The notes under the pieces were generated by a model. That model was not told the DNA's origin, did not search any database, and worked only from the letters and a program-made list of their open reading frames with translations. Both the position numbers and the translations under genes were made by a program. A DNA stretch of 31,151 nt from a virus: positions 1 through 31,151 of IMG/VR virus record IMGVR_UViG_3300030104_000999, one strand, 5' to 3'. Shown one piece after another: positions 1 to 31,151 of the stretch; the stretch's first letter is position 1; every line of letters begins with the position of its first letter.

Positions 1-99
1 ACTGCTGCTGCGCGTATCTTTTCGAAAGACGCTGCAAAATCCGACTGCTTCTGTGTGGTTCTTTCCAGTTCTGTCTGTGCTGGCATAAACGACGCAGTA
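1..99. repeat. Terminal direct repeat, left copy
   Basis: Bases 1-99 are identical to 31053-31151. The tape-measure reading frame crosses the joint without interruption when the two copies are merged, so the repeat most likely marks closure of a circular or circularly permuted assembly, not a biological terminal repeat. Confidence 0.95.
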
Positions 100-1325
100 A
101 AGGAATCCATCGCGCCAGTTAACGCCTGCATCTGATTCGACGACGCCTGTAACGCTTTCGCCTGTTTATCCGCTGCTGCTGCGTTTACCTTTTCCTGTTC
201 TGCGTCGCGTGCTGCAGTTACTTCTGCGATTCGCTGCGCGAGTGCTGCAGCCTGTTTCGAACCTTTCGTGGTCGTACCTTGCAGTGTCGCCAGTACCGCG
301 TTTAAGTCCTGCAGTTTTGTGGTTACTGGTGCAGACAGTCGATCTGCTTCTGCTAAAACTTCGTCCAGCGCAGACCGTCCACCACCAGATTTTACTGCTG
401 TTTCCTGCGCCTTCTGCAGCGCGTCGAACGTCTGCATTAAAACGTCTGCGTCTTTAGTTATCGCAGCCTGTACTGTGTGTAACTGCTTCGAAAATGTCGC
501 TTCTAAACCTTCTGCAGCGCGTGTTTCTTTTAGAGCTGCGTCCAGACGTTTCGCTGCGTCTGTAATATCCGACGTCGATATGGTCTTCTTCGCTGCTGCC
601 AGTGCTGCACGTGCGTCTGTTTCTTCTTGGACTGCGTCTTTTAACTTCTGCTGCGCTTCTTTTGCTTTTTCGATCGCCTTATTATGTACTTCTTCGTGTC
701 GTGCTGCAGCCTGCTTATGCGCATTGTATTCTGCGACTTCGCGGTTATTTACTTTTCCCTGTGCAGCCAGCAGCGCGATCTGGTCTTCTGCCTGCTGCAG
801 ATTTATCTGGCCCATTACGGTTTCCAGACGCTTCGCTTCTTCTGCAGTGCGTCGCATTTCCTCCTGTGCTTTTTCCTGCTTTTCGTTAAAGTGCGTCCAC
901 GCAGCAGTCGCCAGCGCCACAGCAGCACCGATCGCGGCGATCGGACCTATCGCAGCCAGACCACCCTTTAACAGACCTTCCAGTCCACCAGTTAAATCTG
1001 CGACAGCCATAAAACCGGCTTCTGCTTCTGGTGCGATTCGACCGACAGCACCACCTAAAGCAGACGCGATACTGCTGGATTCGCCCATACCGTCTTTAAG
1101 GTTATCGACCTTCTTCGACGCGTCGTCGACTTGATCCGCCATTTTCGACGCCTGCGCACCAAAACCCTGCAGACCTTTTCCAGTTTTACCGCTGGCTTTA
1201 CCTAAGTCGTCGAACGCGTCTGCAGCGTCGCCTGCAGCATCGGACGTCGCACCTAAACCTTTAAGCGCCTTTTTCGCTTCCAGATCCAGAATCAGTTTTA
1301 AAACTGTATTACGCGATGCAGACAC
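1..1325 (-). CDS. Tape measure protein, N-terminal part (gene continues across the circle joint)
   Basis: The tape measure sets tail length and is threaded inside the tail tube before DNA ejection. The frame opens with a GTG at 1325 preceded by AAAGGA eight bases upstream and stays open to the left edge. Joined to 29768-31052 it gives 870 codons including the stop, so the protein has 869 residues. The visible part starts VSASRNTVLK, has a hydrophobic, Gly/Ala-rich stretch around residues 105-140 (GGLAAIGPIAAIGAAVALA), then a long Ala/Glu/Lys/Gln-rich region that should form coiled coil. Position after the tail assembly chaperone genes is the canonical one. At roughly 1.5 angstrom per residue the tail would be about 130 nm, an inference from the family rule. 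The codon phase is continuous across the joint. Confidence 0.9.
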   Translation of the reverse strand, partial: MSASRNTVLKLILDLEAKKALKGLGATSDAAGDAADAFDDLGKASGKTGKGLQGFGAQASKMADQVDDASKKVDNLKDGMGESSSIASALGGAVGRIAPEAEAGFMAVADLTGGLEGLLKGGLAAIGPIAAIGAAVALATAAWTHFNEKQEKAQEEMRRTAEEAKRLETVMGQINLQQAEDQIALLAAQGKVNNREVAEYNAHKQAAARHEEVHNKAIEKAKEAQQKLKDAVQEETDARAALAAAKKTISTSDITDAAKRLDAALKETRAAEGLEATFSKQLHTVQAAITKDADVLMQTFDALQKAQETAVKSGGGRSALDEVLAEADRLSAPVTTKLQDLNAVLATLQGTTTKGSKQAAALAQRIAEVTAARDAEQEKVNAAAADKQAKALQASSNQMQALTGAMDSFTASFMPAQTELERTTQKQSDFAASFEKIRAAA

Positions 1326-1356
1326 TGTGTATTTCCTTTAGCCGATAATGTACTTT

Positions 1357-1569
1357 CTAACTGGATAAAATGTAAACTGGAAAAACTGGCATACCCTCAC
1401 GATTTAGACGCTTCGTTATGGAACCAGCCAGTCCATCGTGCGCTTTCATGCAGCAGACAGCCAGCCCTAACTGGTATGGATTCCACTCAAGTACCATGTG
1501 CGGGGGTACTCCGTACCTTCGCGCGACTGCGTCCAGAAGTACCAGCATTTCGCCGTTTCCCTGATTTTC
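1357..1569 (-). CDS. Tail assembly chaperone frameshift extension (gpT-like)
   Basis: This frame lies just before the tape measure gene, where long-tailed phages place the second half of the tail assembly chaperone, usually made by ribosomal frameshifting. It encodes 70 residues starting ENQGNGEMLV and including RRYGVPPHMVLEWNPYQLG, which reads like a real folded domain. The frame is +1 (or -2) relative to the upstream chaperone gene and is closed by a TAG just upstream, so it can be entered only between about 1582 and the upstream stop. A shift at GGG-TTT-CGA (1576-1568) would join residue 148 of the upstream protein to this segment, giving about 218 residues. Independent initiation at the ATG at 1548 is possible but has only a weak ribosome site (AGGGA). 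Confidence 0.7.
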   Translation of the reverse strand, partial: ENQGNGEMLVLLDAVARRYGVPPHMVLEWNPYQLGLAVCCMKAHDGLAGSITKRLNREGMPVFPVYILSS

Positions 1570-2014
1570 GAAACCCGGCTAATCTGTCAGCTGCAGCACC
1601 CCCGTCTGTCGATAAAGACATGATTTCGGTAAACAGGAAATTGTCGACGTCTGCTGGTAGACTACCGACCCACAGCACACCATTATCTGCGTCTTCTTCT
1701 GACTGTCGCAGCGTAATCTTTACGTCGTCCCATTCGTCGCCGTGTCCGATCGCGATAAGACCTGCGGCGATCATAGCGTCTTTAAGTTTCGCCAGTTCGA
1801 CCATCTGTTCCGACTTCATCCGACTTAGCATTTTCGCCATGTCGCCGTCGTCGTCTGCGTCTTCGCCGTTACCGTCTGGTGTAGCCATCGCCAGCCACGC
1901 GAAACCGACCCGCGCTAAATCTGCACTGGACACGGTTTTAATGCGCCAGTGTAAACCACCAGCGTCGACTTCTTTTACCGACGCTGCTGCGACTGCTTTT
2001 AAAATCTCCGACAT
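1487..2014 (-). CDS. Tail assembly chaperone, zero-frame product (gpG-like)
   Basis: The predicted product has 175 residues. It sits between the tail tube gene and the tape measure gene, the standard site of the gpG/gpGT chaperone that coats the tape measure during tail assembly. The ATG at 2014 has a clear AAAAGGGG site. The body is acidic (a DGNGEDADDDGD segment near residue 50), while the last 27 residues (from RKSGKRRNAG) are abnormally basic and rich in Arg, Ser and Thr, as expected if ribosomes that fail to shift read an unselected frame there. No direct homolog is recognised by sequence; the call rests on order, size and the adjacent shifted frame. Confidence 0.7.
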   Translation of the reverse strand: MSEILKAVAAASVKEVDAGGLHWRIKTVSSADLARVGFAWLAMATPDGNGEDADDDGDMAKMLSRMKSEQMVELAKLKDAMIAAGLIAIGHGDEWDDVKITLRQSEEDADNGVLWVGSLPADVDNFLFTEIMSLSTDGGAAADRLAGFRKSGKRRNAGTSGRSRAKVRSTPAHGT

Positions 2015-2033
2015 AAATACCCCTTTTTAAAGT

Positions 2034-2061
2034 GTGGCGCGTCGTACCATTTACGCGCCAC
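2034..2061 (-). terminator. Hairpin between tail tube and chaperone genes
   Basis: A perfect 9-bp GC-rich stem (GTGGCGCGT with ACGCGCCAC) closes a 10-base loop in the 54-base gap after the tail tube stop. On the transcript it is followed by ACTTTAAAAA, so the U-run is weak. It could act as an attenuator that lowers expression after the abundant tail tube gene, or protect the upstream mRNA end. Confidence 0.5.
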
Positions 2062-2068
2062 TTCTGGT

Positions 2069-3055
2069 TTAACCACCGTGTACTGCTGTCGCAGCCTTGT
2101 TTCGGACTTGGATCTGCGCACCTAAATCCAGACCAGACGTACCACCACCCTGTGCTTTTAGTACCAGACTGGCTGTAACCATTCCGACTTCCGAAATACT
2201 GTCTTCGTAACTTTCGATGAAAGCGTTATTTAAACGGAATTCCATATACCGCGAATCGGTACCGGTAAAGGTAACCACAGCGTCGCCAGACGTGTCGTCG
2301 ATGAACTGTTTATACCCCTGTACGTCGTCGGTTTCGATTGTAACGGACATCGTGACAGACCGAAAATCAGACTGCACAGGCTGCTTCGTCGTTAACGATC
2401 CAAGTCGCATACGTTCCGCGATACCATTCTGCAGACTAAATTCGAAGTCGATTAGCGTAAAGTTTTGGCTGTTCCACTGCAGCGTTCCAGCATGATGGTG
2501 TAAAACCGGTGTGTCGTGTGTCGGTTCTGCGAATGTAAGGGTCGTGTCTCCACGTGGACCTTCTGCGTCGTACGACGTTTCGCCGATCATCTCCAGCGAC
2601 ATCTGCATAATTTCTCCAGACGCCACCGACATCGAAAGATTATTAAAGACCACGCCTTCGAATGTTTCCGAATAATCGCTGGTCCCACGCTGCAGTCGAA
2701 GCGTCGTACCTGCTGCTGGTACTTCGCCAAGATTGTACGTGTGGATGTAGTTAGGACTGGACCCACTTTCGGCAGAAGCACCGAAACAGTGGTGTAACCA
2801 GTACCCTGCATTATCGTACGTACATTCCAGTTCCAGACTACCAGTTACACGGTCGGACACTAAGTAATGTGATTTACGCAGACCAGAAACACCAGACACG
2901 CGCAGATTCGGTCGTTCGACCTTTTCGACCTGTCGCAGAAGCGAACACGAAATAATCGGACGGGTGACTGTCGGTGTCGTAACTGGTGTTCCATAAGTAG
3001 TTTCGACAGCTGCACCGACGAAACTATTACGTCCAAAATAAGAAGAAGTAGCCAT
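2069..3055 (-). CDS. Major tail tube protein
   Basis: The 328-residue product should polymerise into the tail tube. Its N-terminus has the pattern seen in the Phage_tail_tube-like family, with a VGAAVETTYGTPVT segment near residues 13-26 and a later SLELECTYDNAGYWLHHCFG segment. The length is usual for this family and the gene lies between the tail completion genes and the chaperone/tape-measure block. The ATG has GGAG nine bases upstream. The C-terminal 20 residues are Gly- and Ala-rich. The family assignment is from recognised sequence pattern and gene order. Confidence 0.8.
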   Translation of the reverse strand: MATSSYFGRNSFVGAAVETTYGTPVTTPTVTRPIISCSLLRQVEKVERPNLRVSGVSGLRKSHYLVSDRVTGSLELECTYDNAGYWLHHCFGASAESGSSPNYIHTYNLGEVPAAGTTLRLQRGTSDYSETFEGVVFNNLSMSVASGEIMQMSLEMIGETSYDAEGPRGDTTLTFAEPTHDTPVLHHHAGTLQWNSQNFTLIDFEFSLQNGIAERMRLGSLTTKQPVQSDFRSVTMSVTIETDDVQGYKQFIDDTSGDAVVTFTGTDSRYMEFRLNNAFIESYEDSISEVGMVTASLVLKAQGGGTSGLDLGAQIQVRNKAATAVHGG

Positions 3056-3070
3056 TTTAAAAACTCCGTT

Positions 3071-3895
3071 TTAGGCAGTATCCGCGACGATGTCGTCCAC
3101 GGCCAGATTAGCATTAAATTCCAGAACACGCGTACCACCAGCACCGTCGTCTGTTCCGACCGTAAGCGTTAAAAGATACTTCTGCGCATTATCCCCACCT
3201 TTTAATTCGTGCTGGATAATGAATGGATGCAGCATGGAAACAGACGACGGTGTAAGCATCGTCGACACTTTACTGTTTCCCTGCGAATCGTTTATGTAAA
3301 CGTCGATCCATGCAATTTCTTCGAAGAACCGCGAACCATTGTACTCGCGATTACGCAGCAGCATTACGTTTCGCAGATCCCAAAAGCACCGCGTCGTTTC
3401 GCTCGACTGCTTCGCGATTTTCTGTGTGGGTAACGTCTGTCCGGGTCGGACCCTCGCGCATTTTATGTAAGGTACAGCAGATGCGCGTGGACGGATTAAT
3501 TCGACATGCATGGCTTTCGCGCTGCTTACGCTTACGTTTCCACTGTGCAGACTGTTATTCGCTGTAGCGTTTCCGTAATACACGAAACCACACACAGACC
3601 GGTTCGCGACTAATGCGCCACCGTTACCACCCCATGATTCGTTCGCCCACGAATACCCGTCGACGCGTATGGTGGCTGCCTTGTTTCCGTAATTTAGGCC
3701 GTTGATGTCGTAATCCAGAACCCTTCGACCGTCTGCAGCAGTAACGACGACGTCGTCCAGATCGGACTGGACATTATCCCAAAACTTCGAAAAGTCTTCT
3801 GGTACGGTTAACGTCGCGTCCACGCTATTCGCACCACCGTCGTTCGTAATCGTGAAGGGAAACCGGTATCGCCAATTCTTATCGTACCACGTCAT
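3071..3895 (-). CDS. DUF2341-like protein in the tail cassette
   Basis: The product has 274 residues. The start WYDKNWRYRFPFTI, the FWDNVQSDLDDVVVTAADG segment near residues 38-56 and VCGFVYYGNATANNS near 102-116 match the general pattern of DUF2341, a beta-rich domain found in surface and adhesion proteins of bacteria and archaea. The gene starts inside the stop of the tail terminator gene (ATGA) and is followed by the tail tube gene, so a role as a tail decoration or receptor-facing protein is likely. This slot normally carries no extra gene, which makes the insertion unusual. Function in adsorption is inference. Confidence 0.5.
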   Translation of the reverse strand: MTWYDKNWRYRFPFTITNDGGANSVDATLTVPEDFSKFWDNVQSDLDDVVVTAADGRRVLDYDINGLNYGNKAATIRVDGYSWANESWGGNGGALVANRSVCGFVYYGNATANNSLHSGNVSVSSAKAMHVELIRPRASAVPYIKCARVRPGQTLPTQKIAKQSSETTRCFWDLRNVMLLRNREYNGSRFFEEIAWIDVYINDSQGNSKVSTMLTPSSVSMLHPFIIQHELKGGDNAQKYLLTLTVGTDDGAGGTRVLEFNANLAVDDIVADTA

Positions 3896-4356
3896 GTTCC
3901 AGCCCTTTCTGTATAAATCACCTTAACCTGTAGCGTGCTAATACCGATACCGGGTCTGTCTAATTCGAAACCGTCCCACGAAGACGCGTCGACTTCGATG
4001 TCGCGTACACCGACCGATCCTAAAGAACGATCCGCTTCCAACGCTTTCATGATGTCCGATCCTGCGTCCAGCGCAGCCAGCAGACCGACACCCGGTGCAG
4101 CAGATGTCGCTGGAACGAAGACGTCGATCTGCAGCGTAAATTCGCGATCGTAATTCTGCAGTCGCGTTCGTCCTGCAGCCTGCGACGTGCTTACCGTAAT
4201 CGGGTGTATGTAGATACACGGTACCCTTATCGGTTCTGCTTCTGCACCGATAACGACGCGATCGCTGGCGCTAAAATCGAAATTGTAACTGTCGCCAGTA
4301 ATACCAGCCAGATTCGTCTTTATGCGATTAACGATGTCGCGTTCTGTCGATCCCAT
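3892..4356 (-). CDS. Tail terminator / tail completion protein
   Basis: The 154-residue product has the layout of minor tail protein U-like terminators: an N-terminal helix (TERDIVNRIKTNLAGI), a basic loop, paired beta strands (REFTLQIDVFVPA) and a C-terminal strand (STLQVKVIYTER). Such proteins cap the tail tube at its proper length and join it to the head. Size and position directly after the HK97 gp10-like gene fit. The ATG is preceded by AAGG nine bases upstream and its stop overlaps the next start as ATGA. Confidence 0.7.
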   Translation of the reverse strand: MGSTERDIVNRIKTNLAGITGDSYNFDFSASDRVVIGAEAEPIRVPCIYIHPITVSTSQAAGRTRLQNYDREFTLQIDVFVPATSAAPGVGLLAALDAGSDIMKALEADRSLGSVGVRDIEVDASSWDGFELDRPGIGISTLQVKVIYTERAGT

Positions 4357-4357
4357 T

Positions 4358-4954
4358 TTACGAACCTTCCAATACGCCAGAAATAAATTCTTCGACTTCT
4401 GGAATCATTTTCTTAGTGGCGAAACGGAATGCTGGACCGATGGTCGGACGTGGCGGTATTTTTACGCGCTTTCGTAAAACGTACCACGGTTCGTCGGTGC
4501 GTTTATTAAACAGCAGTGCGTTTCCTTTCTTCGACTTCGCCAGATAAAACTTACCGCGACCAGTGACTTTTAACGGTGGTGGATACCGGTCGACCCCTGC
4601 TGCAGTCAGAGCTGCGGGTAACGGTATTCGAAGCGCCTTACCGGGTTTCGCTCTAATGGTCGCACCGTATTCGTGTGTGTAAATGTACGGTACGTTCTTA
4701 CCACCACCAGCCAGCGTTACGCGTAACTTCGTCGTGGAACGCTTTACGCCAGATTTAGGCACCAGACGGACAGACGCACGCAGTCGACCCGTTCGTGGCT
4801 TTAAGCGCGTCGACATTAACTTCTTCGTTAATTCTTCTGCTTTTAATCCGTACGTAAGCGCGATCCGTTCCAGACCATCCAGCAGTTCGCCGTCTGCAAG
4901 TGCAGACAGTCGATCCTGTACTGCGCGTAATTGGTCATTACCTGCGATCGTCAT
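4358..4954 (-). CDS. HK97 gp10-like head-tail / tail completion protein
   Basis: The product has 198 residues. It carries the hallmark layout of the HK97 gp10 family: an N-terminal helical part, TGRLRASVR near residue 55, YTHEYGATIRAKPGKALRIP around residues 92-111, and a C-terminal IPPRPTIGPAF motif followed by a helix. These proteins act at the neck or tail completion stage. The start is three bases after the stop of the connector gene and uses its GGGG as ribosome site. The protein is basic and slightly longer than many relatives. Confidence 0.75.
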   Translation of the reverse strand: MTIAGNDQLRAVQDRLSALADGELLDGLERIALTYGLKAEELTKKLMSTRLKPRTGRLRASVRLVPKSGVKRSTTKLRVTLAGGGKNVPYIYTHEYGATIRAKPGKALRIPLPAALTAAGVDRYPPPLKVTGRGKFYLAKSKKGNALLFNKRTDEPWYVLRKRVKIPPRPTIGPAFRFATKKMIPEVEEFISGVLEGS

Positions 4955-4956
4955 CG

Positions 4957-5559
4957 TTACCCCACGAACGACGATGCAAGTCGAAACGGGTTTAACGACT
5001 GTTTAGTTTCGGGTAACAGTTCCAGCGTCGCCAGATTACCACTGGTTCCACCCTGCGACACGCTGGTCTTTCCGACATGGTGTCGACCACTGTACCAGTA
5101 CGCGACCTGTAATCCGCACGCGTGTTTTATCGCCATCGGTGTCGTACTAAATCCAGCAGTGTACACGACTTTTATGCTTCGTCGACCTGCATCGAATACA
5201 CCCTGCACGCTGTCGATCTTTAACGATACCAGCCCTTCGTCGCCGTACAGATCGTAATCGCCACTGTCGACCAGTTTATCCGATCCGTACTTCCGATCCA
5301 TGTCGACGTGGATACTTGTAATGCCAGTTACGGGTACGACTGGAAGGTGTAAATACTTCGTACCGGGTCCATTAAAATACTGCGTGTATGTCGCGACTTC
5401 CAGTGTGGAGTTACCACCGACAGTCGGTGCTGGAAAACCCATGTACGCAGCAGCCAGACCGGAAAATCTGGCGATAAAAGAATCGATCTGCGAATCTTCG
5501 CCGGTCCCGGTTAAACTCGGAATGTACTCGCGTACTGTCGCTGCGTCCAGTAAGGCCAT
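4957..5559 (-). CDS. Head-tail connector protein (HK97 gp6-like)
   Basis: The 200-residue product resembles the head-tail connector or DNA packaging adaptor family. It has an N-terminal helical part (LLDAATVREYIPSL, then DSQIDSFIARFSGLAAAYMGFP), a beta-rich middle (PVVPVTGITSIHVD) and the typical VVYTAGFSTTPMAIKHACGLQVAYWY segment in the C-terminal half. Connectors of this type form a ring under the portal. It follows the capsid block and starts four bases after a small gene, with AAGGG as ribosome site. Confidence 0.75.
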   Translation of the reverse strand: MALLDAATVREYIPSLTGTGEDSQIDSFIARFSGLAAAYMGFPAPTVGGNSTLEVATYTQYFNGPGTKYLHLPVVPVTGITSIHVDMDRKYGSDKLVDSGDYDLYGDEGLVSLKIDSVQGVFDAGRRSIKVVYTAGFSTTPMAIKHACGLQVAYWYSGRHHVGKTSVSQGGTSGNLATLELLPETKQSLNPFRLASSFVG

Positions 5560-5562
5560 CGT

Positions 5563-5733
5563 CTACCCTTCATCGTTAGACGACTTCTTCTTACCTTTCG
5601 GTTTCGCTGCTTTTACTTCGACCAGCCACGACGGAATTTCTGCGCCTTTCGGAATGTTAACGTCGCGTACCTTTCCAGCTGACCAGTGACAGCCAGAAGG
5701 AAACGTACCAGACTGCAGTGCTTTTAAAATCAC
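5563..5733 (-). CDS. Small conserved-context protein in the head block
   Basis: This 56-residue gene begins at a GTG with AAGGA six bases upstream, and its start overlaps the stop of the preceding gene (GTGA). Its residues include ALQSGTFPSGCHWSAGKVRDVNIPKG and a Lys-rich C-terminus ending KKKSSNDEG. Without it, there would be a 170-base hole in an otherwise gapless operon. Similar short proteins between capsid and connector genes occur in many phages, but I do not recognise the function. Confidence 0.65.
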   Translation of the reverse strand: MILKALQSGTFPSGCHWSAGKVRDVNIPKGAEIPSWLVEVKAAKPKGKKKSSNDEG

Positions 5734-5993
5734 GATTTATCCTTCGCTTTCGCTGCTTTCTTTCTGGTCGTCGTCTTCTTCGCTGGCGATTTCGGTGCGC
5801 GTCGTTTCGTCGGTTCCTTCGCTGCTGCTGTCTGAATTTCGAACATGTCTGGAAAATCAGACAGCAGAGTTACAGCGCATTCGTCGTCGATGTCGCGACA
5901 TTCGCCAGACTTCCACCCCATACCAGCACCGTACGCAGGACCGTTAAACAGTTTCCCGTCGCGCTGCGCTGTGTACAGGACTTTTACCGGCAT
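5730..5993 (-). CDS. Small head-block protein with histone-like Lys/Ala tail
   Basis: The product has 87 residues. The N-terminal half (MPVKVLYTAQRDGKLFNGPAYG, then CRDIDDECAVTLLSDFPDMFEI) resembles small head-tail joining or capsid-accessory proteins. The last 30 residues are made almost only of Ala, Lys, Pro, Arg and Thr, like histone H1 tails, which suggests DNA or acidic-surface binding. I choose the ATG at 5993, which has AAGGTG ten bases upstream, over an in-frame GTG at 6020 inside the previous gene. Function is not recognised. Confidence 0.65.
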   Translation of the reverse strand: MPVKVLYTAQRDGKLFNGPAYGAGMGWKSGECRDIDDECAVTLLSDFPDMFEIQTAAAKEPTKRRAPKSPAKKTTTRKKAAKAKDKS

Positions 5994-5994
5994 C

Positions 5995-6381
5995 TTATCC
6001 ACGCACCTTCTGCCACGCACAGATTACCTGCAGCGTAAGTGTTAGCGTTCCCGTTTCATCGTATGCGAATTTAACCGTATCGGTCGGTCCATATTCGCGT
6101 GCTGTTCCTGCTGTACCAGTCATGGTAAGGCTGGACGCTGTACCGGGCGACAGGTTCGTTACTTCGCTGTCGAATGAAGTACACACAGCAGTCGAACCGT
6201 CCGATACAGCCAGTGTAAACTTATTCGACGAACCGCTTACAGTGTTCGACGCGATGATACGGACACCAGTTAGTTTCCATTCTCCCGACTGGCCGTGGTT
6301 CATATAAAAGTTTTGATCGGCGTCCAGCGTAGCCGTACCGCCACCAAAAGAAAACGAAGTAGATACAATATCTGCAGACAT
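5995..6381 (-). CDS. Presumed capsid decoration or head accessory protein
   Basis: The 128-residue product is rich in Gly, Ser and Thr and looks all-beta (FSFGGGTATLDADQNFYM, then WKLTGVRIIASNTV and LTLTLQVICAW). It follows the major capsid gene directly, a place often taken by decoration proteins, and has a good AAGGA ribosome site, which suggests high expression. A second small Gly/Ser/Thr-rich beta-type protein is encoded at 24429-24788. The decoration role is inferred from place, size and composition. Confidence 0.5.
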   Translation of the reverse strand: MSADIVSTSFSFGGGTATLDADQNFYMNHGQSGEWKLTGVRIIASNTVSGSSNKFTLAVSDGSTAVCTSFDSEVTNLSPGTASSLTMTGTAGTAREYGPTDTVKFAYDETGTLTLTLQVICAWQKVRG

Positions 6382-6396
6382 GGTTTTAATCCTTTT

Positions 6397-7833
6397 TTAG
6401 ATAGACCAGTTATAAGCCAGCGACACGTTTTTCTTAGACGCGCTGTCGACTGAGTAAAAAACGCTTCTGGATTGAGCGACGACGTCGAATACCGATCTGG
6501 TAATGTCTTTCGAAATTTCGACGCTTGCACCAGACCGTACACCCAATTTAAACCGGCTGCGATTGCAGAGGATTACAGATGTCTTATTCGTGGTCGACCC
6601 GTCGTAAAGTCCAGACGCATTAAGATCGCCACCGACGAATTCGGACAGGATAATCGGACACCCGCTAATCTGCGAAATTTGACCACTAAGCGCAGTGAAG
6701 TTTGGACCCCACTGTTCCAGCGTCTTCGCCTCCGAAAGTCCGACCAGATGCTTTAAATATGCTTCTGGCGATGCGATTAAAATAAGGTCGCCGTCGACAC
6801 CGTGTGGTGCGTCCAGTGCAGAACGAAGCGACAGAACGCCTGCTAAATCTGCAGTGGCTGCGACATCGGTGGAAAGGTCGAACGCACGGTGGCGTAAGCC
6901 CATATACGTTTTCCTATGATCGGAAGCAGTCCCAAGACCAGAAGCACCCCATCGACCCCTAATATTCCAAGACGCGAGTGCGTCGACGTCGCCGCTGGTT
7001 TCGGTATTACCGTTTAGCAAACAGTCTTCTTCCGCATCGCGCAGACTCTGTACGATTTCCTGCGAAATAATAGGCATCGCGGCCAGAATACTGTCTTCGC
7101 TCGCGTCTGCATCCACCTGCGCCCTAACGGCCATACCAGACGCTGTAATGGTGCGCTGGTCTGTCGACATGCTGCTGCTGGTAAATTGCGCGACGTCATC
7201 GCCACCACTGGCGATTTTCTTATATGGTCGGAAACCGGTCGAAAGGTATGGAAGGATAACAGTCTTATCGGCCATCGGTACGACTTCGAAAAGTGAAGCT
7301 AACCGACGTTCCATCGTTAAATCGCGTTCCAGCTGCGGAAGCATTACAGACGGAATCCAGTCGCCACCACTTCCGTCGACATCGACGAATGCTTTTCGTA
7401 CAGATGGATTCGGTGCGCGACTAAGAATTTCGTCCAGTCGTGCTTTCGCTTTCGGTGCTTCGCCATTACGACGAATCGCGCGAACCATATTGTAATCCGT
7501 AAGCGCCTTCTGTGCGTCGTTCTGCCAGTCGGTAACTGGTGCGTCGTCCATTAGACCGGGCATATACGCATGGTCGTCTGTAGCTTCGCCACGAATGCGA
7601 ACAGTACCGTCGCGTCGTACGTACTTATCCAGCGATCCGTCGCCACGTTCGCCAGTGTAACCACCGCCTGCTTCCAATTCCGACAGTCGTTTACTGATCT
7701 TCGAAAGGTCCGCTGTCTTCTTTTCAATGTTTTCGTTAAGGTCGCGATTAAGTGCTTTAAGTCGCTTCTGTTCGCTTACGATGTCTGCGAGCGCCTTACG
7801 TGCTTTGTTCGGTGTAGAAAGATCGATGGACAT
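6397..7833 (-). CDS. Major capsid protein, HK97 fold
   Basis: The product has 478 residues. The first about 65 residues are a charged helical segment (EQKRLKALNRDLNENIEKKTADLSKI region) like the delta or scaffolding domain that the prohead protease removes. The mature part shows HK97-family features: GGDWIPSVMLPQLERDL, a PYLSTGF segment, the DAEEDCLLNGNTETSGDVDAL motif, LILIASPEAYL and a C-terminal AQSRSVFYSVDSASKKNVS. I start at the ATG at 7833, which has GGAG ten bases upstream. An upstream in-frame ATG at 7872 lacks a ribosome site. The protease gene lies directly upstream, as in HK97-type heads. The 53-base gap before the gene holds a short 6-bp hairpin. Confidence 0.9.
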   Translation of the reverse strand: MSIDLSTPNKARKALADIVSEQKRLKALNRDLNENIEKKTADLSKISKRLSELEAGGGYTGERGDGSLDKYVRRDGTVRIRGEATDDHAYMPGLMDDAPVTDWQNDAQKALTDYNMVRAIRRNGEAPKAKARLDEILSRAPNPSVRKAFVDVDGSGGDWIPSVMLPQLERDLTMERRLASLFEVVPMADKTVILPYLSTGFRPYKKIASGGDDVAQFTSSSMSTDQRTITASGMAVRAQVDADASEDSILAAMPIISQEIVQSLRDAEEDCLLNGNTETSGDVDALASWNIRGRWGASGLGTASDHRKTYMGLRHRAFDLSTDVAATADLAGVLSLRSALDAPHGVDGDLILIASPEAYLKHLVGLSEAKTLEQWGPNFTALSGQISQISGCPIILSEFVGGDLNASGLYDGSTTNKTSVILCNRSRFKLGVRSGASVEISKDITRSVFDVVAQSRSVFYSVDSASKKNVSLAYNWSI

Positions 7834-7886
7834 TTTTCTGTGTCTCCGGTTTAAGGTCGTGTATTCGGTCATACACTTTTTAGGGT

Positions 7887-8843
7887 TTATTTGTCAATTC
7901 CGAAAAGGGTATTTAAGCCTTTCGTCGATTCGATGTGTGTGTCGAACAGTGCTGGATCTGTTCCCATTAAATCCAGAACAGCGCGTCGAACAGACATGCG
8001 AAAATGCTTCTGTGCTTCTTCTTCGTCTTCGTCTTCGTCGTCTTCTTCTTCTTCTGGTGCAGCGTCTTCGTCGTCGTCTTCGTCGTCGTCTGCTTCGACA
8101 TAAACGTCTTCGTCTTCGTCTTCGTCGTGTTCTGGTTCGTGTTCTTTATTTTCGTCTTCGTCGTCGTCCATGTATCGAAGTCGATCTGGATCGTGGTCTT
8201 CGATTACTTCAAAGTCGAACGACATCGAAGCGCCTTCGTGGTCGTCGGAATCGCCAGCCATTAAAACCGGTCCGCCTTCGTAATCCATCCAGTGATACCC
8301 ATCTGGCGCGTCGACTTCCATGCTGGCTTGCTTCTGTATTTCGGACATTTTCGCGTACTCCTGATTCGCAGCGCGTATCGCGACAGCGTCCCGGTTAGCC
8401 GGGATCGGCACTGCTGATATTTCTTGTAACTCGGATTTAGTGTACCAGTAACCGGTCGCACCGTGCGCTGGATGGTCGTCGGGTAGCTTCGACCGTTCGA
8501 TGGTTTCGCCCGGTGTAAACCCGACAGACACTGCGTTTAGGAATCCACGCTTAAACTGCGACGCGACGGTCTTTCCAAGTGGGTTCGATTCGCTGTCGTC
8601 CCATTCGATTGACGCGACCAGATTCTTTCCTTCGATGTCGATGTCGACCACGCGACCGACTGGTGGAAGCGTGTAATCGTGCGCCCATACCACGACCGGG
8701 TTCGACTTAAAGTGTTCCAGATTCCATTCGGAATCGACGACGTCGTTATATCTGTCTGGTGTCGGTGTGCTGGCGATAACTGTGGTTCGTCCAGACCGGT
8801 CGGTCGACGACCGTAAAACCATCGTGCGATAATGTCGTTTCAT
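7887..8843 (-). CDS. Prohead protease with long acidic C-terminal tail
   Basis: The 318-residue product belongs to the HK97-type prohead serine protease family. It shows STPTPDRYNDVV near the N-terminus, the His in VVVWAHD (H55), the Ser in NAVSVGF (S106) and the ELQEISAVPIPANRDA segment at 138-153. The catalytic domain ends near residue 165. The rest is unusual: residues about 196-277 form a tract almost only of Asp and Glu, followed by a basic, conserved-looking helix (residues 278-318, HFRMSVRRAVLDLMG). That layout suggests a fused scaffold that fills the prohead and is later digested. The start overlaps the portal stop (ATGA). Confidence 0.88.
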   Translation of the reverse strand: MKRHYRTMVLRSSTDRSGRTTVIASTPTPDRYNDVVDSEWNLEHFKSNPVVVWAHDYTLPPVGRVVDIDIEGKNLVASIEWDDSESNPLGKTVASQFKRGFLNAVSVGFTPGETIERSKLPDDHPAHGATGYWYTKSELQEISAVPIPANRDAVAIRAANQEYAKMSEIQKQASMEVDAPDGYHWMDYEGGPVLMAGDSDDHEGASMSFDFEVIEDHDPDRLRYMDDDEDENKEHEPEHDEDEDEDVYVEADDDEDDDEDAAPEEEEDDEDEDEEEAQKHFRMSVRRAVLDLMGTDPALFDTHIESTKGLNTLFGIDK

Positions 8844-11311
8844 TTTTTAACCCTCGATACAATCGTACACCGACAGTTTATGTCTAAACTGGCATGTCCG
8901 AAACCACCCGGATGCGCTGATTTTTTACCGACGTGTTCCGACGGTACACCAGCGCCAGCAGGTACCACGAACATTTCGCCGGGTCCGACCGATACGTTCT
9001 GGTCGTCAAGTTCGCGATGCGCTGGTCTGGCATTAGGCGAAGCGATCCAGAATATTTCCATTTCGATTCCACGCTGCGACAGTTCTTCGTACGTCTGTCG
9101 TGTACCAGACGCGACTGCTTTTGTGGTTTCGGTTCGACTGACACGTAAAGCGCGTTCTGCAGAAAATGCGTGGTTCTGCATTAGGTCCGACTGCATTTCT
9201 GCGATCGTCTTACCATCGTCGATACCGTCTTCGATTACCTTTACGACTTCTGTTTCTGTAAACCGGTACACGTTTTCCGTTAGATCGGCCATGATGGTCG
9301 CGACCTTATTCTGTATCCATTCAGGGGTTACGATTTCGCCGGTCTGGTCTGCGTTCTTTAAAGCCTGCGCGATCGCCCTTCGTACCATTTTTTCGATAAG
9401 TGGTCGCAGCTGGCTGTCGAGCGTGGCGCGTTCGACGCTTTCTGCTAAGATTTCACGAATCCACGTGTCGCTTAGTGTGGCGCGTTTAATCGACTTCTGT
9501 GCTGGTAATACGTCTTCCAGTCGTTTCGCTGTGCGTGCAGCCTGCCCGCGAAAGTATCGACGAACCAGTTTATTAAATGCGCGTTCGTATGGATGGTGGA
9601 AGTTATCGACGAACGCGCGTGCGTACTCGGATCGCGCTGCTGCGTCTGTTACGTCGCGACACACATCGATTAAATCGTACGACTGTTCGATCTGTTCTGG
9701 CGTCGTTCGCGACAGCCACTGCGCACCGTCTGGTGTGCGGTTCAATCGAAGACCATACTGTCGCAGCGTGCGCAGCGCATTCTGTTCTGTGTCTTCCGAT
9801 ACATTTACAGCACCGTCGACCAGCGCCTGCGCAGCGTCGATCGGTATCATCGGAAACGCGACCAGTATTAACTGGACACCAGCGTCGTTAGTAAGCGCAC
9901 CAGACGCGACTGCTGCTAATACTTCCAGCAGCGACGCGATCTGCGCACCGTTTAACGCCTGCGCTGCGACTGGCTGGTCTGGTTCGACTTCTGCGACGAC
10001 TGGATCGTCTGCGTCGACTGGCTGGTCTGGTTCGTCTTCGTCCAGTGGTGCGTCGTCTTCGTACGGTGCTGGTGCGGGTGCTGGTGCAGTGTCACCCATA
10101 AGCGCGTCGAACGGGTCGATAATGTTATCGGTCGGTAAGTCGTCGAACCCTTCGTACGACGCTGCATCTGCGATCGGTACGCCCATACTTACCCACGTCA
10201 TAACGCGATTTACGCGATCGTTCCGCGACTCCTGCAGCGCCTGTACTCCACTAAAATCGAAGTGGACAGACAAGTCGTCGCCGTCTGGAAACAGTTTCGC
10301 CAGTCGATTTAGTTCCGACGAAACCAGTTCCATTTTTCCGCGTATCCCCTCCCAATAACGCACCGCCTGTTCCCTGCTGGTCGCGTAATTCGCAGACGGT
10401 AAACCGACGCGTGTGGGCGGTACGTCAAGACAGGCGAGAATCGCAGACACAGTAAATTCGCGTACACTTGAGAATTCCATGTCTTTCGGTGACCATCCGA
10501 CCGGAGTGTAATCGCACGCACCACCCATAACCAGCAGACCCGATCCACTCGACATCTGGCGTTCTGTCGCGCTGCGAATGGTCTTAATCATTTCGGACGA
10601 CCATCTGTCTCCTTCTTCCGACGGCGAAATTATACCTGTCGGACGTCCAGTCTGCGCAGATGCTGCAGTTAACTTCTGCGTACGTCTGTCGGTCATTAGA
10701 TCGTTATGTAACGACTGTATCGCACCGACACCCCATAACGACCGTGGATCGTCGGCCCACGATGGCGTACGAATGTGCAGTACCTGTTCGTACGTGTATG
10801 TCTGAGGTTTACCGCCACCGTGGTATTCGTACGAACCCGGCTGTCCATCTGACTGTGGAAAAATGCGTACGCGACTTGGATGCAGACGTAACAGTGCTTC
10901 TGGTTCTGTCGATCCAGCGATTAAGATAAAGCAGTCGCCAGTAAGTACCAGATCGGTAACGCACTGTCGCCAGAACAGTACAGATGGAATACGCGACGAT
11001 GGATTATTTAACAGACGCGATAATGCGTGGTCGTCTGCTGGTTCTGCGTCTTTACCTTCGCCACGAACCACGCGTATCTTTAAAGACGAAGCGTCGGACG
11101 CGAGCGCAGAAACAGCAGCGTAAACGAATGGAAACGAAGCCATCGAAGACAGCGACGACAGTGGATCGTATGCCGGTGTCGACGGTGCGTTAGGTATAAA
11201 GTCCGCACCAGCACTGTGGTTTATCTCGCCTTCTGGCGACACGTCGACCAGTTTTAACGCACGCAGGACACGGACGAAAAGACTGTCGCGAATGGCAAGA
11301 TTAGAACCCAC
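8840..11311 (-). CDS. Portal protein fused to MuF / SPP1 gp7-type head protein
   Basis: The product has 823 residues. Residues 1-400 are an HK97-family portal: SRLLNNPS near 98-105, LTGDCFILI, TYTYEQVLHIRTP and the diagnostic LDVPPTRVGLPSANYATSREQ at 295-315. A Pro/Asp/Glu linker (about 408-450) is followed by a LNGAQIASLLEVLAAVASG module near 453-471, known from portal C-termini. Residues about 555-823 are a MuF-type head protein with RVSRTETTKAVASG (723-736), WIASPNARPAHRELDDQNV (755-773) and a final CRC pair. MuF proteins sit inside the head and may be ejected. The start is GTG at 11311 without a clear ribosome site, after an in-frame TAA four codons upstream. The fusion removes the usual separate minor head gene. 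Confidence 0.9.
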   Translation of the reverse strand: MGSNLAIRDSLFVRVLRALKLVDVSPEGEINHSAGADFIPNAPSTPAYDPLSSLSSMASFPFVYAAVSALASDASSLKIRVVRGEGKDAEPADDHALSRLLNNPSSRIPSVLFWRQCVTDLVLTGDCFILIAGSTEPEALLRLHPSRVRIFPQSDGQPGSYEYHGGGKPQTYTYEQVLHIRTPSWADDPRSLWGVGAIQSLHNDLMTDRRTQKLTAASAQTGRPTGIISPSEEGDRWSSEMIKTIRSATERQMSSGSGLLVMGGACDYTPVGWSPKDMEFSSVREFTVSAILACLDVPPTRVGLPSANYATSREQAVRYWEGIRGKMELVSSELNRLAKLFPDGDDLSVHFDFSGVQALQESRNDRVNRVMTWVSMGVPIADAASYEGFDDLPTDNIIDPFDALMGDTAPAPAPAPYEDDAPLDEDEPDQPVDADDPVVAEVEPDQPVAAQALNGAQIASLLEVLAAVASGALTNDAGVQLILVAFPMIPIDAAQALVDGAVNVSEDTEQNALRTLRQYGLRLNRTPDGAQWLSRTTPEQIEQSYDLIDVCRDVTDAAARSEYARAFVDNFHHPYERAFNKLVRRYFRGQAARTAKRLEDVLPAQKSIKRATLSDTWIREILAESVERATLDSQLRPLIEKMVRRAIAQALKNADQTGEIVTPEWIQNKVATIMADLTENVYRFTETEVVKVIEDGIDDGKTIAEMQSDLMQNHAFSAERALRVSRTETTKAVASGTRQTYEELSQRGIEMEIFWIASPNARPAHRELDDQNVSVGPGEMFVVPAGAGVPSEHVGKKSAHPGGFGHASLDINCRCTIVSRVKK

Positions 11312-11344
11312 GAAACGACGTTAACTTAAAACGACTGGTGGTGT

Positions 11345-11560
11345 CTACCTTCGACCCGTATTCGCAGTCGCGAACAGACTTCGCTGTTCTGGTTCTGCAG
11401 TCCTGTTTATTCGGTCGCACGCGTCGCAGCGCCACGCCACAGAAAGACGCGCTGGTCGTCCACCTTTCGCACAGACATCTGCAGCGCGTTTCGCTGCTGC
11501 GTAACCGCGTGGACTTCCACTGCTTTCGTGCGAACAGTACCGACACCACAGTCTAAACAT
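11345..11560 (-). CDS. Small zinc-ribbon protein (Com-like layout)
   Basis: The 71-residue product has two Cys pairs, WCRYC (C6, C9) and RCDACDRINR (C45, C48), with the second pair placed in a pattern like Mu Com-type zinc ribbons. It starts inside the end of the methyltransferase gene with GGAAG six bases upstream of the ATG. Com in phage Mu activates translation of a DNA-modification gene, so an MTase neighbour is suggestive, but homology is not shown. A second frame here (ECLDCGVG onward, ending near 11398) also looks protein-like but has no start codon. The frame choice is therefore uncertain. The gene is rich in Arg. Confidence 0.5.
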   Translation of the reverse strand: MFRLWCRYCSHESSGSPRGYAAAKRAADVCAKGGRPARLSVAWRCDACDRINRTAEPEQRSLFATANTGRR

Positions 11561-12074
11561 TCGCGTCTTCCAGCTGGTTACCCCACGACGACCACCCGTC
11601 GCGCTGCGTGCGTGCGAACATTTCCAGATATGGTCCGACACTTCGCGCTTCGATTAGATCGTACGCCTGCTGTGGCTTCTGGCTATGCTTTCCGCGTGGC
11701 GCATGTAACCACGACGTAAGCGTACGGTCGTCGGTCTTCGCGCTGTACCCTTTACCGCGAACCGCGAACAGCAGGTGTTCGTGTCGCATTCTGAAATACT
11801 GACCTAAACCGGGTCGACCATCCTTCGTCCAGACGACGTTCGTTTTATACGTGAACCCGAGACATCCAATTAACCACAGTGCGTCTGGTAAGTGGTTCGC
11901 AGTCGTCCACATGTAAAGATGCGCGTCGTCTGCTGGTCGCCACACGCCAGACTGCAGAACGACCTGTGGAATGTCTGGTGTTTTTAGAAGTGGGTAATGG
12001 CGATCTGCGCCACGCTTTATTCGACCACCACCAGTTTCGTTCCACGGTGGGTCCATTAAGATCGTTCTGTACAT
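11553..12074 (-). CDS. MT-A70 family adenine methyltransferase
   Basis: The 173-residue product is a compact MT-A70 family enzyme that would transfer a methyl group from S-adenosylmethionine to the N6 of adenine. The catalytic DPPW is at residues 8-11, HLYMWTTANHL follows near 53-63, and the cofactor/target motif GKHSQKPQQAYDLIEARS lies near residue 130, then YLEMFARTQRDGWSSWGNQ. The order (DPPW first) is that of the MT-A70 group. The start is directly after the terminase stop. It probably methylates the phage genome to escape host restriction or marks DNA during packaging. The recognition sequence cannot be read from the protein. Confidence 0.85.
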   Translation of the reverse strand: MYRTILMDPPWNETGGGRIKRGADRHYPLLKTPDIPQVVLQSGVWRPADDAHLYMWTTANHLPDALWLIGCLGFTYKTNVVWTKDGRPGLGQYFRMRHEHLLFAVRGKGYSAKTDDRTLTSWLHAPRGKHSQKPQQAYDLIEARSVGPYLEMFARTQRDGWSSWGNQLEDANV

Positions 12075-13451
12075 TTAACCCACTCCGAAAGTGCTGGACC
12101 CTAACAGCGACACCATGTAACGAAGTGCATCTAAACAGTGGTCGTCGCGTTTAAGGGGTAAATCTGGCTGGTTTCGTTTCGTGTTCGTCGTGTCCCATCT
12201 GTACGACTGGAATTCGTGTACCAGTGGCCGCATCTGTGGCGTGTCGTGTACGACGATGTGTGGTTTACCATTCGCGTCGAGCGACATGCGTTCCATAACT
12301 GCAGAAAGTCCTGCACGAATCGATCCTTTTCCTTTACGCGCAGCGACGGTGTGTATGTCGTATTCGCGAGACAACGACAGACGACTTCCACGGTCTTCGC
12401 TGTCTGCGACGATCCATTCTGGTTTCTGGTCGTTTAGCTTTTTAATACACTCGGAATGGACGCGTAATGTGGTTTCGGTTCGATGATGCAGGCGATACAG
12501 ATGCAGTACGTCGTCTGCTGGATCGACTGCGCCTAATAAATACACGAATGGATTACGAGTACCAAAATCTATCGCACCGACCCGTATCCACGACGGATCT
12601 GGCAGAAATGGCTTTACTAAATGGACCCGTCTGTCGAAGCGATAGACCAGACCTTCCATCGCAGTAAACTCGCCTTTATCGCGTGCTGCGCGTTCGTGTG
12701 TCCCGTAACTGCGCAGTATGCGTTCGCGCTTCGTCTGGTCGATAAAGGGGTTATCGCCACCGTGGATATAATGGACCTTCGTACCGACATCTGGTGTTTC
12801 GACGAATCGTTTATATACCCACGACGTTAGACCCTTTAACGGTGTCATGGTCAGCAGCAGCCAGCCAGATCGACCCTCCCATCGAACGCGCGTTACACGC
12901 TGCAGTGCTTCATTATAAACCGCTTCGTCGTGTTCTTCGTCCAGCCAAATTAACCCGGCACTGTGTCCTTGGTAACTGCGAGCGCCACTGTCGTTAGTAA
13001 CGAATATTACCTTATTTCCATTCGGTACCTGCGCGACACTGGTACCGGGTCCACCTTCGTTACGCCAGACCGTACCTGCTGGAAGGTAACGACGCAGTGC
13101 TGCACGCTGCACGTGGATCGACAGACTCGCGTTAAGACTGGACGCCAGCACCGTCGCACCGTCTGGTGGTATCAGCGATGGATCGACGTCGTTATTCTGT
13201 ATCCACTGCGCGACCGCTGGATCGTTACGACCACACACGACTGCTGCTGCGATCTGCGCACCTAACTCTGTCTTACCAGCACCATTACCACCAGCAGCCA
13301 GCGTCGCGTCGATACCCGGTTCCATAAGTGCTAATCGCTGGCTGGATTTAGGCGGTTCGTTATGCCATAGACCAGCGTACGCCAGTGGTCGATCTGCTTT
13401 TCCACGCTCCCACTGCGACAGCGCCTTTATCGCTGCGTCGTTTAGTCTCAT
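12075..13451 (-). CDS. terL: Terminase large subunit (ATPase and nuclease)
   Basis: The 458-residue product powers DNA packaging and cuts the concatemer. The ATPase half has Walker A GGNGAGKT at 54-61 and Walker B LIWLDE at 167-172, followed by the LLLTMTP coupling motif near 198-204. The RNase H-like nuclease half has acidic residues in AIDFG (D295), IVADSED (D350) and RDDHCLDALRY (D437, D441). Its ATG overlaps the small-subunit stop (ATGA). The protein is a little shorter than many large terminases but all key motifs are present. Confidence 0.95.
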   Translation of the reverse strand: MRLNDAAIKALSQWERGKADRPLAYAGLWHNEPPKSSQRLALMEPGIDATLAAGGNGAGKTELGAQIAAAVVCGRNDPAVAQWIQNNDVDPSLIPPDGATVLASSLNASLSIHVQRAALRRYLPAGTVWRNEGGPGTSVAQVPNGNKVIFVTNDSGARSYQGHSAGLIWLDEEHDEAVYNEALQRVTRVRWEGRSGWLLLTMTPLKGLTSWVYKRFVETPDVGTKVHYIHGGDNPFIDQTKRERILRSYGTHERAARDKGEFTAMEGLVYRFDRRVHLVKPFLPDPSWIRVGAIDFGTRNPFVYLLGAVDPADDVLHLYRLHHRTETTLRVHSECIKKLNDQKPEWIVADSEDRGSRLSLSREYDIHTVAARKGKGSIRAGLSAVMERMSLDANGKPHIVVHDTPQMRPLVHEFQSYRWDTTNTKRNQPDLPLKRDDHCLDALRYMVSLLGSSTFGVG

Positions 13452-13927
13452 TCGTCGCCGTCCGTATAATCGACGTCGATGGCGTTTACAGTCGAATCGC
13501 CTGCGACCTGCAGCAGACGAACCGCGTCTGGATAATATTCGACGATCGCTCGCGCTTGACTAACCGGGTCTAAGTCTTCGACCGTATGCTGGACCTGTAC
13601 CTGTACCGGTGATTCGAAACCCATCGTACGCGCTTCCAGCGCCAGCAGACGACTGTGTGCGATCGAATGCCCTTCGCTGTCTGCTTTATGCTGCGCCATG
13701 CGAACACGCTGTAACCAGTCGATCTTCGCTGCATCTTTATCTGTAGACTGCGCGTCTTCCGACCAGCGTGCGCGTATCGTCGCTGCGTCGCGTCGTATCT
13801 GCCTGTCCGAAACGTCGTGCGTCGCTGCCAGCGTCAGCTGCAGATTCATCGTCCACGGATGCGTAAGCAGTGCGTGTTCGACATCGCGTAAACGCTGTTC
13901 GACCTGTTCGTTCGTTCGACGTGGCAC
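13448..13927 (-). CDS. terS: Terminase small subunit
   Basis: The 159-residue product precedes the large subunit and overlaps it by four bases. The N-terminal part (EQRLRDVEHALLTH, then LAATHDVSDRQIRRDAATIRARW) can form a helix-turn-helix DNA-binding domain, followed by a helical oligomerisation segment and an acidic C-terminus, as in small terminases that recognise the packaging site. It starts with GTG at 13927 with AGGGG seven bases upstream. The call rests on layout and position; no named family is recognised. Confidence 0.8.
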   Translation of the reverse strand: MPRRTNEQVEQRLRDVEHALLTHPWTMNLQLTLAATHDVSDRQIRRDAATIRARWSEDAQSTDKDAAKIDWLQRVRMAQHKADSEGHSIAHSRLLALEARTMGFESPVQVQVQHTVEDLDPVSQARAIVEYYPDAVRLLQVAGDSTVNAIDVDYTDGDE

Positions 13928-13947
13928 CTGTAGACCCCTATTCTATG

Positions 13948-13966
13948 TGGACGTATAACACGTCCA
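13948..13966 (-). other. Hairpin between tRNA and terminase
   Basis: A 7-bp perfect inverted repeat (TGGACGT with ACGTCCA, 5-base loop) lies 27 bases past the tRNA 3' end and 21 bases before the small terminase start. It may stop RNA processing or exonucleases at the tRNA 3' side. There is no U-run, so it is not a typical intrinsic terminator. Confidence 0.4.
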
Positions 13967-13992
13967 GTCGCCTTCTGTCATGCTTTCGAAAG

Positions 13993-14074
13993 TGCGTAAG
14001 ACGGGATTCGAACCCGCACAGCATTCGCCGCGACATTTTAAGTGTCGTGTGTCTACCAGTTCCACCACTTACGC
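13993..14074 (-). tRNA. tRNA-Leu(UAA)
   Basis: The 82-base gene folds into a full class II cloverleaf. The acceptor stem is GCGTAAG with CTTACGC, the D-arm contains GGTAGACA, the anticodon stem is CGACA with TGTCG around a CTTAAAA loop (anticodon UAA), the variable arm is CGGC-GAAT-GCTG, and the T-arm loop is TTCGAAT. The discriminator base is A and no CCA is encoded. It closely follows the bacterial tRNA-Leu(UAA) pattern. It probably supports UUA codons, which are common in this genome, and lies in the cotranscribed gap before the terminase genes. Confidence 0.95.
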
Positions 14075-14094
14075 ATATTCGAATGTGTCCAGAA

Positions 14095-14143
14095 CCACCG
14101 TCGACGGTAGGAACCAGTCTGCTGTCTGGCGTGTCGACGGTGG
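14095..14143. other. Paired GTCGACGGT sites / long inverted repeat upstream of the tRNA
   Basis: An 11-bp perfect inverted repeat (CCACCGTCGAC and GTCGACGGTGG) spans 27 bases, and a small CCAG/CTGG hairpin sits between the arms. The left arm also lies in a 12-bp palindrome (ACCGTCGACGGT, 14097-14108). The motif GTCGACGGT occurs twice in the same direction 33 bp apart, about three DNA turns. The site is in the 79-base gap between the DPPY methyltransferase and the tRNA, near the small terminase gene, so it may be a packaging recognition site, an operator or an RNA structure. Confidence 0.45.
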
Positions 14144-14153
14144 ACTGGAGGAT

Positions 14154-14714
14154 TTAAAACAGCGATGTCTGGCGTACATATCGTTTCCACATTTCGGTTC
14201 CACGACCGGTACCCGGAAACACGTCGACGAATGTGTCGCCAGTGCGAGCGCCCATAATAGCGAACAGCCATAACCAGAAGTCGTCTGGTTTCGCGCCAGT
14301 TAGACCTTTTTTTAAAGTAATCGACGCGCTGCAGAAGTCGCGCAGTTTCGGATACACGCCTAATCTGCGACCACCGCGTACAATTACAGGTTCCCACGAA
14401 TACGCAGGATTTACACCACCTTTAAACGCCACGAACGGTTTAATCCACGCCATAACACGAACGTCTGCAGGACAGAACGGTAACAGTGTTCGCAGTGTCA
14501 CACTGGAAAGCGAGTAAGACCAGCCAGACGGGTATTCGTCGCACAGTCTTTCGATTAGTTTTTTATGTTCCAGTGGGTCGTCGTACTGCAGCGCGTTCTG
14601 GTGGTGTTCTGCGTACCGCTTTCCGCATCCTAAATACGGTGGATCTGCATACGCGAAGACCATCGTGTCGTTATCATCCATCGGATTTACCAGCCAGAAC
14701 CGACGACCATCCAC
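14154..14714 (-). CDS. DNA N-methyltransferase with DPPY motif
   Basis: The 186-residue product is of the site-specific DNA methyltransferase type widely seen in phages. The catalytic DPPY is at residues 24-27 (YADPPYLGCGKRY), a middle part includes LIERLCDEYPSGW, VRVMAWIKPFVAFK and SWEPVIVRGGRR, and the SAM-binding DVFPGTGRG follows at 164-172, so motif IV precedes motif I. The product would modify adenine or cytosine amino groups in DNA. It overlaps the upstream gene by 41 bases if it starts at 14714. An internal ATG at 14681 (residue 12) overlapping the stop by eight bases is an equally credible start. Confidence 0.8.
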   Translation of the reverse strand: MDGRRFWLVNPMDDNDTMVFAYADPPYLGCGKRYAEHHQNALQYDDPLEHKKLIERLCDEYPSGWSYSLSSVTLRTLLPFCPADVRVMAWIKPFVAFKGGVNPAYSWEPVIVRGGRRLGVYPKLRDFCSASITLKKGLTGAKPDDFWLWLFAIMGARTGDTFVDVFPGTGRGTEMWKRYVRQTSLF

Positions 14715-15255
14715 TTACTTTTTCCAGCTGGACCTTCGCGCGTGCTTCCATCTGTTCGATCTGTTCTGCAGTGTGTCTGTGTTCCGTTTTTAGGTGTGGC
14801 GCTTCTGCTGTTCCATAGTGGACTGCGTCTGTCCACGGGTCCGACTCCCATGTACGCAGAACGTCGCGCCAGCACTGGACGGTTTCCGTCGCGTATCTGC
14901 TACCCTTCGCACAGTCGCACGCTGCGACACACGACCGCACCTTCTTCTTATCGTCTTTCGTGTAATGTCTCACCATTTCGCGCCAGCCAGTAAAGTCGCA
15001 CGCTGGACACCCTGCCAGAAATGGTCGTGGCGCTTTCGACGGGTCTGCGTCGATTAGTTCCAGCAGTCGCGCCAAATTTGGCAGTGTGCGCTTCGTCCGA
15101 CACCATGATTCGGTTCCACGTATTAAGTCTTTATCTGTAATGGACTGCAGACCACGCGCCCATAATCGCAGCGTGTCTTCGATCCATTTTTCGCCCTTAT
15201 TGTAATTGTTCGCGAATGCTGTAAGCGATCGTCGAACGACCTGTATCGAAGCCAT
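14674..15255 (-). CDS. Candidate helicase loader with zinc-binding C-terminal half
   Basis: The 193-residue product follows the replisome-organizer gene. Its N-terminal 75 residues (FANNYNKGEKWIEDTLRLWA, then LIRGTESWCRTKRTLPNLARLLELI) resemble the small helical domain of phage helicase loader/inhibitor proteins such as G39P. The middle has Cys pairs CPAC (C83, C86) and ACDC (C113, C115) that could bind zinc. If correct, it would bring the host helicase to the phage origin, which fits the absence of a phage helicase. Similarity is by pattern only. Confidence 0.45.
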   Translation of the reverse strand: MASIQVVRRSLTAFANNYNKGEKWIEDTLRLWARGLQSITDKDLIRGTESWCRTKRTLPNLARLLELIDADPSKAPRPFLAGCPACDFTGWREMVRHYTKDDKKKVRSCVAACDCAKGSRYATETVQCWRDVLRTWESDPWTDAVHYGTAEAPHLKTEHRHTAEQIEQMEARAKVQLEKVSGWSSVLAGKSDG

Positions 15256-15256
15256 T

Positions 15257-16057
15257 TTAAACCCCCTGTACGATTAGGTTACCGTGTTCGTCGAAGTCGT
15301 CGTCTGTGTACCAGTCTTCGATCTTCTGCTGCTTTTCTGGCGACCAGTTAGACGACAGTTCGACGTATTCGCGAAGGTTCTTAGCACGCAGAAACGTCGT
15401 CGCACCGTAACCGCCATCGCGCAGAAACTGCGCACGCTGGTCTGTCGAATACCAGAACCAGCGCCACGCGTGCAGAATGGCGTCGACACCGTGTTCTGCG
15501 ACACGTATGCGCAGCGTTTCGCGTCGCTTTCCTAATCGACCACGCTTCGTACCCGGTACGACCTGCAGTCGCGTGTCTTCCATCTGGTCGTAAAGTGCTT
15601 TTAAGTCGATGGTGTCCGACTTGACCTGTACAGCCTGTTCTGCTTCTTCTGACTTTTCGACATTATCTGTATCTGTAAGGTGTTCGTGTTCTGTATCTGT
15701 TGGTTTATTATCGCGCCCGCGATGGCTGGAATCTGGCTGTCGACTGGCTGGATTCGGGTCGGTTTCGTTCTGTAAGTTATTGGAATAACTGTACTGTGGT
15801 GGTCGGTTACCTGCTGCGACGTGTGGCTGGTCCCATTCCACCAGAAACGTCTTCGCGTTCTTTAGTATCTGCGTCGAATGCCAGCGCGACCATCCACAGT
15901 ACGCTGCAAGTTTTCGTGCGCTGAATGGAGCGCCAGACATGATTCGATCTAACGCCACCATAAAACCGACAGCGTCTGGTGCTGGATTCGTTCGCGTCCA
16001 CCTATGTATTAGTAGTTCTTGTATCAGCACCTGCGGCACTGGTCGCCAGTATTGCAT
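15257..16057 (-). CDS. Replisome organizer / replication initiator-like protein
   Basis: The 266-residue product has an N-terminal winged-helix-like segment (residues about 5-75, with PFSARKLAAYCGWSRWHSTQIL), a polar low-complexity linker (about 80-145) and a basic helical C-terminal domain (GKRRETLRIRVAEHG onward). This split layout, and its place between a resolvase and a helicase-loader candidate, match phage initiators of the lambda O or DnaD-like kind. It starts inside the end of the resolvase gene with AGGA nine bases upstream. An origin is often inside such a gene, in the linker region, but I see no clear iterons there. Confidence 0.55.
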   Translation of the reverse strand: MQYWRPVPQVLIQELLIHRWTRTNPAPDAVGFMVALDRIMSGAPFSARKLAAYCGWSRWHSTQILKNAKTFLVEWDQPHVAAGNRPPQYSYSNNLQNETDPNPASRQPDSSHRGRDNKPTDTEHEHLTDTDNVEKSEEAEQAVQVKSDTIDLKALYDQMEDTRLQVVPGTKRGRLGKRRETLRIRVAEHGVDAILHAWRWFWYSTDQRAQFLRDGGYGATTFLRAKNLREYVELSSNWSPEKQQKIEDWYTDDDFDEHGNLIVQGV

Positions 16058-16565
16058 TTTCGTCTGTCCTGCTTTTATCTGTGGATTCGTTTAAAAATGA
16101 AACAGGAACACACACCGTAACGATCGACCGTGGACGACCACCCTTTTCGACATACACTGCTTCTGCGCGAATACACTGGACCTGTCCATCGTCGTTCCAG
16201 ATTCCACTGTGGTTAAGACCGTCGCAGATAGATTTTATGTGATTATCCAGATCGCCGTGCGTCGATACACATTTCGGTAAAATCGACGGTGGTGCTTTCC
16301 GTAATCGCTGTGGTCGCGGGTAATGTGCGAGTATGTCGACACGTACCGGTACGCCAGCTGGTATCGAAAGACCATTACGACTCGCGCTGCGTGCGTGCCA
16401 CGCGACCGACGTTTCGTACTGCTTCGTCTGTGGCGCTGTATATGTCTTTACGCCACCGTTCGACAGTTTCGTAAAGCGTGGTCTGTGCTTCGAATGTGGA
16501 ATACCCGGTACCGCGAATCGCAGTGCTGGCGTCCATACTGGCATAATTTGATCGTGTTTCGTCAT
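16002..16565 (-). CDS. RusA-like Holliday junction resolvase
   Basis: The 187-residue product matches the RusA endonuclease family: GIPHSKHRPRFTK at residues 21-33, a TYTAPQTKQYE segment, and the acidic active-site core GDLDNHIKSICDGLNHSGIWNDDGQV at 104-129, with D105, D107, D115 and D125/126 as metal ligands, and VYVEKGGRPRS thereafter. RusA cuts four-way junctions in recombination and resolves branched DNA before packaging. The C-terminal 30 residues extend beyond the usual family and overlap the next gene. There is no good ribosome site beside the ATG; a strong AGGAGG lies 48 bases upstream behind a hairpin. Confidence 0.85.
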   Translation of the reverse strand: MTKHDQIMPVWTPALRFAVPGIPHSKHRPRFTKLSNGGVKTYTAPQTKQYETSVAWHARSASRNGLSIPAGVPVRVDILAHYPRPQRLRKAPPSILPKCVSTHGDLDNHIKSICDGLNHSGIWNDDGQVQCIRAEAVYVEKGGRPRSIVTVCVPVSFLNESTDKSRTDENAILATSAAGADTRTTNT

Positions 16566-16594
16566 GTCGTACCCGTAAATGTTACGATGTGTCT

Positions 16595-16615
16595 GGACTG
16601 ACTGTTAGCCAGTCC
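16595..16615 (-). promoter_or_regulatory. Hairpin overlapping an orphan Shine-Dalgarno ahead of the resolvase gene
   Basis: A 6-bp stem (GGACTG with CAGTCC, 9-base loop) includes the end of the AGGAGG at 16613-16618. No ATG, GTG or TTG occurs at a normal distance after this ribosome site, and the resolvase ATG is 48 bases further on. Folding may mask the site or shorten the distance to the start. A CTG-led 16-codon frame reaches the resolvase start, but it is a poor candidate. Confidence 0.4.
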
Positions 16616-16628
16616 TCCTGTACTGCGG
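16612..16628 (-). promoter_or_regulatory. Leader/RBS element, copy 1 (shortened)
   Basis: The sequence CCGCAGTACAGGAGGAC shares TACAGGAGGAC with the four other copies but lacks the middle bases. It lies 47 bases before the resolvase start and follows a long hairpin. Confidence 0.45.
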
Positions 16629-16669
16629 CCAGCACAGACAGAAACGTCGTAACGATCTGTCTGCGCTGG
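16629..16669 (+). terminator. Long hairpin with T-run on the plus strand
   Basis: A 13-bp stem with one G-T pair (CCAGCACAGACAG with CTGTCTGCGCTGG) and a 15-base loop is followed on the plus strand by TCGTTTTTATTT. It thus looks like an intrinsic terminator for plus-strand, antisense transcription. On the minus strand the A-run precedes the stem, and the leader/RBS element follows it without a U-run, so in the sense transcript it is more likely a leader structure of the resolvase message. Confidence 0.5.
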
Positions 16670-16675
16670 TCGTTT

Positions 16676-17227
16676 TTATTTAAATACGACGCTGGTGTTA
16701 CTTTCGATGTACGCCAGATCGACGTCTTCGTCTGCTTCCAGCGCAGCCTTTACAGCGCGTTTATCGATCGTCGCTTTCCACGTAAACCAGTCGTTCCGTT
16801 TACGGTTTAAATGGATAAACTGGTCTGGATCTTCGATTACCAGACGCTTCGACTTTCGCAGATACACGATACCGTGTTCTGTCTCCATCTTACGTCCATC
16901 TGCTTCGCCTAATAGATCGACACGCGCTTCCATTACCAGTTTCGCGTGCTGTTTAATCCGTTCGACGATGCCTTCGACCATTCGCGATCTGGCTGCTAAT
17001 CGCTGCGCTTCTGCGCGATACATTTTCGCCTTCGTCGACATCATGTCGATCGCGTAACGGTGTCGGTCCAGTTTACTTTCGCTTCCATCTAAAAACTGTT
17101 CGATGGCGTCTTCCAGTTCGTCGTCGGTTACACCTTCGCGCATTTCCAATTCGCTTATTAGATTCTGCGCGTCTGCGTACAGTGTAAGACTGGTTACGGG
17201 TTCTGGTTTATTTCCTTCTTTCGACAT
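16676..17227 (-). CDS. Gp157-like siphovirus protein
   Basis: The 183-residue product follows the Siphovirus Gp157 family layout: an N-terminal acidic helical part (DDELEDAIEQFLDGSESKLDRHRY), a central long helix with many Lys, Arg, Glu and Met (residues about 50-105), a MARVD-like turn (KLVMEARVDLLG) and a beta-rich C-terminus (GIVYLRKSKRLVIEDPDQF). These proteins are found beside recombination genes, and the exact role is not known to me. The ribosome site AGGAGG lies seven bases before the ATG and is part of a repeated leader element. Gene order ERF, Gp157, RusA is common. Confidence 0.75.
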   Translation of the reverse strand: MSKEGNKPEPVTSLTLYADAQNLISELEMREGVTDDELEDAIEQFLDGSESKLDRHRYAIDMMSTKAKMYRAEAQRLAARSRMVEGIVERIKQHAKLVMEARVDLLGEADGRKMETEHGIVYLRKSKRLVIEDPDQFIHLNRKRNDWFTWKATIDKRAVKAALEADEDVDLAYIESNTSVVFK

Positions 17228-17232
17228 GGTGT

Positions 17233-17251
17233 GTCCTCCTGTATGGACTGG
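17233..17251 (-). promoter_or_regulatory. Leader/RBS element, copy 2
   Basis: The sequence CCAGTCCATACAGGAGGAC directly follows the ERF stop and precedes the Gp157-like gene. It matches the other copies beyond the ribosome-binding core, in CAGTC and TACAGGAGGAC. Confidence 0.6.
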
Positions 17252-17989
17252 TTAAAATGGTATTTCGTCGTCGTTGTATGGTGGCGCTTCTGGCATCGGT
17301 GGCGGTACCGACTTCGTATCTGGCTGTACAGTTTCGTCTGCTGATTCTGGCGCGTTCCACATCGCCCACCTGCAGACGTCTTTATCTTTACACCCGAAAA
17401 ACGGACCACGCCACGACGGGTCGTCTGCTTTCCGTTTTCTATTGTCCCACACCGGACCATTACATTTAGGACACGACGTCGGTACACCGACCAGTGCTTC
17501 CACTGCAGCGCGTGCTGGCGTGCTGTTCTGTGGTCGTGGCGCTGCTGCTGGCGCTGCTGGTCTGCTGTTCTGTACCTGTGGCGCAGACGATGCGTCGTCG
17601 TCCTCCTGTGCGATTCCTGCGCACGCGGCCAGCTGGTACCTGCGATAATAGGTCGCTGCAGATCCACAGTCCTGCGACGCATTCCGACCTGTACCGATCG
17701 GTGTCATTAACTCGCCTGCTGGCATCGACTCACGTGGTACGCTCGGATCGCCCTGCCAGTACAGCGTCGTCTTTACACCTGCGAATCCATCGACACCGAT
17801 TATTTCCTGCACCACTGCGACGCCATGCGACGCGTATGCTGGTATAACGATGTCGCGAATCGCGGCCAGACTTGCATACGTCTTTTTAAAGTGTGGATTC
17901 GTCGAATCTTTTACCGCGTTCGACATTTCAGCCTGCGCTGCTGCGACAGCCTGCGCCATCGTTTTATGCTGTGTTTTCTTAATAGCCAT
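17252..17989 (-). CDS. erf: ERF-family single-strand annealing protein with SSB-like C-terminal tip
   Basis: The 245-residue product pairs complementary single strands in recombination. The ERF pattern is clear: TNPHFKKTYASLAAIRDIVIP at residues 30-50 and SQDCGSAATYYRRYQLAACAG at 105-125, then an acidic EDDDA. After a Pro/Ala linker a zinc-binding segment follows (CPKC at 173-176, then C200 and C206). The last residues, YNDDEIPF, copy the acidic tip of bacterial SSB, which docks host repair enzymes. The start at 17989 has AGGAAAG before the ATG; an upstream in-frame extension to 18202 lies over the previous gene and is rejected. Confidence 0.85.
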   Translation of the reverse strand: MAIKKTQHKTMAQAVAAAQAEMSNAVKDSTNPHFKKTYASLAAIRDIVIPAYASHGVAVVQEIIGVDGFAGVKTTLYWQGDPSVPRESMPAGELMTPIGTGRNASQDCGSAATYYRRYQLAACAGIAQEDDDASSAPQVQNSRPAAPAAAPRPQNSTPARAAVEALVGVPTSCPKCNGPVWDNRKRKADDPSWRGPFFGCKDKDVCRWAMWNAPESADETVQPDTKSVPPPMPEAPPYNDDEIPF

Positions 17990-18017
17990 TTTCGTCTTTC
18001 CTGTACTGCGACTGTCG

Positions 18018-18299
18018 TTAAAATATTCGATCCAGCAGCGACGACAGCCAGTCGACCACTGTAAACGCGCCAATAATAGAACAGACACCGAACGACGCCA
18101 GTAACCACGATGGAAAATCGTCGTCGTCGGTCTGTTTTTCTTTCGATACGTCGAACGCTTCTGCGATCTTTTCGCGCTTCTGCTGTATACGGACGTCCGC
18201 ATACAGTGCTTCCATATCGACAGGTTCCATTCGACCGTCGTTATGTAATGCCCACAGCGTAAAATAATCGCCGTCTGGCGATGTCTGTTTCGATTCCAC
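18018..18299 (-). CDS. Small protein with one C-terminal membrane segment
   Basis: The 93-residue product starts at GTG 18299 with GGAG ten bases upstream. A polar, charged N-terminal part (ALHNDGRMEPVDMEALYADV, then a KREKIAEAF helix) is followed by an acidic DDDD and one hydrophobic segment near residues 68-90 (SWLLASFGVCSIIGAFTVVDW). It thus probably anchors in the inner membrane with its N-terminus in the cytoplasm. I do not recognise a family. It could be a membrane regulator or a host-interaction protein. Confidence 0.6.
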   Translation of the reverse strand: MESKQTSPDGDYFTLWALHNDGRMEPVDMEALYADVRIQQKREKIAEAFDVSKEKQTDDDDFPSWLLASFGVCSIIGAFTVVDWLSSLLDRIF

Positions 18300-18304
18300 T
18301 GGTC

Positions 18305-18700
18305 TTATTCTCCGATCGCGACTGGTCGCGGGTATCCTACTTCGTGACCCATACGATCCAGAAACGCCAGAACACCAGCAGCGTCTGCTGTGTTTATCTG
18401 TAACTTTTCTTCGACGTACGAATGGTGTAAATACTGTTCCGAAAAAACGATCGCAGTCGGTCCAGTGTTACCGAAACTCGACAGCAGAATAAGTACGTAT
18501 TCGCACCCTGTGTCGTGCTGTGTCGGTTCGCGCAGCCTTCGACCGTACAGAAGTCCGTATCGACTCCCGTTACCCGGTGTCCAGATGTACCGGTCCAACC
18601 ATTCGCCGGTCGTACCGTTTCCGACGCATCGGATCGGTTCGTCTGGTGTTTCGCCGTATGGCGGTTTTAATCTGTCGTCGTATGTAGCTTTTAAAGCCAT
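18305..18700 (-). CDS. Unrecognised protein of 131 residues
   Basis: The product shows no motif I recognise. It has a polar N-terminus (DDRLKPPYGETPDEPIRC), a beta-like core (CEYVLILLSSFG, then AIVFSEQYLHH) and a C-terminal helix (AAGVLAFLDRMGHEVG). It lies between a winged-helix regulator and a small membrane protein and has an AGGAG site eight bases upstream of the ATG, part of the repeated leader element. It could be a small enzyme or host-modifying protein; nothing more can be said. Confidence 0.65.
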   Translation of the reverse strand: MALKATYDDRLKPPYGETPDEPIRCVGNGTTGEWLDRYIWTPGNGSRYGLLYGRRLREPTQHDTGCEYVLILLSSFGNTGPTAIVFSEQYLHHSYVEEKLQINTADAAGVLAFLDRMGHEVGYPRPVAIGE

Positions 18701-18705
18701 GTGTC

Positions 18706-18724
18706 GTACTCCTGTATGTACTGT
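18706..18724 (-). promoter_or_regulatory. Leader/RBS element, copy 3
   Basis: The sequence ACAGTACATACAGGAGTAC matches the other copies. It lies in an 84-base non-coding gap that also has a 10-bp palindrome (CGCAGCTGCG) near 18762-18773, a possible operator. Confidence 0.55.
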
Positions 18725-18784
18725 TTAACTGCGTGTCGTGTGTTTAGCCGGTACGCGACGCAGCTGCGCGTAAAGGCTGGATCG

Positions 18785-19294
18785 TTACTGTTTCTGGTTC
18801 CAGTCGTCGCACTGCAGACTGTAACCAGCACCGATAAGGATACGCGCCATCTGCGTCTTCGTACGCATGGATCGTCGCGCCATTTCTGCCAGTTTTCGAT
18901 TCTGCGATTCGGTAACGTACACCGTAAGTTTTACCGACAGCGCGTCTGCTGCTGCTTTCGGTGGTCGTCCGTTCCTGCTGTTTAGGTTTACACCCTGCGC
19001 TGCGACATACACGCCTGCAGTGCGTCCACTGCGCGTCTGTCTGCGCTGGTCGGTTTTATAGACTGCGTCGATTAGTTCTAACTCACGACGACGCGCTGTA
19101 CCTGTCCGGTGTGTAATCTGCAGATCGGTACAGATTTCGTCGTCTGTCGCACCGTATTCGCCCTTCGACAGAACGTACTGGTACACACGGTGTCGCAGTG
19201 TGGGCGAATAGTCTTCGATCTGTCGCGCTGCTGCTTTACTGGTGTCGCTGTGTTTTACGTATGGCGCGTTTATGGTTTCTGGTTTCGTGTTCAT
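18785..19294 (-). CDS. Winged-helix DNA-binding protein, likely regulator
   Basis: The 169-residue product has an N-terminal domain of the phage winged-helix kind (HSDTSKAAARQIEDYSPTLRHRVYQYVL, then GATDDEICTDLQ and TARRRELELI, with SGRTAGVYVAA as a wing) and a C-terminal segment (LSVKLTVYVTESQNRKLAEMA, then AQMARILIGAGY) that looks like a ribbon-helix-helix. Combined DNA-binding domains suggest a transcription factor for the early operon. It has an AAAGGGG site. It is not obviously a lysogeny repressor, since no CI or peptidase motif is seen. Confidence 0.65.
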   Translation of the reverse strand: MNTKPETINAPYVKHSDTSKAAARQIEDYSPTLRHRVYQYVLSKGEYGATDDEICTDLQITHRTGTARRRELELIDAVYKTDQRRQTRSGRTAGVYVAAQGVNLNSRNGRPPKAAADALSVKLTVYVTESQNRKLAEMARRSMRTKTQMARILIGAGYSLQCDDWNQKQ

Positions 19295-19306
19295 TTTTAC
19301 CCCTTT

Positions 19307-19651
19307 CTAAAATGGACGATCTTCGTCGTCGTAATGGTTAGTCTCTGGTTCGCATAGGCTGCACGAACAGCAGTCGCTGTGTCGCAGATAGTCCGTAAAG
19401 TCGCGACTGGTCGCGATCTGTATGGCTTCGTCTTTTTCGTCGTCTGTCACACCGCGACTGTACTGCGATCCGACGATCCGTTCCGCGTTATCGCTGAGTA
19501 CGCGAGCGTGGATAACTGCACCAGATGCAGGTACCGCTTCGTTCCACCAGTCGCCTTTTCGACCGGTGTGTTCGATGTCGACGACGATTTCGACGTTTAC
19601 TTCGACTTCGACTGTTCGCTTTAAGTAAACGCGCTGTCTGTGTGGACCCAT
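19307..19651 (-). CDS. Unrecognised protein with C-terminal Cys cluster and acidic tip
   Basis: The 114-residue product begins with MGPHRQRVYLKR and has a beta-rich core (VEVEVNVEIVVDIEH). The C-terminal 20 residues hold a Cys cluster (DCCSCSLC) and end in HYDDEDRPF, which resembles the acidic, Pro-Phe ending of SSB. The start overlaps the previous stop (TAATG), with AAGGTGG as ribosome site. The function is unknown; a link with host SSB partners is only an inference. Confidence 0.55.
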   Translation of the reverse strand: MGPHRQRVYLKRTVEVEVNVEIVVDIEHTGRKGDWWNEAVPASGAVIHARVLSDNAERIVGSQYSRGVTDDEKDEAIQIATSRDFTDYLRHSDCCSCSLCEPETNHYDDEDRPF

Positions 19652-20016
19652 TACGACCACCTTCGTACGTGCAGAAGCGATCGACCGTGTTTCGCCAGAT
19701 CGAACGACTTACCGTCTGGACCTTCGACGTAACGAACGCGCGACCACCGTTCCTTTAATGTGCGTCTTCTGCGTGTCTGGCTTCCATTTCTGGCGCGTTT
19801 CGCTGCGACTAAGTGTCCACGGTGCGCTGTGTCTTTAAACGACGACGTGTACCAGTACCAGCCATTCGAACCATGCGCCTTTTTCCACGCGTGTTCTGGT
19901 ATGCCATTTTCCAGACCGATTACGACACACAGTAACCACGCTGTATTTTTGTCGATTCGGACGCTACCCGGTAACACTGACCGAATAGGACCGAACGTAC
20001 TCTGCTTCCACGTCAT
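19651..20016 (-). CDS. Unrecognised basic protein of 121 residues
   Basis: The product starts MTWKQSTFGPIRSV and includes KNTAWLLCVVIGLENGIPEHAWKKAH, an aromatic segment (GWYWYTSSFKDTAHRG) and a strongly basic tail rich in Arg. The start overlaps the previous stop (ATGA). A longer reading to 20166 overlaps the coding sequence of the upstream gene and is rejected because it is an Arg-rich shadow. No family is recognised; nucleic-acid binding is plausible from charge only. Confidence 0.55.
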   Translation of the reverse strand: MTWKQSTFGPIRSVLPGSVRIDKNTAWLLCVVIGLENGIPEHAWKKAHGSNGWYWYTSSFKDTAHRGHLVAAKRARNGSQTRRRRTLKERWSRVRYVEGPDGKSFDLAKHGRSLLHVRRWS

Positions 20017-20363
20017 TCTGCACCACCAGTATCGTCGTCGACTTTCGGTCTGCACATTTCGACGATCTGGTCTGTAATCACGCTGTCGCGCTTCTGCGCT
20101 TCGACGATCTGTGTGGTAAACGACCCGTCGTCCACGTGTTCGACTTCCACTGGCGCGTCGGTCCATACCATCGCAGGACTTCCAGACGTGTCGACCTGTT
20201 CGATTTCGAAGTCTGTAACATACGTTACAGGGTGTCCGTCGATGTAAATTTCCAGACTCGCGTTCGCATTATGCGCGATCTGTTCTGGTCCAGTTTCGTC
20301 GACGACAATGGCGCTTACCACTAATCGGTACACGCGCTGTTTTTTATCCATTCGGTAAATCAT
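20013..20363 (-). CDS. Unrecognised acidic protein of 116 residues
   Basis: The product starts MIYRMDKKQRVYRLVV and is acidic afterwards (EIEQVDTSGSPAMV, DAPVEVEHVDDGS). An alternative internal start at the Met at residue 5 is possible. A strong AGGAGG ten bases before the ATG belongs to the repeated leader element. The first part of the chain looks beta-rich and includes LEIYIDGHPVTYV. I recognise no family. Confidence 0.6.
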   Translation of the reverse strand: MIYRMDKKQRVYRLVVSAIVVDETGPEQIAHNANASLEIYIDGHPVTYVTDFEIEQVDTSGSPAMVWTDAPVEVEHVDDGSFTTQIVEAQKRDSVITDQIVEMCRPKVDDDTGGAE

Positions 20364-20371
20364 GTTTTTCT

Positions 20372-20390
20372 GTCCTCCTGTAAAGACTTG
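20372..20390 (-). promoter_or_regulatory. Leader/RBS element, copy 4
   Basis: The sequence CAAGTCTTTACAGGAGGAC shares 17 of 19 positions with copy 5 and lies just upstream of the acidic 116-residue gene, after the 27-residue membrane peptide. Confidence 0.6.
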
Positions 20391-20397
20391 TCTGCGA

Positions 20398-20481
20398 TTA
20401 AATCGCCATTAAAAAAAAGAGCATTCCAACGACCAGCAGTCCACCGACCACATCGTCGACCGTAAGTTTTTCGTGTTCCAT
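20398..20481 (-). CDS. 27-residue single-pass membrane peptide
   Basis: This ORF of 27 codons plus stop begins with MEHEKLTVDD and ends in a hydrophobic helix (VVGGLLVVGMLFFLMAI). It fills the gap between two genes, starts right behind the upstream stop (TAAGTATG) with CGGG as weak ribosome site, and its codon use is like that of its neighbours. A run of eight T occurs near the end of the hydrophobic part. Small membrane peptides like this can modify host membrane proteins or aid lysis, but function here is unknown. Confidence 0.55.
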   Translation of the reverse strand: MEHEKLTVDDVVGGLLVVGMLFFLMAI

Positions 20482-20483
20482 AC

Positions 20484-20762
20484 TTACGACCCGTGCAGCA
20501 GTGCGACTTTCGACGGGTCGGTCGCGAACCGTCCGTATTTACGCCACAGTTCGTCGTCGCTTAAATGCTTCCAGTCGTTAAGCATTACACCACCATGTGT
20601 TCCACGCTTCGATGGTGGCGACGGATCGTGGTCATTATGCGACCAGACCAGCGACACCAGATACCGTAACTGTCTGGTCGTCATTACTCCGCGTCGCGCT
20701 GCGCGACGTTCTGCTTTAAATGCTTCGATCTGCTTCTGTGCGTCTTCGATTAGCTTCGACAT
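20484..20762 (-). CDS. Unrecognised protein of 92 residues
   Basis: The product begins with a charged helix (LIEDAQKQIEAFKAERRAARRG), then TTRQLRYLVSLVWSHNDHDPS and WKHLSDDELWRKYGRF, which may be a helical pair. The start overlaps the upstream stop as TAATG. I do not recognise a family. It sits in the cassette of small accessory genes, which usually act early on host functions. Confidence 0.6.
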   Translation of the reverse strand: MSKLIEDAQKQIEAFKAERRAARRGVMTTRQLRYLVSLVWSHNDHDPSPPSKRGTHGGVMLNDWKHLSDDELWRKYGRFATDPSKVALLHGS

Positions 20763-21325
20763 TAGGACACCCGATTAAAAATGGTGTGTGCGTCATCGTT
20801 AAGGAAACCGTCGCGCCACAGCGTGTACACATGGTGTACGTCGAAGTGCATGTCGTCGATATTACTGGTCGACATTTCCAGCGTACCGGGTCCGAATCGC
20901 GAAATGTCGTCTGTCGGACTGCGCTCTAAACCACACGCGTCTGCGACTTTACCTGCAGGCAGAAGCGAACGGTGGATCGCGATAGTGCATCCAAGTGGAT
21001 TACGTTCGAAAACAGCCCACGACAGCGACGCACCGTAACAGTCTGGACACATGTGTTCGTCGTCGTGTCCACACGCGTCTTCTGGTTCGACATATTCGCC
21101 ACAGACGTCGCAGTTAGTCGGTCCACGGTCGCGGTTCTGGACTTGTAATGTCTTCCAACCGTGCGACCGTTCGCCACAGTTAACGCACGTGTCGTTTTCG
21201 TAATGTGTACCACCGCACATCGGACAGCGATCCACACCATTTCGTGCAGTGGTGTTCGTGGTTAGATCGACATTTCGCACCAGCTGGTGTCGACGGGTCG
21301 GATCGGTGGTGTCATTCGGTAGCAT
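20762..21325 (-). CDS. Multi-zinc-ribbon protein of 187 residues
   Basis: The N-terminal half has several Cys sets: CPMC (34, 37), CVNC (47, 50), CDVC (72, 75), ACGHDD and CPDC (93, 96), fit for two or three zinc ribbons. The C-terminal half (from SWAVFERNPLG) looks like a separate domain and ends in a short acidic helix (NDDAHTIFNRVS). It is the first gene of a cassette after a regulatory gap and has a strong AGGAGG. Zinc proteins here may contact host RNA polymerase or nucleic acids; I cannot name a family. Confidence 0.65.
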   Translation of the reverse strand: MLPNDTTDPTRRHQLVRNVDLTTNTTARNGVDRCPMCGGTHYENDTCVNCGERSHGWKTLQVQNRDRGPTNCDVCGEYVEPEDACGHDDEHMCPDCYGASLSWAVFERNPLGCTIAIHRSLLPAGKVADACGLERSPTDDISRFGPGTLEMSTSNIDDMHFDVHHVYTLWRDGFLNDDAHTIFNRVS

Positions 21326-21330
21326 GTAAA

Positions 21331-21349
21331 GTCCTCCTGTAAAGACTGT
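21331..21349 (-). promoter_or_regulatory. Leader/RBS element, copy 5
   Basis: The sequence ACAGTCTTTACAGGAGGAC follows the 17-bp palindrome at once and lies five bases before the zinc-ribbon gene start. It is the clearest form of the element. Confidence 0.6.
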
Positions 21350-21350
21350 T

Positions 21351-21367
21351 TAAGGAATGATTCCTTA
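21351..21367. promoter_or_regulatory. 17-bp palindrome, operator candidate
   Basis: TAAGGAAT-G-ATTCCTTA is a perfect 8+8 inverted repeat around one central base. It lies in the 126-base gap between the FmdB-like and zinc-ribbon genes, one of the larger gaps of the genome, just upstream of leader element 5. The form suits a dimeric repressor, such as the product of 18785-19294. A separate short repeat (CCGT and ACGG) lies near 21373-21387. No convincing -35/-10 pair is seen beside it. Confidence 0.5.
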
Positions 21368-21451
21368 CATACACCGTAATCCACGGTTATTAACTCTGCA
21401 AGTGTTTCTACACAGAATCGTACACGCAGCGTCTGCGTCTGGCGTTTAGAT

Positions 21452-21649
21452 TTACCCCTTCGACGATCGTATTCCATAGTTATCGTGTGACCATCCAGCG
21501 CCTTTTAAAACGAAACTGGACGCGCTTACCCTGCGAACCATCGGTGGATTCGTGGCGCATTCTGTACAATGTGGTGCGTCGTCTTCGTACTTCTGCAGAC
21601 ACACCTTCGTATGCTTACACTGTGTGCAGCCATATTCGTACAGTGGCAT
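21452..21649 (-). CDS. FmdB-like zinc ribbon protein
   Basis: The 65-residue product begins MPLYEYGCTQC and continues to CTEC (C8, C11, C28, C31), followed by SASSFVLKGAGWSHDNYG. This is the FmdB-type zinc ribbon pattern, including the FVLKGAGW ending. Such proteins occur in bacteria and phages as putative regulators; their target is not settled. The start overlaps the upstream stop (TAATG) and the stop is followed by the regulatory gap. An alternative frame across this gap (21262-21477) is not supported. Confidence 0.8.
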   Translation of the reverse strand: MPLYEYGCTQCKHTKVCLQKYEDDAPHCTECATNPPMVRRVSASSFVLKGAGWSHDNYGIRSSKG

Positions 21650-21924
21650 TATTCGACCCGGTCTTCTATCATTCGCGCCAGATCGCGCTTTAACTGGTCC
21701 TGCTTTTTCGTTTCGATAATGCTGTCGATCTTCGCGTTCTGCTGTACTAACTGTTCTGCAATACCAGACGCGACGTTTTCGCTGCGCGACAGCATACGGT
21801 CCAGACGCTTCTGCTGCAGCCAGTTCGACACCACCAGATAACTGCAGAAAAGACCCATCGCGCCATATTCCAGAAGTACAGTAAAGAAACTGCTGGTGGT
21901 TTCGGCTACGATGTCCGGTTCCAT
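21649..21924 (-). CDS. Membrane protein with coiled-coil tail, lysis region
   Basis: The 91-residue product has an N-terminal hydrophobic span near residues 13-36 (FFTVLLEYGAMGLFCSYLVVSNW), then a charged helix with Gln, Asp and Lys that can form coiled coil. It follows the putative endolysin with a TAATG overlap. A single-span protein with a periplasmic or cytoplasmic helix at this place may be a spanin or antiholin; the sequence does not decide. A signal peptide or lipobox is not seen. Confidence 0.6.
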   Translation of the reverse strand: MEPDIVAETTSSFFTVLLEYGAMGLFCSYLVVSNWLQQKRLDRMLSRSENVASGIAEQLVQQNAKIDSIIETKKQDQLKRDLARMIEDRVE

Positions 21925-22505
21925 TAGACGTTCGCTTCGATTAGTGTGTACGTAAACCGTGGACCGTACAGTTCTGCAGACTTACGACATAACGACAGCA
22001 GACAGTCCATGTCTGCACTTCGCGCTGCTACCTGACAGCCAGCAGACCAGCGATCCACCACCGTCGATTCTGTCGACGACGATCTGTGTATGTTCATCGC
22101 GTACCGTCCAGTGTCTACTGTCGACGGGTCCATATCCAGAATCGCGTCGCGGTTATTGTCGCGCCAGATACGGACTGGACCGACCTGTCGTAATCCCGGT
22201 GTACCCCTGTGCAGACCGATCTGGTATGCGCCTCGATACTGACCGGGACACATAATCGCTGTACCTTCCACGTTCATCGGTCGAAGCCTGTAATAAGTAC
22301 CCGGATCGGTGGTCCATTTCCACGGACCACGCGTAATCCAGCCATGTTCGTCTTTATAGGCGACCACCAGACCGTCGTTAAAGGTGTTCGCAGAATCGTC
22401 TGGTGTGCGTATTCCGACGATATTTAAGTTATAAAGACCACGCGTAAATACAGCGTGTCCAGCAGACACGACGTGTTCCAGTATAGCGGGTAAGCGTTCC
22501 GACAT
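21924..22505 (-). CDS. Putative endolysin, YkuD / L,D-transpeptidase-like
   Basis: The 193-residue product fits a phage peptidase-like family with the order GTAIMCPGQYRGAY (residues 81-94), HRGTPGLRQVGPVRIWRDNN (99-118), NIHRSS and SAGCQV. H140, S154 and C157 match the H...SxGC signature of L,D-transpeptidase-fold enzymes, which act on peptidoglycan stem peptides. No export signal is seen, so it would rely on a holin. It lies in the lysis cassette among TM proteins, with TAATG overlaps on both sides. Cleavage specificity is inferred from the fold, not shown. Confidence 0.65.
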   Translation of the reverse strand: MSERLPAILEHVVSAGHAVFTRGLYNLNIVGIRTPDDSANTFNDGLVVAYKDEHGWITRGPWKWTTDPGTYYRLRPMNVEGTAIMCPGQYRGAYQIGLHRGTPGLRQVGPVRIWRDNNRDAILDMDPSTVDTGRYAMNIHRSSSTESTVVDRWSAGCQVAARSADMDCLLSLCRKSAELYGPRFTYTLIEANV

Positions 22506-22708
22506 TATCCACAGTTCGCTTCTGTAGCCACGCAGATCGCAGCCTGCGTCGTCATAATTTGGCGAATGTCTTTCGCGGTTTCGTCCTGTTTTACTTCTAA
22601 CTTTTCGACCCGGTCTTCGACGTTACCTAACGACATCCATCCACCACCAGCCAGAAAGACCAGCGTTACGATAAATACCACCATGTCCGACGTTATTACT
22701 TTGTTCAT
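22505..22708 (-). CDS. Small membrane protein with coiled coil, lysis region
   Basis: The product has 67 residues if it starts at the ATG at 22708, which overlaps the previous stop (ATGA). It has one hydrophobic segment (DMVVFIVTLVFLAGGGWMSLG) and then a charged heptad-rich segment (VEDRVEKLEVKQDETAKDI) and two Cys near the C-terminus. A longer reading to 22798 is the shadow of the upstream gene. It may be a holin partner or spanin-like component, but a clear class is not seen. Confidence 0.6.
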   Translation of the reverse strand: MNKVITSDMVVFIVTLVFLAGGGWMSLGNVEDRVEKLEVKQDETAKDIRQIMTTQAAICVATEANCG

Positions 22709-23148
22709 TTTACCGATCCGTTCGTCGCTGCATATACCGACGCTGCACTTGCTGCCAGTATAGCGCAGATCGTAAGCACTTCCACGCGACCGATCCACCG
22801 CTGCGTTTCGGATCGTTTCCAGAATGTCGGTTCTTTGGTCTGGTTTTCCAGTTTCGCCTTATACCAGTCGCGTTCTGCAGTTAGTATTTCGGTGTCGATT
22901 CTGTGCAGTTTTTCCACAGCGATCGCATACTTTTCCATAGCCAGAAGGTAAGCCATCGACGACGTCGGTTCGATGATACCGGAGCATACGACGAAACCGT
23001 CTGGTGTAAATGCTGCAGCTGGTGCTTTTTCGCCGGGTACGATCGCGGTGGACTGGCGACATTCTTTCGGTACTGGTTCAGCAGGGGATGGTCTGACCAG
23101 AACGCCACCAGCCCAAGACGAAGCGATTAACGACAGGACCAGTATCAT
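22705..23148 (-). CDS. Membrane protein with signal-like N-terminus, possible spanin
   Basis: The 147-residue product begins with a short hydrophobic segment (MILVLSLIASSWAGGVLV), then a polar part with two Cys (KECRQ and VVCSG), a helix-rich part (MEKYAIAVEKLHRIDTEIL) and a hydrophobic C-terminal segment (VLTICAILAASAASVYAA). The mix of signal-like N-terminus and long helical region resembles periplasmic spanin designs. The family is not recognised. It overlaps neighbours at ATGA junctions on both sides. Confidence 0.5.
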   Translation of the reverse strand: MILVLSLIASSWAGGVLVRPSPAEPVPKECRQSTAIVPGEKAPAAAFTPDGFVVCSGIIEPTSSMAYLLAMEKYAIAVEKLHRIDTEILTAERDWYKAKLENQTKEPTFWKRSETQRWIGRVEVLTICAILAASAASVYAATNGSVK

Positions 23149-23402
23149 CGTCGACGCCTGCTTTTATTTGCTTCATCCGCGATAGACTGCGCTGGTGTAT
23201 CGCCCGTAAGATCGTCCCATATTGCGTTTATTTCTTCTTCTGTGGCTTCTGTAACTTCGACGCGTGTGCTGTGTAAGGTTTCGTCGATCGGTGGATTCTG
23301 GACCTGTTTCTGTCCTGTTCTGCGTATGCGTTTAATCCACGCAGACAGAACAGCGATTACAGCGACCAGCACTGCGACGATCCATCCAGACGCCTTAACC
23401 AT
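23145..23402 (-). CDS. Small membrane protein, lysis region
   Basis: The 85-residue product has an N-terminal hydrophobic helix (GWIVAVLVAVIAVLSAWI) followed by a basic KRIRRTGQK and an acidic stretch, and ends in RRRR. The ATG at 23402 overlaps the previous stop by eight bases. It could be a component of the lysis machinery, such as a Rz-like inner membrane protein, but the C-terminal part is short. Confidence 0.6.
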   Translation of the reverse strand: MVKASGWIVAVLVAVIAVLSAWIKRIRRTGQKQVQNPPIDETLHSTRVEVTEATEEEINAIWDDLTGDTPAQSIADEANKSRRRR

Positions 23403-23598
23403 CGCTGTCGATCTTCGCAGACGCAGCGTCGACGTATCCCTGTCCAAAAATGTACGACACGATTACTGCTGCAGATAACTGCAGTGCTTCGCCTAATGCG
23501 ATTTCCTGTCCCATGTACGCCAGAATCGGAGGTAATAACGACCCGAAAAAGGCTGCTAAAAACTTACGACTGGACAGTTTCGACTTAATGGTTTCCAT
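23395..23598 (-). CDS. Holin-like protein with two membrane segments
   Basis: The 67-residue product has a short basic N-terminus (METIKSKLSSRK), two hydrophobic spans (FLAAFFGSLLPPILAYMG and LQLSAAVIVSYIFGQG), the GQGYVDA motif near residue 52 and an acidic tail. It matches a well-known small holin-like group with two TM segments and the same motif. It has an AAGGA site. It is the first gene of the lysis cassette and would permit the putative endolysin to reach the cell wall. Confidence 0.7.
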   Translation of the reverse strand: METIKSKLSSRKFLAAFFGSLLPPILAYMGQEIALGEALQLSAAVIVSYIFGQGYVDAASAKIDSDG

Positions 23599-23612
23599 GT
23601 TTATTCCTTAGT

Positions 23613-24425
23613 TTAACGATTATCAAGACCACGACCCGACAGTCGATATTCTGGATCGACTGACTGTGGCGAAAAGTTTAAACGGTACCACAGTTTCCAC
23701 GTGTTATTCGTGTTCCCGTTCGGCTGGCTGGTACTGGCATTATCGAACGCAGACGACACCATTAAATACACCAGATCCGACTGGTCGTATTCCTGCGTTA
23801 CATTCGTCTTCGCGCCATGATGGATCGCCGCTAAATCGTCGTTTAAATGTGCGTACGAAATGACGTGCGTAATTTCGTTTCCATCGTCGTCGCCAGACGT
23901 GTCGAGCGCATTAAAGATATGGAACAGAAACCGATCGCTGTCGTCGTGTAGTCCACTATTCATACCATTCGACGTTCCGACGTACCACTTACCTTTACCA
24001 TTCGTCATGTTCGAATACGTCGCGCCTAACCAGTTACGGTTCGTTCTGTCTGTCGGGTCGTCGCAGATCGCCACGTTAATCGCACCGTTATCGTCGTTCT
24101 TTACCTGTCGCTTTATCAGCACTTCCAACGACCAACCGGGATCGCTAAATAGCATTGGCTGTCCATCGTCGGTCTTTAGTAACTGGTAATACGCGTCGCC
24201 TCCGTCCTCGTTTTGGTCCATGTGATGATCGAACGCTGCTGCATTATTCTGCAGCTGGACGCCAGCAGTCGTCGTCGCCGTCGACGCCACCACAGTATTC
24301 GGTGCGTCGGACGACCACGAACCGTCGTTAATGTTAATCGGTATCCAGTCGGACACGGATTTACGGACGGTCTGACCGATACCCTGTCGATCGTATTTAC
24401 CCGGTACGCGCGATCTGGCTGGCAT
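23613..24425 (-). CDS. Unrecognised beta-rich virion-like protein, tail fibre region
   Basis: The 270-residue product is rich in Asp, Asn, Gly and Ser and seems beta-rich, with IPININDGSWSSDAP and LEVLIKRQVKNDDNGAINVAI near the middle and a KLWYRLNFSPQSV segment near the end. It lies between fibre-like genes and the lysis cassette, so it may be a fibre tip, an accessory receptor-binding protein or a carbohydrate-binding protein. No named family is recognised. Confidence 0.55.
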   Translation of the reverse strand: MPARSRVPGKYDRQGIGQTVRKSVSDWIPININDGSWSSDAPNTVVASTATTTAGVQLQNNAAAFDHHMDQNEDGGDAYYQLLKTDDGQPMLFSDPGWSLEVLIKRQVKNDDNGAINVAICDDPTDRTNRNWLGATYSNMTNGKGKWYVGTSNGMNSGLHDDSDRFLFHIFNALDTSGDDDGNEITHVISYAHLNDDLAAIHHGAKTNVTQEYDQSDLVYLMVSSAFDNASTSQPNGNTNNTWKLWYRLNFSPQSVDPEYRLSGRGLDNR

Positions 24426-24428
24426 GGT

Positions 24429-24788
24429 TTACCCCGTGAATTTATTGATATGTCCGAACACGTTTATTTTATCCGCGTTCGACGACGCGCCAGTAATGGC
24501 GACGCCTGTGCTGGACTTACCGTCGAAAGTAATACCGGGTACAGCCAGAATCGTCGACTCTGCTGGAACCTGCAGCACCATTTTATTCGCTGCACCCGTA
24601 CCACCGAAAGCCAGTGTAACGATTTCGGTCTGTGTGTTTATGTTCGCCAGCCAGATCCACACTTCTTCGAAATTACCTGCTGTCGTGCTGGTCGTGTGGA
24701 CTGCTGTAAAGTTTCCACTGTCAGCAGCCAGCGCGAAAGGTACGCCATCTGTGGAACCGCTTAAATGGTCGCGTGAAATTGTAGCCAT
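24429..24788 (-). CDS. Small presumed virion protein
   Basis: The 119-residue product is rich in Gly, Ser and Thr with a predicted all-beta fold (EEVWIWLANINTQTEIVTLAFGG, then VPAESTILAVPGITF). Another small beta-type protein is encoded at 26510-26866. The GAGG site and the position between fibre-like genes suggest a tail or head accessory structural role. The function is not known. Confidence 0.5.
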   Translation of the reverse strand: MATISRDHLSGSTDGVPFALAADSGNFTAVHTTSTTAGNFEEVWIWLANINTQTEIVTLAFGGTGAANKMVLQVPAESTILAVPGITFDGKSSTGVAITGASSNADKINVFGHINKFTG

Positions 24789-24799
24789 TTTTTAAACCT

Positions 24800-26506
24800 C
24801 TATGCGAAGACCTGCATGTGCAGGATTAAATTGGAGTCGTCTGCAGCAGTACCACCACCACCAGCGTACGTTTTTAAATCGCTGGCTGGTATGGTTTTCA
24901 TCGCACCACCGTCGTTAACGATAAAACCGTCGCCGTCTGCGATAGTAATGGAACCACCGACACTCGCACCACCGTCCAGCAGATTTATTTCTGCAGCTGT
25001 AGAATCGACAGCAGCCAGTTTCGTAAAGTCAGCCTGTACCAGACCAGACACATCGTCCAGCAGATTTAGTTCTGCTGCGCTGGACGTTACTGCTGCGAGT
25101 TTCGTAAAGTCAGCCTGTACCAGACCAGATACGTTATCCAGCAGATTTATTTCTGCTGCTGTCGCGGTAACTGCTGTCGAACCTAAAACCAGATTACCTT
25201 CTGGAATCAGTACACGCGCTGCACCGTTTACGATTAGATCGTCTTCGGATGCGTCCCACGTAAGGTTCGCAGATGCTGTCGCACCGTAAAAGATTACGTC
25301 GTATCCAGTGTCGTTCTGTCCGATCGTTACGGTCGAATCGATCTGTACTGCGCCGTCGATGTCGACTGCGTCCAGATTCGTCGTACCATCGACGTCCAAG
25401 TCTGTACCCACGTACAGTTTCTTCGCGATAGACGCGCCACCTTCGCAGCGCAGCGCACCACTGTCGCCGTCGTTACCAGTCGCGTCTGTGGTGTCTGTAA
25501 TGTCGACTGTCGACGAAAAACTTTTAGCACCCGAAAACGTCTGCGAACCTGATAAGTGCGCAGTGTCTGTGTCTAAAAACTGCGACGCGATTACGTCTGC
25601 GTTCCACGTACCACCCGTTAACGTACCGACTGCAGTAATCTGTGTCTGGCTGGCGTCGACGTTTAACTGTCCACTGGATTCGGAAATACCAGTACCAGCA
25701 GACGCGTTCATTAAATGCGCGATCGACTCCACTTTCGTCGGTCCATCTGCAGCACCGTCGCAGAACAGAATGTGGTCGCTGGCGACAGCCACGTCTGCAG
25801 CCACGCGTGCAGACGCGTCGCACGCTGCGTTTATTTCTGCAGCAGTCGCACCGATAGCCGTCGAACCTAACGATAACTGTCCGTCTGGTACGACCAGCCC
25901 TGCAGCACCGTTAAAGATTAAATCGTCTGCGCTGGCGTCCCATGTCGCGTTCGCGCTCGCAGTGTTACCGTAAAAGATTACGTCGTATCCAGTGTCGTTC
26001 TGTCCGACTGTAACCGTACCGTCGATCTGCGTGGAACCGTCGATGTCGACTGCGTCCAGATTAGCAGTACCATCGACGTCCAAATTCGCCACGCTTACGT
26101 TTCCACGTGTAACGGTAATGTTCCCGGTCGAAGAACCGGTCGCGGTGGTCGTCCCTAAAACGAATTCGTCTGCGCTTTCGTCCCACTGGATAACAGCGTT
26201 ATCGCCAGTCGATCCACGTTCGACGATAATGGCTGCGTCGTTACCCGTGGACGACCCGTTATTTAACTCAATTATCGCGTCTTTTACCAGCGTGTTCGTG
26301 GTCTGAATACTGGCTGTCGCACCAGACACGGTAAGGTTTCCAGAAATAGTCGCGTCGCCAGTAATCGCCAGCGTCGAACCGTCGTACGTTAACCCGCTTT
26401 CCGCGTTTAAATCCTGCTGTTCGTCTTCGACTGTACCGACAGTTAAAACACGATTCGATGCTGCGTTCGTAATTTCCGTTACGATCTGATTCGGTGTCGA
26501 CTTCAT
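24800..26506 (-). CDS. Repeat-rich fibre-like structural protein
   Basis: The 568-residue product is Asp-, Gly-, Ser- and Thr-rich. It has an N-terminal NLTVSGATASIQ segment, repeats of the kind (T/S)AAEINLLD(N/G)VSGLVQADFTKLAAV at the C-terminal part, and two copies of the NLDAVDIDG...GQNDTGYDVIFYG block about 228 residues apart. Such repeats occur in fibre and adhesion proteins of aquatic phages. The N-terminus probably binds the virion, and the repeats form the shaft. The tip may lie in the final 60 residues. The ATG follows the previous stop by three bases. Confidence 0.65.
   Translation of the reverse strand: MKSTPNQIVTEITNAASNRVLTVGTVEDEQQDLNAESGLTYDGSTLAITGDATISGNLTVSGATASIQTTNTLVKDAIIELNNGSSTGNDAAIIVERGSTGDNAVIQWDESADEFVLGTTTATGSSTGNITVTRGNVSVANLDVDGTANLDAVDIDGSTQIDGTVTVGQNDTGYDVIFYGNTASANATWDASADDLIFNGAAGLVVPDGQLSLGSTAIGATAAEINAACDASARVAADVAVASDHILFCDGAADGPTKVESIAHLMNASAGTGISESSGQLNVDASQTQITAVGTLTGGTWNADVIASQFLDTDTAHLSGSQTFSGAKSFSSTVDITDTTDATGNDGDSGALRCEGGASIAKKLYVGTDLDVDGTTNLDAVDIDGAVQIDSTVTIGQNDTGYDVIFYGATASANLTWDASEDDLIVNGAARVLIPEGNLVLGSTAVTATAAEINLLDNVSGLVQADFTKLAAVTSSAAELNLLDDVSGLVQADFTKLAAVDSTAAEINLLDGGASVGGSITIADGDGFIVNDGGAMKTIPASDLKTYAGGGGTAADDSNLILHMQVFA
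24976..25170. repeat. 81-bp tandem repeat inside the fibre-like gene
   Basis: Copies begin at 24976, 25057 and 25138 with an exact period of 81 bases, or 27 codons. The two first copies share about 30 identical bases around TTTCGTAAAGTCAGCC, and the third is partial and diverged. The repeat encodes AEINLLD...VQADFTKLAAV units. Confidence 0.85.
25283..25323. repeat. Dispersed 41-bp repeat, copy A
   Basis: Bases 25283-25323 are identical to 25967-26007. They encode QNDTGYDVIFYG and sit within a larger repeated module of the fibre-like gene, with a copy distance of 684 bases, a multiple of three. Confidence 0.9.
25967..26007. repeat. Dispersed 41-bp repeat, copy B
   Basis: This is the second copy of the 41-base identity at 25283-25323. 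High DNA identity between the copies suggests recent duplication or ongoing gene conversion. Confidence 0.9.
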
Positions 26507-26509
26507 TTT

Positions 26510-26866
26510 TTACTGCTCCGGTCTGTCGCCTGCTTCGATTAGGACTTCGACGAAGGTACCTGTCGTGCTGGCTTTATTGGCGATGTAAATTTTATCGATC
26601 TGTGTTCCCATCTTGTGACCAGTGAACAGCGTAAATTCGGACGGTGTGTCTGCGGACAGTTTAATAAAGTCGCTGTGTATGTCGTCGCTGCTGGTCGTAA
26701 ACGACATTCGAACCTTTTTACCATTCGGTCGAATCGTTACCTGTCGCGCGTACGATGGAATGTTTACCTGTGTCGCTTTATTTCCGTCGCCCTGCGTCGT
26801 ATCCAGCTGGAAGCGTCGTATGTCTGGACACTGTTCACGGTCGAAAGTAATTACTGTCATCGCCAT
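26510..26866 (-). CDS. Small presumed structural protein
   Basis: The 118-residue product (MAMTVITFDREQCPDIRRF; VNIPSYARQVTIRPNGKKVRM; DKIYIANKASTTGTFVEVLIEA) looks all-beta and compact, like small virion accessory proteins. It has a GGAG site and follows a 35-base gap. The function is not recognised; a fibre- or tail-accessory role is inferred from position between a tail-tip protein and the fibre-like gene. Confidence 0.5.
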   Translation of the reverse strand: MAMTVITFDREQCPDIRRFQLDTTQGDGNKATQVNIPSYARQVTIRPNGKKVRMSFTTSSDDIHSDFIKLSADTPSEFTLFTGHKMGTQIDKIYIANKASTTGTFVEVLIEAGDRPEQ

Positions 26867-26889
26867 TTTAAAGACTCCACTGTGCGTTC

Positions 26890-26898
26890 GTTATATCA
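26890..26898 (-). promoter_or_regulatory. Extended -10 promoter candidate
   Basis: In the AT-rich 35-base gap before 26510-26866, TGATATAAC matches an extended -10 (TGnTATAAT with one mismatch). No good -35 is seen. It may boost transcription of the fibre genes. The evidence is weak. Confidence 0.3.
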
Positions 26899-26901
26899 TA
26901 A

Positions 26902-28806
26902 TCAATCGAAATAGTAATCGTCGCGTCCCACTTTGACGTGCTGACCAGACATGTGTAATTCCAGCGTAACGATACCGCGAAGCCAGTTAACATTCGTTCC
27001 AGTTACGACCCATATTCGCGATTCGCCGGGTAAATACGTTCCGGTTCGAACCGTATCCAAGACAGACATCTGCATACCGTCCGACGATGGACCGAACATG
27101 TGGTTCTGCGATCCACTGTAATCGTTCGCCTGTAAACCGATTTCGACGTCGACGACATCGCCCGGTGCTAAATGCGCCCACTTAAAACCACCGACGACGA
27201 TCGTACAGCGCGATGGAACGCGAGCGTACCACGGTTCGAATTGTGTTCGACGGAAGTGTTCGATAAATGTGGACGCCAGACCTGCACCCGGTGCGACGTC
27301 GGTGGTCTTTACTTCGATCTGGTACTGGATCGGTGCGGACTTTACTTGGTTTCCATACGCTGCAGTCATTAGTGGATCTGCACCAGCCCACGACGACAGA
27401 TCGGTCTGCGACGCCAGCATTCGACTGTAAATCTGGCGTGCGCTGGTGTCGCATAACGACCAGTCGACGCTTACTATTTCGCGACGTGGAATCGTTCCTT
27501 TATAAAAAACGTCGCCATAATCCGACGTCATTTCTGGATCGCCACAGTACCCGACAGAATATGCGCCACACTTAAAACGTGGAAACACACCGACCTTCGC
27601 GAACAGCGAACGAAAGTAACTAAAACCATCGCGCTGCTGCGCAGACACGATGTGTTTAAACGGACAGGATAAACTACCGAACGACGGTGCAGTCGTTCGC
27701 CAGATGTCGATAAACGCGCGACCCATTTCCGACATGCGATCGTAATCTGTGTATGGACTCGCTTTCGCTTCGTTAACGGTTCCAAAAATGGAACCCATCA
27801 TGTGCTTACTGTAGCCATTACCGTACATCGTGTTCGCGACTTCTGCGACCGGGTTTCCATACACGGCCAGAACCGACTTTACCTTACTTCCAGTCGGTGT
27901 AAGTACGGACACGTTCGATCCGAAATTGTTAACCGAAAGCGTCTGGTGGATACCATTTAAAGCGCCTGCTGTCGGACTGCTTCCGAGCGTACCTGTCGTC
28001 GTGTATCGCAGGTAATACGGATCGCCACCGTCGGGTTTAACGTACGCGAACCGATTACCACCCGAAACAGATAAACCAGCAGTGTCTGTCCCTTCGATTT
28101 TAAATGCGTCGTCGCGTTTACCGTTATTTCGAAACGCGCTAATCGTTATGTCGTGCAGTAAGCCCGGTCCAGTTTCACCACCTAAAGCCATCTGTGTCGA
28201 AGAACCCGGTGTGGACGGTGTCGAGACAGTAAACTCTTTATGTCCGACACCTTTAAACCAGTGGAATTCCTGCGTCGCGCCGCGATCGTCTAAACTTTCG
28301 TCGTCGGTCGCACGACCGTTAAGTAAACTTAAAGCGTCGCGAAACTCTAACCGCACTGTCGACGACGACGAAGACCACGACATATTGTAATACATACCGA
28401 CGAAGATCGTATGGTATGTCGCACCACTGTCCAGCGACATCTGCATTAACGACATCGTTCCGGGCGAACACATTAAGACCTTACTGGCTGCTTCTGGTGT
28501 AACTCCGATCGACATCGACGGTGTCTGCAGTTCCCACGTTCGAACGGCTATCGACTGACCACCGAAAGACATGTCGCGAGTTAGTCCACGAACATGCGTA
28601 TAATTCGCTGTCGATACGTCGCGACCACCACTGCTGTCGCCGTGGCTGGTGATTTCGACCACATTCGGTTCGCCATCGATCCCACGTTCCCACCTGCCTG
28701 TCGCGCTGGCTGGCGACACGCCATGTGTACCGATTCGAAGTCGAAACTGTGGATGGTAAGTACCCGTTTCCAGCTGGTCGCGAAATGTCGAAGACCATTC
28801 TGGCAT
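26902..28806 (-). CDS. Large minor tail / tail tip protein
   Basis: The 634-residue product lies two genes after the tape measure gene, where tail-tip and hub proteins are found. It has beta-rich segments and no clear enzyme motif. The C-terminal region includes VPSRCTIVVGGFKWAHLAPGD and VVTGTNVNWLRG, of the kind seen in tail-hub or baseplate proteins. It starts in a TAATG overlap with the upstream gene. The role as tail tip or hub is an inference from order and size. Confidence 0.6.
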   Translation of the reverse strand: MPEWSSTFRDQLETGTYHPQFRLRIGTHGVSPASATGRWERGIDGEPNVVEITSHGDSSGGRDVSTANYTHVRGLTRDMSFGGQSIAVRTWELQTPSMSIGVTPEAASKVLMCSPGTMSLMQMSLDSGATYHTIFVGMYYNMSWSSSSSTVRLEFRDALSLLNGRATDDESLDDRGATQEFHWFKGVGHKEFTVSTPSTPGSSTQMALGGETGPGLLHDITISAFRNNGKRDDAFKIEGTDTAGLSVSGGNRFAYVKPDGGDPYYLRYTTTGTLGSSPTAGALNGIHQTLSVNNFGSNVSVLTPTGSKVKSVLAVYGNPVAEVANTMYGNGYSKHMMGSIFGTVNEAKASPYTDYDRMSEMGRAFIDIWRTTAPSFGSLSCPFKHIVSAQQRDGFSYFRSLFAKVGVFPRFKCGAYSVGYCGDPEMTSDYGDVFYKGTIPRREIVSVDWSLCDTSARQIYSRMLASQTDLSSWAGADPLMTAAYGNQVKSAPIQYQIEVKTTDVAPGAGLASTFIEHFRRTQFEPWYARVPSRCTIVVGGFKWAHLAPGDVVDVEIGLQANDYSGSQNHMFGPSSDGMQMSVLDTVRTGTYLPGESRIWVVTGTNVNWLRGIVTLELHMSGQHVKVGRDDYYFD

Positions 28807-29768
28807 TAGTCGAATTCCTTATCTGCGTCGATGTCGTCTGGTAATTCTGGTTCTTCGCCGTCTTTCCAGTCAGTCGCACCACCACCACCATACACCACAC
28901 CGTCGTCGTCGTATTTTTCAACGACAGTCCATCCGTCCCACGCACCACCACCTGTTCCACTTTGGTCGTCGTCGTTATCGCGTGGCGCATTTTCGGTACT
29001 GCCTGTCGACGTGTCGCTTTCTGCTGGCTGCGCTGGTTCTGCTTCTGCTTTTACAGGCTGCGGTATGATGTACGTTAAAGGTAAATCTAAGGTGTACGTG
29101 TTTCGATGGTCGTGCGTAAGTAAGCCACCACCGACCTGCGATTCCGGTAAAAACAGTCGCGGGTAAAAGTCCGAAAATCGAACGAACGAATCGACCGGAT
29201 AATCGAAGCGCAGCATGTCGCCGGTTATAGTCGACGACGTGTCGATCTTGTATCGAGCGCCACCAGAACCAGCGTCTGTCGCACCGACCACCGTAAAATA
29301 CTCGCGTGCTGCGATCGGTGGTGGTGATTCGATAACGATTTCGTCGCCGTATGGCGCTGTCGTGCTGGCTGCCAGCATGTCAAGCGAAGACGAATCTGGA
29401 TGGTATCGCTTATAAAGATTCGACGACACGTCGATCGTCGTTCGATTCTGTGTGTGTTCTGTCTTTATTTTCGCACCGTACGCTTTCGCAGAATCCAGAC
29501 CGAACGTAACGTAACCACCGCGTTCCAAGTGGTTAATCATTGCAGACAGTTTTCGAAACAGGTGTCGATCTTTAAATCGTTCCAGAACGATTCGCACCTG
29601 TAACTGTGGCGTATGCGTAAGTCGTGTGTAACGACCGTTTAATGTAACCGCGTCGGATGCGACACGAACCGGTGTAACCTGCAGATCGCTTAATTCCTCG
29701 CCTAAATCCACGTGCGTACGCTGTGGAAGTGGGATCTGTGGTTTCCAGCAGAAAAACGGTAAGCCCAT
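28806..29768 (-). CDS. Minor tail protein with acidic Gly-rich C-terminus
   Basis: The 320-residue product follows directly after the tape measure (TAATG overlap), the usual place of the distal tail protein. The N-terminal 230 residues look folded (RIVLERFKDRHLFRKLSAMI, then a GGYVTFGLDSAKAYG segment and YTLDLPLTYIIP). The last 85 residues are a Glu/Pro/Asp/Gly-rich low-complexity tail (GSTENAPRDNDDDQSGTGGG and onward). A distal tail or tail-tip role is inferred from position. Confidence 0.55.
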   Translation of the reverse strand: MGLPFFCWKPQIPLPQRTHVDLGEELSDLQVTPVRVASDAVTLNGRYTRLTHTPQLQVRIVLERFKDRHLFRKLSAMINHLERGGYVTFGLDSAKAYGAKIKTEHTQNRTTIDVSSNLYKRYHPDSSSLDMLAASTTAPYGDEIVIESPPPIAAREYFTVVGATDAGSGGARYKIDTSSTITGDMLRFDYPVDSFVRFSDFYPRLFLPESQVGGGLLTHDHRNTYTLDLPLTYIIPQPVKAEAEPAQPAESDTSTGSTENAPRDNDDDQSGTGGGAWDGWTVVEKYDDDGVVYGGGGATDWKDGEEPELPDDIDADKEFD

Positions 29769-31151
29769 TAGATCGACTCCACTGGCGACTTCTGACCGAA
29801 AAATTGTGTGTTCGTTCGTCCAAAAGATCCCACCTGCGACTGAAATATTCTCGACAGCGCAGGCACCGTATCCGGGTCGACCACTGCTGTATTTACTGTA
29901 ATGTTCGAACCACCCGATCCAGTAAACGCCTGCAGTCCAGCACTGGCTGTACCAGTACCAGCACCCGTCGCCGGTACCACGCGTTCGCCCTGATGTAAAA
30001 TGTATCGACCATCTTTCGGTACATACCCGCCTGTCTGGAACCCGAAAGAAAATATATCTGCGAAGAAGTTTTTAATGGCTTTCCAGATCGCTTTAAAGCC
30101 ACGTACGAAACCTTTAAACAGTGCTTTCGGAAGACCACTAAAAAGCATTTTCAACATCTTAGGAATCATTTTAAACAGCGACGTAATAATCGCGACCGGA
30201 AATTCTGTAAGAAGGATCGGTATCAGTTCTTCCAGAATATTCGGAAGTCCAACGATTAAAGACTTAATCCCTTCGACGACTCCCATTACCATACCTTCGA
30301 CGAATTTACCCATTTCTTCGCCGCGATCGACCTGCTGTGCTGCTTTCTTTTCGTCTTCTTTAGTGACTTCGCCAGCCTTCGCGACGTCTTCCTGTGACAG
30401 ACCAGCCTGCGCGACCTGTTCTTCGCTGAAACCCTGCGACAGCATCTGGTCGCGCTGCTGCTGTTTTTTACTTTGACGGTTCGCGGCGATTTCTGCAGCG
30501 CGTTCTGCTTTCGCTTGCTCGAATGCCTGCGCACCACCCATACCGATCTGGAGCGCAGCGCCTGCTGCAGCGCCTGCTGGACCTGCTGCACCTGCTGCTG
30601 CTGCTGCCTGTCCAGCTGCGTCTGCACCTGCTGCTGCTGCTTTATTGGCTGCTGCGTTACCTGCAGCCTGTCCGACCAGCCCTGTTACCATACTGGCACC
30701 ACCAGTCTGTACAGTCTGCACCATTCCAGCAATACCACCCTGTCCACCGCTAAAAATGTTCGTTAACGACTTTCCAAGTTTTTCGAATTCGTTTCGTACT
30801 TGACCTTTAAATTGTTCTGGAATGAAACCAGTTAAAACACCGATCGCACCCTTTACGCCACGAACCAGAAGACCACCAGCGTCGCGCAGTGGTGCAGTCG
30901 CGCGACCGAAACCACGTGCGATCGCAGACGGTATTTCTTTTTCCACTGTCGTCGCAGACAGTTCGTTTATTCGCTTCTGGATTAAATCCATTTTTCGCGC
31001 GAATTCTTTTTCCATTTCTGCGAATGACGCTGTACCGTCTGTTCCAGCCTTTACTGCTGCTGCGCGTATCTTTTCGAAAGACGCTGCAAAATCCGACTGC
31101 TTCTGTGTGGTTCTTTCCAGTTCTGTCTGTGCTGGCATAAACGACGCAGTA
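29768..31151 (-). CDS. Tape measure protein, C-terminal part (continues from 1-1325 across the joint)
   Basis: This is the second part of the 869-residue tape measure. It includes an Ala/Gly-rich stretch (GNAAANKAAAAGADAAG and onward, 30570-30680), a Gln-rich stretch, and several hydrophobic amphipathic segments near 30080-30300 (PNILEELIPILLTEFPVAII; SLFKMIPKMLKMLFSGLP). The end shows the typical GGYVPKDGRYILHQGERVVP motif of tape measure C-termini. An ATG at 31138, the same base as 86, is internal. The stop overlaps the next start (TAATG). Confidence 0.9.
   Translation of the reverse strand, partial: TASFMPAQTELERTTQKQSDFAASFEKIRAAAVKAGTDGTASFAEMEKEFARKMDLIQKRINELSATTVEKEIPSAIARGFGRATAPLRDAGGLLVRGVKGAIGVLTGFIPEQFKGQVRNEFEKLGKSLTNIFSGGQGGIAGMVQTVQTGGASMVTGLVGQAAGNAAANKAAAAGADAAGQAAAAAGAAGPAGAAAGAALQIGMGGAQAFEQAKAERAAEIAANRQSKKQQQRDQMLSQGFSEEQVAQAGLSQEDVAKAGEVTKEDEKKAAQQVDRGEEMGKFVEGMVMGVVEGIKSLIVGLPNILEELIPILLTEFPVAIITSLFKMIPKMLKMLFSGLPKALFKGFVRGFKAIWKAIKNFFADIFSFGFQTGGYVPKDGRYILHQGERVVPATGAGTGTASAGLQAFTGSGGSNITVNTAVVDPDTVPALSRIFQSQVGSFGRTNTQFFGQKSPVESI
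31053..31151. repeat. Terminal direct repeat, right copy
   Basis: This is the second copy of the 99-base sequence found at 1-99. Collapsing the two copies gives a circle of 31,052 bp. A repeat of about 99 bases is typical of the overlap left by a k-mer assembler on a circular or terminally redundant phage genome. Confidence 0.95.

Follow-up and report, generated by a model that had tools for sequence, protein, structure and literature searches.

Does this virus contig encode a portal protein and a MuF-type head protein as one chain, and if so, what joins the two halves and where would the second one end up? The window analysed here is the whole 31,151-base virus contig. A first-pass annotation had placed such a fusion at positions 8840-11311; these coordinates were confirmed, and we add that the gene lies on the minus strand, for which none had been given. 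On this strand the order is terminase large subunit, MT-A70 methyltransferase, fusion, S78 protease and major capsid protein, with a head-tail adaptor beyond. The features are:

12075..13451 (-), terminase large subunit, used as query for related contigs
11553-12074 (-), MT-A70 methyltransferase (PF05063, E 4.6e-16), a gene inserted between those for terminase and portal
8840..11311 (-), gene of the portal–MuF fusion, one open frame of 823 aa with a GTG start
10133..11194 (-), portal domain of HK97 type, residues ~40-393 (Phage_portal match in Pfam at 63-378)
9956..10132 (-), linker rich in acidic residues and proline, residues 394-452, predicted to be disordered
9806..9952 (-), module A (LNGAQ), residues 454-502, predicted to form a unit of three helices (model helices at about 455-503)
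9680..9805 (-), spacer from module A to MuF, residues 503-544, partly of low confidence in the model
9251..9679 (-), helical region at the N-terminal side of the MuF half, residues 545-687 (PHROG 2468, structure model)
8861..9250 (-), MuF core, residues 688-817 (Pfam Phage_Mu_F)
7887..8843 (-), S78 prohead protease, 318 aa, long acidic C-terminus (PF04586, E 2.5e-7)
6397..7872 (-), major capsid protein of HK97 type, with a coiled-coil delta region at its N-terminus

The start of the prohead protease gene overlaps the stop of the fusion gene by four bases. An ORF of 508 aa on the plus strand (8832-10358) is antisense to the fusion gene and was treated as a shadow frame.

Portal and MuF domains in one frame

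No hidden stop or frameshift was found in the 823-codon frame. The N-terminal half matched Phage_portal (PF04860) with 151.7 bits against a cut-off of 39.1 (E 3.5e-44, profile positions 3-310 of 321), and the C-terminal part matched Phage_Mu_F (PF04233) with 38.9 bits against 29.6 (E 1.6e-9, profile positions 2-111 of 112). By these profile scores the match to both domains is far above chance level. PHROG 2468 (head morphogenesis) matched residues 575-818, and PHROG 2662 (717 positions) aligned residues 39-821 to profile positions 40-709 and thus spans both halves as the window protein does, but is labelled as portal protein only. Below their cut-offs were the NCBIfam portal_HK97 (89.8 vs 112.05) and TIGR01641 phageSPP1_gp7 (23.0 vs 39.65) matches. 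Frame and Pfam results accordingly bear out the proposal of a portal and a full MuF domain in one chain with a linker and a distinct LNGAQ module between them. All motifs that had been quoted for it were located, namely LDVPPTRVGLPSANYATSREQ in the portal at the claimed residues 295-315, LNGAQ at 453-457, RVSRTETTKAVASG at 723-736, WIASPNARPAHRELDD at 755-770 and CRC at 813-815. In an alignment of 19 sequences the MuF core residues T727, E728, W755, R762, N812, C813 and C815 were invariant.

The full-chain structure model (mean pLDDT 73, pTM 0.44) consists of a portal half and a MuF half joined by a disordered linker; the pTM of 0.44 leaves the relative placement of the halves unfixed. Its best structural matches were portals. 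With Foldseek the portal fold matched the Mycofy1 and Rhodobacter GTA portals (E ~1e-12), HK97 (7e-11) and also T5. The top PDB match, the Mycofy1 portal, was dismissed as a solved fusion because its chain has only 466 residues, and no solved portal–MuF fusion was found among the structural matches. The MuF half is modelled as long helices (557-746) followed by an alpha/beta end. In HK97-type portals the C-terminal crown faces the head interior, so residues after about 393 should lie inside the head.

Relatives and integrity of the frame

A search with the single protein (P0001) found no relatives among viral or genome contigs. Since the first fusion alignment was too divergent to serve as a query, we searched first with the terminase and next with a portal alignment, which yielded 19 contigs and 29 loci, respectively; scanning the genome contigs with the portal alignment gave no match. 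Wherever a contig spanned the region and its portal belonged to the window's family, portal and MuF lay in one frame.

The window is a single virus contig, and an assembly or sequencing error could in principle have joined two genes in it. However, the fusion was open in independently assembled contigs, among them L013, L015, L016, L018, L021, L025, L028, L032-L034, L039-L041 and L044, and it also occurs in annotated isolates. In the close pair L037/L018, moreover, dN was 0.005-0.014 and dS 0.27-0.30 in the portal, the linker and both MuF segments. As dN is far below dS in every segment, this argues for purifying selection on the whole chain as a protein, across the junction as well. This test rests on relatives because the window's own comparisons are mostly saturated at synonymous sites. 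On these comparisons the assembly-error explanation is refuted, and we give it practically no weight.

A larger tree comprised 88 distinct portals, gathered by module and portal searches and hence not an unbiased census. A MuF match in the same frame was found for 38 of them. A further 16 showed only a MuF-like cysteine pattern (CxxC…CRC) at their ends, which is suggestive of a MuF domain; Pfam, applied to six of these, gave a sub-threshold MuF match for L207 and none for the other five. L150 was left out of both counts because of its portal–B–protease architecture. As a separate observation, the portal of L006 (2794-5031, MW202897.1) has a C-terminal DUF3626-like domain (PF12294, E 7.9e-7) and a separate minor capsid gene downstream.

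Exchangeable modules in the hinge

In relatives of the window, module A is swapped for other modules or missing. Four alternative modules make up the hinge layouts: A, the LNGAQ unit of the window (about 49 aa); B (about 108 aa, signature WFARHEADKDGEGF…GYPSPGRVAWALWGGD); C (about 127 aa, signature NFPADGDD…IWRxGGNIKGNEQ…REAWxARH…AGVVAQMKWLVVGSRGE); and D (about 99 aa), which matches DUF5824 (PF19141) with 26.5 bits vs 25. The combinations A-B, A-C and D-C, or no module at all, also occur in the window's family. Even portals that are 73-79% identical to that of the window have either A or B in the hinge: the window and L013 carry A, L033 carries B, and so does L032, whose portal is the most similar one (78% identical over the columns used for the tree). 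At least 13 changes of module state are needed on the tree of 31 MuF-fused portals, where 6 would be the minimum, and 27 on the tree of 88 portals, a rough one with long branches, where the minimum would be 8.

The clearest pair comes from a single metagenome (3300030372). As assembled, the contigs L037 and L051 share 93.3% nucleotide identity upstream of the slot and 90.4% downstream, and 32 nt in L037 correspond to 425 nt with module C in L051, an in-frame difference of 393 nt or 131 codons. By these alignments the hinge is a cassette slot that takes modules singly or in tandem and leaves both ends undisturbed.

The module A segment alone gave no significant hit, nor any match to cultured phages by tblastn. 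Homology of modules B and C had been considered because of a shared RH…G.VA…W pattern and was rejected, as the profile comparison gave only 4.9% probability. A model of D+C (pLDDT 86.7) was all helical and had no match at E<=0.001 among solved structures; in a viral library it matched, among others, proteins with the names ChaB, XkdF and prohead protease, which we regard as context only. A literature search for DUF5824 found no paper.

Modules on other head proteins

With profiles built in this analysis, module B was found in at least 92 frames, in at least 19 of which it directly precedes an S78 protease; among the matches listed, it is also found on a second type of portal and on either side of MuF. 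In a Salinibacter phage a protease-like domain with a weak S78 match has modules C and D ahead of it, and in a Roseobacter phage a protease-capsid fusion is preceded by B and D. That portals and prohead proteases have these modules in common suggests, as far as sequences can tell, that the modules serve one purpose inside the procapsid.

Several further arrangements were observed. The frame L150:1444-4056 combines portal, module B and S78 prohead protease and is thus a portal–protease fusion. L061:3425-5026, from a Nodularia phage and labelled minor head protein, combines Hva1_TUDOR, module B and InPase in a polyvalent-type architecture. A further module, 'YPNEHAARL…F..F…GG.GIDFIYGI…RFDA…EAR.WL.EHDF.PI.FE', stands before the protease domain in phages of Roseobacter and Synechococcus (residues ~219-300 in L056 and ~121-205 in L059). 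In the Salinibacter phage 12_10, a gene judged by eye to encode a TnpB/OrfB-like transposase-associated protein (L058:1681-2925) is flanked by the MuF gene and the protease-like gene that bears the modules. The prohead protease of the window itself has an exchangeable-looking segment after the catalytic domain, where 'GYHWMDYEGGPVLMAGD' is common to the window and the distant relative L039; at roughly that place the proteases of L013, L016, L018, L032 and L044 carry a segment of the 'KHIL.VEET…ITYAKG' type.

Is the chain cut or made in two forms?

The linker contains 18 D/E and 11 P within residues 394-453 and no Lys or Arg within 394-451, where the modelled pLDDT is below 50. It changes fast: the linkers of the window and L013 are 41% identical, their portals 75%. 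Such fast evolution is expected for a spacer and for a cut site alike. One might suppose that the fusion is a polyprotein whose linker (about 394-452) is cut by the S78 prohead protease at maturation, which would release MuF into the head interior, either alone or together with the module; the sole use of the fusion would then be the delivery of MuF in equal amounts. The disordered, acidic and fast-evolving linker and the prohead protease gene directly downstream are in favour of this. However, comparison of the relatives by eye, without a reference cut site and thus a weak test, revealed no linker motif in common with the delta-domain region of the capsid protein. We consider cleavage possible but rather doubtful. 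A repeated 'xxWLV' around module C was discarded as a protease site, since the ends of the capsid protein and protease that were examined did not show it.

A mixture of fused and free MuF would also arise if an internal start gave a second MuF product. L013 indeed has internal GTG/ATG codons with short GAGG sites (residues 462, 492 and 512), but no start preceded by a Shine-Dalgarno sequence was found at residues 380-640 in the window, L032 or L033, so an internal start is not conserved. The missing Shine-Dalgarno sequence is itself weak evidence because several genes here have no recognisable one. Overall, a second product appears quite improbable.

Discussion

We conclude that this locus probably encodes a genuine one-chain portal–MuF protein, in which the portal crown runs via a linker and an exchangeable module into an SPP1-gp7/MuF-like domain in the head; we put the probability of this reading at roughly three in four. 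The fusion as such is already known, and the swappable hinge is the new part. The initial remark that portal and MuF are normally two genes was partly right: the fusion is already present in PHROG 2662, in GenBank product names and in the literature. Jacobs-Sera et al. 2020 described portal–MuF fusions in Microbacterium phages (PMC7302621), where clusters EA3, EA5, EA8 and EB have portal and then MuF in one chain like the window. GenBank gives the product name 'portal and MuF-like fusion protein' to MargaretKali gp5 and Brynnie gp5. MargaretKali, of the Arthrobacter/Microbacterium phage group, has a gene order similar to that of the window, with terminase, a small gene, fusion, protease and capsid. 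Its gp5 is 20% identical to the window protein in a five-sequence alignment, and its MuF half reaches just 18.9 bits in Pfam, less than the cut-off. Unlike in the window, none of the modules A-D was detected between the halves of fusions of the MargaretKali type. A limited search of the open-access literature found no earlier description of a swappable portal–MuF hinge.

The two functions of the fusion are also those of SPP1 gp6 and gp7, of which gp7 binds the portal and enters the procapsid. In SPP1, gp6 directs a few copies of gp7 into the procapsid, and only ~25% of the virions without gp7 are infectious (PMC6316719). SPP1 uses two genes, with gp7 in few copies and dispensable, whereas the window has one chain. 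Mosaic head proteins with extra domains on MuF or portal are also found among the polyvalent proteins, for which Iyer et al. 2017 reported PBECR fused 'to MuF and portal domains' (PMC5512222). However, polyvalent proteins bear recognisable enzymes (PBECR, 2H, PRTase, InPase), whereas modules A-D belong to no recognised catalytic family. Pfam, PHROGs and NCBIfam revealed no enzyme family in the window protein, which speaks against counting it among them. Roseobacter CRP-821, Synechococcus S-CBS3, phiPsal1 and Salinibacter phages carry modules B, C and D on prohead proteases or protease-capsid fusions; there the modules precede the S78 protease, whereas in the window's family they follow the portal.

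Most likely, as far as the models indicate, the portal crown displays MuF and the variable module inside the procapsid. The N-terminal half would form the portal ring, and from its inward crown the chain would continue through the flexible acidic linker and the small exchangeable helical module into the MuF-like domain. MuF would thereby enter the procapsid together with the portal, in up to twelve copies per particle. The covalent fusion would replace the non-covalent binding of a few gp7 molecules to gp6 in SPP1 and would make recruitment of MuF unavoidable, in an amount equal to that of the portal. Twelve copies in the head are to be expected provided that the chain stays whole and the portal forms the usual dodecamer with its crown inward. 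We infer an interior location, this copy number and a packaging role for MuF.

The modules fit an assembly adaptor or cargo alike; an adaptor would be in keeping with their presence on the protease, another protein of the procapsid interior. A wider, tentative idea, which we think rather unlikely, is that the C-terminus of the portal serves as a general docking slot inside the procapsid and that phages exchange a small set of helical modules between the portal–MuF hinge and the protease N-terminus. Interchangeable factors, be they adaptors for assembly or cargo that travels with the DNA, would then be loaded at the portal vertex at fixed stoichiometry.

Portal–MuF fusions are ordinary enough that an annotation term for them exists, as a SEA-PHAGES function; of the two findings, the exchangeable hinge is the more important. 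Here a structural protein that was thought to be tightly constrained in its geometry tolerates the in-frame gain, loss and swap of modules of about 50-130 residues, even between close relatives. If the chain is uncut, it would be a natural system that ties the copy number of MuF to that of the portal.
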